The notes below the pieces were generated by a model that made no database searches, was not told the DNA's origin, and saw only the letters and a program-made list of their open reading frames with translations. A program made the translations under genes and the position numbers. A stretch of 64,000 nucleotides of DNA from Mycolicibacterium baixiangningiae (GTDB taxonomy: Bacteria; Actinomycetota; Actinomycetes; Mycobacteriales; Mycobacteriaceae): contig NZ_CP066218.1 of NCBI RefSeq assembly GCF_016313185.1, positions 3,906,001 to 3,970,000 on the forward strand, read 5' to 3'. Numbering within the stretch: the stretch's first letter is position 1; each line of letters starts with the position of its first letter. This document shows positions 1 to 64,000 of the stretch, one piece after another.

Positions 1-690
1 CACATCGGGACCGGCAACTACAACCCGAAGACCGCACGCCTGTACGAGGATGTCGGTCTGCTCACCGCCGCCCCCGACATCGGCGCCGATCTGACCGACC
101 TGTTCAACTCGCTGACCGGATACTCACGCAAGGTGGCCTATCGCAACCTGCTGGTGGCGCCGCACGGCGTGCGCAAGGGCATCATCGAGCGCATCGAACG
201 GGAAGTGGCGGCCGCCCGCGACGGCGCCGAGGGCCGGATCCGGCTGAAGGCCAACGCCCTGGTGGACGAGCAGGTTATCGATGCGCTCTACCGCGCATCG
301 CAGGCCGGTGTCCGTGTCGAGGTGGTGGTGCGCGGTATCTGCGCGCTGCGGCCCGGTGTGAGCGGATTCTCCGAGAACATCGTGGTGCGCTCGATCCTGG
401 GCCGGTTCCTGGAGCATTCGCGCGTCATCCACTTCCGCGCCCTCGACGAGTACTGGATCGGCAGCGCGGACATGATGCACCGCAATCTCGACCGCCGCGT
501 CGAAGTGATGGCCCAGGTGAAGGATCCGAGGCTGACCGCACAACTCAACGATGTGTTCGACTCGGCGCTGGACCCCGCAACGCGCTGCTGGGAACTCGGC
601 TCCGACGGTCACTGGACGGCGTCACCGCGCGAGGGTGAGACCGTCCGCGACCATCAGGTGTCGATGATGCGCCGTCATCGCCACCCGTGA
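1..690 (+). CDS. ppk1: Polyphosphate kinase 1, C-terminal part
   Basis: The reading frame is open from base 1, so the gene begins before the window; 229 residues remain. PPK1 reversibly polymerises the ATP gamma-phosphate into inorganic polyphosphate. The start [12 protein letters not shown] is the conserved phospholipase-D-like segment, with the catalytic-domain His of the family, and [15 protein letters not shown] and the late RFLEHSRV are also typical of PPK1. mutT1 follows 41 bp downstream, the ppk1-mutT1 order of mycobacteria (Rv2984-Rv2985). An internal ATG at 133 is not a true start, because the conserved motifs precede it. Confidence 0.95.
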
Positions 691-731
691 CGCTGCCCCT
701 GCCGGGCCCGCACTGACCTGCAGGAGTTGAG

Positions 732-1673
732 GTGTCGAAAACCAAACCGGCGAATATCGTTGCGTCGCCTGCCAAGACCGTGCTCGCCGCCGGTGCCGTC
801 TTGTGGCGGCCCAACGGCGATGCGTCGGCGCCCGAAGTCGCCGTGATCCACCGACCGCGATATGACGACTGGTCACTGCCCAAGGGCAAGGTGGACCCCG
901 GAGAGACCGAACCGGTCACCGCGGTGCGGGAAGTGCACGAGGAGACCGGTTACACCTGCGTCCTCGGCCGGCGGCTGGCGTCGGTGAGTTACCCGGTCGA
1001 GCAGGGCGTCAAGAAGGTCCGCTACTGGGCCGCCCGCACCGTCGACGGGTCCTTCTCCCCCAATGACGAAGTCGACGAACTGATCTGGCTGCCCGTCCGA
1101 GAGGCGGTCGAACGCCTGGGTTATCCCCATGATCGGAAGGTGCTGCGAAGGTTCGCCAAGGTGTCGCCTGACACCCAGACGGTGCTCGTCGTGCGGCATG
1201 CGACCGCGGGGAGCAAGTCGCGATACCGCGGAGACGACCGCAAGCGGCCGCTGGACAAGCACGGTCGCGCGCAGGCGGAGTCGTTGGTCGGTCAGCTGTT
1301 GGCGTTCGGGGCCGACCGGCTCTACGCGGCCGACCGGACCCGTTGCGAGCAGACGATCGAGCCGCTGGCCGATGAACTCGGCGAGGCCGTGCACCCGGAA
1401 CCGGCACTGACCGAAGAGGCTTACGCCGAGGACAGGAAGACCGCGCGACGGCGGGTGCTCGAAATCGCCACCGAGGCGGGGCACGCCGGGTACACCCCGG
1501 TGATCTGCTCGCAGGGCAAGGTGATTCCCGACCTGATCGAGTGGTGGTGCGACCGCGACGGTGTCCGACCGGACAGGTCCCGCAACCGCAAGGGCAGCAC
1601 GTGGGTGATGTCACTCGCGGCGGGCCGACTGGTCGCCGCGGACCACATCGGCAGCCCGCTGGCCGGGAAGTAG
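732..1673 (+). CDS. mutT1: MutT1-type Nudix hydrolase fused to a histidine phosphatase domain
   Basis: 313 residues in two domains. The N-terminal half is a Nudix hydrolase: the Nudix box runs from about residue 52 to 74, [10 protein letters not shown] then REVHEETGY. The C-terminal half is a phosphoglycerate-mutase-like histidine phosphatase starting at VVRHATAG (about residue 154), with the catalytic His. This architecture is that of mycobacterial MutT1, which sanitises 8-oxo-dGTP/8-oxo-GTP and diadenosine polyphosphates. The start is GTG, with GGAG-like bases just upstream. Downstream lies a perfect 12-bp hairpin shared with the convergent hupB. Sanitising function is known for the family; for this copy it is inferred. 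Confidence 0.93.
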
Positions 1674-1679
1674 ACGGCA

Positions 1680-1714
1680 GAACCGCCGCGGATCGGCACG
1701 ACCCGCGGCGGTTC
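1680..1714. terminator. Hairpin between convergent mutT1 and hupB
   Basis: Arms at 1680-1691 (gaaccgccgcgg) and 1703-1714 are perfectly complementary over 12 bp, with an 11-nt loop. It lies between two convergent genes. There is no U-tract on either strand, which is common for mycobacterial hairpin terminators. Confidence 0.7.
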
Positions 1715-1729
1715 AGCGTTCGTCAGGCG

Positions 1730-2413
1730 TTACTTGCGGCCCTTCTTGGCCGGCGCCTTGCGGGCCGGAGCCTTGCTGGCCGTCTTCTTGGCGGCAGTGG
1801 CCTTTTTGGCAGGCGCCTTGGCCGCGGCCTTCTTGGCCGGTGCCTTGGTCGCAGCCTTCTTGGCCGGTGCCGTCTTCTTGGCTGCAGCAGTCGACTTCTT
1901 CGCCGGTGCCGACTTCTTCGCGGCGGCCGTCGTGGTGGTCTTCTTCGCAGCGGTCTTCTTGGCCGGTGCCGTCTTCTTGGCCGCAGCAGTCGACTTCTTA
2001 GCCGGTGCCGTCTTCTTGGCGGCAGCCGTCGTCTTCTTCGCGGCGGTCTTCTTGGCGGGGGCCTTCTTCGCGGCGCGCTTGGCCGGGGCGGCCGCCACAC
2101 CACGCTTGACGGCGGGACCCTCGGACGCGAGCCGCTGTGTGCCCGAGACGATCGCCTTGAATTGTGCGCCCGGACGGAAAGCCGGCACCGAGGTCGGCTT
2201 GACCTTCACCGTCTCACCCGTGCGCGGGTTACGCGCGACACGTGCCGCCCGCCGACGCTGCTCGAAGACGCCGAAACCAGTGATGGTCACGCTGTCACCC
2301 TTGTGAACCGCACGCACGATGGTGTCCACGACGTTCTCCACCGCGGCGGTGGCTTGCCGACGGTCGGTGCCCATCTTGGTTGTCAGTGCGTCGATAAGCT
2401 CCGCTTTGTTCAT
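1730..2413 (-). CDS. hupB: Nucleoid protein HupB (HU with Lys/Ala-rich tail)
   Basis: 227 residues. Residues 1-90 are a standard HU fold ([14 protein letters not shown] at the start, then [20 protein letters not shown] with the DNA-binding arm). Residues from about 105 to the end are a histone-H1-like tail of repeated PAKK, AAKK and APAKK units. HupB compacts the nucleoid and is an iron-responsive, multifunctional DNA- and RNA-binding protein in mycobacteria. The gene is monocistronic, with 204 bp separating it from leuD. The repetitive tail creates long open frames on the other strand (1541-2617 and 1734-2306), which are artefacts. Confidence 0.97.
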
Positions 2414-2617
2414 GCAAAACCTCCGAAAAACCAGTGGCCCTACTTGGACCGACTAATGGACACGGTAAACCCACTGACCACTGATTTCCAAGAGCCACGC
2501 GCAGTTTCGGCGGCTCCTGGCGAATTTTTCGGCAATCCGCTTGGCTCCCTTGACGTCCCCCAAGGGCGTCGGGAAGGGGTGCGGAGGCGGCGATTTCGGC
2601 CGCTCGGACGCCCTTGA

Positions 2618-3211
2618 TCAGGCGGGCAGAGTGCGCGGTTTCCAGCTCGGCCTGCGCCGCTCGTAATCCTCGATCGAATCGAGTTTCCGCAGCGTAAGGC
2701 CTATATCGTCGAGCCCCTCGAGCAATCGCCATGCGGTGTAATCGTCAATCGTGAACGGCACCACTAGCGTTCCCGCGATGATGTTGCGATCTTGAAGATT
2801 GACAGTGAGTTCCAGCCCGGGATTCTGCTCGATCACCTTCCACAGAAGTTCTACGTCATTTTGGTTCACCTCGGCCGCCAACAACCCGGCCTTGCCCGCA
2901 TTTCCGCGGAAGATATCGGCGAACCGCGACGAGATGACGACCCGGAAGCCGTAGTCCATGAGCGCCCAGACCGCATGCTCGCGGGAGGATCCCGTTCCGA
3001 AATCCGGTCCTGCGACCAGAACCGAACCCTTGTCGAACGGTGGCAAATTGAGCACGAACGAGGGGTCATTTCGCCACGCGGCGAACAGCCCGTCCTCGAA
3101 ACCCGTTCTAGTGACCCGCTTCAGATACACCGACGGGATGATCTGGTCGGTGTCGACATTCGACCGACGCAGGGGTACGCCGATCCCGGTGTGAGTGCGA
3201 AAGGCTTCCAT
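2618..3211 (-). CDS. leuD: 3-isopropylmalate dehydratase small subunit
   Basis: 197 residues, the usual length for LeuD. With LeuC it isomerises 2-isopropylmalate to 3-isopropylmalate in leucine synthesis. The N-terminus ([20 protein letters not shown] then [12 protein letters not shown]) and [14 protein letters not shown] are diagnostic for the swivel domain. It lies 13 bp after leuC on the same strand, so the two subunits are cotranscribed. Confidence 0.97.
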
Positions 3212-3224
3212 CGCGAGTTCTCCT

Positions 3225-4676
3225 TCAGCGAGTGGGGACGGCGGACAGGTCCGCGGGAGACGACAGGGTGCCGCGAACGGCGGTGGCGGCGGCCACGGCC
3301 GGCGAGACCAGGTGCGTGCGCCCGCCTTTGCCCTGACGCCCCTCGAAGTTGCGGTTGGACGTCGACGCGCACCGCTGCCCCGGCGAGAGCTGATCGGGGT
3401 TCATGCCCAGACACATCGAGCAGCCGGCCTGCCGCCACTCGGCGCCAGCATCGACGAAGATCCGGTCGAGCCCTTCGGATTCGGCCTGTGCGCGGACGCG
3501 CATCGAACCCGGCACCACGAGCATCCGGATCCCGTCGGCGACGCTGCGGCCGCGCAGGACGTCGGCGACCACGCGCAGATCCTCGATGCGGCCGTTGGTG
3601 CACGACCCGACGAACACGGTGTCCACGGAGACGTCGCGCATCGCGGTGCCCGCTTGAAGACCCATGTAGGTCAACGCCTTTTCCGCGGCCTGGCGTTCAC
3701 CCTCGTCGACGATCAGCTCGGGGTCGGGCACCGCACCGGAGAGCGGCACACCCTGGCCGGGATTGGTCCCCCAGGTCACGAACGGGCTCAGCTCGGCCGC
3801 GTCGAGGTACACCTCGGTGTCGAACTCGGCGCCCGGATCGGTGCGCAGCTGCCGCCACGCCTCCACTGCGGCATCCCAGTCCGCGCCGGTTGGTGCGTGC
3901 GGCCGTCCGCGCAGGAATTCGAACGTGGTGTCGTCGGGAGCCACCATGCCGGCCCGGGCACCGGCCTCGATGCTCATGTTGCAGATCGTCATCCGGCCCT
4001 CCATCGACAGCGATTCGATGGCGCTGCCTCGGTATTCGATGACGTACCCCTGTCCACCGCCGGTGCCGATCTTGGCGATCACGGCGAGGATGATGTCCTT
4101 GGCGCTGACGCCGGGCGGCAGCTCGCCGTCGATGTTGACCGCCATCGTCTTGAACGGACGCAACGGAAGTGTCTGTGTCGCCAGCACATGCTCGACCTCG
4201 GAGGTGCCGATACCCATCGCGAGGGCCCCGAACGCGCCGTGGGTGGAGGTGTGGCTGTCACCGCACACCACGGTCATCCCGGGCTGGGTCAGGCCCAGCT
4301 GCGGCCCGATGATGTGGACGATGCCCTGTTCGACGTCGCCCATCGGATGCAGACGGATGCCGAATTCGGCACAGTTGCGCCGCAACGTCTCCACCTGGGT
4401 GCGCGAGACGGGGTCGGCGATCGGCTTGTCGATGTCGATCGTCGGCACGTTGTGGTCTTCGGTCGCGATGGTGAGATCCGGACGGTGCACGGGTCGGTTC
4501 GCGAGTCGCAGACCGTCGAAGGCCTGCGGACTGGTCACCTCGTGGACGAGGTGCAGGTCGATGTAGATCAGGTCCGGTTCGCGCGCGGCACCCTCCCCGG
4601 TACCGAGGGCGACGACGTGGTCGGCCCACACCTTCTCTGCGAGGGTGCGCGGCGTGGCGGGCTGTGCCATAACCAT
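3225..4676 (-). CDS. leuC: 3-isopropylmalate dehydratase large subunit
   Basis: 483 residues, an aconitase-family protein. The [4Fe-4S] cluster ligands are visible as VGSCTNGR and [25 protein letters not shown] is the conserved substrate-binding segment. It forms a heterodimer with LeuD. The start could be ATG 4676 or ATG 4670; neither has a strong Shine-Dalgarno. The gene diverges from the IclR regulator at 4750, with 73 bp between that hold a palindrome, which suggests direct control by that regulator. Confidence 0.97.
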
Positions 4677-4715
4677 CTCGATTCTTCTGGACTCTCGGCC
4701 TGCGACGTTGCGCTG

Positions 4716-4735
4716 GCAATCTCACATTGCGGGAC
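4716..4735. promoter_or_regulatory. Candidate operator in the leuC/IclR divergent gap
   Basis: GCAATctcacATTGC (4716-4730) is a perfect 5+5 inverted repeat. The overlapping CACATTGCGGGAC (4723-4735) resembles, from memory, the LtbR motif described for Corynebacterium glutamicum. It sits between leuC and its IclR regulator and overlaps the region just upstream of the regulator's -10 box. Binding is inferred. Confidence 0.5.
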
Positions 4736-4737
4736 GC

Positions 4738-4743
4738 TAGTAT
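4738..4743 (+). promoter_or_regulatory. -10 box of a leaderless IclR-regulator transcript
   Basis: TAGTAT fits the mycobacterial TANNNT -10 box and ends exactly 6 nt before GTG 4750. The predicted +1 is therefore the G of the start codon. No good -35 is seen at the usual spacing. Confidence 0.6.
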
Positions 4744-4749
4744 CTCCCT

Positions 4750-5451
4750 GTGAGACAGGATAGCGGTATCGGCGTGCTGGACAAAGCTGTGGGCGTACTG
4801 CACACCGTGGCGGAGTCGCCCTGCGCCCTCGCCGAACTGTGCGAGCGCACCGGGTTGCCGCGCGCGACGGCGCACCGGTTGGCCGCGGGTCTGGAAACCC
4901 ACCGGCTGCTCGCCCGTGACGCCGAGGGCCGGTGGCGGCTGGGGCCGGCGCTGACCGAGTTGGCCGGGCAGGTCAACGATCCGCTGCTGGCGGCCGGCGC
5001 GGTGATCCTGCCCCGGCTACGCGAGATCACCGGTGAGAGCGTGCAACTGTACCGGCGTGAGGGCACGGCGAGAATCTGCATCGCGGCGCTGGAACCGCCA
5101 GCAGGACTGCGGGATACCGTGCCGGTCGGCACCCGGCTGGCGATGACGGCGGGCTCGGGCGCGAAGGTGCTGCTCGCATTCGCCGACGCCGCCACCCAGC
5201 AGGCTGTGCTCCCCGAGGCGATGTTCACCGAGCGCACATTGGCGGAGGTGCGCAGGCGCGGGTGGGCCCAGAGCGCGGCCGAACGCGAGCCGGGGGTGGC
5301 CAGTGTCTCGGCACCGGTGCGCGACGGCAAGGGCGCGGTGGTGGCGGCGATCTCGGTGTCCGGCCCCATCGACCGGATGGGTCGCCGCCCGGGCGCGCGG
5401 TGGGCCGCCGATCTGCTGGCCGCCGCCGACGCACTCGCCCGTCGGCTCTAG
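4750..5451 (+). CDS. IclR-family regulator, LtbR/NdgR type
   Basis: 233 residues. The N-terminal winged helix covers about residues 5-65 (LGLPRATAHRLAAGLETH-like recognition helix) and the C-terminal IclR effector domain follows. The gene is divergent from leuCD, which is the position of ltbR in Corynebacterium (a repressor of leucine and tryptophan genes), ndgR in Streptomyces and Rv2989 in M. tuberculosis. The likely role is leucine-pathway control, probably with autoregulation through the palindrome at 4716-4730. The start is GTG; the -10 box 6 nt upstream indicates a leaderless mRNA. Confidence 0.9.
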   Translation: MRQDSGIGVLDKAVGVLHTVAESPCALAELCERTGLPRATAHRLAAGLETHRLLARDAEGRWRLGPALTELAGQVNDPLLAAGAVILPRLREITGESVQLYRREGTARICIAALEPPAGLRDTVPVGTRLAMTAGSGAKVLLAFADAATQQAVLPEAMFTERTLAEVRRRGWAQSAAEREPGVASVSAPVRDGKGAVVAAISVSGPIDRMGRRPGARWAADLLAAADALARRL

Positions 5452-5542
5452 TTCTCGTCGGCGAGATCGACATCACGGTGGCGACGGCGCCGTCGGCACG
5501 ACCGTGGCGAAGATCTCGCGCGCCGAGGATGCCCACGAACGC

Positions 5543-5578
5543 CGACAGCGCCCGACTCCGTGGAGTCGAGCGCTGTCG
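5543..5578. terminator. Hairpin between the IclR gene and tRNA-Glu
   Basis: Outer arms cgacagcgc (5543-5551) and gcgctgtcg (5570-5578) enclose inner arms cgactc (5553-5558) and gagtcg (5563-5568) with a 4-nt loop. It is 15 bp in all with small bulges. It lies between the + strand regulator and the - strand tRNA-Glu and can serve both. Confidence 0.65.
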
Positions 5579-5583
5579 CGATG

Positions 5584-5656
5584 TACCCCCGATGGGATTC
5601 GAACCCACGCTACCGCCGTGAGAGGGCGGCGTCCTAGGCCGCTAGACGACGGGGGC
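5584..5656 (-). tRNA. gluT: tRNA-Glu (CUC)
   Basis: 73 nt without the encoded CCA. On the minus strand it starts GCCCCCG and ends CGGGGGT plus discriminator A, so six acceptor pairs are canonical and the first is G-U. The anticodon stem-loop is CCGCC CTCTCAC GGCGG with anticodon CTC. The T-arm carries GGTTCGAATCC. It lies after tRNA-Gln on the same strand, as in M. tuberculosis. Confidence 0.96.
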
Positions 5657-5713
5657 CAGAACTTTCGGTTGGTCAGCATAGCCCAGGCGAACAACGCTGA
5701 CCTAATCGCCTGC

Positions 5714-5732
5714 GAGAGCCCTGAAGGCTCTC
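5714..5732 (-). terminator. Small hairpin 3' of tRNA-Gln
   Basis: gagagcc (5714-5720) and ggctctc (5726-5732) form a 7-bp stem with a 5-nt loop. It lies 20 bp past the tRNA-Gln 3' end and ahead of tRNA-Glu. It may mark processing or partial termination. Confidence 0.4.
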
Positions 5733-5752
5733 CGTGCAGACATACTTCGCAG

Positions 5753-5824
5753 CTGGGGTACCAGGACTCGAACCTAGAATGGCGGTACCAGAAACCGCTG
5801 TGTTGCCAATTACACCATACCCCA
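5753..5824 (-). tRNA. glnT: tRNA-Gln (CUG)
   Basis: 72 nt. The acceptor stem is TGGGGTA with TACCCCA, and the discriminator is G. The anticodon loop TTCTGGT is flanked by GCGGT and ACCGC, giving anticodon CTG. The T-arm contains GGTTCGAGTCC. It lies between gltX and tRNA-Glu. Confidence 0.96.
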
Positions 5825-5971
5825 ATGGCTACCCATAACCGCTGGCCATGGGCTTTTTCGGAGCGTTTGCGCGGTGGGGATCGCCCCCGCGAATCGTTCC
5901 GGCGCCGACGTGCACACTACCAAAGATTTCGGCGTGCTTTCGCCACGCGCCCCCCAGGCCGGCGCCAACTC

Positions 5972-7435
5972 CTAGGCCGAGGCGGCCGCATGCTCGCGGG
6001 CGGCCCGCAGCCGGGCCAGGCTGCGGTCGCGTCCGAGCAACTCCAGCGACTCGAACAGTGGCGGGCTGACCGATGCGCCGGTAGCGGCGACGCGGACCGG
6101 CCCGAACGCCTTGCGGGGTTTGAGCTCGAGATCGTCCAGCAGGGCCTTCTTCAGCGCGTCCTCGATCGCGGCCGTCGTCCACTGCCCCACGGCCTCGAGT
6201 CCGGCGAGCGCGGCGTCGAGCACCTTTACCGCGTCGGCTTTGAGCTCTTTGGCGGCTGCCTTCTCGTCGAGGGCGAACGAGCCGTCGTCGAGGAACTTCA
6301 GCAGCCCCCACGCGTCGCCCAGGACGACGATGCGGGTCTGCACCAACCGGGCCGCCTCGGCGAACTGGGAGTCGTCGAGGCCGACGTCGTGGCCGTGCGC
6401 GGCGAAATACGCCTTCAGGCGGGCGGTGAAGTCGTCCTCGGTCAACAACCGGATGTGCTCGGCGTTGAGCGCATCGGCTTTCTTCTGGTCGAACCGGGCG
6501 GGGTTGGAGTTCACATCGGCCACGTCGAACGCGGCCACCATCTCGTCGAGGCTGAACAGGTCGTGGTCGTCGGCGATACCCCAGCCGAGCAGCGCCAGAT
6601 AGTTGAGCAGCCCCTCGCGGATGAACCCGCGGTCGCGGTGCAGGAATAGGTTCGACTGCGGGTCACGTTTGGACAGCTTCTTGTTGCCCTCACCCAGAAC
6701 GCTTGGCAGATGGGCGAACTGCGGAACCTGCTCGGCCAGACCGAGCCGGATCAGCGCCTCGTACAGCGCGATCTGGCGTGGCGTCGACGGCAGGATGTCC
6801 TCGCCGCGCAGGACGTGGGTGATCTTCATGAGCGCATCGTCGACCGGGTTCACCAGTGTGTAGAGCGGTTCCCCGTTGCCGCGGGTGAGCGCGAAGTCGG
6901 GAATCGTCCCCGCACCGAACGTGGTCTCGCCGCGCACCAGATCGCGCCAGGTGATGTCTCGATCGGGCATGCGCAGCCGGATCACCGGGTTACGCCCCTC
7001 GGCGCGGTAGGCGGCGCGCTGCTCGTCGGTGAGGTCGCGGTCGAAGTTGTCGTACCCCAGCTTGGGATTCCGGCCTGCGGCGAGGTGGCGCGCCTCGACC
7101 TCCTCGGCGGTGGAATACGCCTCGTAGGCCTCCCCCGCGGCGACGAGGCGAGCGATCACGTCGCGGTAGACGTCGCGGCGCTGCGACTGGCGGTACGGCG
7201 CGTAGGGTCCACCGATGTCGGGTCCCTCGTCGTAGTCGAGTCCGAGCCAGTTCAGCGCGTCGAGGATCGCCTGGTAGCTCTCCTCGCTGTCGCGCGCCGA
7301 GTCGGTGTCCTCGATGCGGAACACCAACGTCCCGCCGGTGTGCCGCGCGTACGCCCAGTTGAACAGCGCAGTGCGGATCAGGCCGACATGCGGGGTCCCC
7401 GTCGGGGACGGGCAGAATCGGACACGGACCGTCAT
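5972..7435 (-). CDS. gltX: Glutamate--tRNA ligase
   Basis: 487 residues from the chosen start. GltX charges tRNA-Glu. The HIGH-like signature is [13 protein letters not shown], and LSKRDPQSN is the KMSKS-like loop. There are two candidate starts. ATG 7435 has GAGGAG 6 nt upstream and begins [11 protein letters not shown], close to family N-termini. ATG 7465 overlaps the stop of the FAH gene (ATGA-type coupling) and would add ten residues. The first is preferred. The gene sits next to the tRNA-Glu gene that encodes its substrate. Confidence 0.96.
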
Positions 7436-7461
7436 ATCGCTCTCCTCATGCGCGGTGCTCA

Positions 7462-8244
7462 TCATTTACCTTTGCGCACAACGGGGTTCGTGAGCGTGCC
7501 GATGTTCTCGACGGTGACCGACACCGTGTCGCCGTCCTCGATCGGCGACACCCCCTCCGGGGTCCCGGTGAGGATGAGGTCTCCGGGCAACAGGGTCATC
7601 ACCGCCGAGATCCACTCCACGATCGCCCCGATGTCGTGCAGCATCAACGACGTCCGGCTGAGTTGTCTGATCTCCCCGTTGACCTCGGTGCGCAATTCGA
7701 GGTCCGAGGGGTCGACGTCGGTGACGATCCACGGGCCCACCGGGCAGAACGTGTCATGACCCTTGGCGCGGGTCCACTGGCCGTCCTGCTTCTGCTGATC
7801 GCGCGCTGAGACGTCGTTGGCGATCGTGTAGCCCAGGATGTTCTCGGCCGCACGGGCGGCGGGCACGTCCTTGCACGGCCTGCCGATGACCACCGCCAGC
7901 TCACCTTCGAAGTGCACCGGGTTGGCGTTGGCGGGCAACTGAATCGGGATGTTGGGCCCGATGATGGAGGTGTTGGGTTTGAGGAAGATCACCGGATCGG
8001 GGAAGTGGCCGCCGCCCATCTCCTCGATGTGCGCGGCGTAGTTCTTCCCGATGCACACCACCTTGCTGGCCAGGATGGGGGCGAGCAGCCGGACGTCGGC
8101 CAGCGGCCAGGACCGTCCGGTGAAGGTGGGGGTACCGAAGGGATGTTCGGCGATCTCCTTGACGACCGTGGCAGGGTCGCCGGGAGCGCCCTCCACGCTG
8201 ACAAAGGCGACCCCGTCGGGGCTGGCGATTCGACCAAGGCGCAT
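7462..8244 (-). CDS. Fumarylacetoacetate hydrolase-family protein
   Basis: 260 residues. The FAH fold is recognised by [21 protein letters not shown] (metal-ligand Glu residues) and [14 protein letters not shown]. Members act on 2-oxo acids or acylpyruvates (5-carboxymethyl-2-oxohex-3-ene dioate isomerase/decarboxylase, acylpyruvase, oxaloacetate tautomerase); the substrate cannot be told here. It corresponds in place to Rv2993c. The stop overlaps the upstream candidate start of gltX, so the two are likely cotranscribed. Confidence 0.9.
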
Positions 8245-8259
8245 ACCGCCAGCCTAGTG

Positions 8260-9456
8260 TCAGCCGCCTTGGCCCCCGGCAAGCGCCGTCCGCAGGAACG
8301 GGGTGGAGTCGGGCAACGACGCCAGCACCGTGCCGCCGTGGTCCTGGTCGGGGTAAACCCGCAACGTCACGTCCTGACCATTGGCGCTCAGCTGGTCATA
8401 CAGGCTGAGTGTGGAGTCCGGCGGCACATCGCGGTCGAGCAGGCCAACACCGAGGAAGATCGGCCGGTCGTACCCGCTGACCGGCAATCCCATGTACGCG
8501 TCGAGCGCCTCGGCGGCCCCTGGCAGCGACGCCAGCGGCGCCCGGAAGAACTCTGCCGGGGTGCGGCCGGCGAGCGCCGCGTCGAGCGCTGCGTAGCACA
8601 GCGTCTCGGCCAGCGTGGCTGCGTCGAGCCCCTGTGGGCTCAGCACACTGTCGACGCCGAGGTCGGGCCGCGCCTCGCGGAACGCGGCGAGGATGTAGGC
8701 GGCGTAGCTGTTGGCGGCGGGCCCGAGCGCGGGCGGCAGCGCCATGTCGGGGGCCGCGCGTTCGATGACCTTCTCGATGTTGGCCGGGGTGCCGGTGGCC
8801 ACCACCCCGCGGTAGTCCAGGCCGCTGCCCGCGCTGAACTCCGTCGCCCACCGGGCACTGCTGACCGCGGCCGCACCGCCCTGACTCTGTCCGACGATGG
8901 CCCACTTCGGCGACAGGGGCAGCCCGAAGCCGTGGGCGGCCACCACGGAGTCGACGACGGCGCGGGCGGTGGCCACGCTGTTGAGGTAGCTCATCAGACC
9001 GGGGGTGCCCAGCCCGGTGTAATCGGTGGCCACGATCGCGTAGCCCTGGTCGAGCCAGTGGGTCAGGTACTCGTCGTCGCGGGGGTTGCGCGGCAACGCC
9101 GACGGTGTGCAGTCGTCGCCGAGGCCGACGGTGCCGTGCGCCCACGCGACGGTCCGCCAACCGCCGTGCGGTGGCTCACCGTGCGGCAGGAAGACCGCGG
9201 CCGTGCTGACCGCCGGCGCGTCGTGCTGATCGCGGGTCGCGTAGAGGATGCGGTACGCCGCGCCGGCGCCGCGCACCGACAGTTCCGGGCTCAGCGGCAC
9301 GTCGCGGATGAGCGTGCCGGGCGCCGGGATGTTGCCCGTGTAGGCGCGGGCGTCCAACCCCGACCAGTTCGGCGCTGCGGCCGACGCCGACGGCACCGGG
9401 GTCAGCACGCTCAGGCCGCCGAGCAGCAGGACCACGGCGGCGACAGATCTCCACAT
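8260..9456 (-). CDS. Secreted lipase, LIP family
   Basis: 398 residues. The start at ATG 9456 gives a signal peptide: hydrophobic VAAVVLLLGGLSVL followed by SASAAA as the likely cleavage site. The nucleophile elbow is GQSQGG; DRDVPPD and DQDHGG supply the likely Asp and His. This is the secretory lipase fold (alpha/beta hydrolase), acting outside the cytoplasm on acylglycerols or esters. The open frame extends a further 59 codons upstream, but that stretch has no signal and overlaps the divergent MFS promoter. It lies 15 bp upstream of the FAH gene. Confidence 0.85.
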   Translation of the reverse strand: MWRSVAAVVLLLGGLSVLTPVPSASAAAPNWSGLDARAYTGNIPAPGTLIRDVPLSPELSVRGAGAAYRILYATRDQHDAPAVSTAAVFLPHGEPPHGGWRTVAWAHGTVGLGDDCTPSALPRNPRDDEYLTHWLDQGYAIVATDYTGLGTPGLMSYLNSVATARAVVDSVVAAHGFGLPLSPKWAIVGQSQGGAAAVSSARWATEFSAGSGLDYRGVVATGTPANIEKVIERAAPDMALPPALGPAANSYAAYILAAFREARPDLGVDSVLSPQGLDAATLAETLCYAALDAALAGRTPAEFFRAPLASLPGAAEALDAYMGLPVSGYDRPIFLGVGLLDRDVPPDSTLSLYDQLSANGQDVTLRVYPDQDHGGTVLASLPDSTPFLRTALAGGQGG

Positions 9457-9547
9457 CACGCCCGATACCGTACGCACCCGTGACAAGTCATACCATATTG
9501 TGGGAATGAAGTTCGAATATGTGAGATGCCCGTGCCACCATGGACAG

Positions 9548-10738
9548 ATGACCGCTCCGGTGATCGGCACAGTGCGCCGCTGGTCGATGCTGGCGCTGGG
9601 CGTCACCGCCACGATGTGCGCCAACGTCTTCATCTACGGCGCGGCGTTCCTGATCCCGACCCTGCACACCGAGCGCGGGCTGGATCTCGCGCTGGCCGGG
9701 TTGATGGCGTCCATGCCGAGTTTCGGCATGGTGGTCACCCTGATCGCGTGGGGTTATGTCGTCGACCGCGTCGGTGAGCGCTTCGTACTGACGGTCAGCT
9801 CCGCGCTCACCGCGGCCGCGGCCTTCGGTGCCGCGGCGGTGGAATCCCTTCCCGCCGTGGGCGCCCTGCTCTTCGTCGGCGGCATGGCCGCGGCCGGCAG
9901 CAACTCCGCCAGCGGCCGTCTGGTGGTCGGGTGGTTCCCGCCTCGCCAGCGCGGCCTGGTGATGGGGATGCGCCAGGCATCGGTTCCGTTGGGAGTCGGC
10001 CTGGGCGCGTTGGTGATTCCGCGTACCGCACAGAGCCAAGGGGTCGCGGCGGCCCTGCTGTTCCCGGCGGTGGTCTGCGCGGCCGCGGCGGTCTTGTGCC
10101 TGCTGGGCGTGCTCGATCCGCCGCGACCGCCGCGTGCGGAGGCGCCAGCCGAGGACCTCGCCAACCCGTACCGGGGCACCGCGGTGCTGTGGCGGATCCA
10201 CGCCGTGTCCGTGCTGCTCGTGGTGCCGCAGGCGGTGATCTGGACGTTCACGCTGGTGTGGCTGATGTCCGAACGCGGATGGTCGGCGGCGTCCGCGGGC
10301 GCCCTGGTGACTTTCGCGCAGATCCTCGGTGCGGGCGGTCGCATCGGCGCCGGATACCTGTCCGACCGGGTCGGCGACCGGTTGCGGCCGATCCGCTGGA
10401 TCGCCTGCGCGGCGGCGGCGATCCTGGCACTGCTGGCGCTGACCGACGCGTTGGGCTCCCCGATCAGTGTCACGCTGATGGTGGTGGCGTCGGTGATCAC
10501 GGTGTCGGACAACGGTTTGGCATTCACCGCCATCGCCGAGATCGCCGGACCGTTCTGGAGCGGACGCGCATTGGGCACCCAGAACACCAGCCAGCACCTG
10601 GCGTCCGCCGCTTCCGCTCCGGCCTTCGGTGGGCTGATCGGGCTGTTCGGGTATCCCGCGGCATTCGCGGCGCTGGCGGTGCTACCTCTGCTGGCGCTCC
10701 CGCTGGTGCCGGTGCACGCGCCGCCAGGACGGCACTGA
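9548..10738 (+). CDS. MFS transporter
   Basis: 396 residues with about 12 hydrophobic segments. It begins MTAPVIGTVRRWSMLALGVT; the loop DRVGERFVL between helices 2 and 3 and YLSDRVGDRLRPIRW between helices 8 and 9 are MFS-like. It holds the position of Rv2994. The substrate is unknown. An upstream ATG at 9500 would add 16 residues lacking any transporter character and is not preferred. It is divergent from the secreted lipase. Confidence 0.88.
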   Translation: MTAPVIGTVRRWSMLALGVTATMCANVFIYGAAFLIPTLHTERGLDLALAGLMASMPSFGMVVTLIAWGYVVDRVGERFVLTVSSALTAAAAFGAAAVESLPAVGALLFVGGMAAAGSNSASGRLVVGWFPPRQRGLVMGMRQASVPLGVGLGALVIPRTAQSQGVAAALLFPAVVCAAAAVLCLLGVLDPPRPPRAEAPAEDLANPYRGTAVLWRIHAVSVLLVVPQAVIWTFTLVWLMSERGWSAASAGALVTFAQILGAGGRIGAGYLSDRVGDRLRPIRWIACAAAAILALLALTDALGSPISVTLMVVASVITVSDNGLAFTAIAEIAGPFWSGRALGTQNTSQHLASAASAPAFGGLIGLFGYPAAFAALAVLPLLALPLVPVHAPPGRH

Positions 10739-10755
10739 CTCACTGGGCTGCGAGG

Positions 10756-11367
10756 TCAAAGACGGCCGTGTGGCGATCGACCGCGGCGAATTCCTGCCGG
10801 TCGCGGCGGGAGCGCCAACAGGGCCGCTGCGAGGAAGCACAGCGCCCCGATGAAGGTGCCGAGATTGGCCAGCAGCGCATCCTCGGTTACGCCGGCCGGC
10901 GTGACGAAGGCACCGAGCGCAGATGCGCCGAACGCCACGCAGCCGACCATGTTGACCCACTGCACCTGCCAGTCCCGCGATCTGGGCGCAAAGTAACCGG
11001 CGGTCACGCTCACCGCGGCGATCCCGAGCGCGCCGCTGAGGAGGAAGGCCGCCGAGCCGGTGGCGTCCGGCGCCCACACCAGGCGACGCTGTTCGGTCAC
11101 CGCATGTGCCCACACCGCGGCACCGGTGCTCACGTTGAACAACAGCGTTCCCATGAACTGCGTTGCCGCCGAGAGCCATTCGAGGCGCGACCCGGCGCGT
11201 GAGCGAACCAGCTGCACCCACGCCGCGCTGGTGAAGAAGAACGAGCCGGCGAAGCACAGGCCGTTGGCGGCGCCGGCTCCGGCGACGGCGGCGAAACCCG
11301 GCACCGTGGCGAGCGCGAACAGCGTCGAGCCGATCGCGAACAGCCAGCACTGCCGCGCCGGCGTCAC
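10756..11367 (-). CDS. Membrane protein of unknown function
   Basis: 203 residues with six to seven hydrophobic segments (CWLFAIGSTLFALATV, GSFFFTSAAWVQL and LANLGTFIGALCFLAAALLAL among them) and a basic tail. I do not recognise the family. GTG 11367 follows the leuB stop directly, so it is the third gene of the serA-leuB operon and probably translationally coupled. It converges with the MFS gene, 17 bp apart. The pattern of small helices resembles YrhK-like proteins, but this is a weak impression. Confidence 0.75.
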   Translation of the reverse strand: MTPARQCWLFAIGSTLFALATVPGFAAVAGAGAANGLCFAGSFFFTSAAWVQLVRSRAGSRLEWLSAATQFMGTLLFNVSTGAAVWAHAVTEQRRLVWAPDATGSAAFLLSGALGIAAVSVTAGYFAPRSRDWQVQWVNMVGCVAFGASALGAFVTPAGVTEDALLANLGTFIGALCFLAAALLALPPRPAGIRRGRSPHGRL

Positions 11368-12378
11368 CTACAGCAGACCGACGATCCGGTCACCGATGGC
11401 GCCGGTGCCCAGTTTTTCGTCACCGCGGGTGGCCAGATGCGCTTCCACCGCTTTGTCGACGCGTGCGGCGGCGTCGCTTTCGCCGACGTGCGCCAGCAGC
11501 AGGGCCACCGACATGATCGCCGCCGTGGGATCCGCGATGCCCTGACCCGCGATGTCCGGGGCGCTGCCGTGCACCGGTTCGAACATCGAGGGGTTGGTGC
11601 GCGTCGCGTCGATATTGCCGCTGGCGGCCAACCCGATTCCGCCACACACCGCGGCGGCGAGGTCGGTGACGATGTCGCCGAACAGGTTGTCGGTGACGAT
11701 GACGTCGAACCGGCCGGGGTCGGTGACGATGTGGATCATCGCGGCGTCCACGTGCTGATAGGCGATGTCGACGTCCGGGTACTCGGCAGCCAACTCCTGC
11801 ACGGTGCGCCACCACAGCGCACCGGCGAAGGTCAGCACGTTGTTCTTGTGCACCAGCGTGAGGTGCTTGCGGCGCTGCTGGGCGCGGCGGAATGCATCGT
11901 CGACGACGCGGCGCACGCCGAAGGCGGTGTTGAGGCTCACCTCGGTGGCCACCTCGTTGGGCGTGCCGACCCGGATCGCCCCGCCGGTGCCGGTGTAGGG
12001 CCCTTCGGTGCCTTCGCGGACCACGACGAAGTCGATGTCCGGGTTACCGGCCAGCGGACCGGTCACCCCGGAGTACAGCTTGGCCGGCCGCAGGTTGATG
12101 TGGTGGTCGAGGACGAACCGGATGCGCAGCAGCAGACCGCGTTCGAGAACACCGCTGGGCACCGACGGATCGCCGATCGCCCCGAGCAGAATGGCGTCGT
12201 GGGCCTTGAGTTCCTCGAGCACCGAATCGGGAAGGATCTCCCCGGTGGCGTGGTAACGCCGCGCACCCAGGTCGTAGCTCGTCTTCTCGACGTCCGGCAG
12301 GACCGCGTCGAGGACCTTGACGGCCTCGCCGATCACCTCGGGTCCGATGCCGTCTCCGGCGATGATCGCCAAGTTCAT
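11368..12378 (-). CDS. leuB: 3-isopropylmalate dehydrogenase
   Basis: 336 residues, the length of the actinobacterial enzyme. It oxidatively decarboxylates 3-isopropylmalate with NAD. Visible motifs are [24 protein letters not shown] and [18 protein letters not shown]. It starts 2 bp after serA ends on the same strand; the frame remains open upstream inside serA but has no LeuB homology there. It completes the leucine genes of the window with leuCD. Confidence 0.96.
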
Positions 12379-12380
12379 GG

Positions 12381-13967
12381 TCACGACAGGTCCACCACTT
12401 CCAGTGTCTTGGCGTCGACGGCCTCGGCGATCGCGGTCCGCACATCGGAGGGCACGTCGCGGTCGAGGCGCAGCAGGATCGTCGCACCCGGCCCCTCCGC
12501 GTCCTCGCTGAGCTGGGCTGCGTGGATGTTGACCTCGGCGCCCCCGAGCAGCGTGCCGATCTTGCCGAGAGCCCCCGGCTGGTCGACGTAGTTCACGATC
12601 AGGTTGACGCCCTCGGCGCGCAGATCGAAGTTGCGCCCGTTGATCTGGACGATCTTCTCCACCTGCTGCGGACCCGACAGCGTGCCGGCCACGTTGGTCA
12701 CCGACCCGTCGGAGCCCACCGCCCGCACATCGACGAGGCTGCGGTGGTTCGGGCTCTCCGAGGCGGTCGTCAGTTCGGACTGCACACCGCGTTCGGCGGC
12801 CAGGCCCGGTGCGTTGACGAACGTGACCTGCTGGTCGGTCACCGTCGAGAACAGCCCACGCAGAGCCGAAAGCCGAAGCACCCCAACCTCTTCGGCGGCC
12901 AGCTCGCCGGACACGCGCACCGACAGCGTGGTCGTCGGCTCGGTGGCCAGGGTTCCCGCCAGCAGGCCGAGTTTGCGGACCAGGTCGAGCCACGGCGCGA
13001 CCTCCTCGCCGACGACACCGCCGCCGACGTTGACCGCATCGGGCACGAATTCACCGGCCAGCGCCAGCCGGACGCTCGACGCCACGTCGGTGCCCGCACG
13101 GTCCTGCGCCTCGGCGGTCGAGGCGCCCAGATGCGGCGTGACGACCACCTGCGGCAGCTCGAACAGCGGGCTGTCGGTGCACGGTTCGGTGCTGAACACG
13201 TCGAGGCCCGCACCGCGCACGTGACCGCTGGTGATCGCGTCGGCCAGAGCCTGCTCGTCGATCAGCCCGCCGCGCGCGGCGTTGACGATGATCACGCCCG
13301 GTTTGGTCTTGGCCAGCGCCTCTTTGTTGATCAGGCCGGCGGTTTCTTTCGTCTTGGGCAGGTGCACCGAGATGAAGTCGGCGCGGGCCAGCAGATCGTC
13401 GAGGGCGAGCAGTTCGATGCCGAGTTGCGCCGCGCGCGCCTGGGACACGTACGGGTCGTAGGCCACCACGTGGGTGCCGAACGCCGCCAACCGGGCGGCC
13501 ACCAACTGACCGATCCGGCCCAGCCCGACGACGCCGACGGTCTTGCCGTAGATCTCGGTACCGGAGAACGACGAGCGCTTCCAGGTGTGCGCACGCAGCG
13601 TCGCGTCGGCGGCGGGGATCTGCCGGGCGGCGGACAGCAGCAGCGCGAGCGCGTGTTCGGCGGCGCTGTGGATATTCGACGTCGGCGCGTTGACGACCAG
13701 CACGCCGCGCTCGGTGGCGGCGTCGACGTCGACGTTGTCCAGACCGACGCCCGCGCGGGCGACGATCTTGAGCTTGGGCGCGGCGGCGAGGACTTCGGCA
13801 TCGACGGTGGTGGCCGAGCGGACCAGCAGGGCGTCGGCGTCGGGAACGGCGGCGAGCAGTTTGTCGCGGTCGGGGCCGTCGACCCAGCGGACTTCGACCT
13901 GGTCACCGAGGGCGGCGACGGTGCTCTCCGCGAGCTTGTCGGCTATCAGAACAACAGGGAGACTCAC
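12381..13967 (-). CDS. serA: D-3-phosphoglycerate dehydrogenase
   Basis: 528 residues, the long type-I SerA of mycobacteria. The catalytic and NAD domains cover about residues 1-300 ([12 protein letters not shown] fold, [23 protein letters not shown] with the catalytic His). An intervening domain follows, and then a C-terminal ACT domain ([19 protein letters not shown]) that binds serine for feedback control. It is first in the serA-leuB-membrane protein operon. It diverges from the FAD oxidoreductase at 14071. Confidence 0.97.
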
Positions 13968-14070
13968 CCGGTCAGCCTAAAGGTCGGTAATTTCGTATCG
14001 GCGGGCAGGAGCGAAGCGACCGGGGAATGATCCCGGCGGGCAGGATACGGGCAGGTAGCGAGGCGGAGAG

Positions 14071-15510
14071 GTGTACAGAGTGGACGTCACTGTCGTCGGC
14101 AGCGGGCCCAACGGCCTGTCCGCCGCGGTCATCTGTGCACGTGCGGGGTTGTCCGTCCAGGTGCTCGAGGCCCAACCCACCCCCGGTGGCGGTGCGCGAA
14201 GCGCCGCGGACCCGGAGTTCCCGAATGTGCTGCACGACGTGTGCTCGGCGGTACACCCGCTCGGAGTGGCGTCCCCGTTCTTCGCGGAATTCGATCTGGC
14301 GGCGCGCGGTGTGGAGCTGATCTCGCCGGAGGTGTCGTACGCCAACCCGCTACCGGGCCGGCCTGCGGCTGTCGCGTACCGGTCGCTGGACCGCACGTGC
14401 GCCGAGCTCGACGACGGCGGATCCTGGCGCCGGCTGTTCGGGCCCCTCGTCGAACACGCGGACGGAGTGCTCGGCTTCTTCCTCGGCGACAAGCGCTCGC
14501 TGCCGCCGGATCTGCCGACGACGGTGCGCACCGGGTTACGGGTGCTGGCCCAGGGCAGCAGGGTGTGGGGGTCGCTGTGCGGAGAGGACGCCAGGGCGCT
14601 GTTCACCGGCGTCGGCGCGCACGCCATCAAGACCATGCCGTCCCCGGTGAACAGCGGTGCGGGGCTGATGCTCGGCACCATCGCGCACACCGCGGGCTGG
14701 CCGGTCCCCGTGGGGGGTACGCAGCGGATCGCCGACGCGCTGATCGCCGACCTCGAGGCGCACGGCGGCGAACTGGTGGTCGGTGCACCGGTCACCGCGC
14801 CCCCGGCCGGGGTGGCAATCTACGACACCGCGCCCACCGCACTGCTCCCGATCTACGGCGACGCGGTGCCGGCCCGGTACGCGCGAGCGCTGCGTCGCTA
14901 CCGCTACGGCCCCGGTGTCTGCAAGGTCGACTTCGTGCTGTCAGGTGAAATCCCCTGGCGCGACGCGCGACTCCGCGACGCCGTCACCGTGCACATGGGC
15001 GGGAGCCGGGCGCAGATGGCGCTCGCCGAACGGGAAGTCGCCGCCGGCAGGCACGCCGACTGGCCGATGACCCTGGCATCGCTGCCGCACCTGGCGGATC
15101 CGTCGCGCATCGACGCGCAGGGCCGTCGCCCCCTGTGGACCTACGCGCATGTGCCGTCGGGGTCGCAGGCCGACCTCACCGAGACGGTGACCGCCATATT
15201 CGAGCGCGTCGCACCCGGGTTCCGTGATCTGGTGGTGGCCGCGCGGTGCGTTCCCGCGGCGCAGATGTCGTCGCACAACGCGAATTACGTCGGCGGCGAC
15301 ATCACCGTCGGCGGGGCAACCCTCTTCGCGGCGATGGTGGGGCCCACCTGGCGCCTCGACCCCTGGACGACGCCGATCCCCAAGACATACGTGTGCTCGT
15401 CGGCGACCCCGCCCGGCGCCGGCGTGCACGGGATGGCCGGCTACTACGCGGCACGGACGATGCTGCGCCGCGAATTCGGCATCACCGAGCTGCCTTCGCT
15501 CGCCCCATGA
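14071..15510 (+). CDS. FAD-dependent oxidoreductase, phytoene dehydrogenase-like
   Basis: 479 residues. The N-terminal dinucleotide fold is VVGSGPNGLSAAVICARAGL, and the C-terminus ends in the NAD(P)/FAD oxidoreductase pattern (SSATPPGAGVHGMAGYYAAR). It resembles carotenoid desaturase-like proteins such as Rv2997. The substrate is not known. GTG 14071 is preceded by GAGAG and by a 100-bp gap with repeated cggcgggcagg elements and no recognisable function. The gene converges on ilvC with a strong hairpin between. Confidence 0.85.
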   Translation: MYRVDVTVVGSGPNGLSAAVICARAGLSVQVLEAQPTPGGGARSAADPEFPNVLHDVCSAVHPLGVASPFFAEFDLAARGVELISPEVSYANPLPGRPAAVAYRSLDRTCAELDDGGSWRRLFGPLVEHADGVLGFFLGDKRSLPPDLPTTVRTGLRVLAQGSRVWGSLCGEDARALFTGVGAHAIKTMPSPVNSGAGLMLGTIAHTAGWPVPVGGTQRIADALIADLEAHGGELVVGAPVTAPPAGVAIYDTAPTALLPIYGDAVPARYARALRRYRYGPGVCKVDFVLSGEIPWRDARLRDAVTVHMGGSRAQMALAEREVAAGRHADWPMTLASLPHLADPSRIDAQGRRPLWTYAHVPSGSQADLTETVTAIFERVAPGFRDLVVAARCVPAAQMSSHNANYVGGDITVGGATLFAAMVGPTWRLDPWTTPIPKTYVCSSATPPGAGVHGMAGYYAARTMLRREFGITELPSLAP

Positions 15511-15518
15511 GAGCGAAC

Positions 15519-15559
15519 TCGGCGCGCTAACCGACGGTGCTCGTCGGTTAGCGCGCCGA
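15519..15559. terminator. Perfect 17-bp hairpin between convergent genes
   Basis: tcggcgcgctaaccgac (15519-15535) pairs without mismatch with 15543-15559 across a 7-nt loop. It separates the oxidoreductase (+) from ilvC (-). There is no U-tract. Confidence 0.8.
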
Positions 15560-15587
15560 AATCGAAAGGACGCCGAAATCGAAGGGA

Positions 15588-19043
<3,456 letters not shown>

Positions 19044-19094
19044 GGTGTCCTCTTGTCGTTTTTTCCTGGTGGGGCGGACGCGTTCTCGGGCAAG

Positions 19095-19128
19095 AAAAAA
19101 CCCCCGACAGCGGGCCGCTGTTCGAGGG
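19095..19128 (-). terminator. Attenuator terminator in the ilvBNC leader
   Basis: On the minus strand CCCTCGA(A)CAGC pairs with GCTGTCGGGGG around a GGCCC loop. This is an 11-bp GC-rich stem with one bulge and one G-U pair, and it is followed directly by TTTTTT. It lies between the leader peptide and ilvB, inside the transcript, so it fits an attenuator. It is the clearest intrinsic terminator in the window. Confidence 0.85.
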
Positions 19129-19129
19129 T

Positions 19130-19185
19130 GGCGCGTCGATGCTGTGGCTATGCCCGGCAGAGGGCCAGCGCGGCATCAACGCGCC
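19130..19185 (-). promoter_or_regulatory. Leader RNA pairing segments ahead of the ilvB attenuator
   Basis: On the minus strand GGCGCGTTGAT (19185-19175, within the leader peptide codons) can pair over 11 bp, with one G-U, with ATCGACGCGCC (19140-19130), which lies next to the terminator's 5' arm. A ribosome stalled at the Val-Val-Ile codons (19198-19190) would cover the first segment and free the second. How this feeds into terminator choice is not resolved by eye. Confidence 0.5.
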
Positions 19186-19219
19186 AACCAATTACTACTC
19201 GCATCCCCGGGGTCTGCAT
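19148..19219 (-). CDS. ilvBNC leader peptide (attenuation)
   Basis: This is a 23-residue open frame with start ATG 19219 and stop TAG at 19150-19148. It encodes Val-Val-Ile at residues 8-10, Val at 14, and Leu-Ala-Leu at 18-20, so all three products of the ilv/leu pathways are represented. It is followed by an intrinsic terminator before ilvB. Leader-peptide attenuation of ilvBNC is established in Corynebacterium glutamicum. A promoter (TTGACC, 18 bp, TACCGT) places +1 within 2 nt of the ATG, so it is probably read from a leaderless mRNA. A second in-frame ATG lies at residue 6. Expression is inferred. Confidence 0.78.
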
Positions 19220-19227
19220 AACACTCG

Positions 19228-19257
19228 ACGGTAGCCTCCGCACTGGTCACTGGTCAA
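19228..19257 (-). promoter_or_regulatory. Promoter of the ilvBNC leader
   Basis: On the minus strand TTGACC (19257-19252) and TACCGT (19233-19228) are separated by 18 bp. The predicted +1 is near 19221, 2 nt before the leader ATG. The heptamer ACTGGTC is tandemly repeated (19242-19255, + strand), overlapping the -35 box and spacer, and could bind a regulator. Confidence 0.65.
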
Positions 19258-19309
19258 ATTGCGGTCGGGGGTCGCTCCGCCGGTCGCCCGCGGTGCCAGA
19301 ATCGGTGAC

Positions 19310-19708
19310 GTGAGCTCTTCTGACGCGTCGGCCCCCACCGCTCCGGTCGTCATCCGGATACCGGCGACCGCGCACCTCGCGGTCGGCTTCTTCACGCTGG
19401 GGTTGTTCTCGATCGTGTTGGCCAATCCGCGCTGGTTCGCCCCGCTGCTGGTGATTCCGGTGGTGGCCTCACTGCTCGTCGTCCGTCTGCGCACGGTGGC
19501 CGAACGCGACACGGTCACCGCCCGCAACCTGCTGGGCAGCCGGACGGTGGCGTGGGACGACATCGAGGGGCTTCGATTCAGCAGGGCGTCATGGGCCCGC
19601 GCGACGCTCAAGGACGGCACCGAGGTGCGCCTGCCCGCGGTGACGTTCGGCACGCTGCCGCGGTTGACGGCGGCCAGCGGCGGGCGGGTGCCGAACCCGT
19701 ATCAGTGA
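19310..19708 (+). CDS. bPH-domain membrane protein (Cfp6-like)
   Basis: 132 residues. Two adjacent hydrophobic helices (HLAVGFFTLGLFSIVLA and APLLVIPVVASLLVV) are followed by a short bacterial PH-like domain (LLGSRTVAWDDIEGLRFSR). This is the architecture of mycobacterial Cfp6/Rv3004. The start is GTG 19310; in-frame codons upstream overlap the ilvB promoter. Its function is unknown. It ends 9 bp before the convergent DoxX gene. Confidence 0.82.
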   Translation: MSSSDASAPTAPVVIRIPATAHLAVGFFTLGLFSIVLANPRWFAPLLVIPVVASLLVVRLRTVAERDTVTARNLLGSRTVAWDDIEGLRFSRASWARATLKDGTEVRLPAVTFGTLPRLTAASGGRVPNPYQ

Positions 19709-19717
19709 TCCTGCGCG

Positions 19718-20548
19718 TCAGGCCAGCGGATTGGCGCCGTTGAGCAACACCCACACGGCGACGCCCAGCCCGATCCCGAGCACCAGCGCGACGAACGATC
19801 CGACGAAGGGGCGACGCGCCCAGCCGCGGCCCGCGTCGAAGCCGTAGCGCCCGGGCCCGGTCAGGATGATCGCGGCGGCGATCACGATGAGCGTCACCTG
19901 GAATTCGAAGCCGCCGGGCAGGAAGAACGGGAACCCCTCGGACTGGCCCGCGACACCGGCGAGCAGCGCGTTGATCAGGTACGCGAGCGCGATCCCGGCC
20001 GCGACCGGCGTGAACAACCCGAGCACGAGCAGGACGCCCGCGCCGATCTGCGCGGCGGCGCCGACGTAGGTGAGGATGTCGGCGTGCTGGTAGCCGATCT
20101 CGGCCAGAGAATCCTGGAAGCCGCCCAGACCCGGCCCGCCCCACCAGCCGAACGCCTTCTGCAGGCCGTGCCCGACGAGCAGGACGCCGAGCCCGACGCG
20201 CAGCAGCATCAGCCCGAGGTCCTGGGTGCCCCGCCTGCGTGCCGCCTTGACCTGCTCGTCGGTGGCGTCGGGTCCGATCTCGGTGGGCTCCGCCCCGAAC
20301 GGCATCATCGGGTGGTTGGCATGCGGCTGGACGTACGGCAACGGTTCGGGATCGTTCATCAGCCCGAACGCCGGAGGCGCCGGGGCGCCCTTGTCGGTGT
20401 CGTAGCGAGGGATCGCGGTGGTCTCGAAATCGCCGCCGTAGGTCGACGACGGCAGGTCGTCTTCGGGGTCGACCAGGCTTGCCGAGGTCGGCCGGGCCGG
20501 ATCGTCGGGCCGTTGCCAGGTGCGCGCGTCCTGGGGGTGACTGGTCAC
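19718..20548 (-). CDS. DoxX-family membrane protein
   Basis: 276 residues. The first 100 residues are soluble, acidic and Pro-rich. Four helices of a DoxX domain follow (LMLLRVGLGVLLVGHGLQKAF, YVGAAAQIGAGVLLVLGLF, VTLIVIAAAIIL), and a final helix (SFVALVLGIGLGVAVWVLL). It matches Rv3005c, which in M. tuberculosis joins SodA and SseA in a membrane-bound oxidoreductase complex linked to thiol and superoxide defence. That role is inferred here. The start is GTG 20548. Confidence 0.88.
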   Translation of the reverse strand: MTSHPQDARTWQRPDDPARPTSASLVDPEDDLPSSTYGGDFETTAIPRYDTDKGAPAPPAFGLMNDPEPLPYVQPHANHPMMPFGAEPTEIGPDATDEQVKAARRRGTQDLGLMLLRVGLGVLLVGHGLQKAFGWWGGPGLGGFQDSLAEIGYQHADILTYVGAAAQIGAGVLLVLGLFTPVAAGIALAYLINALLAGVAGQSEGFPFFLPGGFEFQVTLIVIAAAIILTGPGRYGFDAGRGWARRPFVGSFVALVLGIGLGVAVWVLLNGANPLA

Positions 20549-20676
20549 GCCTGCCAGGGTAAGTGCTGATCATCGCGGAATCGTGCATTTACCACGGCGC
20601 TTCTGCCGTTGTCTTGCCGGTGTCGAGTCGGCACCGCCGTGGCGCGCACTCCGGAAGAATCCGTAACCTGGCCAGC

Positions 20677-21798
20677 ATGAGAACGCGCCGGCCGCTTCTT
20701 GGAGTGGCAGCACTGCTGTGCGTCACGGCGCTGTCCGGGTCGGCCTGCGCACGTTTCGACGAGGCCCAGTCGCAGCCGTTCACCACCGAACCCGAGCTTC
20801 GTCCCGGGCCGACGTCGTCCGAGCCGCCGCCCCCGCCGCTGCCGGCCAAACCGTTCCCCAAGGCCTGCCCCGCCCCCGGCGTGATGCAGGGCTGCCTGGA
20901 GAGCACGAGCGGGTTGATCATGCTGCCGGACAGCCAGTCCGCGCTCGTCGCCGAGCGCACCACCGGCGCGGTCAAAGAGGTGTCGGTGCGCGCCGAACCC
21001 AAGGTGAAGACCACGATCCCGGTCGATCCCTCGGGCGACGGCGGGTTGATGGACATCGTGCTCTCCCCCACCTACACCCAGGACAGGCTGATGTACGCCT
21101 ACGTCAGCACGCCGTCGGACAACCGGGTGGTGCGCATCGCCGACGGCGACGTGCCCAAGCCGATCCTCACCGGTATCCCCAGGGGTGCGACCGGCAACAC
21201 CGGCGCGCTGATCTTCACCAGTCCCACCACGCTGCTGGTGCAGACCGGCGATGCGGGCAATCCCGCCGCGGCGGCCGATCCGGCGTCGCAGGCCGGCAAG
21301 GTGCTGCGCATCGAGCAGCCGACGACGGTCGACCAGGCGCCGACGACGACCGCGATGAGCGGTCTGGGCCCGGGCGGCGGTATGTGCATCGACCCCTCCG
21401 ACGGGGCGCTCTACGTCACCGACCGCACGGCGACGGCCGACCGGCTGCAGAAGATGACCAAGGATTCGAAGGTCTCGACGGTGTGGACGTGGCCGGACCG
21501 GCCCGGGGTCGCCGGGTGTGCGGCGTTGGACGGCACCGTGCTCGTCAACCTGGTCAACACCAAGCAGACCGTCGCGGTGCGCCAGGCGCCCGACACCGGC
21601 GCGGTGACCGGCCAGCCCGAGGTGATCCGTCAGGACACCCGCGGGCATGCGTGGGCGCTGGCGCTGTCCGCCGACGGCAACGTCTGGGGTGCGACGGTGA
21701 ACAAGACCGCGGGCGACGCCGAGCGCCTCGATGACGTGGTGTTCCCGCTCTTCCCGCAGGGCGGTGGCTTCCCGCGCAGCAACGCCGACAACACCTAG
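20677..21798 (+). CDS. lppZ: Lipoprotein LppZ, PQQ-dehydrogenase-like beta-propeller
   Basis: 373 residues from ATG 20677. The signal peptide ends ALSGSAC, a lipobox with Gly instead of Leu at -3, so lipidation is likely but not certain. A Pro-rich linker is followed by a glucose/sorbosone dehydrogenase-like propeller (LIMLPDSQSALVAERTTGAV, PSGDGGLMDIVLSPTY, YVTDRTATADRLQKM). It corresponds to Rv3006. No enzymatic activity has been shown for the family that I know of. It diverges from the DoxX gene. Confidence 0.9.
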   Translation: MRTRRPLLGVAALLCVTALSGSACARFDEAQSQPFTTEPELRPGPTSSEPPPPPLPAKPFPKACPAPGVMQGCLESTSGLIMLPDSQSALVAERTTGAVKEVSVRAEPKVKTTIPVDPSGDGGLMDIVLSPTYTQDRLMYAYVSTPSDNRVVRIADGDVPKPILTGIPRGATGNTGALIFTSPTTLLVQTGDAGNPAAAADPASQAGKVLRIEQPTTVDQAPTTTAMSGLGPGGGMCIDPSDGALYVTDRTATADRLQKMTKDSKVSTVWTWPDRPGVAGCAALDGTVLVNLVNTKQTVAVRQAPDTGAVTGQPEVIRQDTRGHAWALALSADGNVWGATVNKTAGDAERLDDVVFPLFPQGGGFPRSNADNT

Positions 21799-21873
21799 AC
21801 ACTCACCTCCCCGTCGACGCGGAGCGATAATGTCGTTCTCGTCGGTGGATAACGCGTTCTCGTAGGAGGCGGC

Positions 21874-22662
21874 GTGGCGGGTCGGTGTGGGGGCAGGGTG
21901 GCCCTGGTGACCGGCAGCAGCCGGGGTCTCGGGGCCGCGATCGCGACCCGGTTGGCCGCCGAGGGGGCGACGGTGGTGCTGACGGCGCGGACGATGGAGC
22001 CCGATCCCAAGTACCAGGGGTCACTGCAGCAGACGCGCGACGCGATTCTCACCGCGGGCGGCTCCGCGGTCGCCGTCGCCGCCGATCTGTCCCTCCCCGC
22101 GGAGCGGGAACGCCTGTTCGCCGAGGCTGTGGAGACCGTCGGTGCGCCCGACATCCTGGTCAACAACGCGGCGGTGACGTTCCTACGGCCACTCGACGGC
22201 TTCCCCGACAAACGGGCCCGGCTGATGCTGGAGATGCATCTGCTCGCCCCGCTGCACCTGAGCCAGTTGGCGATCCCCGCCATGCGCGAACGCGGCCGCG
22301 GGTGGATCCTCAACGTGACATCGGTGGGCGGCGACCTGCCGCCCGGTCCGCCGTTCTCCGACTTCGACCGCACCGCCGGCTTCGGTGTCTACGGCACCGC
22401 GAAGGCGGCGCTGAACCGGCTGACGAAAAGCCTTGCCGCAGAACTGTTCGACGACGGGATCGCGGTCAACGCGGCGGCGCCGACGAATCCGGTCGCCACT
22501 CCCGGTGCCGGCACGCTCGACCTGGCGAAGACCGACACCGAGGACATCAGCCTCATCGCGGAAACCGCGCTGGCCCTGTGCACCGGCGATCCGGCGACGC
22601 TGACCGGACGAATCGCCCACACGCAGTCGTTCCTGACGGAGATCGGTTGGCTGCGTGGGTGA
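21874..22662 (+). CDS. Short-chain dehydrogenase/reductase
   Basis: 262 residues. The cofactor motif is TGSSRGLGAA, the structural motif is NNAAV, the catalytic Ser region is NVTSVGG and the catalytic Tyr/Lys pair is YGTAK. The start is GTG 21874 with AGGAGG 7 nt upstream. The stop overlaps the next gene by 8 bp, so it is cotranscribed with the APH-type kinase and probably acts in the same pathway, perhaps making or oxidising a hydroxyacyl group. The substrate is not identifiable from sequence. Confidence 0.9.
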   Translation: MAGRCGGRVALVTGSSRGLGAAIATRLAAEGATVVLTARTMEPDPKYQGSLQQTRDAILTAGGSAVAVAADLSLPAERERLFAEAVETVGAPDILVNNAAVTFLRPLDGFPDKRARLMLEMHLLAPLHLSQLAIPAMRERGRGWILNVTSVGGDLPPGPPFSDFDRTAGFGVYGTAKAALNRLTKSLAAELFDDGIAVNAAAPTNPVATPGAGTLDLAKTDTEDISLIAETALALCTGDPATLTGRIAHTQSFLTEIGWLRG

Positions 22663-23617
22663 ACTCGACCTCGCACCGCTGCGGGAGCGGTTGACGGCGG
22701 CAGGGGTCTCCGACGTCCACCCGCTCGCGGGTGGGGCGTCGAGCCTGACGTTCCGCGGCACCTTGAACGATCGGCCGGTCGTGGTGAAGGTGGCGCCGTC
22801 GGGTCATGCTCCCGTGGGACACCGCGACGTGCTGCGGCAGGCGCGGATCATCGAGGCGCTCGCGGCGACGGACGTGCCGGTGCCCGCGGTCCTGCGCACC
22901 GACCGCGGCACACCGCCCGAGGTGCCTCCCCTATTGGTGATGACGCTGGCCGAGGGTGAGACGTTCGAGCCGCTGTTCGACACCGACTGCCCACTCAGAG
23001 ACGCTGTGCCCGAACGGTTTCAGAATGCTGCCCGGGTGCTGGCGGCGCTGCACCGGGTGCCGCCCGCGGACCTCGGGCTGACCGGTGAGCCCATCGTCGA
23101 TGCGGCCGCGGAGGTCGACCGCTGGTCGGCCACGCTGCGAACCGTCGACCCCGGCTTGGTGCCGGGCTGGGAGCAACTGCGCGACGCACTGCGGGCCACC
23201 GCACCCGAACCCGTGCGTCCGAGCGTGGTGCACGGCGACTTCCGTCTCGGCAACCTCGTCGCCTCCGGAACGCAGATCACCGCAGTCATCGACTGGGAGA
23301 TCTGGTCGGTCGGCGACCCACGGATCGACGCCGGGTGGTTCCTCGTCAACGCCGATCCGGCCACCTACCGCCGGCCGACGTCCTACGTGGACCTCGTGCC
23401 ACCGGTCGGCGAGTTGGCGGCCTGCTACACCGACGCGATCGGCGTCCCGCTGCCGGAGCTCACGTGGTTCATGGCGCTGGCGGGTTTCAAGTCGGCGGCG
23501 ACGTGGTCACTGATCGTCAAGCACAACCGTCGAAAGGCCACGCCCCGTATGGAATTCGAGGCGATGGCACCCGTCCTGCCGACCCTGCTGGGGCGGGCGA
23601 CGACGCTGCTCGCCTGA
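22655..23617 (+). CDS. APH-type phosphotransferase, ACAD10/11 N-domain-like
   Basis: 320 residues with a kinase-like fold. VVVKVAPSG holds the ATP-site Lys, HGDFRLGN is the catalytic loop, and IDWEIWSVGDPRIDAGWFL is the metal-binding region. This resembles the kinase domain of ACAD10/11 and bacterial LvaA, which phosphorylate the 4-hydroxyl of hydroxyacyl-CoA esters, more than antibiotic kinases. It ends 2 bp before the convergent acyl-CoA dehydrogenase, the natural partner activity. Substrate assignment is inference. Confidence 0.85.
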   Translation: MGELDLAPLRERLTAAGVSDVHPLAGGASSLTFRGTLNDRPVVVKVAPSGHAPVGHRDVLRQARIIEALAATDVPVPAVLRTDRGTPPEVPPLLVMTLAEGETFEPLFDTDCPLRDAVPERFQNAARVLAALHRVPPADLGLTGEPIVDAAAEVDRWSATLRTVDPGLVPGWEQLRDALRATAPEPVRPSVVHGDFRLGNLVASGTQITAVIDWEIWSVGDPRIDAGWFLVNADPATYRRPTSYVDLVPPVGELAACYTDAIGVPLPELTWFMALAGFKSAATWSLIVKHNRRKATPRMEFEAMAPVLPTLLGRATTLLA

Positions 23618-23619
23618 GC

Positions 23620-24921
23620 TCACCGGTGGCGCGGGATGCCGGCGAGCTTGTCGGCGAACTTCGCCTCCGCCTCTGCGCGCAGGCGCAGCAGATGCTGCGA
23701 GGGGAACGTGTCCGGGGCGGGCTCGACATGGGCGAGCAGCAGCCGGGCCAACGTGACCTTGTGCACTTCGGTGGGCCCGTCGGCCAGCCCGAGCACGAAC
23801 GACTCGGTGAGATACTGCACGAACGGCATCTCGTGGGAGGTGCCCAGCGAACCGTGGATCTGCAGTGCGCGGGCCGACACGTCGTGCAGCACCTTCTGCA
23901 TCATCGCCTTGACGGCGGAGATGTCGGCACGGACGGCGCGATAGTCGTTGTACTGGTCGATCTTCCACGCGGTCTGCAGGGTCAGCAGCCGGAACGCCTC
24001 GATCTCCATCCACGAATCGGCGACCATCTGCTGGACCATCTGCTTGTCGGAGAGCATGCCGCCCTGGGTGTAGCGCGACACCGCCCGTTCGCGAATCATG
24101 TCGAAGATCCGCCGCACCAATCCGACAGTGCGCATCGCGTGGTGGATACGGCCGCCGCCGAGGCGGGTCTGCGCGACCACGAATGCGCCGCCGCGCGGCC
24201 CCAGCATGTGGTCGGCGGGGACCCGCACGTTCTCGTACCGCACGTAGCCCTCGCGCCCGCCGCCACCGATTGGCTGGTATCCCAGCCCGACGTCGCGCAG
24301 GACGTTGACCCCTGGCGTGCCACCGGGTATGACGAACATCGAATACCGTTGATACGGCGGCGCATCCGGATCGGTCATCGCCATCACGATGATGAACGAC
24401 GCCATCGACGCGAACGACGAATACCACTTCTCGCCGTTGATCACCCAGTGGTCGCCGTCCGGTACGGCGGTGGTGGTGAACACCTTCGGGTCGGACCCGC
24501 CGTGCGGTTCGGTCATCGAGAAGCAGGAGATGATCCGATTGTCGAGCAACGGCTCGAGGTAGCGCTCCTTGAGTTCGGGGGTGCCGTAGTGGGCGAGGAT
24601 CTCACTGTTGCCCGAGTCGGGGGCCTGAGAGCCGAAGACGATGGGTGCGCACTCCGAGCGGCCCAGGATTTCGTTGAGCAGGGCCAGTTTCACCTGGCCG
24701 TGGCCGGGGCCGCCGAGGTGCGGGCCGAGATGGGTGGCCCACAGCCCGCGGTCTTTGACGATCTGTTGCAGCGGTGGGATCAGCGCCTGGCGCACCGGAT
24801 CGTTCAGATCGTGCGATTCCTCGACGATCTGGTCGACGGGTTCGCATTCGGTGCGGACGAACTCGTCGACCCATGCCAACTGCTGCGCCCACTGCGGGTC
24901 GGTCGAGAAATCCCATGCCAT
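23620..24921 (-). CDS. Acyl-CoA dehydrogenase, ACAD10/11 C-domain-like
   Basis: 433 residues. The FAD/substrate regions are QAPDSGNSEIL and CFSMTEPHGGSDPKV, and the C-terminus has GRIHHAMRTVG, LQIHGSLGTSHE and LADGPTEVHK. In the last motif the usual short-chain YEGT with catalytic Glu is replaced by ADGP, as in ACAD11-like proteins. The APDSGN segment also fits that subgroup. The partner enoyl-CoA hydratase starts 15 bp upstream in the same operon. It converges with the APH-type kinase. A plain fatty acyl-CoA dehydrogenase remains possible. Confidence 0.88.
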   Translation of the reverse strand: MAWDFSTDPQWAQQLAWVDEFVRTECEPVDQIVEESHDLNDPVRQALIPPLQQIVKDRGLWATHLGPHLGGPGHGQVKLALLNEILGRSECAPIVFGSQAPDSGNSEILAHYGTPELKERYLEPLLDNRIISCFSMTEPHGGSDPKVFTTTAVPDGDHWVINGEKWYSSFASMASFIIVMAMTDPDAPPYQRYSMFVIPGGTPGVNVLRDVGLGYQPIGGGGREGYVRYENVRVPADHMLGPRGGAFVVAQTRLGGGRIHHAMRTVGLVRRIFDMIRERAVSRYTQGGMLSDKQMVQQMVADSWMEIEAFRLLTLQTAWKIDQYNDYRAVRADISAVKAMMQKVLHDVSARALQIHGSLGTSHEMPFVQYLTESFVLGLADGPTEVHKVTLARLLLAHVEPAPDTFPSQHLLRLRAEAEAKFADKLAGIPRHR

Positions 24922-24936
24922 CGGCGAGCCTCTCCC

Positions 24937-25710
24937 CTACGTCCACGTCTGCCTGCGGGCCGCCGCCTCGTCGGTCGCGTGGGACAGCACCTGATTGCGG
25001 TTCTCCAGTTCCAGTGCGGCATCGAGGCTCGCGGCGTCGGTGTTGACCTGCAGTGCGCGTTTGGTCAACTGCACGCCGAACGGCGAGAGACCGGCCACCA
25101 GGGCGGCCAGTTCGACCGCACGATCCACCAGACCCTCCGGGTCCACCAGTTCGCTGACCAGCCCGCGGCGGTCGGCCTCCGCGGCGGTCACGGTGCGCCC
25201 GGTCAGCATCCAGTCCGCCGCCACGCTCGTGCCGACGATCCGCGGTAGGTGGTAGCTCATGCCCATCTCCGCTCCGGACAGCCCCAGCAGGATCGCCGCA
25301 TTGCCGAACGAGGCGGCGGTCGAACAGATCCGGATGTCGGCGGCCAGGCACAACGCCAGCCCGGCGCCCACGCACGGGCCGTTCACGGCGGCGACCACGG
25401 GTTGCGGCAGCGCCCGAAGAGCCCGCGGCAGGGCCGCCATCGTCTCCTGGAATCGCATCCGGTCCAGGGCCGGGGCATCGGCTTCGAGCATCCCGTCGCC
25501 GAAGTCGCGTACGTCGATGCCGGAGCAGAAACCACGGCCGGCCCCGGTGAGCACGACCGCGTGCGTCGCGGTGTCCGTACCGACGTCGGCCAATGTCGCA
25601 GCGAGTGCGCCGACCATGACGGAGTTCAGCGCGTTGAGACGTCCGGGCCGGTTCAGCTGCAGCACAACGACACCCGGGCACGGTGTCGTCACGGTGACCG
25701 TGTCCGTCAT
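24937..25710 (-). CDS. Enoyl-CoA hydratase/isomerase family
   Basis: 257 residues of the crotonase fold. The oxyanion-hole segments are GAGRGFCSGIDVRDF and VNGPCVGAGLALCLAADIRI. The position usually held by the second catalytic Glu reads GLSGAEMGMSYHLPR, keeping one Glu. It is the first gene of a two-gene operon with the acyl-CoA dehydrogenase. It is divergent from the LLM monooxygenase operon across a 117-bp gap containing a perfect palindrome. Confidence 0.9.
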   Translation of the reverse strand: MTDTVTVTTPCPGVVVLQLNRPGRLNALNSVMVGALAATLADVGTDTATHAVVLTGAGRGFCSGIDVRDFGDGMLEADAPALDRMRFQETMAALPRALRALPQPVVAAVNGPCVGAGLALCLAADIRICSTAASFGNAAILLGLSGAEMGMSYHLPRIVGTSVAADWMLTGRTVTAAEADRRGLVSELVDPEGLVDRAVELAALVAGLSPFGVQLTKRALQVNTDAASLDAALELENRNQVLSHATDEAAARRQTWT

Positions 25711-25768
25711 CGGGCAGCTCCCCTCGTCGCCGGCCGGCGATCATCGCGAGAACGCCCTTGCATATTGC

Positions 25769-25783
25769 GAGAAGGCTATTCTC
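25769..25783. promoter_or_regulatory. Palindrome in the ECH/LLM divergent gap
   Basis: GAGAAggctaTTCTC is a perfect 5+5+5 inverted repeat. It lies midway between the two divergent operons, 33 bp before the LLM -10 box. It is a candidate operator for an unseen regulator; no regulator gene is adjacent. Confidence 0.45.
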
Positions 25784-25815
25784 CGAAAACGATCGGTGCA
25801 ACGACCACCCGCCCC

Positions 25816-25821
25816 TAAGCT
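25816..25821 (+). promoter_or_regulatory. -10 box of the leaderless LLM operon
   Basis: TAAGCT fits TANNNT and is followed by exactly 6 nt before GTG 25828, so +1 coincides with the start codon. This decides between GTG 25822 and GTG 25828 in favour of the second. Confidence 0.55.
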
Positions 25822-25827
25822 GTGCGG

Positions 25828-26976
25828 GTGCCCAGCGATTCCACGGCGCCGACGGTTCAGCCCGCCGCCTTCCTGCGCACCACACTGCCGCTCGACCTGT
25901 CGGTGCTCGCCGAGCTCGACGGCGGCCGCTACCACTCCATCTGGCTGCCCGACCACATGGTCAGTTTCTGGCCCGACTCGATCTGGACGCCGGAGTTCAC
26001 CGACCTGGCTGCCGCATCCCCCTCCCCACATCGGCACCTCGACGGGATGGCGGTGGCCGCCGCGGCGGCCGTGCTGACCGAGAACACGCCGCTGGCGACC
26101 GCTGTCGTCGACACGGTGCGGCGGCACCCGGCCTCACTGGCGCAGACCGCACTGACGATCGACCACCTGTCCGGCGGCCGGTTCATCTTGGGTGTGGGCA
26201 GTGGCGAGAGCGAGAACATCGTCCCGTACGGGTTCGACTTCAACCGGCCCGTCAGCCGGTTCGAGGAGGCACTGCAGGTCATCCGGTTGCTGTGGGAGTC
26301 CGAAGGGCCGGTCGACTACGCCGGCCGCTTCTACCGGCTGCGTCAGGCACGCCTGGACACCGAGCCGTTCGAGGGTCGCCGCCCTCCGATATGGATCGGC
26401 GCCAGCGGGCCACGGATGCTCGACATCGTCGGCCGCCACGCCGACGGCTGGTGGCCGGCCGGTGCGTGGACCCCCGAGCACTACGCCGACATGCTCGCCA
26501 CCGTCCGCGCCGCGGCCGAACGCGCGGGACGCGATCCGCTGGCGATCACCCCGTGCTTCATCCAGGTGTGCCTCATCGGGACGGACGACGCCGCGCTCGC
26601 CGAGATCCTGCAGGCACCGCTCGTCAAGGCGTTCCTGCTGCAGGTCAGCGCGCACACCCTGCGCGCGCTCGGGCACGAGCATCCGATGGGCGACGACTGG
26701 CGCGGATTCCACGACATCGACCCGGCCACGCTGACCCGCGAGCGGATTGTCGACTTCCTCGGCCGCGTCGACCCGGAGTCGATCCTGGCTGTCCTGCCGC
26801 ACGGCACACCCGCTCAGGTCGCCCGCACCGTCAAGCACTACGTGGACGCCGGCCTGCGGGTGCCCAAGATCATGGACTACGGCGCCATGGCGGGTCTGTG
26901 GTACGCGGCCGCCTCAGCCGCCAACGTCGGCGAGGCCGAGGACGAACTGATGCGGCTGTGCGGAGCGCCCACATGA
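25828..26976 (+). CDS. LLM-class flavin/F420-dependent oxidoreductase
   Basis: 382 residues of the bacterial luciferase-like TIM-barrel fold. LSGGRFILGVGSGESENIVPY-type residues (about 115-135) form the family signature for flavin or F420 phosphate binding, and PIWIGASGPRMLDIVGRHADGWW follows. Mycobacterial members often use F420H2. It opens a four-gene operon and overlaps the sulfotransferase start by 4 bp (ATGA). The substrate is unknown; a lipid or sterol-derived ketone or aldehyde would fit the neighbours. Confidence 0.85.
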   Translation: MPSDSTAPTVQPAAFLRTTLPLDLSVLAELDGGRYHSIWLPDHMVSFWPDSIWTPEFTDLAAASPSPHRHLDGMAVAAAAAVLTENTPLATAVVDTVRRHPASLAQTALTIDHLSGGRFILGVGSGESENIVPYGFDFNRPVSRFEEALQVIRLLWESEGPVDYAGRFYRLRQARLDTEPFEGRRPPIWIGASGPRMLDIVGRHADGWWPAGAWTPEHYADMLATVRAAAERAGRDPLAITPCFIQVCLIGTDDAALAEILQAPLVKAFLLQVSAHTLRALGHEHPMGDDWRGFHDIDPATLTRERIVDFLGRVDPESILAVLPHGTPAQVARTVKHYVDAGLRVPKIMDYGAMAGLWYAAASAANVGEAEDELMRLCGAPT

Positions 26977-28142
26977 GTGACCGGTTGACCGCCGAAGACC
27001 TGCTGGCGCGTGCCGAGGCCGCCACCGGACTGCACGACTACGGCGACACGACGCTGCCCGCGCGGTTCGGCGTGGCGGTCGAGCACCTCAACGACCTCGC
27101 GATGGACACTGACGGCCGACGACGCGCCGCCGAAGTGTGCCACTGGCTGTTGACCTCGCGGCTGGAGTTCTTCGCCGACCGCGACCGTTACCCCATTGCG
27201 GCCGAGGTGATCGACCGGCCGATGTTCGTCACCGGCGAACCACGTTCCGGCACAACGCTCATGCATGCGCTGATGTCTGTCGACCCCGATGCGCGGGCCT
27301 TGCGGTTCTGGGAGGTGATGTATCCCTCACCGCCGCCGGGACTGGCAGGACCCGATGATCCCCGTCGCGCCCGCGCGGACGCCGACTGGCGCGAGATCAA
27401 CGCAAAGCTACCCAAGTGGCTGCACAGTCACCCCTACAACGACATGCTCGGCGACGGCCTGCCCGAGGACGAGCGCACGTGGGCGTTCGACTTCCGCGTC
27501 ATGACGCCGACGGCGTGGTGGCGGGTGCCGATGCAGACCGTGGTCGGGGGTCTGCCGACCGACCCGGCCGCGCAGTACCGCATCCACAAGGCGATGCTGC
27601 AGCAGTGCCAGTACGGCCGACCACGGAAGTACTGGGTGCTCAAGGGTTTTCATGGTTTCCGCCTGACCGAGTTCTTCGTCGGGTATCCGGACGCGTCGCT
27701 CATGTGGCTGCACCGCGACCCCGTCCAGGTCGCCGCATCGCGCACCATGATGATGGCCGACATCCTCGATGGCATCGTCGGGCCGGTCGATCTGAAGGCC
27801 GCGGCGCGGATGCACCTGGACCTCACCCGCGCGAGCATCGCCAACACCATGAGCCATCCCCTGGTCGACGACCCTCGGGTGCACCACGTGCGCTACACCG
27901 ATTTCGTCGCCGATCCCGTTGGGACCGTTCGGGCTTTCTACGCCTTCTGCGGGCGGCACCTGTCGGAGGCAGCGGAGGCTGCGATGCGCGACTATCTGGC
28001 GCACAACCGAGGCGACCGGTACGGCAAGTTCCGGTATTCCACATCGCTGCTCACCGACATCGGCGAGGACATCGACGCGCTCAACGAGGAGTTCGGGCCC
28101 TTCCGAGAGAGATTCGGCGTGGCTGTCGAGAAACGGAACTGA
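26973..28142 (+). CDS. Sulfotransferase family protein
   Basis: 389 residues. The PAPS-binding signatures are both present: TGEPRSGTTLMHALM (5'-phosphosulfate loop, about residue 87) and LHRDPVQVAASRTMMMADI (3'-phosphate site, about residue 245). It resembles the large Sulfotransferase_3 group found in many copies in mycobacteria. The acceptor is unknown. It overlaps the LLM gene and is followed 5 bp later by the TIM-barrel isomerase. An open frame from 25758 in this phase is not real upstream of ATG 26973. Confidence 0.86.
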   Translation: MSDRLTAEDLLARAEAATGLHDYGDTTLPARFGVAVEHLNDLAMDTDGRRRAAEVCHWLLTSRLEFFADRDRYPIAAEVIDRPMFVTGEPRSGTTLMHALMSVDPDARALRFWEVMYPSPPPGLAGPDDPRRARADADWREINAKLPKWLHSHPYNDMLGDGLPEDERTWAFDFRVMTPTAWWRVPMQTVVGGLPTDPAAQYRIHKAMLQQCQYGRPRKYWVLKGFHGFRLTEFFVGYPDASLMWLHRDPVQVAASRTMMMADILDGIVGPVDLKAAARMHLDLTRASIANTMSHPLVDDPRVHHVRYTDFVADPVGTVRAFYAFCGRHLSEAAEAAMRDYLAHNRGDRYGKFRYSTSLLTDIGEDIDALNEEFGPFRERFGVAVEKRN

Positions 28143-28147
28143 GGCCG

Positions 28148-28942
28148 ATGCACGACCGGTTGTCGGTACACAGCGTGACGTTCTACGGCGCCCCGCTCGA
28201 CGAACTGCACACCCGTTGGAGTGCACTGGGTCTGAGACGGTTGAGCATTCTCGACTCCCAGCTGTCCGATCCCGGGCTGGCGCCCCTGCTCGCCGCCCAC
28301 GGATACCGCATCGACGCCGTCTACCACCTGTTCTCGGCCGGGCGGCTCGAGTCCGACCGTGCGGCCGCGCGGGACGCGTTGACGCGGGTGATCGACGCGG
28401 CCGCCGGGGCCGGAGCGCGAATGGTCTACATGCTCACCGGCGGCCGCGGGTCGCTCTCGTGGCGGCAGGCGGCCGAACAGTTCTGCGAAACCGTGTTCCC
28501 CTGTGTCGTATACGCACGTGAATGTGGTGTGGCGGTCGCGATCGAGAACGCATCGAGCCTCTACGCCGACATCCACATCGCCCACTCCCTGCGCGACACC
28601 CTCGCGCTCGCCGAGATGGCGGACCTCGGCATCTGCATCGACCTGTTCCACTGCTGGGCCGAGGCCGATCTCCCGGCGCTGGTCGAGCGCGCGCTGCCCC
28701 GCGTCGAGCACGTGCAACTGAGCGACTACGTACTGGGTGACCGGGCGTTGCCCGCACGCGCAGTGCCCGGCGACGGCGCGATCCCCGTCGAGTTGTTCGT
28801 CCGCCAGATGCTCAGCGGCGGGTATGCGCACGGATTCGACCTGGAGCTGATCGGACCGCGTATCGACGCCGAAGGCCGTTCGGCCGCAGCGCGCCGCGCG
28901 TGTGAGAACGTCGGCGCGATACTCGACCGGCTGGGGGCCTGA
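28148..28942 (+). CDS. Sugar phosphate isomerase/epimerase-like TIM barrel
   Basis: 264 residues of the AP endonuclease 2/xylose isomerase-like fold. Metal-site residues appear in VAIENAS (Glu), LGICIDLFHCWAEAD (Asp, His), HVQLSDYVLGD (His, Asp) and GFDLELIG (Glu). The set of acidic residues and His is complete, so it is probably an active metal-dependent isomerase or lyase. The stop overlaps the next ATG (TGATG). Its substrate is not known. Confidence 0.8.
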   Translation: MHDRLSVHSVTFYGAPLDELHTRWSALGLRRLSILDSQLSDPGLAPLLAAHGYRIDAVYHLFSAGRLESDRAAARDALTRVIDAAAGAGARMVYMLTGGRGSLSWRQAAEQFCETVFPCVVYARECGVAVAIENASSLYADIHIAHSLRDTLALAEMADLGICIDLFHCWAEADLPALVERALPRVEHVQLSDYVLGDRALPARAVPGDGAIPVELFVRQMLSGGYAHGFDLELIGPRIDAEGRSAAARRACENVGAILDRLGA

Positions 28943-30150
28943 TGGCGTTCGGTGACGGCCCCGACGACGCGGCCCTGTCCGACTCGTGGGCGACGTTCTG
29001 CGACCGGCTCAAAGCGGCTGGCAAGCAGGCGTTCAAGGATCACAACGCCACCTCGGGGATGCAGCGCGTCGACGCGCTGCGCTTCCTCACCCAGAATCTG
29101 GGGCAGGCCTTCGACCTCGCACTCGAGACCGCTGACCCCCGGTACCCGGTCGTGCACGCCTTCTGCACCCCGCTGCGCAAACTGGGCGGTGACTGCGCGG
29201 ACTTCACCTACCATCAGGCCTGGATCGACGGAAAGGAAACCTACCGCGTCACCGGAAATCGAGGCACCGCACCATTTTTCAACATCACCGTGCAGGGGCC
29301 GCGGGGCTCGGGCCCCGGGGTGCTGCACGAGCCGTTCGGTGACGTCCCCGAGGTCAACCTGCTCGGTGATGCGCTGACGACCGCGCCCGGCGGGGACTTC
29401 GAACTGTATGTCGGCGGACCGCGGCGCGATCCGAACTGGCTGCCGACGACGCCCGAGTCGCGAAAGCTGTTCATCCGCCAGGGATTCGACCGGTGGGACG
29501 AACAGCCCGCGGTGGTGCGGATCGAGCGGGTGGACATGGCGTCACCGCGGCCGCTGCCCACGCCGGCCGACATGGTGGCCGCGATGGGATGGGCCGGCGA
29601 CTTCGTCGACGGGGTCATGCGCGACTGGCCGGAGTACCCGTTCACCTACGGCGGTGTCGACGCCGAGCACCCCAATCGGTTCCCGGCCGTCGGCTCCACC
29701 GCCGACGACGGCAAGCGGGGCCGCGCGGCGGTGAACATGTACTGGGAACTCGACGTCGACGAGGCTCTGATCATCGAGTTCGACGCGCACGACGGGCTGT
29801 GGACGCTCACCAACATGGGCGTGTTCTTCAACAGCATGGACTACCTGTACCGCCCGGTGAGCTACACCCCGAGCAGGACCGTGACCGACAGCGACGGAAA
29901 GATTCGCGTGGTGCTGACCCATGACGACCCGGGTTGCCACAACTGGCTCGACACACAGGGTTTCAGCCGCGGCAACGTGACCTACCGTCACCTGCTCGAC
30001 GGGCAGCCCGCCGCACTGCGCACCACCCTGGTCGACGTGGCCGATCTGGCCGACACGCTACCGCCGGACACCGTGACCGTCACCCCGGAGCAGCGCAGCG
30101 CCCAGATGTGGGCGCGGTTCAACGGGATACGGCTGCGCCACCGGATGTGA
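28942..30150 (+). CDS. DUF1214 domain protein
   Basis: 402 residues. The C-terminal part (about 255-400) fits DUF1214 (VNMYWELDVDEALIIEFD, FFNSMDYLYRP, RVVLTHDDPGCHNWLDTQGF), and the N-terminal 200 residues are of unknown fold. DUF1214 proteins often sit by sulfotransferase or steroid/lipid genes in mycobacteria. There is no signal peptide or transmembrane segment. It is last in the operon and converges with gatB 6 bp away. Function unknown. Confidence 0.78.
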   Translation: MAFGDGPDDAALSDSWATFCDRLKAAGKQAFKDHNATSGMQRVDALRFLTQNLGQAFDLALETADPRYPVVHAFCTPLRKLGGDCADFTYHQAWIDGKETYRVTGNRGTAPFFNITVQGPRGSGPGVLHEPFGDVPEVNLLGDALTTAPGGDFELYVGGPRRDPNWLPTTPESRKLFIRQGFDRWDEQPAVVRIERVDMASPRPLPTPADMVAAMGWAGDFVDGVMRDWPEYPFTYGGVDAEHPNRFPAVGSTADDGKRGRAAVNMYWELDVDEALIIEFDAHDGLWTLTNMGVFFNSMDYLYRPVSYTPSRTVTDSDGKIRVVLTHDDPGCHNWLDTQGFSRGNVTYRHLLDGQPAALRTTLVDVADLADTLPPDTVTVTPEQRSAQMWARFNGIRLRHRM

Positions 30151-30156
30151 GCGGGC

Positions 30157-31662
30157 TCAGCTGCAGGCGGCCAGCACCAGCTCGCGCACCCGGGCCGCGT
30201 CGGCCTGACCCTTCGTCGCCTTCATCACCGCACCGACGATCGCGCCGGCGGCCTGGACCTTGCCGCCGCGGATCTTCTCGACGATGCCGGGATTGGCGGC
30301 CAGCGCCTCGTCGACGGCGGCCTGCAGCGCCGAATCGTCGCGCACCACTTCCAGCCCGCGGTCGGCCATCACCTGCGCCGGCTCACCCTCACCGGCGAGC
30401 ACACCTTCGACGACCTGACGGGCCAGCTTGTTCGACAGCTTGCCGTCGTCGACCAGTGCGACCACCGCGGCCACCTGCGCGGGGGTGATCGGCAGCGCGT
30501 CGAGTTCGACTCCGCTCTCGTTGGCCTTCTGCACCAGGAAGTTGCCCCACCAGGCACGCGCGGCCTCACTGGAGGCGCCGTGCTCGACGGTCGCGGTGAC
30601 GAGGTCGATCGCACCGTTGTTGACCAGGTCGCGCATCACCTCGTCGGAGATGCCCCAGTCCTGCTGAATCCGGTTGCGGCGCAACCACGGTAGCTCGGGC
30701 AGAGTCTGGCGCAGACGCTCGACGAGCCCGGCGTCCGGTGCGACCGGTTCGAGGTCCGGTTCGGGGAAGTACCGGTAGTCCTCCGCGGTCTCCTTGCTGC
30801 GCCCGGGCGAGGTGTAACCGTCCTCGTGGAAATGCCGGGTCTCCTGGGTGATCGTGCCGCCGGAGGTCAGCACCGCGGCCTGGCGGCGCATCTCGTAACG
30901 CACCGCGACCTCGACGCTCTTGAGCGAGTTGACGTTCTTCGTCTCGGTGCGCGTGCCGAACTCCGCCTGCCCGATCGGCTTCAGCGACAGGTTGGCGTCG
31001 CAGCGCATCGACCCCTGGTCCATCCGCACGTCCGACACTCCGAGCGCCCGCAGCAGATCGCGCAGCGCGGTGACGTAGGCGCGGGCGATCTCCGGTGCCC
31101 GCGCACCCGCGCCCTCGATCGGCCGGGTGACGATCTCGATCAACGGCACGCCCGCACGGTTGAAGTCGGCCAGCGAGTTCGTCGCGCCGGAAATACGGCC
31201 GGTGTCGCTACCCAGGTGGGTCAGCTTGCCGGTGTCCTCCTCCATGTGCGCGCGTTCGATCTCGACCCGCCAGGTGCTGCCGTCGTCGAGCGGCACGTCG
31301 AGGTAGCCGTTGATCGCGATCGGCTCGTCGTACTGCGAGATCTGATAGTTCTTCGGCTGGTCGGGATAGAAGTAGTTCTTCCGGGCGAACCGGCACCACG
31401 GCACGATCTCGCAGTTCAGCGCCAGCCCGATCCGGATCGCCGATTCGACGGCCTGCTCGTTGAGGACGGGCAGCGAACCGGGCAGCCCGAGACAGACGGG
31501 GCAGACCTGCGTGTTGGGCTCGGCGCCGAAGGCGTTCGCGCACCCGCAGAACATCTTGGTCGCCGTCGACAGTTCGACGTGCACCTCCATGCCCATCACC
31601 GGTTCGAAGCGTGCCACCACGTCGTCGTAGTCGAGCAGTTCTGCCACCGATGTCGCCGTCAT
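30157..31662 (-). CDS. gatB: Aspartyl/glutamyl-tRNA amidotransferase subunit B
   Basis: 501 residues. GatB of the GatCAB complex phosphorylates and transamidates misacylated Glu-tRNA-Gln. The core begins [20 protein letters not shown], with Zn Cys pairs FCGCANAF and CPVCLG. The tail ends in the YqeY-like helical domain that binds the tRNA elbow. ATG 31662 (MTATSVAEL) is chosen over 31695, which would add eleven residues without family similarity. The complex explains how a genome with a single gltX can charge tRNA-Gln, whose gene is at 5753. Confidence 0.97.
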
Positions 31663-31835
31663 GGCATCGATCCTAGTGGCGGCCCACTCAGCCACGACGA
31701 TGCCCGGAATGCGATCGACGCAACAGCGTGGGTCGCGCAGTGACGAAGGCCGCAGGACATCGCGACGGCGACTGGTCGCACCAGTTAATAAGCCCGACTA
31801 AAGTGCCGGCCAAGATCAACGGATCGGGGTCAGGA

Positions 31836-32525
31836 ATGAAAATCAGTCGGGCCTGGAGAAGGGTTCTCGCCGCTACAGCGGTCGGGTCGGGTGTGCTGGC
31901 CGGCGGGGTGCCGGCGCTCCCGGTCGCGGTCGCCGAACCGTGTCCGGACGTCGAGGTCATCTTCGCGCGGGGCACCACCGAGGCGCCCGGCGTCGGTTGG
32001 GTCGGCCAGGCCTTCGTGGATGCCCTGCAGAACCAGTTGGGCGGCAGGTCCGTCCAGGTCCATCCCGTGGCCTACCCGGCGAGTCCGGACTGGCCCCGGG
32101 CGGCCGACGGCGTCATCGACACGAGCAACCGCGTGCGCCAGGTCGTCGACACCTGCCCGGACTCGAAGATGGTGCTCGGCGGTTACTCCCAGGGCGCCGC
32201 AGTCATGGGTTACGTCACGGCCGACGAGATCCCGCCCGGCTACATTCCCCCGGCCGGTATCACCGGACCGATGGCCCCGGAGATCGCCGACCACGTCTCC
32301 GCCGTCGTCCTGTTCGGGCAGCCGTCGACACGGTTCCTCGACGCGATCAGCGCACCGCCCATCACGATCGGCACGCTGTATGCGGACAAGACGCTCAACC
32401 AGTGCATCCCGGACGATCCGATCTGCACCGACACCGGCGGAAACCTGTTCGCGCACAGCCAATACGGCGCCAACGGCATGATCGACCAGGCCGCCGCCTA
32501 TGCCGCGCAGCGGCTGACCGCCTGA
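31836..32525 (+). CDS. Secreted cutinase-family esterase
   Basis: 229 residues from ATG 31836 with an AGGA box just upstream. The signal peptide is hydrophobic after RRVLAATAV and ends near PVAVAEPC. The catalytic triad is visible: Ser in GYSQGAA, Asp in CIPDDPICTD and His in FAHSQYGANG. Paired Cys residues (CPD..CPDSK; CIPDDPIC) match the cutinase disulfides. Mycobacterial members (Culp) hydrolyse lipids or phospholipids at the cell surface. It is transcribed away from gatB from a 173-bp gap. Confidence 0.93.
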   Translation: MKISRAWRRVLAATAVGSGVLAGGVPALPVAVAEPCPDVEVIFARGTTEAPGVGWVGQAFVDALQNQLGGRSVQVHPVAYPASPDWPRAADGVIDTSNRVRQVVDTCPDSKMVLGGYSQGAAVMGYVTADEIPPGYIPPAGITGPMAPEIADHVSAVVLFGQPSTRFLDAISAPPITIGTLYADKTLNQCIPDDPICTDTGGNLFAHSQYGANGMIDQAAAYAAQRLTA

Positions 32526-32529
32526 CCCG

Positions 32530-33561
32530 TCAGCCGAAGAATTCGGCAGCGTCGTCGTAGCGGGTCTGCGGCACCAGCTTCAACTGGCGGGTGGCGTCGG
32601 CCAGCGAAACCCGGCCGATCTCCTGCCCGCGCAGGGACACCATCATCCCGTACTCGCCCGCGTGTGCGGCGTCGGCGGCGTTGACGCCGAAACGCGTCGC
32701 CAGCACCCGGTCGAAGGGGGTGGGCGTGCCACCGCGCTGCACGTGCCCGAGCACGGTCACCCGCACGTCACGGTTGACCCGCTTCTCGACCTCGATCGCC
32801 AACTGCTGAGCGACCCCGGTGAACTTCTCGTGGCCGAACTCGTCCGTTCCGCCCTGGCGCAACTGCATGGTGCCCTCCGCGGGCTTCGCGCCCTCGGCGA
32901 CCACGCAGATGAAATGCGAATCCCCGCGCACGAACCGCTGTTTGACCAGCCGGCACACCTCTTCGACGTCGAAGGGTTGTTCGGGGATCAGCGTCATGTG
33001 CGCCCCGGAGGCCAGGCCGGCGTTCAGCGCGATCCAGCCGGCGTGGCGGCCCATCACCTCGACCATCATCACCCGCTGATGCGACTCGGCGGTGGAGTGC
33101 AGCCGGTCGATGGCCTCGCTCGCCACCATCAGCGCGGTGTCGTGCCCGAAAGTGACGTCGGTGCAATCGATGTCGTTGTCGATGGTCTTCGGCACCCCGA
33201 CCACCGGGACGTTCTCCTCGGACAGCCAGTGCGCGGCGGTCAGCGTGCCCTCGCCGCCGATCGGGATCAGCACGTCGATGCCGTTGTCGTCTAGGACCTG
33301 TTTGATCTGGTCCAGCCCGGCGCGCAGCTTCTCCGGGTGCACCCGCGCGGTGCCGAGCATCGTGCCGCCCTTGGCGAGCAGGCGGTCGTTGCGGTCGTCG
33401 TTGCGCAACTGGATCCGCCGGTTCTCCAGCAGTCCGCGCCAGCCGTCCTGGAAGCCCACGACCGAGGAGCCGTAGCGCACGTCGCAGGTACGGACCACCG
33501 CCCTGATCACGGCGTTCAGGCCGGGACAGTCACCGCCGCCGGTGAGAACTCCGATGCGCAT
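32530..33561 (-). CDS. pfkA: ATP-dependent 6-phosphofructokinase
   Basis: 343 residues, starting [20 protein letters not shown]. The phosphoryl donor site reads GGEGTL (Gly at the position called 104), and the neighbouring loop PKTIDNDI has Lys at 124. Gly104 with Lys124 is the group III combination of actinobacterial ATP enzymes. The frame remains open far upstream inside gatA in another phase; that part is not coding. It lies downstream of gatCA but beyond a strong hairpin. Confidence 0.96.
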
Positions 33562-33598
33562 ATCCCTATTTTGCCCGTCCCCTGGTTCCTCTGCGCGA

Positions 33599-33650
33599 GC
33601 AGACGCAAAAGTGCCTGAAATCGCGACAAAATGGGCAGTTTTGCGTCTGC
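33599..33650 (-). terminator. Hairpin between gatA and pfkA
   Basis: gcagacgcaaaagtgcc (33599-33615) pairs with 33634-33650 over 12 bp, one mismatch and 4 bp. The loop is 18 nt. It can end gatCA transcripts before pfkA. Confidence 0.6.
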
Positions 33651-33656
33651 CCGCGC

Positions 33657-35144
33657 CTACAACGCGGTGGGCAGCGGGCCGCGGGCCGCCTCGTAGGCCG
33701 CCCCCACCCGGTACAACCGGTCGTCGGCCAGTGCGGGCGCCATGATCTGCAGACCCACCGGCAGGTTGTCGTCCGGCGACAGGCCCGACGGCACCGACAT
33801 CCCGCAGTGCCCGGCCAGGTTCAGCGGCAGCGTGCACAGGTCGAACAGGTACATCGCCAGCGGATCGTCGACCTTCTCCCCCAGGCGGAACGCCGTGGAA
33901 GGAGTAGCCGGGGTGACCAATACATCGACCTTCTCGTACGCCGCGTCGAGATCGCCGGCGATCAGGGTGCGGACCTTCTGCGCCTGGTTGTAGTACGCGT
34001 CGTAGTAGCCGGCCGACAGCGCATACGTGCCGATCATGATGCGGCGCTTGACTTCTGGACCAAAGCCCGCGGCCCGGGTCAACGCCATGACCTCTTCGGC
34101 GCTGTGCGTGCCGTCGTCGCCCACGCGCATCCCGAACCGCATCGCATCGAAGCGGGCCAGGTTCGAGGACACCTCCGAGGGCAGGATCAGGTAGTAGGCG
34201 GCCAGCGAATGGTCGAAGTTCGGGCAGTCCACCTCTGTGACGTCGGCGCCCAACGCGGTGAGTTGCTCGACCGCGGCGTTGAACGACGACAGCACACCGG
34301 GCTGGTAGCCCTCCCCGCGCAACTGCTTGACCACACCGACCCGCACACCGCGCAGATCGCCGTCGGCGCCGGCACGGGCCGCGGCGACGACATCGGGCAC
34401 CTCGGCCTCCACCGACGTGGAGTCCCGGGGATCGTGTCCGGCGATCACCTGATGCAGCAGCGCGGTGTCGAGCACCGTGCGCGCACACGGCCCGCCCTGG
34501 TCCAGCGACGACGCACAGGCGATCAACCCGTACCGCGACACGGTGCCGTAGGTGGGCTTCACCCCGACGGTGGCGGTCAGCGCCGCGGGCTGGCGAATCG
34601 AGCCGCCGGTGTCGGTACCGATCGCCAGGGGCGCCTGGAACGCCGCCAGCGCCGCCGCGCTACCGCCGCCGGATCCTCCGGGCACCCGGTCGACGTCCCA
34701 CGGGTTGCGGGTCGGGCCGTAGGCGGAGTTCTCGGTCGAACTGCCCATGGCGAATTCGTCCATGTTGGTCTTGCCGAGGATCGGCATCCCCGCGGCGCGC
34801 AGCCGCACGGTGACGGTGGCGTCGTACGGCGCCTGCCAGCCCTCGAGGATCCTCGACCCGCAGGTGGTGGGCATATCGGTGGTGGTGAACACGTCCTTGA
34901 GCGCGATCGGCACACCTGCCAGCGGGGACGGCAACCGTTCGCCCGCGGCCACCGCCGAGTCGATGCGGGCGGCTTCGGCCAGCGCCTCGTCGGCGGCGAC
35001 GTGCAGGAAGGCGTGGAACCGGTCGTCGGTGTCCGCGATCTGGTCGAGGCACGCCTGGGTCAGTTCGGTCGCCGAGATCTCCTTGGCGGCGACGCGACCG
35101 GCCAGGGTGGCGGCGTCCTCGCGGATCAGCTCGGTGCTGCTCAT
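33657..35144 (-). CDS. gatA: Aspartyl/glutamyl-tRNA amidotransferase subunit A
   Basis: 495 residues of the amidase signature family. The Lys-Ser-Ser triad is located in [10 protein letters not shown] (Lys), [13 protein letters not shown] (cis-Ser) and [13 protein letters not shown] (nucleophile). It generates ammonia from glutamine for GatB. It overlaps gatC by 4 bp (ATGA), so the two are coupled. Confidence 0.97.
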
Positions 35145-35446
35145 TCGGGCTCTCCCAAGATTCGCGGGACGGCGAAGCGCCCGTCGACGGCGTTCGGTGC
35201 GGCATCCAGAGCCTCGTCCTGGGTGAGGCCCGGCACCACCACGTCGGGGCGGGTGACGTTGACGTCGGTCAGCGGGTTGCCGGTCGGTTTGACACCGGCG
35301 ACGTCGACGGACTGAATCGCGCTGACATGGCCCAGGATGGCGTCCAACTGGCCGGCGAAGCTGTCGAGTTCGTCATCGCTCAGCGCCAGGCGGGCCAGTC
35401 GGGCCAGGTGGGCCACCTCGTCTCGGGAGATCTGTGACACGACCAC
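35141..35446 (-). CDS. gatC: Aspartyl/glutamyl-tRNA amidotransferase subunit C
   Basis: 101 residues. The small subunit stabilises GatA. It starts [24 protein letters not shown] and ends [15 protein letters not shown], typical of GatC. Start candidates are GTG 35446 and GTG 35440. It is first in the gatCA operon; gatB is separate at 30157, with pfkA and the cutinase in between. Confidence 0.95.
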
Positions 35447-35555
35447 GCAGCCTAGTCGGGGGGCGCGCGACCCGGGTCGGCGGCGCTGGGCACGGCCCTT
35501 TTTCGAGTCGCTTCGCGAGTCGCTTCACGGGACCGTCCGTGCGAAAGTGGTCGCC

Positions 35556-36215
35556 GTGCCTTCCTATTTGCTGCGAGTTCAAGTCGAGGACCGGCCCGGC
35601 CGGCTCGGCTCGCTGGCGGTGGCACTCGGCTCGGTGGGCGCCGACATCCTGTCCCTGGACGTTGTCGAACGCGTTGCCGGCTACGCGATCGACGATCTGG
35701 TGGTCGACCTGCCAGCCGGGGCGATGCCCGACATGCTGATCACCGCCGCCGAAAGCCTCGCCGGGGTCTACGTGGACACCATCCGCCCCCACACCGGGCT
35801 GCTGGAGGCGCATCGCGAACTCGAGCTGATCGACCACATCGCCGCGGCGAAAGGCCGGGCAGGCAAGCTGCAGGTGCTCGCGGACGAGGCGCCGCGGGTT
35901 CTCCGGGTCGGCTGGTGCACGGTGGTACGTGCCGGCGAGTCCGGGGTCGAGCGCGTCGTCGGCAGCCACGGAGCCCCCGAAACCCAGGCCGAAAGCGCGC
36001 CCTGGCTGCCGCTGGCGCACGCCGAGGCGCTGGACGCCTCCGCAGACTGGGTGCCGCAGGTGTGGCGCGATATGGACACCACGCTGGCGGCCGCCCCGCT
36101 CGGGGAGCCCGGCACCGCGGTCGTGCTCGGCCGCCCGGGTGGGCCGGCGTTCCGTCCGTCGGAGGTCGCCCGACTCGGCTACCTCGCGGGCATCGTGACG
36201 ACGATTCTGCGGTAG
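35556..36215 (+). CDS. Amino acid-binding ACT domain protein
   Basis: 219 residues from GTG 35556. The N-terminus has the ACT pattern YLLRVQVEDRPGRLGSLAVAL and then DDLVVDLPAG. The C-terminal 120 residues look like a GAF-type or unknown domain (GTAVVLGRPGGPAFRPSEVARL). It corresponds to Rv3013, which has no firm function; a ligand-sensing role is inferred. The frame is open upstream into gatC but without ACT homology. Confidence 0.85.
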   Translation: MPSYLLRVQVEDRPGRLGSLAVALGSVGADILSLDVVERVAGYAIDDLVVDLPAGAMPDMLITAAESLAGVYVDTIRPHTGLLEAHRELELIDHIAAAKGRAGKLQVLADEAPRVLRVGWCTVVRAGESGVERVVGSHGAPETQAESAPWLPLAHAEALDASADWVPQVWRDMDTTLAAAPLGEPGTAVVLGRPGGPAFRPSEVARLGYLAGIVTTILR

Positions 36216-36470
36216 TCAGCCGCCCGCGGGCACCGGGTAGCGGTCGTTGACGTCGGCGTTGGTGTCCTTGCGGGCGCAGTGGGCGCAGCAGAAGATCGCC
36301 TCTTCTGTTTCGATCCCGTGCCCGAGGATCCGGCATCCGCAGTGGGCGCATTCGGGCGCCACCTGCATGGCCGCGCACTCGATGCTGTCGAACGTCGCGC
36401 TGCGGCCGTCGGCCCACGTCACGGTGAACGCCTTGTCGTAGTGGTTGCCGCAGGTATCGCAGGTCGCCAT
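36216..36470 (-). CDS. Small Cys-rich, probably zinc-binding protein
   Basis: 84 residues. Cys pairs occur at positions 4 and 7 (CDTC), 41 and 44 (CAHC, then Cys46) and 61, 62 and 65 (CCAHC), with a lone Cys32. Such spacing suggests one or two treble-clef or ribbon zinc sites. I do not recognise a named family. There is a GGAGG box upstream of ATG 36470. It converges with the ACT gene, with no gap. Confidence 0.75.
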   Translation of the reverse strand: MATCDTCGNHYDKAFTVTWADGRSATFDSIECAAMQVAPECAHCGCRILGHGIETEEAIFCCAHCARKDTNADVNDRYPVPAGG

Positions 36471-36624
36471 GAAATCCTCCCTTGGTCTGTGACGTCCGAG
36501 TCCCCCGTGGCGCCGCTCGCCAAACCCGCTGTGCCGTTTCGCCTCTGCGCGCCACGGGTATTGAGGTGACGGCGCCAGCCCACTGCGCCGTCCCTTTTCA
36601 CACCGACATGCGGAGGTTTCTCGC

Positions 36625-37188
36625 GTGGCTCAGAAGCCGATCAACACCGGTCAGGACGTCGTCGACTACCTCGAGGCGCAACACGAAGCGATCCGTGCGC
36701 TGTTCGCCGAAACCCTCGACGCCGCCGACGCCGACACCAAACGTGAGGCGTTCACCCGGTTGCGAACCATGCTGGCCGTCCACGAGACGGCCGAGGAGAT
36801 GATGGTGCACCCCCGGGTGCGCCGCAAGATCGAGGGAGCGGGCGCCGTCGTCGACGCACGTCTCGCCGAAGAACACGACTCCAAGGTCGCGCTGTCCGAA
36901 CTCGAGAAGCTCGACATCGACACGGCTGACTTCACCAAGGGACTCGTCCACCTCCAGGCGGCCGTGCTCGAGCACGCCGAGAAGGAGGAGACCGAGGAGT
37001 TCCCGCTGCTCACAGAGCATCTCGACGCCGAAGAACTCGGACGGCTCGCCGTCGCGGTCCAGGTGGCAGAGCGCATCGCGCCGACCCATCCGCACCCCGG
37101 AGTCGAATCCGCGGCGGCGAACTTCGCCCTCGGCCCGTTCGCGTCGCTGATCGACCGGGCGCGCGACGCGCTGCGTGGCGCCGCCTGA
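36625..37188 (+). CDS. Hemerythrin HHE-domain protein
   Basis: 187 residues, helical. The di-iron ligands of the HHE fold are likely His in EAQHEAIR, His/Glu in VHETAEEMMVHP, His in EEHDSKVAL and His/Glu in LEHAEKEETEEFP. Such proteins sense or bind oxygen or nitric oxide or handle iron; mycobacterial copies are linked to peroxide response. The start is GTG 36625 with GGAGG 8 nt upstream. It is separated from the next operon by 82 bp. Confidence 0.85.
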   Translation: MAQKPINTGQDVVDYLEAQHEAIRALFAETLDAADADTKREAFTRLRTMLAVHETAEEMMVHPRVRRKIEGAGAVVDARLAEEHDSKVALSELEKLDIDTADFTKGLVHLQAAVLEHAEKEETEEFPLLTEHLDAEELGRLAVAVQVAERIAPTHPHPGVESAAANFALGPFASLIDRARDALRGAA

Positions 37189-37270
37189 CGCGGCTTCCTG
37201 ACCAGCCCTCCGGGCGGCGGCTGTTACGGTCGGTTGAGACCGATTCCTGGCCGCCGTCTGGAAGGCACCT

Positions 37271-37879
37271 GTGCGCACGCTCTTGATCATCTTGGCCATT
37301 GCGCTGTTGGCAGGCGCCGTCATCGCACTGGTGATGGCGCTGCAGCGATCGAAGAAGCAGAAGCCGGCGCCCCACCGCACCGACCCCCTGAAGTTCGACA
37401 GCCCCCAGGAGTTCGGGCCCCGTCAGCTCGGGCCCGGCGCCATTGTCAGCTACGGCGGTGTCGACCTCATCGTCCGCGGGTCGGTGACGCTGCGCCAGGG
37501 CCCGTTCGTCTGGTGGGAGCATCTGCTCGAGGGCGGCGCCGAACCGGTGTGGTTCAGCGTGGAAGAAGACGAGGGCCGCCTCGAACTCGCGATGTGGACG
37601 CGCCGCCCCGATCTGCAGCTGCAGCCGGGCGGCCCGCACGTCGTCGACGGCATCGGGTACGTCGAAACCGAACACGGTCACGCCTCGTACACGACCGAAG
37701 GCACCACCGGCCTGCCCGCCGGCGGCGACATGGAGTTCGTCGACTACGCCGACAAGGCCGGCGACTCCTTCCTGGGCTTCGAGCGCTGGGCGCCCTCGAT
37801 GCCGTGGGAGGTCTCCGTCGGCCGCACGGTGCTGCCCGGCGAGCTCACCGTCTACCCGGCTCCCCCCGCCGGCTCCTAG
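37271..37879 (+). CDS. DUF4178 membrane-anchored protein
   Basis: 202 residues. An N-terminal helix (LLIILAIALLAGAVIALVMAL) and a basic linker are followed by a DUF4178 domain (GPGAIVSYGGVDLIVRGS, WFSVEEDEGRLELAMW). It is the first gene of a five-gene operon ending in an aminopropyltransferase, as in the M. tuberculosis Rv2598 neighbourhood. Function unknown; the start is GTG. Confidence 0.85.
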   Translation: MRTLLIILAIALLAGAVIALVMALQRSKKQKPAPHRTDPLKFDSPQEFGPRQLGPGAIVSYGGVDLIVRGSVTLRQGPFVWWEHLLEGGAEPVWFSVEEDEGRLELAMWTRRPDLQLQPGGPHVVDGIGYVETEHGHASYTTEGTTGLPAGGDMEFVDYADKAGDSFLGFERWAPSMPWEVSVGRTVLPGELTVYPAPPAGS

Positions 37880-37886
37880 GGGCACG

Positions 37887-38390
37887 GTGCCGTTCCACGA
37901 ACTCGCTGTGGCCCCGGCCGACGTCGACGGCGCGGCGCTCGGTCTGGCGTTGAACGCGCCCGCCCCCACCACGCTGGCCAGCATCCGGCTGCCGCACCCC
38001 GGCGCGGGCACCCTCGTGCTGGGCGTGCTCGGCGCCTCCCACGTCGTCACCGTCGAGCATCCCGAGGTTCGGTTCAGCGAAGAGGTGTCGTGCTCGGCAC
38101 ACGAGCACGGCCGCGCGCTTCCCGGTCGCCACGATGCCCCCGGATACTGCCTCGACTCCGAGACAACAGTTTGCGACGCAACGCGTTTCACGGAGTTGGC
38201 GGCCCGGCTGCACGAGCGCTGCCTGACCGACCGGCACAGCCTCGGCGGCCGGTTTCCCGGCAACGACGCCGCGCTGACCGTCCTGCAGGCGCAGCCGGAC
38301 GGGCCGGGATGGCGGTGGCACACCTGGCACCTCTATCCCGCCGGTGACGGGGGCACCGCGGTGTACACGACCTCCCGGTGGCGCCCGTGA
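37887..38390 (+). CDS. DUF2617 family protein
   Basis: 167 residues, soluble. The DUF2617 pattern includes LGVLGASHVVTVEHP, a central Cys-containing segment and WRWHTWHLYP near the end. The start is GTG 37887, 7 bp after the DUF4178 gene. It overlaps the next gene by 4 bp (GTGA). Function unknown; it is conserved with DUF4178 and DUF350 genes. Confidence 0.85.
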   Translation: MPFHELAVAPADVDGAALGLALNAPAPTTLASIRLPHPGAGTLVLGVLGASHVVTVEHPEVRFSEEVSCSAHEHGRALPGRHDAPGYCLDSETTVCDATRFTELAARLHERCLTDRHSLGGRFPGNDAALTVLQAQPDGPGWRWHTWHLYPAGDGGTAVYTTSRWRP

Positions 38391-38818
38391 CGCGCACCGG
38401 CCTGTTCACCCTGTCCGGCGTCCTCGCCGTCGCCGGCGTGCTGTGCCTGCTACTCGGGATGTCGTTGAAAGGCGGCAACATCCGCGACCACGTCGCCGAG
38501 AACTACGCGCAGTACCGCACCGACGGTGACGGCACCAATTACACGTGCACCGGGTCACCGAGCGCGGTGGCCGACGAACTGGCCGCCCAGGTTCCGCCCG
38601 AGGCCCGGATGACCGACCGCGGCGTGACGTATCTGCGCTACGACGACGAGGTCGTCATCGTCGGCCCCGACGGCACCCGGCCCTGCACCATCCGTGTCGA
38701 GGACCTCGGCGCCCGTTACAGCTCGGGCGGGTTCATCTTTCTCGGTCCCGGCTTCTTCCCCGGTTCACCGTCCGGTGGGTCGGGCGGCAGCCCGGGCGGT
38801 CCCGACGGTTCGAAGTGA
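38387..38818 (+). CDS. DUF4247 family membrane-anchored protein
   Basis: 143 residues. One N-terminal helix ([20 protein letters not shown]) is followed by an extracytoplasmic domain with two Cys residues ([25 protein letters not shown]), a likely disulfide, and a Gly/Ser/Pro-rich tail. It matches DUF4247. GTG 38387 overlaps the preceding stop. Function unknown. Confidence 0.82.
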
Positions 38819-38841
38819 CACCCCCCACGAAGGAGAATCCG

Positions 38842-39297
38842 ATGTACCTGGCCGTTGAGTTCGGCACCATCAGCGGTGAGAGCCTCGCGCAGAACGTGGT
38901 GGCTGCGATCCTCTACTTCGTGGTCGGGGCACTGGTCTTGGCGGCCGGGTTCGCGCTGGTCGACCTGCTCACCCCCGGCAATCTGCGCCGGTTGGTGTTC
39001 GTCGAGTCCCGGCCCAATGCGGTGGTGGTCGCCTCGGGGATGTACGCGGCACTCGCCATCGTGGTGGCCACCGCGATCGTGGCCAGTTCGAGCGAGCTCG
39101 CCCAAGGGCTGGTCGACGCCGCCGTCTACGGCATCGTCGGGGTGCTGCTGCAGGGCGTGGCGCTGGTGGTGCTCGAAGTGCTGGTGCCGGGGCGCTTCCG
39201 CGACCTGATCGAGGCCGAACGGCTGCACGCCTCGGCGATCGCGACGGCCGTCGTCCTGCTGGCGGTGGGAGGGGTGAACGCCGCCGCGCTCTCATGA
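38842..39297 (+). CDS. DUF350 integral membrane protein
   Basis: 151 residues with four helices ([73 protein letters not shown]). It is a typical DUF350 protein, comparable to Rv2600. The start ATG 38842 has AAGGAGA 8 nt upstream. Its stop overlaps a 6-codon mini-ORF that leads by two reinitiation steps to the aminopropyltransferase. Confidence 0.87.
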
Positions 39298-39325
39298 CGG
39301 CGACGGACTCATGACGGCGACGGAC
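39292..39325 (+). repeat. Two tandem 17-bp repeats before the aminopropyltransferase
   Basis: The unit tcatgacggcgacggac occurs twice in tandem (39292-39308, 39309-39325), followed by a diverged partial copy tcatgaccacgacgg. Each unit contains ATG and each unit's TCA-TGA closes the preceding frame. The result is a pair of six-residue mini-ORFs (39294-39314 and 39311-39331) linked by overlapping ATGA. Confidence 0.9.
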
Positions 39326-39327
39326 TC

Positions 39328-43010
<3,683 letters not shown>

Positions 43011-43046
43011 CTATCGCGCTGCACCGACACGATTTAGCCTGGAGTT

Positions 43047-43442
43047 GTGCCGCATCCGATCATGTTTCGCGACCACGATCCCGGGCTGGCCGAGGTGCGG
43101 GCGATCGCGCTGGGTTATCCCGAGGCCTACGAGAAGGTCTCACACGGACGGCCGTGCTTCTTCGTGTCGAAGATGTTCGCGATGTACGGCGGCAGCACCA
43201 AGGAGACCGGTGAGATGACCACCGTGCCGCACTGCGTGCTGGTCAAGGTCGACGAGTCCGACCGGGAGGCGCTGCAGGCCGACGACCGCTTCTTCCTGCC
43301 TGCCTACCTGGGCCCGTCGGGCTGGCTGGGGCTGGACTTCGACCGGGCCGACGTCGACTGGGACGAGGTCCGCGAACTCATCGACGCCTCGTTCCGGTTG
43401 GTCGCGCCACGCCGGTTGGTCAAGCAACTCGACGGACCCTGA
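43047..43442 (+). CDS. MmcQ/YjbR family protein
   Basis: 131 residues of the YjbR fold. ALGYPEAYEKVSHGRPCFFV, FMAMYGG-like residues and GWLGLDFDRADVDWDEVREL are characteristic. Members are putative DNA-binding or nucleic-acid-associated proteins. The start GTG 43047 lies 45 bp from the divergent ligA. Function uncertain. Confidence 0.85.
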   Translation: MPHPIMFRDHDPGLAEVRAIALGYPEAYEKVSHGRPCFFVSKMFAMYGGSTKETGEMTTVPHCVLVKVDESDREALQADDRFFLPAYLGPSGWLGLDFDRADVDWDEVRELIDASFRLVAPRRLVKQLDGP

Positions 43443-43479
43443 CCGCGCGTGGCGCCGCTCGTGGTTCGATCGGGGCACC

Positions 43480-45087
43480 ATGAGTTTCGCCAGCCCGTAC
43501 CCCGCCGTCCAGATCCCGACGACCAGTGTCTACGACTACCTGTTCAACGACCTCAGCGACACCGACGCCGCTCGGGTCGCCCTGATCGACACCCGCTCCG
43601 GCGACCAGCTGACCTACGGCGAGATGCTCGCCCGCATCCACGCCTTCGCCGGCGCGCTCGCCGACCGCGGTATCGGGGTGGGTGACGTCGTCGGCCTGCA
43701 CGCACCGAACAGCTCGGCCTTCGCGATCGCCTTCCACGGCATCCTCCGCGCCGGCGCGACGGCCACCACGATCAACGCCCTGTTCACCGCCAAGGACGTC
43801 GCCAAGCAGCTGACCGATTCCCGAGCCACGATGCTCGTCACCGTCACGCCGCTGCTGGCGCAGGCCGCCGAAGGTGCCGCCGCCGCCGGACTCGCCGACG
43901 ACCGCGTGATCGTGCTCGACGGCCCCGGAGCTGCCGCTGACGGACACCCCAACGCCGCGGACCTGCTCGGCCCGGGCCTTGCGCCGCCGGAGGTGAGCTT
44001 CGACCCGGCCACGCACCTGGCGGTGCTGCCCTACAGCTCGGGCACGACCGGCAACCCCAAGGGCGTCATGCTCACCCACCGCAACCTGGTGGCCAACGTC
44101 GCGCAGATCCGTCCCGTGCAGGGCATGACCGCCGACGACCGCATCCTGGCGGTGCTGCCGTTCTTCCACATCTACGGGATGACGGTGCTGCTCAACGCGG
44201 CGCTGCACGCCCGGGCAGCGCTGGTGATCATGCCCAGCTTCGACCTCACCGAATTCCTCGCCAACATCGCCGACCACAGGTGCACCTACGCGTTCATCGC
44301 GCCGCCGGTGGCCGTCGCGCTGGCCAAGCACCCGCTGATCGACGAGTACGACCTGTCCTCGCTGCAGGGCATCATGTCCGGGGCCGCACCCCTGGACGCG
44401 GACCTCGGCCACGCGGTCGCCGAGCGCCTGGGCTGTGCGGTGGTGCAGGGCTACGGGATGAGTGAGCTCAGCCCGGTCAGCCATGTCACGCCGTTCGACG
44501 GCGGCACCGCACTAGTCGGGACCGTGGCGCCTCTTGCGTCGAGCGGCTGGACCGTGCCGAATTCGGAGAGCAGGCTCACCGACCCGGAAACCGGTGCCGA
44601 GATCGACGTTCCCACAAGCGGTATGAGCGCGACCGGTGAGCTGTGGTTCCGCGGCCCCAACGTGATGGCCGGCTACCTCAACAACGAGAAGGCCACCCGG
44701 GAGACCATCGACGACGACGGGTGGTTGCACACCGGCGACCTCGCCCAGGTGGACGCGCACGGCTGCGTCTACATCGTCGACCGGCTCAAGGAGCTGATCA
44801 AGTACAAGGGTTACCAGGTGCCGCCCGCCGAACTCGAGGCAGTGCTGCTGAGCCACGATGCGATCGCCGATGCGGCCGTGATCGGCGTCGTCGACACAGA
44901 ATCCGGCGAAGAGGTGCCGAAGGCGTTCGTGGTGCGCCAACCCGACGCGTCGCTCACCGAGGCGGAAGTGATGGATTTCGTCGCCGGTCAGGTCGCCCCG
45001 TACAAGAAGGTGCGCAAGGTCGAGTTCATCGACGCGATCCCGAAGTCGGCGGCGGGCAAGATCCTGCGGAAAGACCTCCGCCGCTGA
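43480..45087 (+). CDS. AMP-binding acyl-CoA ligase, 4-coumarate-CoA ligase type
   Basis: 535 residues. It is an ANL-superfamily enzyme that adenylates a carboxylate and forms the CoA thioester. The P-loop is YSSGTTGNPKGVMLTHRNL, the A5 region is VVQGYGMSELSPVSH, and the hinge/C-domain has HTGDLAQVDAHGCVYIVDRL and the catalytic Lys in KSAAGKILRKDL. The plant 4CL-like organisation suggests an aryl or medium-chain acid. The gene stands alone, bounded downstream by a 17-bp hairpin. Confidence 0.9.
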   Translation: MSFASPYPAVQIPTTSVYDYLFNDLSDTDAARVALIDTRSGDQLTYGEMLARIHAFAGALADRGIGVGDVVGLHAPNSSAFAIAFHGILRAGATATTINALFTAKDVAKQLTDSRATMLVTVTPLLAQAAEGAAAAGLADDRVIVLDGPGAAADGHPNAADLLGPGLAPPEVSFDPATHLAVLPYSSGTTGNPKGVMLTHRNLVANVAQIRPVQGMTADDRILAVLPFFHIYGMTVLLNAALHARAALVIMPSFDLTEFLANIADHRCTYAFIAPPVAVALAKHPLIDEYDLSSLQGIMSGAAPLDADLGHAVAERLGCAVVQGYGMSELSPVSHVTPFDGGTALVGTVAPLASSGWTVPNSESRLTDPETGAEIDVPTSGMSATGELWFRGPNVMAGYLNNEKATRETIDDDGWLHTGDLAQVDAHGCVYIVDRLKELIKYKGYQVPPAELEAVLLSHDAIADAAVIGVVDTESGEEVPKAFVVRQPDASLTEAEVMDFVAGQVAPYKKVRKVEFIDAIPKSAAGKILRKDLRR

Positions 45088-45106
45088 GGCTCTCCGTTAC
45101 GCCGAA

Positions 45107-45154
45107 ACTGCGGTGAGATCACCGTTTCGACGGTTTTGGTGATCTCACCGCAGT
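45107..45154. terminator. 17-bp perfect hairpin between convergent genes
   Basis: actgcggtgagatcacc (45107-45123) pairs perfectly with 45138-45154; the 14-nt loop is gtttcgacggtttt. It lies between the acyl-CoA ligase (+) and the small secreted protein (-). Confidence 0.8.
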
Positions 45155-45174
45155 CTCGCGGGCGTTGAGCTGGG

Positions 45175-45423
45175 TCAGCGGGTGGTGACGTAGACGACGC
45201 GGTCGTCGTTGTCGTAGCGGACCGAGACGATGCTGGACTGGTCGAGGGGCTTGTTCATGCCCTGCTGGCTGACGCGGACCTCGTAGCCGCGGTCGTCGAG
45301 CGAGCTGATGCCGTCCTGGGCGTTGCCGGGCCCGGCGGGGGCGGCCTGGGCGGGGGCGGCGAAGGCCAGGAATCCGGTGGCCAGTCCGCCGGCGATGATG
45401 GTGGCGAATCCGAACTTGTTCAT
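45175..45423 (-). CDS. Small secreted protein of unknown function
   Basis: 82 residues from ATG 45423, with GAGG 9 nt upstream. The signal peptide is MNKFGFATIIAGGLATGFLA with cleavage near APAQAAPAG. The mature part has about 50 residues (DDRGYEVRVSQQG, SIVSVRYDNDDRVVYVTTR), all without Cys. I recognise it only as a mycobacterial-type secreted small protein. Its own upstream gap of 144 bp may hold its promoter; I see no clear -10/-35. Confidence 0.75.
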   Translation of the reverse strand: MNKFGFATIIAGGLATGFLAFAAPAQAAPAGPGNAQDGISSLDDRGYEVRVSQQGMNKPLDQSSIVSVRYDNDDRVVYVTTR

Positions 45424-45567
45424 TTTCGTACCTCTTCGTGTCCGTTCGGTCTGGAGGGTTTTCCTGGCCGGTCTGATTGCAATAACCTGCAGGTCAGCGG
45501 CTTCCATCCCGTTGGCAGTGATTGACCGACCGCTGGCAGGAAATGATCGACGGACGCGAAGGCGCCA

Positions 45568-46578
45568 CTAGATCTCGTCGGGGTCCTCGGCGAACGCGTC
45601 AGCGGTCTTCTGCGTGAGTTCGACCGCGATGCGGGCCCACTCCGGCGTGGCGGTGGCCAGCCCGCAGGCGGGGGTCACACCGATGCGCTCACGCAGCACG
45701 GCGCGGGGGAAGCCGAGGCGGTCTGTCAGCGACACCGCCGTTCCGGCGACGTGTTCGACCGACGGCCGCGCCGCTGGTGAGGTGCCCGGCACGACGCCGA
45801 GCAGCACCGTGCGCCCCGACTCCACGAACTCGCCGATACCGTCGAGGTCTTCGGGGGTGAGCGTGACGGCGTCCACCGACACGGCTTGGATTTGACTGCG
45901 CTGCAACAATTTCCATGGTAGTCCGACCGCGCAGCTGTGCAGCGCCACCTCACCGCCGACGCGGGCGACGCAGTCGTCGAGCAGTTGGGTGGCCACCACC
46001 TCGTCGACGGGATGCACCGGGGAGAAGCTCGTCACCCCGGTGAGGCGGCCGGCCAGCGCTGCCGGCAGCAGTGGTTCGTCGAACTGCACGACGACCGGGG
46101 TGTCGAGCCGGCGCGACACCTCCGCACGGTGCACGGCCACACCCTCGGCCAGGGAGCCCGCCAGATCGCGCACGGCGCCGCGGTCGGTGAGCGCGCGGTG
46201 GCCGCCGGGGAGTTCGAGTTCGGCGGCCAGTGTGATCGGCCCGGGCGCCTGCACCTTGACGGTGCGGCCGGAGCCGCGCAGACCGGCCTTCTCCCACGCC
46301 TCCTCGAGCGCGTCGACGTCCTCGTCGAGCAGGCTGGTGGCGCGGCGGACCGCGGAGCTGCGACCGTGGGCGATGCGGTAGCCGCGGGGGACGATGTCGA
46401 TCCCGATGTCGACCAGCAGCGCTCCGGCGCGGCCGATCATGTCGGCGCCGATCCCCCGGGACGGGAGTTCCACCAGGTGCGGCAGGGTGTGCAACTCGCC
46501 GACGACGACTTCGGCCGCCTCCCGCGGGTTCGCTCCGGGCCAGGATCCGATGCCGGTCGCGGCGGCGTAAACAGTCAC
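45568..46578 (-). CDS. Core MetE-like (cobalamin-independent methionine synthase C-domain) protein
   Basis: 336 residues from GTG 46578, the length of the C-terminal MetE barrel alone. Family segments are TGIGSWPGANPREAAEVV, VQAPGPITLAAELELPGG, VVQFDEPLLPAAL and the metal site LHSC in VALHSCAVG, and ends with a Cys in TPACGLA. The N-terminal MetE domain is absent. It corresponds to Rv3015c. Methyltransferase activity on homocysteine or another thiol is inferred. Confidence 0.85.
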   Translation of the reverse strand: MTVYAAATGIGSWPGANPREAAEVVVGELHTLPHLVELPSRGIGADMIGRAGALLVDIGIDIVPRGYRIAHGRSSAVRRATSLLDEDVDALEEAWEKAGLRGSGRTVKVQAPGPITLAAELELPGGHRALTDRGAVRDLAGSLAEGVAVHRAEVSRRLDTPVVVQFDEPLLPAALAGRLTGVTSFSPVHPVDEVVATQLLDDCVARVGGEVALHSCAVGLPWKLLQRSQIQAVSVDAVTLTPEDLDGIGEFVESGRTVLLGVVPGTSPAARPSVEHVAGTAVSLTDRLGFPRAVLRERIGVTPACGLATATPEWARIAVELTQKTADAFAEDPDEI

Positions 46579-46630
46579 CCGGTGCACAGTATGCGACGCG
46601 GTTAGGCTCGTCTTCAGGAAGGGGACGGCG

Positions 46631-47269
46631 ATGACCGCACAGGCCAGGACGCTGCTGGCGGCCGCTGCAGCCGTGCTCACCGCCGGGTGCGTGTCAATGG
46701 TCGGCGGCACCGCGGTCCGGCCGGTGCCCGGCCTCGACGACGACTCCCGCTCCCCCGTCGACGTCGACACCGTGCTTCTCGAGACGGCGCAGATGCAGGC
46801 GATCACCGGGGCTGGTGAGGATCTGTCAATCATTCCCAGCATGGACGGCAAGATCCCGGTGGACATCGAACCGCTGATGGAACAGATGCCCGAGCAGTGC
46901 GCGTGGCTGTTCGCCGAATCGCAGACGTTCGGCGATGAGGTCGAGGAGTTCCACAAGACGACGTTCCAGAATCCGCCGGACGGTGGCCAGATCTCGCAGG
47001 GCGCCGCCGGGTATCGCGATGGGCCGACCGCGCGGCGCGCGTTCGACGGGCTCGTCATGCAGGTCGACGGTTGCGGGACAAGCGATTACGGTCCGGCCTA
47101 TATCGGCGAGTGGACGGCGACGCCCGATGCGGTGCACACCCGGCCCGGTGACTGCGGCCGCGATTACCGCCTGAAGTCGGCGGTCCTGGTCGAGGTGACG
47201 TTCTGCGCATTCACCGAATCGGTGCCCGACATCGTGATGACGAACATCCTCGCCAACGTGCCGGGTTAG
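46631..47269 (+). CDS. Lipoprotein with PknH-like sensor domain (LpqA-like)
   Basis: 212 residues. The signal peptide ends in the lipobox LTAGC (about residues 16-20). The mature part carries the PknH-like extracellular fold with several Cys residues (QCAWLF, DGCGTSDY, GDCGRDYR, VTFCAF) likely forming two disulfides. Members bind unknown ligands outside the membrane. It follows the divergent MetE-like gene by 52 bp and corresponds to Rv3016. Confidence 0.87.
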   Translation: MTAQARTLLAAAAAVLTAGCVSMVGGTAVRPVPGLDDDSRSPVDVDTVLLETAQMQAITGAGEDLSIIPSMDGKIPVDIEPLMEQMPEQCAWLFAESQTFGDEVEEFHKTTFQNPPDGGQISQGAAGYRDGPTARRAFDGLVMQVDGCGTSDYGPAYIGEWTATPDAVHTRPGDCGRDYRLKSAVLVEVTFCAFTESVPDIVMTNILANVPG

Positions 47270-47279
47270 CAGCGTTCAC

Positions 47280-47861
47280 TCAAGGCGCAGCGCTACCGGG
47301 GTTCGAAGGACGTTCTATGAGCGTTGGTGGTTCCAGTTGCCCGGGCTGCGGCCAGTTGGAGAAGGCCTCGGCGTAGCTGTGGCTCATGACCTCCAGAACT
47401 GTCCCCCACGGATCGGCCGCGTAGGCGAGGACCCAGGGCCGTCCCGGTACGAACGTCGTCGGCTCGGACAGCATGGCGCCGCCGTTGGCCACGATGACGC
47501 GGAGGGCTTCCGCCACGTCCGGGTAGGTCATGCACACATGCCATGGTCCGCGGCGGGTGAAGTCGATCGACATGTCGTGGTCTCGGTCCCGGACCGGCGG
47601 GTCGATGAATTGGAAGAGTTCGATGCCGACGTTGTTGCCGCTCAGCAGGTGCGCCTGCCACGCGCGCTGAAAGCTCGGGCCCAGCGAGGACCCTGCTTCG
47701 CGGTGACCAGTCGACTCCAGCAGCCTTGGCCCCATGATGCAGCGGAAGCCGAATACCTTCCCGTACCAGTCGATCGCGGCGAATACGTCGGGCACCGTCA
47801 CGCCGACGTGGTTGATCGCCCATGGCGCCAACGGTGCGCGCTCTCCTCTTTCGACGGTCAT
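47280..47861 (-). CDS. VOC/glyoxalase-family protein
   Basis: 193 residues. The vicinal oxygen chelate fold is shown by INHVGVTVPDVFAAIDWYGKVFGF (residues about 16-39), GIELFQFIDP, and the second half HVCMTYPDVAEALRVI with EVMSHSY. His17 and Glu residues could form the metal site. Such proteins are lactoylglutathione lyases, dioxygenases or isomerases. Its ATG overlaps the stop of the broken dehydrogenase (ATGA), so it was the second gene of that operon. Confidence 0.82.
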   Translation of the reverse strand: MTVERGERAPLAPWAINHVGVTVPDVFAAIDWYGKVFGFRCIMGPRLLESTGHREAGSSLGPSFQRAWQAHLLSGNNVGIELFQFIDPPVRDRDHDMSIDFTRRGPWHVCMTYPDVAEALRVIVANGGAMLSEPTTFVPGRPWVLAYAADPWGTVLEVMSHSYAEAFSNWPQPGQLEPPTLIERPSNPGSAAP

Positions 47862-48760
47862 GCGCCCTGCTCCTCACGGTCGATTCCGGCTGCCCGCGCT
47901 GCGAGTTCGTACAGCGTCACGTAGTCGTCCTCGCCGTAGCCGTAGCCGATCGCGGTCTGAATGAGATGGTGGGTGGCTGCCGCCAAGGGCAGCGGCACCT
48001 CCAGAGCGCGCGCTGCCGCCAATCCGAGGTCGAAGTCCTTGCGAAGGCTCCGCGAGGTGAACGTGGGTTCGTAGTCGCGGGACCGAATGGCGTTGCCCTT
48101 GTTCTCGATGAACGTGGACGCCAAGACGGTGCCATTGATGAAGTCCAAGAACGCCGCCGGGGCGACGCCACCCTTCTCGGACAGGGTGACGACTTAGGCC
48201 AGCGCTTCGGTGATGATGCCGAGCAACAGGTTGTGGCATAACTTCACCAGGCGCGCTTCTTCATTCAGCCCGCAGTGCACGACGCTGGCCGCGATTGTTT
48301 CCAGATAGCCACGAGCGGCCTCAAAGGCTTCCTTGGGACCGGACGCGACGATGGCTGCTCGACCCGCTGCGACCATAGTTGCGTTGCCGCTCACCGGCGC
48401 TGAGAGCATTGCGGTGCCACGATCGGCGGCCGCGCTGCGCACACGGTCGGCCGCGTCTTCGGACACTGTGGAGCAGTCCACGAGCAGCTTTGGTGCCGTC
48501 GTGCCGGCCAGCAATCCGCCTGGGTCCAGAGTGACGGCAAGCAGGTCTGGGGAGGCCATCACCGTGGTGAAGACGACGTCACAGCCAGTCAGTTCATCGA
48601 TGGTGTCGACCTGACCGGCGCCGGCCGCCACCAGCGCCGCGGCCTTCGATGCGGTGCGGTTCCACACAGCGAGGTTCGTGGTCCCGCCTTTCAGGAGCCT
48701 CGTCGCCATGGCGGTGCCCAGGCGACCGGTACCCAGCCACCCAATTCGTATATCAGACAT
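47858..48760 (-). pseudogene. 3-Hydroxyisobutyrate dehydrogenase-family gene with internal TAA
   Basis: From ATG 48760 the N-terminal part has GWLGTGRLGTAMA, APVSGN and KLCHNLLL (catalytic Lys) and then stops at TAA (48196-48194) after EALA. The same frame resumes at once with VVTLSEKGGVAPAAFLDFIN and runs to 47858, the normal C-terminal domain. Without the stop the protein would be 300 residues, the family length. A GAA-to-TAA change is the simplest explanation. The N-terminal 188 residues might still be made. The stop and the VOC start overlap. Confidence 0.85.
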
Positions 48761-48961
48761 CGCGTTTCCCTCCATCGACGTACTGGCTCTCATGAGCTGC
48801 GCCCTCAGCGGCGCGGGCTCCTGTCGACCACACCAAGTGGATGTCAAGCATCTTTGACTGAACAGTACAACATCGCGGGCCGATGTGCTGATCGTCGTTG
48901 TTGGACCGGTCGTTCCACGACGAGTAGGCTCCGATGTGATCGACGGGAGGAGTTGTCGCGT

Positions 48962-49585
48962 ATGTCGGGCCGCAAGCAGTTCGATGTGGAAACCGCGGTC
49001 GACCAGGCCATGCGGGTGTTCTGGCAGCGCGGATACGCCGATTCATCGCTTGAGTTACTCAGCGCCGCAACTGGTTTGGGGCGCGGTTCGCTATACGGAA
49101 CCTTCGGCAGCAAGGACCAGCTCTTTCGGCGGGCACTCGAAAGGTATTCCGCCATCTACAGCGCCCGCTTCGACGCGGCGCTCGCCGGTGCTCGCACCGA
49201 TCCGGTGGCAGCGGTCAGAGCAATGCTGGACGTCGTACTGGACCGCATCGCCGACCCCGACGTTCCGGACGGGTGCTTGGTCGCCCAATCCGCCATCGAG
49301 TCACCACTATTGGCCTCCGATAGTGCAACATGCGTGCGGGATCTCCTCGGTAAGCAGTACGCGCGGGCCAGGTCTGCCCTCGATGTCACCCACAGCGATC
49401 CGACGCTGCTCGACGAACTAGCGACATTCGTCGTCGCCGTGATCCAATCGTTGGCTGTGCTGAGTCGAGGTGGGTCGTCAATGGGTCAGCTGCGGTCCAC
49501 AGCGCGGCTTGCCTGCGAGACCGTCGACCAGCAGCTGACCCAGGCAGGAGTTGCCACGGGGTCGAGAAAGTCACCAACGACGTGA
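48962..49585 (+). CDS. TetR-family transcriptional regulator
   Basis: 207 residues from ATG 48962, with GGGAGGAG about 10 nt upstream. The HTH is FWQRGYADSSLELLSAATGLGRGSLYGTFGSKDQLFRRAL (about residues 18-55), and the ligand-binding domain contains DGCLVAQSAIESPLL. It is divergent from the broken dehydrogenase and convergent with the amidohydrolase remnant, so it probably controlled this catabolic set. ACTGaaCAGT (near 48856) is a weak inverted repeat in its control region. Confidence 0.9.
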   Translation: MSGRKQFDVETAVDQAMRVFWQRGYADSSLELLSAATGLGRGSLYGTFGSKDQLFRRALERYSAIYSARFDAALAGARTDPVAAVRAMLDVVLDRIADPDVPDGCLVAQSAIESPLLASDSATCVRDLLGKQYARARSALDVTHSDPTLLDELATFVVAVIQSLAVLSRGGSSMGQLRSTARLACETVDQQLTQAGVATGSRKSPTT

Positions 49586-49607
49586 CGTGCGAAGGCGCCT
49601 GTCGGAC

Positions 49608-50556
49608 TCACAGCCTTCTGTAGGCCAGCCGAGGGAACAGCCTCGCCGCGTTGTCGTGATTTATCGCCGCGCTCTGCTCGCCGGCTCCAGCGTCGAGTAA
49701 CTCGGTGAACCGCGTGCCCACAAACTCTGGGGCGTAGGGAAAGTCGCTGCCGTAGAGGATGCGGGCGGGATCGGCGAACGCGAGGAAGCTCGGTAGGGCG
49801 TCTGCGCTGGACGACAATGCGGTGTCGAAGTAGAACCTCTTGAACGTCGCTTCGAGTGCATCCGCCGAGGGGCCCTGCTGATCGAGTCCGGATTGCAGCA
49901 GGCAGAACCGCGTGACCGCATAGGGAAGGAACCCGCCGGCGTGCGAGAGGATGACCTTGAGGCGCGGGTAGTCGTCGAGCACTCCGTTGAACACCATGTG
50001 CACCGCCGTGCGGGTCGAGTCGTAGGGGTAGTCCACCAACGGGCCTGGCACGTCAGGGAGTGTGGGGATCAGCGGGTGGCCGGGATGAATGAACACCACG
50101 GCGGAGTGCTCGTTGAGCGCGCTCCACAGCGGCGCGAATTGCGAGTCACCGAGGTAGACGCCGTCGCAATTGCTCAGCAGAACCACGCCGTCGGCATTGA
50201 GCTCCTCGAGGGCGAAGCGCGCCTCGGAGACAGCGCCGTCTACGTCAGGCAGCGGCAGCGTCGCGAAGTTGCCGAAGCGGGTGGGTCGCTCGGCGACCAG
50301 TGTGCCCACGTATTCGTTGACGCGGCGAGCCATCGAACAACGCCGATCATCCGGCCAACCCACGACGCTCGGTGCAGTAAAGGGACAGGATGCTCGTAGC
50401 AATCTGATTCCGGTCCATGAAGTTCAGATGGGCGTCGGGACTCCACGACGGCAGTGTCCAGCCGGAGGGATCACCGCCGCAGCCGGGCAACGCCTCTCCC
50501 CAGAAGGGTGGGATGACATGGGTGTGCACATCGATTCGTTCGGCAGAGGGCGTCAC
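49608..50556 (-). pseudogene. Amidohydrolase (ACMSD-like), frameshifted
   Basis: The N-terminal part from GTG 50556 has the metal motif IDVHTHVIPPFW (His-x-His) and ends prematurely in SLYCTERRGLAG. The remainder is in another frame: RRVNEYVGTLVAERPTRFG, FIHPGHPL, LSHAGGFLPY and LYGSDFPYAPE (catalytic Asp), to 49608. Removing one T from the TTT run (aaa at 50379-50381) restores ILSLTAPSVVGW and joins the frames. The family includes aminocarboxymuconate-semialdehyde and methylsalicylate decarboxylases. The gene is probably inactive unless the extra base is a sequencing error. Confidence 0.85.
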
Positions 50557-50613
50557 GGGTTACGGCTCCTACGAGTGGCGGCGGATGGACTTCGATCAGA
50601 TTCCTTCGGCCGC

Positions 50614-51804
50614 TCAGGCCCGGACCGTGTCGTCGAGCCAGTCGAACATCCGCTGGTGGAACAAGGTGAGCGCACCCTCGTGGCAGTGCTCGCCGGCACC
50701 CTCGGCCGCCGTGAACGCCAGGAAGGTCTTCGGGCACCGCAGGGCCTCGTAGAGAGCAGCCGGCTGCCCGCGGAAGAACTGGTCGTGTTCGGCGTCGCAC
50801 ACCAGCGTCGGGCAGCGGATCTGAGCCGCGACGTCGGTGAGGTCGTACTTGTCGACTTCGTCGAGCAGTTCTCGGGCGTTCGCGACGTCGAAGACCCACA
50901 GCGCGCTCGACAGTGCCCATCGCGGCGAGGACGGCAATGTCGTTCGCTCGGCGAGCATGGCGTCCATCGCCGCGACCCGCTTCGACCCATCGTGATCGTC
51001 GGGTTCGGGCTTGGGCGGCAAGCCCGGAGGCAAGGTGAAGATGCCGTCGTAGGCAATGCATGCGGCGAGCCGGTGCTCGAACGCGGCCGCGCGCGGTGCC
51101 AGGTAGCCGCCCATGCTCATCCCGAGAAGCGCGACGCGATCGGCATCGACCCCGCGCAGAGTGAGGGCGAAGTCCAGCACGGGGGTGACCGCAGCCTCCC
51201 AGTCGTACCGGAAGGGCAGATGCTCCACGCGCAGGGCCGATCCCTGCCCGGGGCCCTCGAAGATCAGGCAGTTCCACCCGTATCGGCCCGCGGCCTCCCC
51301 GACGGCGTAGAACATCTCCTCGACTGTCGAGTCAAAACCCCCGTGCGCCAACAACGTCGGCCCGGGATCATCTCCGCTGACGTTGAGGTAGTAACCCTCC
51401 AGCAGGATCCCCTCGTAGGGAATGCGCACCCGTTCCCACCGCCCCTGAATGTGCGCTGCGCTTCGAAACGTTTCGATGGCGCGGGCGGAGGTATCCGCGA
51501 CCCGCGGATCGTTGCGGGGGTCATCGCGAAGGAAGAACTCCGCGGTCCGGTAGTAGTTGGAGGCCCGCAGGTAGGCGCCGGCGGCGCTCACCGCGTGCCC
51601 ACCTGCGGCGCACTCGTCGGCGATGGCCGCGATCCGGTCGGCAAGACCCCGCCATTCGCGATACCAGGACTCCCAGTCCATCGGCGTGATCCGCTCCGCG
51701 GTGGTGATGACCTCGCCGATGTCAGCTCCCCCGTAGACGCTGTACCCGACCGCGCGCAATGTCTCGAACGAGAACGATTCGTCGGTGTCGAAGATGAAAC
51801 GCAT
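50614..51804 (-). CDS. Alpha/beta hydrolase, FrsA/pseudooxynicotine hydrolase-like
   Basis: 396 residues from ATG 51804 (AGGAG 5 nt upstream). The N-terminal 130 residues are helical, followed by the hydrolase core: GMSMGGYLAP has the nucleophile Ser and ends with Asp in CDAEHDQFF and His in EHCHEGAL. Architecture resembles 2,6-dihydroxypseudooxynicotine hydrolase and other C-C bond hydrolases. It is upstream of the broken amidohydrolase (57 bp), so both likely belonged to an aromatic or heterocycle degradation pathway. The substrate is not known. Confidence 0.85.
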   Translation of the reverse strand: MRFIFDTDESFSFETLRAVGYSVYGGADIGEVITTAERITPMDWESWYREWRGLADRIAAIADECAAGGHAVSAAGAYLRASNYYRTAEFFLRDDPRNDPRVADTSARAIETFRSAAHIQGRWERVRIPYEGILLEGYYLNVSGDDPGPTLLAHGGFDSTVEEMFYAVGEAAGRYGWNCLIFEGPGQGSALRVEHLPFRYDWEAAVTPVLDFALTLRGVDADRVALLGMSMGGYLAPRAAAFEHRLAACIAYDGIFTLPPGLPPKPEPDDHDGSKRVAAMDAMLAERTTLPSSPRWALSSALWVFDVANARELLDEVDKYDLTDVAAQIRCPTLVCDAEHDQFFRGQPAALYEALRCPKTFLAFTAAEGAGEHCHEGALTLFHQRMFDWLDDTVRA

Positions 51805-51973
51805 GACCACTCCTCAATAGCAGCAACTGTTGATTGCGCCCCGCTGACGACTGCGGGACTCATCCGAAAAGCAACCGGGTGTACCGATTACGGCCGCGAA
51901 TTCGGCCAAAGGCACCGAACGGCAGGCAGATTGGCCGACGTGGCCAGCTCGAGGTGGTGCCGAGCTGGGCGCG

Positions 51974-52831
51974 TCACGGGGAACGCCAGTCGGCGCTGAC
52001 GGTCAACGCCTCATTGGCGTCGACCTCGGCGCGGAGGCGATCCAAACGCGCGCGAACCCCACCGAGTGCGTCGGAACCCAACAACAGACGCAGCGGCGGT
52101 TCGGCGGCGTCGACGACTGCCGCCATGGCCGATGCCGCTCGCGCGGGGTCACCGGGCTGATTGCCCGACACCGCCAGCGTGCTCTCTCGACGCTTGCCGG
52201 CCGTGTCGTCATAGTCGGCGATGCGCACGGGTGATTGCTGCATCGAGGCGCCGGCCCAGTCGGTGCGCATCCCGCCCGGCTCGACGATCGTGACGTGGAC
52301 GCCTAGCGGGGAGAGCTCACCAGCGAGGGACTCCGACAGGCCCTCCAGAGCGAACTTGGTTGCGTGGTAGTAGCCCGTGGCGGGGAAGGCGGCCAACCCG
52401 CCGAACGACGGCACGTTGAGGATGCGGCCGCTTCGGCGGGCCCGCATGCCGGGCAACACCGCCTTCAAGACGGTGGTCACGCCGTGCACATTGGTGTCGA
52501 AGAGTCGGCGCACGGCCGCGTCCTCGCCCTCTTCGATGGCAGCCAGATATCCGTAACCGGCGTTGTTCACCAGGACGTCGATCCGCCCGAAGACGCCCTC
52601 GGTCTCGGCCACGGCAGCGCCGACCGATACCGGATCGGTGACGTCGAGTGTGAGCGGCAGTGCGCGGTCACCGTACGCCTGCGCCAGCGCCGTGACGGCA
52701 TCCCGATTCCGGGCAGTCACGGCGACGCGGTCGCCGCGCTCGAGGGCGTGGGTGGCCAGGGCTCGGCCGAGGCCGCTCGAACATCCCGTGATGAGCCAGA
52801 CGGGCGAGTGCACATCAATCGGTGAAGTCAT
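51974..52831 (-). CDS. Short-chain dehydrogenase/reductase
   Basis: 285 residues. Cofactor motif TGCSSGLGRALA, structural NNAGYGYL, catalytic Ser in NVPSFGG (Ser retained) and YYHATKFAL with Tyr/Lys. Start choice: ATG 52831 (MTSPIDV); ATG 52840 would add three residues. It diverges from the XRE regulator across 100 bp, suggesting that regulator controls it. Alternatively a retinol-dehydrogenase-like function; unknown substrate. Confidence 0.88.
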   Translation of the reverse strand: MTSPIDVHSPVWLITGCSSGLGRALATHALERGDRVAVTARNRDAVTALAQAYGDRALPLTLDVTDPVSVGAAVAETEGVFGRIDVLVNNAGYGYLAAIEEGEDAAVRRLFDTNVHGVTTVLKAVLPGMRARRSGRILNVPSFGGLAAFPATGYYHATKFALEGLSESLAGELSPLGVHVTIVEPGGMRTDWAGASMQQSPVRIADYDDTAGKRRESTLAVSGNQPGDPARAASAMAAVVDAAEPPLRLLLGSDALGGVRARLDRLRAEVDANEALTVSADWRSP

Positions 52832-52919
52832 GTTTTCCATGGTGGCCACCGTCCGCACGGCGGCGCCACGCCTTGTCAAGGGTGGTGCTAGCAGGGCTAG
52901 TGTCCGCGCGAAACGCCCC

Positions 52920-52925
52920 TACGAT
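52920..52925 (+). promoter_or_regulatory. -10 box of the leaderless MmyB-like regulator
   Basis: TACGAT fits TANNNT and ends 6 nt before ATG 52932, so the mRNA is likely leaderless. The direct repeat gctag-cag-ggctag (52888-52900) upstream could be the site for autoregulation. Confidence 0.5.
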
Positions 52926-52931
52926 GAGGGG

Positions 52932-53756
52932 ATGGAAGCAGAGATCCACTCCCTGGGGTCGTTCCTGCGTAGTCGCCGTGAACGGGTCGACCCGGCTGCG
53001 GCGGGAGTGGTCCTGCTCGGCCGCCGTCGCGTGCCAGGGCTACGCCGCGAAGAGCTGGCGACCCTCGCCGGCGTCAGCGCCACCTACTACGCCCGCCTCG
53101 AGCAGGGCCGCGACCGCCACCCTTCACCCGAGGTGCTCGACGCCATCGCCGACGCGCTGCGGTTGGACACCGCCGAACGAGACCATCTGCACCGCCTGGG
53201 TTCTCCGGCATCTCGGCGCGCCACCAGGGGCCGCCCAATGGCCGAAGCCGTTCGGCCCGGTGTGAGCGAACTGCTCGCGCTGTGGTCGGCCTTCCCGGCC
53301 TTCGTGGTCAACGCCCGCCGAGACGTCCTCGCCGCGACCGAACTGGCCGAGCGCATCAACCCAGGATGGAGCCCGGGTTGCAATCTCGCCGTCTTCACCT
53401 TCCTCGACGCGCGCGCCAAGGAGACCTACCCCGACTGGGACATCATCGCCGGCCAGGTCGTCGCCGGGCTGCGCACCGCGTCCGCGGCCTACCCTGACGG
53501 TGATGTCGGGGGGCTCATCGAGTACCTCACCACCGAAGACGCCACTTTCGCCAAGCTGTGGTCCACCCAGGACGTCTACGCCCGCACCATTGGCCAGAAA
53601 CGCTTCGCCGTCAAGGACTTTGGCGTCATCACGCTGCAATTTGAAGCCTTCAGCGTCGACGGCGCACCCGGTCAGACACTATTCGTCTACTTCCCGTCGC
53701 GGGGCAGCTCCGATGAAAGCGTGTTCGCGCACTTGCAGGCGCGGGCGTATTCGTGA
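52932..53756 (+). CDS. XRE-family regulator with MmyB-like ligand domain
   Basis: 274 residues. The HTH (LATLAGVSATYYARLEQGRD, about residues 40-60) is followed by the MmyB-like PAS-type ligand-binding domain (AFVVNARRDVLAATELAERINP, ends GQTLFVYFPSRGSSDE). This family binds fatty acids in some members and typically regulates a divergent SDR gene, which is present here. It is bounded downstream by a long hairpin. Confidence 0.92.
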   Translation: MEAEIHSLGSFLRSRRERVDPAAAGVVLLGRRRVPGLRREELATLAGVSATYYARLEQGRDRHPSPEVLDAIADALRLDTAERDHLHRLGSPASRRATRGRPMAEAVRPGVSELLALWSAFPAFVVNARRDVLAATELAERINPGWSPGCNLAVFTFLDARAKETYPDWDIIAGQVVAGLRTASAAYPDGDVGGLIEYLTTEDATFAKLWSTQDVYARTIGQKRFAVKDFGVITLQFEAFSVDGAPGQTLFVYFPSRGSSDESVFAHLQARAYS

Positions 53757-53778
53757 CAAGGCGCCAGGTAGCGCCCCG

Positions 53779-53839
53779 CGCGAAACAGCATTCCCGGTCG
53801 TCAAGGCGACACCTTGACAGCCGGGAATGCTGTTTCGCG
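53779..53839. terminator. Long composite hairpin between convergent genes
   Basis: Outer arms 53779-53797 and 53821-53839 (cgcgaaacagcattcccgg and its complement) form 19 perfect pairs. An inner stem gtcaagg/ccttgac (53800-53806, 53812-53818) has a 5-nt loop. It is the longest hairpin in the window and lies between the MmyB-like regulator and the acyl-CoA dehydrogenase-like gene. Confidence 0.85.
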
Positions 53840-53850
53840 GGCGAAGCCCT

Positions 53851-55068
53851 TTAGAAGTAGCCGCTCCCCGGCAACCGCGTCTGCCGCACGTAGTAGGCAC
53901 CCAGCGCTTGCGCCTTGTACGACGTCGGGTTGTGCGACGCCAGCGTGCGGATGTTGCGCCAGTGCCGGTCGAGCAGGTGGGCCTGCCGCACCACCGACGC
54001 GCCGCCCACGTCAAAGATCTGCGACGCCGACTTCTGCGCGAGCCCGTCGACCACGATCTTGGCCGCGGCCGCCCGCAGCGACGCCTCGTGCGCCAGGTCC
54101 AAACCAGGATCGGTGCCGGCCACATCGGCGTCGAACGCGGCCGCCAGCGCGTCGGCCGCCGCCAGCACCGTCGCCTCCGATGCGTATGCCGCCGCGGCGA
54201 TTTCTCCGATCTCCCGCTGCAACAGCGGGTCATCGGCGGGCGTAGTAGTCGGCGCCCATGCGAAGCTGCGCGGCCGCTGGAGCACATGCGCCACCGCGTC
54301 ATCCCGAAGCGCTTGCAGCACACCGGCTTCCAGCGCCGTCACATACAGCTGGAAGAACGCACCCGACAGGTACAGCGCCGGCGGCTCGGTGTCGGCGTCC
54401 GGCGGCGCGAACTGCAACAGCTCGTCGGCCGACACGGCGACGTCGTCGAAAATCGCGGTCCCCGTACCGGTGGCGCGCTGCCCCATACCGTCCCAGTCGT
54501 CGAGCACGGTCACGCCGGCCCGATCCGTGGGCACCAGCGCGATCACCGTCGCACCTTCGGGATTGCTGGCCAGCACCTCGGCATAGTCGGCGTAGAGCGT
54601 GCCGGTCGTGAAGAACTTCCTGCCGTTGAGCCGGTAACCGTCACCGTCGGGGGTGAGCTTGGTCTGCCAGGTGAATGCCCCGGCCGGCGCCGAACCCAGT
54701 TCGGTCGACGCATTACCGACGATCATCCCGCTCAGCGCAAGGTCGATCGCCCGCCTGCGTTCAGCACCGCCCAGCCGCAGCCGCTCCTCGACGAATGCGA
54801 AATGGCCACGCAGGATGTGGGCGACGTTGACGTCGGCCGCGGCCAACGCGATCACCGTCGCGAACAGGTCGCGCAGGCTCGCTCCGCCGCCGCCGTCGGC
54901 GCTGGGCACCCGCAGTGCGCCCAGGCGCGACTCGCGCACCAGATCGATGACGGCGAAGGGTCGCTCGCCGGTTCGTTCGCGCTCAAGAGCGCCCTCGGCG
55001 ATCTCCGTGATCAGCCGCGTGAGGCGGTCCGGGCCGAAGGTGACGCGTTCGGTCGAGGTGGTGGTCAT
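53851..55068 (-). CDS. Acyl-CoA dehydrogenase-fold flavin monooxygenase (DszC/SfnB-like)
   Basis: 405 residues from ATG 55068 with GGAGG 7 nt upstream. Segments such as ASTELGSAPAGAFTWQTKLT, YRLNGRKFFTTGTLYADYAEV and the C-terminal SASQIFDVGGASVVRQAHLLDRHWRN match the DszC/SfnB group, which uses reduced FMN to oxygenate sulfur or aromatic compounds, and not classical beta-oxidation enzymes. A remnant of an LLM monooxygenase lies just upstream, the usual partner in sulfur-scavenging operons. Function is inferred. Confidence 0.85.
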   Translation of the reverse strand: MTTTSTERVTFGPDRLTRLITEIAEGALERERTGERPFAVIDLVRESRLGALRVPSADGGGGASLRDLFATVIALAAADVNVAHILRGHFAFVEERLRLGGAERRRAIDLALSGMIVGNASTELGSAPAGAFTWQTKLTPDGDGYRLNGRKFFTTGTLYADYAEVLASNPEGATVIALVPTDRAGVTVLDDWDGMGQRATGTGTAIFDDVAVSADELLQFAPPDADTEPPALYLSGAFFQLYVTALEAGVLQALRDDAVAHVLQRPRSFAWAPTTTPADDPLLQREIGEIAAAAYASEATVLAAADALAAAFDADVAGTDPGLDLAHEASLRAAAAKIVVDGLAQKSASQIFDVGGASVVRQAHLLDRHWRNIRTLASHNPTSYKAQALGAYYVRQTRLPGSGYF

Positions 55069-55109
55069 CGAACTGCCTCCGGGGAGACGCGACGGTAGCC
55101 CGCCGTGCG

Positions 55110-55376
55110 GTGGATTTCGGGTAGCCGCTCTCCGCGGCCGAACAGCTTGTGCCGCAACGTGCCCGGCCACGGCGTCACGCAGCACCTCCTTGGTCGGCGC
55201 CCCGATGAACACCACCTCGGCGTCTCGGCGCCGAACTGCCGTCCTCGGGTCGACACGCCCGCCTGGTACAGCACCGGCGTCCGCTGCAACGACGGTTCAC
55301 ACAGGTGGACGCCGGGGACCTGGAAGTACTGCCCCACATGACCGATCGGGTGGATCTTGTCGGCGCGGGTGGGGTC
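55110..55376 (-). pseudogene. Remnant of a NtaA/DszA-type LLM monooxygenase
   Basis: The frame from about 55376 reads ADKIHPIGHVGQYFQVPG, HLCEPSLQRTPVLYQAG and STRGRQFGAE (to 55224), and the continuation VVFIGAPTKEVLRDAVA is in another frame from 55215. A single lost base near 55222 explains the shift (GCC GAG ACx GCC GAG). These segments fit the middle and later part of nitrilotriacetate/DBT-sulfone monooxygenases. The rest of the roughly 440-residue enzyme is missing. No coding start or SD is seen. It lies directly upstream of the DszC-like gene. Confidence 0.72.
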
Positions 55377-55603
55377 GGTGATGCGGGCAGGAGGCGGCAG
55401 CGCGGGAGGCAGGCATCGGGGTGGTGGTTCTTTCCGTCGACTGCGCCACGCTCTTGCGGCCGGCGACGCATCGTGAACTAGGGCTTGGTCACCATGCCGG
55501 ACCGCAGTCACTTGCGTAAGCGATGAAATCGCCACGATTCTTAGTAACGCCACGGCGAGATTCGCGCGCGAGAATCGCCACCCCGTTACGTAACAGGGCT
55601 CAG
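55377..55603. other. Non-coding remnant DNA upstream of mnmA stop
   Basis: No conserved open frame is seen in this 227-bp stretch. It may contain further decayed sequence of the LLM gene. Codon-like periodicity is weak. No terminator was found after mnmA. Confidence 0.4.
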
Positions 55604-56683
55604 CTAACGCCCGTCGGCCGCGCTGATCGTCGCGCTTGCCAGCACTTCATCGCCGGACGGATCGGGCCGGTAGAGCACCAGCGTCTGCCCCGTCGCGACA
55701 CCGCGCAGCGGCGCCCGCAACTCCACCGACAGCACGCCGGAATCAACAGACGCCACCGCATCGGCGAGCCCGCCGTGCGCACGCACCTGGACCTGGCACT
55801 CGACGGGGCCCGTGAACGCGACTCCCGAGGTGAACACAGGCCGCTCCCCGATGAGTTTCCACACCTCGAGATCCTCGACCCCACCGACGCGCACCGTCCC
55901 GCTCGAGGCGTCAATGGAGGTGACGTACCGCGGTCGCCCGTCCGGCCCTGGCCCGGCGATACCGAGCCCCTTGCGCTGACCGATCGTGAACCCGTGCACG
56001 CCTTCGTGTTCGGCGAGCACTGCACCGCCGGCGTCGACCACCGCACCGCGCCGTACCCCGATCCGCGCACCCAGGAACGCCCGGGTGTCCCCCGACGGGA
56101 TGAAGCAGATGTCGTGGCTGTCGGGCTTGTCCGCGACGGCCAGACCGCGCTCCGCGGCTTCCGCGCGGATCTGCGCTTTGGGGGTGTCGCCGATCGGGAA
56201 GACCGCGTGCCGTAGCTGCGAGGCGGTCAGCACCCCGAGCACGTAGGACTGGTCCTTGTCGTGGTCGACGGCACGACGCAGCCGGCCGTCGGACAGCCGC
56301 GCGTAGTGGCCGGTGGCCAGCGCGTCGAATCCCAGTGCCAGGGCGCGTCCCGACAGCGCCGAGAACTTGATCTTCTCGTTGCACCGCACACACGGGTTCG
56401 GCGTCTCACCGCGCTCGTAGGACGCGACGAAGTCGTCGATCACATCCTCTTTGAAGCGGTCCGCGAAATCCCAGACGTAGAACGGGATGTCGAGCACGTC
56501 GGCCACTCGGCGCGCATCCCCGGCATCCTCCTTCGAGCAGCATCCCCGCGAGCCGGTGCGCAACGTGCCGGGAGTGGCCGACAGCGCCAGGTGCACACCC
56601 ACCACGTCATGGCCGGCGTCGACCATGCGTGCCGCGGCGACCGAGGAGTCGACGCCACCGCTCATCGCAACTAGAACCCGCAT
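55604..56683 (-). CDS. mnmA: tRNA 2-thiouridine synthase MnmA
   Basis: 359 residues. The PP-loop is [13 protein letters not shown], the catalytic Cys are in [12 protein letters not shown] and in [11 protein letters not shown], and the C-terminal domain starts near [13 protein letters not shown]. It thiolates U34 of tRNA-Lys, -Glu and -Gln with sulfur from IscS. It is co-transcribed with iscS (its ATG overlaps the iscS stop by 1 bp at 56683), which supplies the sulfur. Substrates tRNA-Glu/Gln species with CUC/CUG anticodons at 5584 and 5753 would not carry U34. Confidence 0.96.
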
Positions 56684-57876
56684 CAGTCAACAACTCCCGA
56701 TGCCGCGAGCGCGGCCTGGCGCGCCCTGTCGACCGCCGCCGGCAGCGCGTCGAGGGCCGCGTCGACGTCGGCGTCGGTACTCGTATGGCCCAGCGACAGC
56801 CGCAACGAACCCCGCGCGCTCGCCGGGTCGGCGCCCATCGCGATCAGCACATGCGACGGCTGCGCCACCCCCGCGGTACACGCCGAGCCGGTCGAACACT
56901 CGATTCCCTTGGCGTCCAACAGCATCAGCAGCGAATCACCTTCGCAGCCGCGGAACGTGAAGTGCGCGTTGCCCGGCAGCCGGTCCACGCGGGCACCGTT
57001 GACGTAGGTGTCGTCGATCGTCGCCAGCACGCCGTCGATCAACCGGTCGCGCAGCGCCGACACCCGCGTGCGATAGGCCTCCAACCCCTCGACAGCGATC
57101 CGGGCCGCCGCCGCCATCGCGACCGCCCCCGCCACGTCGGCGGTGCCGGAACGGACGTCGCGCTCCTGGCCGCCGCCGTGCAGAAGCGGTACGCAGGCCG
57201 TGTCGCGGCGCAGCAGTAGCGCACCGATTCCGGTGGGACCGCCGAACTTGTGCGCCGTCACGCTCATCGCCGACAGCCCGCTCGCCGCGAAATCCACCGG
57301 GATCTGGCCGACGGCCTGCACCGCGTCGCTGTGCATCGGGACCGCGAACTCTGCGGCGATGGCGGCCAGTTCGGCGATCGGCTGCAGGGTGCCGACTTCG
57401 TTGTTCGCCGTCATGATCGACACCAGCGCCACGTCGTCGCAGGAGCGCAGTACCTCCCGAAGCGCGGCCGGGGCCACCGATCCGTCGGCCTCCACCGGCA
57501 GCCAGGTGACCTCGGCGCCCTCGTGGTCCACCAGCCACTGCACCGCGTCGAGGACGGCGTGGTGCTCGATCGGCGTGGTGACGATGCGGTTGCGTCGCGG
57601 CTCGGCGTCGCGGCGGGCCCAATAGATGCCCTTGACCGCGAGGTTGTCGCTCTCGGTCCCGCCGGCGCAGAAGATGATCTCCGAGGGGCGGGCGCCCAGC
57701 AGGCGCGCCAGCGTCTCGCGGGCCTCTTCCATCCGGCGGCGCGCGACCCGGCCCGCTCCGTGCAGCGAGGAGGCGTTACCGACGGTGGTCAGCACCGCCG
57801 TCATCGCCTCGATGGCAGCGGGGTGCATCGGGGTGGTGGCGGCGTGGTCGAGGTAGACCGACTTCGTCGAGGTCAT
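56683..57876 (-). CDS. iscS: Cysteine desulfurase
   Basis: 397 residues, a group I NifS/IscS enzyme. PLP Lys is in [15 protein letters not shown] His is in PIEHHAVLD and the persulfide Cys loop is [11 protein letters not shown]. It is first in the iscS-mnmA operon and supplies sulfur for tRNA thiolation and perhaps FeS clusters. The Rv3025c equivalent sits in the same place. Confidence 0.96.
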
Positions 57877-57923
57877 GGCCCATCCAGAATAGCCGCCGAG
57901 CCGGCACCGGCCGGATCGCCGGG

Positions 57924-58760
57924 TCAGGCGGCCAGGGTGTGGGTCGCCAGGGGCGCCGTCACGGCCCCGCGGACGGCCGTTTCACAGCGGGCGGCCAGGT
58001 CGCGGCGATCGTCCCCCGGCAACTGCAACGACTCGACGCCGATGTGGCAGACGGTCCGGCGCGCGGTGATCACCCGCCGCACCGACGCCAGCAGGGAATC
58101 GTCGCCCACGAACGCGGGCACGGTTGACCTGCGCCCGTCGTGGTGCCGGTAGGTCATGCGCAGCGGCTGCACCGGGCGACGCGCGTCCACCGCGGCCTGG
58201 AACATCGCCGGCCGGAACCGCCCGTACCCCAGCCCACACCACGTGGTGCCCTCCGGAAAGGCGACGACGGTGTGCCCGGCCCGCAACCGCTCGGTCACCG
58301 CCGCCACGACCGCGGGCAGCCGGCGCAGGCTTCCCCGGTCGATCGGGATGACCTTCATCAATCGGACGACGGGTCCCAGCGCCGGCCAGTCCACCAGGTC
58401 AGCACGCGCGACGAAGGACCCGGGCAGCACCGCTCCGACGGCGACGATGTCCAACCAGGACACGTGTCCGCTGACGACGAGGACACCGCGCAGGTTGCGG
58501 ATCGGCCCGCCGGACACCGCGATACGCACACCGAAGCTGCACAGCATCAGCCGGCAGTACGCGCGCTGCACATGCCAGCGGCCGGGCAGCGGTAGCGCCA
58601 GCAGCCACACGAAGGAGAACAGCAGCACCGCCGCGCAGACCCGCAGCGCGGTGCGCACCGCCACCCACCACCTGCGGCCCGGCCGGTCGGCACCGGCGTG
58701 GACGCAACTGGCGTCACAGGTGGCGCGCTGCAGCCAGGCGTGCTCGTTGACCAGCGTCAT
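57924..58760 (-). CDS. 1-Acyl-glycerol-3-phosphate acyltransferase-like (OlsA-like)
   Basis: 278 residues. An N-terminal hydrophobic helix ([21 protein letters not shown]) precedes the PlsC fold: HVSWLD is the HX4D motif and FPEGTTWCG the second motif. It overlaps the upstream GNAT gene by 4 bp (ATGA). The pair resembles the ornithine-lipid enzymes, where OlsA esterifies the lyso-ornithine lipid made by OlsB. Alternatively a phospholipid acyltransferase. It corresponds to Rv3026c. Confidence 0.88.
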
Positions 58761-59590
58761 GACACCAGCCCGTTCACCATGTCGCCGGCGGCCGACACTG
58801 ATCTCAGCCGGCGCAGATAACGCGTGTCGGCGTCCCGCTTGTCCAGCAGTGCCGGGAAGTCGCCGACGCCGAAGTCGGGGTCGTGGGCGGGGTCTCCACA
58901 CACCTGCGCACCCAATCGCAGGTAGCCGCGCATCAGCGGCGGCACGGTGACCCGCGCCGGTGGCGCGATGTCGTCGAGGCTGCGGCCGTCGACGACCACC
59001 GGCCGGTACGGGTGCACGGTGTAGCGCTCGGGGGCGGCGTGACGGCGCCGCACGAAGTCGCGGACACCGCGCACCTGGGTGCCCGGGGGCTCACCGGGCG
59101 CGCCGGCGACCGGGATGGAGACGCAACCGGTGACGTAGTCGTAGCCGCAGCGGTCGAGGTAGGCGAGGATGCCGGCCCACATGAGCAGCACCACGCCGCC
59201 GTTGCGGTGGTCGTGGCGCACCACGGCGCGGCCCATTTCGACCAGCGACGGCCGCAGCGGGTCGAGTGCCCGAACGTCGAATTCGGTGGCGGTGTAGAGG
59301 CCGCCCGCGGCGACGGCGCCGGTTGGGGGCAGCATCCGGTAGCAGCCGACCAGGTCGCCGGAGGTGTCCTCACGCACCAGCAGGTGGTCGCAGTACTCGT
59401 CGAATCGGTCGGCGTCTCGACCGTCGGCCGCGCCGGCCAGCGCGAAACCGGGTTCGGAGGTGAACACGTCGTGACGCAGCCGCTGAGCGGCGGTGATCAG
59501 GTCGGGGTCGGTCGACAGGAGCAGCGAGTACCGCGGGATGTCCGTTGTTCGGGGGTGTTCGGCGGCGATCAGTACAGAGACAGCGCTCAT
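58757..59590 (-). CDS. GNAT acyltransferase, OlsB/hemolysin-like
   Basis: 277 residues. The OlsB-like Acetyltransf_5 pattern is LLVREDTSGDLVGCYRMLPP, AAGGLYTATEFDVRAL, LVEMGRAVVRHDHRNGGVVLL and YDYVTGCVSIPV. OlsB transfers a 3-hydroxyacyl group from acyl-ACP to ornithine. Here the acceptor is not proven. The stop overlaps the PlsC-like gene, supporting a joint pathway. Start ATG 59590. Confidence 0.86.
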   Translation of the reverse strand: MSAVSVLIAAEHPRTTDIPRYSLLLSTDPDLITAAQRLRHDVFTSEPGFALAGAADGRDADRFDEYCDHLLVREDTSGDLVGCYRMLPPTGAVAAGGLYTATEFDVRALDPLRPSLVEMGRAVVRHDHRNGGVVLLMWAGILAYLDRCGYDYVTGCVSIPVAGAPGEPPGTQVRGVRDFVRRRHAAPERYTVHPYRPVVVDGRSLDDIAPPARVTVPPLMRGYLRLGAQVCGDPAHDPDFGVGDFPALLDKRDADTRYLRRLRSVSAAGDMVNGLVS

Positions 59591-59686
59591 ATGCAGCACC
59601 GTCGTCCAGCTGTTCGGCGCGACGGCAATCACCGCGTGACGTGTTCGTGCACGCTCGGTGACGAGTTGTGTCGGACCCCGGGTACG

Positions 59687-59716
59687 CAAAAACCCCGGCG
59701 CCGGGGCCGGGGTTTC
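59687..59716 (-). terminator. Intrinsic terminator of etfBA
   Basis: On the minus strand AAACCCCGG and CCGGGGTTT pair over about 9 bp across an 8-nt loop, followed by TTTTT. It lies 22 bp after etfA. Confidence 0.85.
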
Positions 59717-59737
59717 GCGTGGTGATGGTCGGGTGGA

Positions 59738-60694
59738 TCAGCCCTTGCGCGCCTTGACCTTCTCGGTCAGCTGCGGGGTGACCTTGAACAGGTCACCGAC
59801 GACGCCGAGGTCGGAGATCTCGAAGATCGGCGCCTCTTCGTCCTTGTTCACCGCGATGATCGTCTTGCTGGTCTGCATCCCGGCGCGATGCTGGATCGCC
59901 CCGGAGATGCCCAGCGCGATGTACAGCTGCGGCGAGACCGTCTTACCGGTCTGGCCGACCTGGAACTGACCCGGGTAGTACCCCGAGTCGACCGCCGCAC
60001 GCGACGCGCCGACCGCACCGCCGAGCGCGTCGGCCAGGTCCTCGACGATCGAGAAGTTCTCCGCGCTGCCGACACCACGACCGCCGGAGACGACGACGGT
60101 GGCCTCGGTGAGCTCCGGGCGGTCGCCGGCCACTGCGGGCTCGCGCTTGGTGATCTTCGTCGCGGTCTCGGCCTGGGCCGGCACCTCGACGGTGACGACC
60201 TCGCCTGCGCCGTCGGCGGGCTCGGCGTCGATCGCGCCTGCGCGCACGGTGATCACCGGGGTGTCACCGGTGACCTCGGCCTCGACGGTGTAGGCACCAC
60301 CGAAGATCGAGTGGACGGCCTTGCCGCCCTCCTTGACCTCGATGACGTCGGTCAGCACACCGGACCCGATGCGGGCCGCCAGCCGGCCGCCGATCTCCTT
60401 GCCGTCCGCGGAGGCGGCGAGCAGCACAGCCGCGGGGCTGTTCGACTCGGCAAGCGCGGCCAGCACGTCGACCTGCGGGGTGACGAGGTAGCTCTCCGCG
60501 TCGTCGGATTCGGCGACGTAGACCTTGGCCGCGCCGGCGGCTTTGAGACCGTCGATCAGCGGCTCGGCGGTGCCCGGCTTGCCCACCACGACAGCGGAGG
60601 GCTCACCAAGGGCGCGAGCGGCGGTGATGAGCTCGCTGGTGACCTTCTTCAGTGCACCTTCGGCGTGCTCCACGAGCACGAGTACTTCAGCCAT
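59738..60694 (-). CDS. etfA: Electron transfer flavoprotein alpha subunit
   Basis: 318 residues. The N-terminal ETF domain ([15 protein letters not shown]) is followed by the C-terminal FAD-binding domain with [33 protein letters not shown] and [15 protein letters not shown]. It receives electrons from acyl-CoA dehydrogenases such as those at 23620. It follows etfB by 35 bp and ends at an intrinsic terminator. Confidence 0.97.
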
Positions 60695-60729
60695 GTTTCT
60701 TCTTCCGGTCCTTCGTGTCTCGGGGAGTC

Positions 60730-61530
60730 TTAGATGATCTTCTGGGCAACCAGGTACTCGGCGACCTTGCTGCCGCCTTCACCCTCGTCGGTGACCTTCT
60801 CGCCCGCGGTCTTCGGCGGCTTCGGCGTCGACGTCAGCACCTTGGAACCGGCGTTGGCGACACCGACCTCATCGGACTCGACACCGATCTCGGCCAGCGT
60901 CAGCGTCGTGACTTCCTTCTTCTTGGCGGCCATGATGCCCTTGAAGGAGGGGAAACGCGGCTCGTTGATCTTCTCGTTCACGCTGACCACGGCCGGCAGC
61001 GACGCCTCGAGGGTGAACACGCCGTCGTCGGTCTCGCGCTCACCGGTGACCTTGCCGTCCTCGACGGTGACCTTGCGCATGTGGGTCAGCTGCGGCAGGC
61101 CCAGGTACTCGGCGATGATGGCCGGCACTGCACCGCCCGCACCGTCGGTGGCCTCGTTGCCGGCGATGACCAGTTCGGTGCCCTCGATGGCGCCCAGCGC
61201 GCGGGCCAGCGCCCACCCGGTCTGCACCATGTCGGAACCGTGCATGCCCTCGTCGACCAGGTGCACGGCTTTGTCGGCGCCCATGGACAGCGCCTTGCGG
61301 ATCGCCTCGGTGGCCCGCTCCGGGCCTGCGGTCAGCACGGTGACCGTGCCCTCGACGCCGTTGGCGGCTTCCTTCTCCTTGATGAGCAGCGCCTCTTCGA
61401 CGGCGCGCTCGTTGATCTCGTCGAGCACGGCGTCGGCGGCTTCCCGGTCCAGCGTCCAGTCGCCCTCGGAGAGTTTGCGCTCGGACCAGGTGTCAGGGAC
61501 CTGTTTGATCAGGACCACGATGTTCGTCAT
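60730..61530 (-). CDS. etfB: Electron transfer flavoprotein beta subunit
   Basis: 266 residues of the ETF beta domain: MTNIVVLIKQVPDTWSE at the start, then LDEINERAVEEALLIKE and RKVTVEDGKVTGERETDDG. It binds AMP and docks to dehydrogenases through the conserved recognition loop (GLPQLTHMRKV). It is first in the etfBA operon, and 73 bp upstream of its ATG is the palindrome GTTACTcgtcAGTAAC. Confidence 0.97.
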   Translation of the reverse strand: MTNIVVLIKQVPDTWSERKLSEGDWTLDREAADAVLDEINERAVEEALLIKEKEAANGVEGTVTVLTAGPERATEAIRKALSMGADKAVHLVDEGMHGSDMVQTGWALARALGAIEGTELVIAGNEATDGAGGAVPAIIAEYLGLPQLTHMRKVTVEDGKVTGERETDDGVFTLEASLPAVVSVNEKINEPRFPSFKGIMAAKKKEVTTLTLAEIGVESDEVGVANAGSKVLTSTPKPPKTAGEKVTDEGEGGSKVAEYLVAQKII

Positions 61531-61602
61531 GAGATGGTTCGTCCTCCTCGATGAGGCCGGCCGTCGGTCGGCCCGTTACCACGTTTGTGAAACTGGCACC
61601 AT

Positions 61603-61618
61603 GTTACTCGTCAGTAAC
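61603..61618. promoter_or_regulatory. Palindrome between etfBA and the methyltransferase
   Basis: GTTACTcgtcAGTAAC is a perfect 6+4+6 inverted repeat, TetR-operator-like, within the 216-bp divergent gap upstream of etfB. It could regulate etfBA, the methylglucose genes, or both. Confidence 0.55.
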
Positions 61619-61746
61619 TACAGGTGGTTTGCAGGAACACCATAGCTGGTCGAAGTTCATGCCCCCGCCTCACCTACCACCGCCAACCCGTCGCGAACTG
61701 TTCACGAACCGGCCGCGAACCCGCCGCCTGGGTTAGCCTGCCTGCG

Positions 61747-62526
61747 ATGAGCGCATTCGTGACCGGGCCGCGCGGAGGCGGCGACGAAACCCTCCCCCTC
61801 ACCGGTGAGCGGACGATCCCCGGCCTGGCGGAGGAGAACTACTGGTTCCGCCGTCACGAAGTCGTCTACGCCCGCCTCGCCGAGCGGTGCGCCGGACGTG
61901 ACGTGCTCGAGGCCGGCTGCGGTGAGGGTTACGGCGCCGATCTGATCGCCGGGGTCGCGCGACGGGTGATCGGGCTGGACTACGACGAGGCGACCGTCGC
62001 GCACGTGCGCGCTCGCTATCCCCGGGTCGAGATTCGCCACGGCAACCTCGCGGCGCTCCCCCTGCCCGACGCGTCCGTCGACGTGGTGGTCAACTTCCAG
62101 GTGATCGAACATCTGTGGGATCAGCCACAATTCGTCGGCGAATGCCGGCGGGTGCTCCGACCCGGCGGCCTGCTGTTGATGTCGACCCCCAACCGGATCA
62201 CCTTCTCCCCCGGCCGCGACACCCCGGTCAACCCGTTCCACACGCGTGAACTCGACGCGGCCGAACTGACCGAGCTGCTGACCGACGCCGGCTTCGGCAT
62301 GGAGGCGATGCTCGGCGTTTTCCACGGTCCGCGGCTGCGCGAACTGGACGCCAAGCACGGCGGTTCGATCATCGACGCGCAGATCGCCCGAGCCGTGGCC
62401 GACGCGCCATGGCCGCAGCCTCTGCTCGACGACGTCGCCGCCGTGCGGACCGACGACTTCGACCTGGTGGATGACCGTGATATCGACGACAGCCTCGACC
62501 TGGTCGCGATCGCGGTGCGGCCGTGA
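61747..62526 (+). CDS. SAM-dependent methyltransferase (Rv3030-like, methylglucose lipopolysaccharide)
   Basis: 259 residues from ATG 61747. The class I SAM fold is VLEAGCGEGYGADLIAG, GLDYDEATVAHVRARYP and FQVIEHLWDQPQFV. The position next to the GH57 branching enzyme is that of the M. tuberculosis MGLP cluster (Rv3030-Rv3037), where a methyltransferase of this type methylates glucose units. This is inferred from neighbourhood. It overlaps the next gene by 4 bp (GTGA). Confidence 0.88.
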   Translation: MSAFVTGPRGGGDETLPLTGERTIPGLAEENYWFRRHEVVYARLAERCAGRDVLEAGCGEGYGADLIAGVARRVIGLDYDEATVAHVRARYPRVEIRHGNLAALPLPDASVDVVVNFQVIEHLWDQPQFVGECRRVLRPGGLLLMSTPNRITFSPGRDTPVNPFHTRELDAAELTELLTDAGFGMEAMLGVFHGPRLRELDAKHGGSIIDAQIARAVADAPWPQPLLDDVAAVRTDDFDLVDDRDIDDSLDLVAIAVRP

Positions 62527-64000
62527 GTGACGACGCGCCTGCGGTACCGGGGCTGTTCACCCTCGTCCTGCACACGCACCTGCCGTGGCTGGCCCACCAC
62601 GGCCGCTGGCCCGTCGGCGAGGAGTGGCTCTACCAGTCGTGGTCGGCGTCGTATCTGCCGCTGCTGCGGGTACTGCGCACGCTGGCCGCCGAAGGCCGCA
62701 GCCATCTGCTCACTCTCGGGATGACACCCGTCGTGACCGCCCAGCTCGACGACCCCTACTGCCTGACCGGTATGCACAGCTGGCTGGCGAACTGGCAGCT
62801 GCGCGCACTGGAGGCGGCGACGCTGCGCACCTCGTCCGACACCACCCCGGCCTGCACTCCAGAGGCGTTGCGGGCCTTCGGCGCGCGTGAGCTGCGGGAG
62901 GCCGAGCACGCGCTCGACGAGTTCGCCACGCTGTGGCGCCACGGCGGCAGCCCGCTGCTGCGCGAACTCGTCGACGCCCGCACCGTCGAATTGCTGGGCG
63001 GGCCGCTGGCACATCCCTTTCAGCCGCTGCTCAACCCGCGCCTGCGGGAGTTCGCGCTGCGCGAAGGGCTCGCCGACGCCCGGCAACGGTTCGCCCACAC
63101 CCCACGCGGCATCTGGGCGCCCGAATGCGCGTACGCACCCGGTATGGAGGACGACTACGCCGCGGCTGGTGTCGGACACTTCATGGTCGACGGGCCGTCG
63201 CTGCACGGCGACACCGCGCTGGGCCGGCCCGTCGGCGACTCCGGTGTGGTGGCGTTCGGACGGGACCTGCAGGTCAGCTACCGGGTGTGGTCGCCGAAGT
63301 CCGGATACCCCGGCCACGCCGCCTACCGCGACTTCTACACCCACGACCACGTCACCGGATTGAAGCCGGCGCGCGTCACCGGCCGCAACGTGCCGTCTTC
63401 GGCCAAAGCGCCGTACGACCCGGACCGTGCCGATGCCGCCGTCGACGCCCACGTCGCCGACTTCGTGCAGGTCGTCCGGCGCCGGTTGATCGACGAGAGC
63501 GAGCGGATCGGCCGTCCGGCGCACGTGGTGGCCGCCTTCGACACCGAACTCTTCGGTCACTGGTGGTACGAGGGTCCGGAATGGCTTGCGCGCGTGCTGC
63601 GCGCGCTGCCCGAGGCCGGTGTGCGGGTCGGGACGCTCACCGACGCCGTGGACGACGGATTCGTCGGCGACCCAGTCGATCTGCCGCGGAGCTCCTGGGG
63701 CTCCGGCAAGGACTGGCAGGTGTGGGCCGGCGACCAGGTGGCCGACTTCGTCCAACTCAACGCCGAGGTCGTCGACACCGCGCTGAGCACCGTCGACAAG
63801 GCACTGACCCAGCATGCCTCGGTGGGCACACCGACACCGCGCGACACCGTCGCCGATCAGATCCTGCGCGAAACCCTGCTGACGGTGTCGAGCGACTGGC
63901 CGTTCATGGTGAGCAAGGACTCTGCCGCCGACTACGCCCGCTACCGCGCACATCTGCACGCGCACGCGACCCGCGAGATCGCCGACGCGCTGGGCGCCGG
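62523..64000 (+). CDS. GH57 1,4-alpha-glucan branching enzyme (Rv3031-like), 5' part
   Basis: 492 codons are seen from GTG 62523; the frame is open to the window end. GH57 motifs: FTLVLHTHLPWL, the nucleophile Glu in GIWAPECAYAPG (motif 3), the acid Asp in AAFDTELFGHWWYEG (motif 4) and SYRVWSPKSGYPG. It would branch the alpha-1,4 glucan of the methylglucose lipopolysaccharide. It is coupled to the methyltransferase by overlap. The 3' end lies outside the window. Confidence 0.92.
   Translation, partial: MSDDAPAVPGLFTLVLHTHLPWLAHHGRWPVGEEWLYQSWSASYLPLLRVLRTLAAEGRSHLLTLGMTPVVTAQLDDPYCLTGMHSWLANWQLRALEAATLRTSSDTTPACTPEALRAFGARELREAEHALDEFATLWRHGGSPLLRELVDARTVELLGGPLAHPFQPLLNPRLREFALREGLADARQRFAHTPRGIWAPECAYAPGMEDDYAAAGVGHFMVDGPSLHGDTALGRPVGDSGVVAFGRDLQVSYRVWSPKSGYPGHAAYRDFYTHDHVTGLKPARVTGRNVPSSAKAPYDPDRADAAVDAHVADFVQVVRRRLIDESERIGRPAHVVAAFDTELFGHWWYEGPEWLARVLRALPEAGVRVGTLTDAVDDGFVGDPVDLPRSSWGSGKDWQVWAGDQVADFVQLNAEVVDTALSTVDKALTQHASVGTPTPRDTVADQILRETLLTVSSDWPFMVSKDSAADYARYRAHLHAHATREIADALGA

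Follow-up and report, generated by a model that had tools for sequence, protein, structure and literature searches.

Organization of the Leader Upstream of ilvBNC

The stretch of DNA analyzed here (the window, 64 kb) carries on its minus strand the genes ilvB, ilvN, and ilvC, in this order according to Pfam, preceded by a short leader (Table 1). The promoter has the geometry TTGACC, 18 nt, TACCGT, 8 nt, and then the ATG at 19219, which opens a leader peptide frame (uORF) where Val, Ile, or Leu occupies six of the 23 codons (V, V, I, V, L, L). Counted from this ATG, the U-tract of an intrinsic terminator ends at +125 and ilvB begins at +177. An earlier note on this DNA had described the promoter, the ATG, the 23-codon frame with its stop at 19150-19148, and the placement of leader and terminator before the ilvB GTG at 19043; all of these lie exactly where it put them, and Pfam agrees on the three genes. 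The T6 tract of the terminator was also correctly located, and the stem, given in the note as 11 bp, is slightly longer in the MFE fold, with 13 pairs and one bulge (5′ side 19129-19122 and 19120-19116). Taken alone, this hairpin has a predicted energy of -19.8 kcal/mol.

Table 1. Leader elements and genes of the ilvBNC locus, in window coordinates.
Feature	Position	Strand	Basis
-35 box TTGACC	19257-19252	-	Sequence; TTGAC[G/C/T] with an 18-nt spacer in 116/118 rows (window counted twice)
-10 box TACCGT	19233-19228	-	Sequence; TACCGT in 109/118 rows (window counted twice)
Putative transcription start, at or beside the A of the uORF ATG (leaderless)	19219	-	Inference from -10-to-start spacing
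Leader peptide uORF, 23 codons, stop TAG 19150-19148	19219..19148	-	Sequence and frame conservation
Control codons GTA GTA ATT (Val Val Ile)	19198..19190	-	Codon comparison of leaders
Codon CGA (Arg) in place of the usual Leu control codon	19201-19199	-	Codon comparison of leaders
Presumed antiterminator 5′ arm, within the uORF	19185..19175	-	Folds, consensus structure
Presumed antiterminator 3′ arm, directly upstream of the terminator stem	19140..19130	-	Folds, consensus structure
Intrinsic terminator hairpin and T6 tract (T6 = 19100-19095)	19129..19095	-	Sequence, MFE, RNAalifold; termination predicted
ilvB, acetohydroxyacid synthase large subunit, regulated gene, GTG start 19043	17148..19043	-	Pfam TPP_enzyme N/M/C
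ilvN, acetolactate synthase small subunit	16636..17148	-	Pfam ALS_ss_C and ACT
ilvC, ketol-acid reductoisomerase	15588..16601	-	Pfam KARI_N and KARI_C

Over both strands of the 64-kb window, a leader-type pattern made up of a -10 box, a start codon 6-9 nt further on, a short frame containing three Val/Ile/Leu codons in a row, and then a T5 tract matches at one place, the ilvB leader, and the same pattern gave zero matches in 20 Markov-1 shuffles. A generic E. coli-style scan did not call the promoter at the ilvB leader because it requires an E. coli-like -10 box; its terminator call is in a different register (19116-19099).

On the other side of the promoter, a bPH_6 (bacterial PH-domain) gene is found in divergent orientation (19310-19708, plus strand). 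It begins about 90 bp from the putative ilvB transcription start, so that both promoters would share a short intergenic region. Elsewhere in the same genome, outside the window, a second acetohydroxyacid synthase (AHAS)-like large subunit is encoded (G000:C1:5778658-5780391, plus strand), 58% identical to IlvB over residues 36-626. Among the candidates scored (up to 10 in each genome), an IlvB match between about 323 and 1106 bits is absent from the rest of the 118 genomes. The gene was considered as the site of a second leader copy and rejected, since the leader profile does not match in L151, the 1.2 kb taken from its 5′ end.

Conservation of Promoter, Frame, and Spacing in Mycobacteria

A search for IlvB covered 118 genomes of the genus and gave a full-length match in 113; the genomes without one (G003, G059, G070, G111, and G112) were left out; with seven named mycobacterial records, this gives 120 loci, not all from different genomes. 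At 118 of these 120 mycobacterial ilvB loci, a TTGAC box and a TANNNT box are followed by a start codon 5-9 nt later, and the other two (L194 and L195) start too near a contig end for a promoter to show. The window is present twice among the 118 promoter-linked uORF rows (L001 and L082), and L006 is apparently the same genome as another entry, with an equal leader peptide, so that the loci are not all independent; merging identical leaders leaves 109 distinct ones. L155, with a VPVVP frame, failed the motif filter of the spacing and T-run rows and is included in the frame-distance count. When an iterated DNA profile of the leader was applied to 194 upstream regions, 149 of them gave matches.

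The distance from the start codon to GTAGT takes eight lengths (15, 18, 21, 27, 30, 42, 48, and 51 nt) and is divisible by three, with no intervening stop, in 118 of 118 loci. The spacing between -10 box and start codon is 8 nt in 110 of the 118 rows and 6-9 nt in the rest (window counted twice). Such a constant spacing is expected of a leaderless uORF, on which transcription would start at or beside the ATG. A T-run of 5-7 is present in 118 of 118 rows, the filter itself demanding at least four T, and the length from start to U-tract varies from 107 to 156 across the leader set. The window leader has the position upstream of ilvBNC and the promoter-uORF-terminator order that define the mycobacterial ilvB leaders. 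It also has the hallmarks of a ribosome-mediated attenuator, namely a leader peptide, predicted to be translated, that contains codons for the end products of the pathway, and an intrinsic terminator, predicted to be active, between the uORF and the structural gene. The earlier note proposed to judge its reading by the conservation of the frame and of the terminator in related species, where their absence would have told against it; both are conserved in mycobacteria.

Several variants of this layout were observed. In two close relatives (L084:3408-3563, minus strand, and L085:1291-1446, plus strand), the uORF is ten codons longer in frame (33 codons), and the L084 leader contains three consecutive GTA codons. 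Seven mycobacterial loci (L129, L144, L147, L150, L154, L170, and L173) have frames of type MDNGMLVVAHCALVVA (HC or PC), with Ala in place of Ile and a second LVV further on, inside the antiterminator arm region. The uORF-hairpin-terminator layout also occurs at 29 of 73 loci outside the genus. In Streptomyces and relatives (L023-L025, L027, L030, L032, L035, L040, L055, and L064), MRTRILV[LI]GxRVG frames come with CTC-GTA control codons and abutting hairpins. With the filter used, a -10 box at the start codon is absent from these Streptomyces-type leaders, which apparently represent the same device on a leadered mRNA.

Control Codons

Of the 218 paired valine codons in the 109 distinct leaders, 217 are GTA. 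GTA makes up 29 of the 1391 valine codons (2.1%) of 40 window ORFs, chosen by a crude script, and the other valine codons of the same uORFs are GTT (113), GTC (15), GTG (5), and GTA (3). The codon preceding GTA-GTA is CTC in 95 leaders and CTT in 7, with TTG and ATC in 2 leaders each. It is counted as non-Val/Ile/Leu in 3 of the 109, the window (CGA, Arg) and two others, one of which carries a third GTA at that codon. The codon following the pair specifies Ile, Leu, or Val in 100 of the 109 leaders. Three of the four residues of the Leu-Val-Val-Ile control set are kept in the window (VVI), and Leu is changed to Arg. The fixed GTA may be explained by codon rarity or by a constraint on the RNA, two explanations that these counts do not separate.

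Presumed Antiterminator and Terminator Helices

The segments 19185-19175 and 19140-19130, which the earlier note had proposed to pair, do form 11 paired positions, with one G-U, and the outermost pair, 19185-19130, is not conserved, being unpaired in 66 of the 92 relatives with letters there. The unguided RNAalifold consensus of the 109 leaders consists of two helices, the antiterminator core and the terminator. In the named structure, 93.5% and 92.4% of the cells are paired for the two helices (109 leaders), vs. 34-54% in slid versions. As for covariation, 75 cells are changed on both sides vs. 38.3 in shuffles, and the covariation score is 0.095 vs. 0.069; pairs changed on both sides (5 vs. 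4.9) and pair types (17 vs. 19.3) show no excess. Two of the five covariation measures thus fail to beat the shuffles, and most of the covariation support is due to one pair, which is G-C in 60 of the 109 leaders and A-U in 37. Overall, these alignments support the predicted pairing of antiterminator and terminator, mostly by conservation and modestly by covariation.

A distance of 14 nt from the first GTA to the start of GCGCGT is kept in 98 of the 109 leaders. If the front edge of a ribosome lies about 12-13 nt ahead of the A-site codon, a ribosome with the first GTA in its A site would leave the 5′ arm just free. A ribosome at the stop codon would extend to the end of the 3′ arm next to the loop, and both placements fit attenuation. 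The passages of PMC13236596 on footprints give a size of 26 nt, centred on the codon. An H1-like anti-antiterminator, formed by the control-codon region and the bases before the antiterminator 3′ arm, was also considered. It looks strong by eye in a few leaders and is not claimed here because the extent to which the control codons are paired in the free-RNA fold differs widely from leader to leader.

Two Hairpins That Abut Without Overlap

In the window fold, the antiterminator abuts the terminator without a shared base, and both hairpins are present in the MFE of the exposed RNA; the fold offers no shared arm through which they would exclude each other. The earlier note saw the paired segments as the link between peptide and terminator. 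This part of its reading is incorrect or incomplete, since the 3′ segment stops one base short of the terminator stem and has no base in common with it, so that the pairing alone is insufficient to explain antitermination. Both helices are kept in the exposed RNA of 103 of the 109 leaders; among the other six, four have an arm start inside the assumed footprint and are scored 0 for that reason. In the MFE of 105 of the 109 mycobacterial leaders, the helices follow each other with a gap of 0 nt, and in the other 4 they are 2 nt apart; all 29 leaders from outside the genus have a gap of 0-4 nt.

The MFE of all exposed RNA was tried as a test of exclusion and is uninformative alone, the terminator winning in four of four E. 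coli controls too. Therefore, capture was counted before the 3′ arm exists, on folded RNA that begins 13 nt beyond the first control codon and ends at the terminator apex. In the window, 0 of 13 terminator-arm bases are taken by upstream RNA. Among the 109 mycobacterial leaders at offset 13, the number is 0 in 83, 1 in 15, 2 in 2, 3 in 8, and 4 in 1. The E. coli controls, run at offset 13 only, give 9 of 16 bases for thr, 5 of 8 for trp, 6 of 13 for leu, and 9 of 16 for his. The mycobacterial count shifts with the assumed footprint and never exceeds 5 at offsets 7, 10, 13, and 16, the maximum being 5 at offset 7 (0 bases in 21 leaders), 4 at 10 (0 in 47), and 3 at 16 (0 in 50). In searches of titles, abstracts, and passages, no paper on hairpin abutment in mycobacteria came up.

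Relationship to Known Attenuators

This kind of control and its occurrence in the genus are already known, and the precedent given in the earlier note, which cited Corynebacterium only, was incomplete: the mycobacterial case is treated in the relevant passages of both PMC1262725 and PMC13236596. From sequence, candidate ilvB leader peptides and terminators were predicted in Corynebacterium, Mycobacterium, and Streptomyces (PMC1262725; Seliverstov et al., 2005), and the passage on Mycobacterium concerns the same gene, the same uORF and terminator, and the same genus. In the part of that article covered here, no ilvB antiterminator is described and the mode of regulation is left open.

For the M. 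tuberculosis ilvB1NC leader, the passages concerned of PMC13236596 (2026) report that an abundant terminated RNA of about 120 nt ends in the leader, that the uORF carries ribosome footprints, and that the induction caused by an IlvB1 inhibitor is abolished when LVVI is changed to AAAA; the uORF is said there to be conserved across mycobacterial species. The leader described in these passages and that of the window both have a uORF rich in branched-chain amino acids (BCAA), GUA control codons, and a terminator before ilvB1/ilvB. The U-tract ends at +126 and the gene begins at +168 in M. tuberculosis as given there, vs. +125 and +177 from the ATG in the window; that +126 and +125 lie so close carries little weight because start-to-U-tract lengths span the wide range noted above. 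The control residues are LVVI in M. tuberculosis as described there and RVVI in the window. Finally, the M. tuberculosis hairpins are called mutually exclusive in those passages, whereas the window hairpins abut.

In C. glutamicum, the portions of PMC11857589 on ilvBNC describe a three-hairpin “fast attenuator” with a three-base boundary exchange. As presented there, it has in common with the window a leaderless or near-leaderless uORF (putatively so in the window), GUA as one of the control codons, and hairpins that meet at a boundary trinucleotide. It differs by a three-base overlap and a proposed anti-antiterminator H1, whereas boundary pairing in the window would need more exposed RNA than a Val stall gives. 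The ilvB-II motif, in the part of PMC10272879 that deals with it, is described in Corynebacterium only. The trp, leu, his, and thr attenuators of E. coli share with the control proposed for the window the stalling of a ribosome on leader-peptide control codons before an intrinsic terminator. In contrast, upstream RNA captures 5-9 terminator-arm bases in E. coli, vs. none in the window and at most 4 in mycobacteria (offset 13).

Proposed Mechanism and Alternative Readings

We consider that the element is the transcription attenuator of ilvBNC in this mycobacterium, working by ribosome stalling from a leaderless uORF, with a probability of about 0.92. This reading, which the earlier note had proposed, is supported because the promoter-start spacing is conserved together with the frame and the terminator in mycobacteria, GTAGT is in frame, GTA is chosen, the 14-nt distance is kept, the helices appear in the consensus, the layout recurs outside the genus, and the published prediction for Mycobacterium and tests in M. 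tuberculosis agree. Its counterpoints are that no terminator arm is captured, that both hairpins coexist in the MFE, that covariation is partial, and that the Leu control codon is lost in the window. A constitutive terminator next to an unrelated short frame, with termination tuned by polymerase speed and without sensing, would account for a hairpin that is strong on its own, and control-codon substitutions in S. coelicolor ilvB are reported in the part of PMC1262725 covered to have had no effect, a result that also speaks against the attenuation reading. The invariant rare GTA codons, the conserved frame, the fixed distance from codon to arm, and the effect of LVVI-to-AAAA in M. tuberculosis, as given in the passages of PMC13236596 concerned, argue against such a terminator and make it very improbable. 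That a metabolite-binding riboswitch lies upstream of ilvB has a parallel in the ppGpp riboswitches that precede ilvB in Firmicutes, according to the portion of PMC10272879 on them. However, with Rfam at the gathering threshold, two tRNAs elsewhere and nothing on the leader were matched, and below this threshold, up to E = 5, a chance match only was obtained; no covariance model of a listed riboswitch, for ppGpp or otherwise, is matched, and the frame is strictly conserved. We therefore give this possibility hardly any weight.

According to the attenuation reading, RNA polymerase would start at or beside the ATG of the uORF, and a 70S ribosome would initiate on the leaderless 5′ end. With ample charged Val (or Ile) tRNA, the ribosome would reach the stop codon and cover that part of the antiterminator 3′ arm which is nearest the loop; the terminator could then form and transcription would end at 19100-19095, a termination that others have measured in M. 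tuberculosis. Under a shortage of Val or Ile, it would stall on GTA-GTA-ATT with its front edge just before GCGCGTTGAT, which would pair with ATCGACGCGC, so that the polymerase would pass into ilvB. The two hairpins would exclude each other by competition for two to three boundary bases (ACC 19129-19127 with GGT 19189-19187), by a misfit of the abutting helices in the exit channel, or by both.

The first of these possibilities, to which we grant not quite an even chance, keeps the same attenuator and makes the switch a short boundary exchange in the style of the C. glutamicum “fast attenuator,” GGT of codon 11 taking CC(A) at the terminator foot. In predicted folds where exposure begins 9 nt beyond the first GTA, at least one base of the terminator CCC pairs with RNA upstream of the GCGCG arm in 78 of the 109 leaders, and at least two do so in 69, the window included. 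When the five bases before GCGCG are randomised, at least two are paired in only 137 of 545 cases, an excess that does not amount to 109 independent events since the leaders are related. A boundary GCC trinucleotide, at which mutations have 7-8-fold effects, is proposed in the portions of PMC11857589 concerned. However, the exchange requires a ribosome 3-4 nt further back than the first Val codon; with RNA exposed from +13, a single C is paired in 9 of the 109 leaders, and none in the window. Moreover, 40 of the 109 leaders are without two or more boundary pairs, and the Leu codon, the expected stall site, is lost in the window. Exclusion by boundary bases is thus possible in the model if the RNA from codon 11 is exposed; a stall one codon further back would make the exchange possible, and a stall on the first Val would leave only abutment.

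The other possibility, a tentative one with the odds against it, also keeps the attenuator and invokes a steric block. Both helices fit in free RNA, and within the exit channel a rigid abutting helix would stop the terminator foot from zipping. The helix spacers reported above, inside and outside the genus, speak for it, although they are taken from predicted folds. A weak literature search on such a block listed no paper. Out of the genus, codon 11 is not always Gly (Pro, Thr, or Arg in some leaders), so that the spacing persists in leaders whose boundary pairing may be lost.

From these observations, it is conceivable, if somewhat doubtful, that actinobacterial ilvB leaders represent a distinct attenuator design. 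The antiterminator would steal no terminator arm; instead, two compatible hairpins would abut, and their exclusion would be confined to the time of transcription, either at 0-3 boundary bases or through crowding inside the RNA exit channel. The gate would be a ribosome on the invariant, rare GTA codons 14 nt away.

Significance for ilvB Control in Mycobacteria

The result confirms the published control of ilvB in one more species of the genus. To this, it adds the set of 109 distinct mycobacterial leaders, a near-invariant rare valine codon as the putative sensor, and hairpins that abut without overlap, the loss of the Leu control codon being a detail particular to the window species. Abutment makes the published term “mutually exclusive” testable, and it also bears on the strong effect of polymerase speed on the leader in published work.
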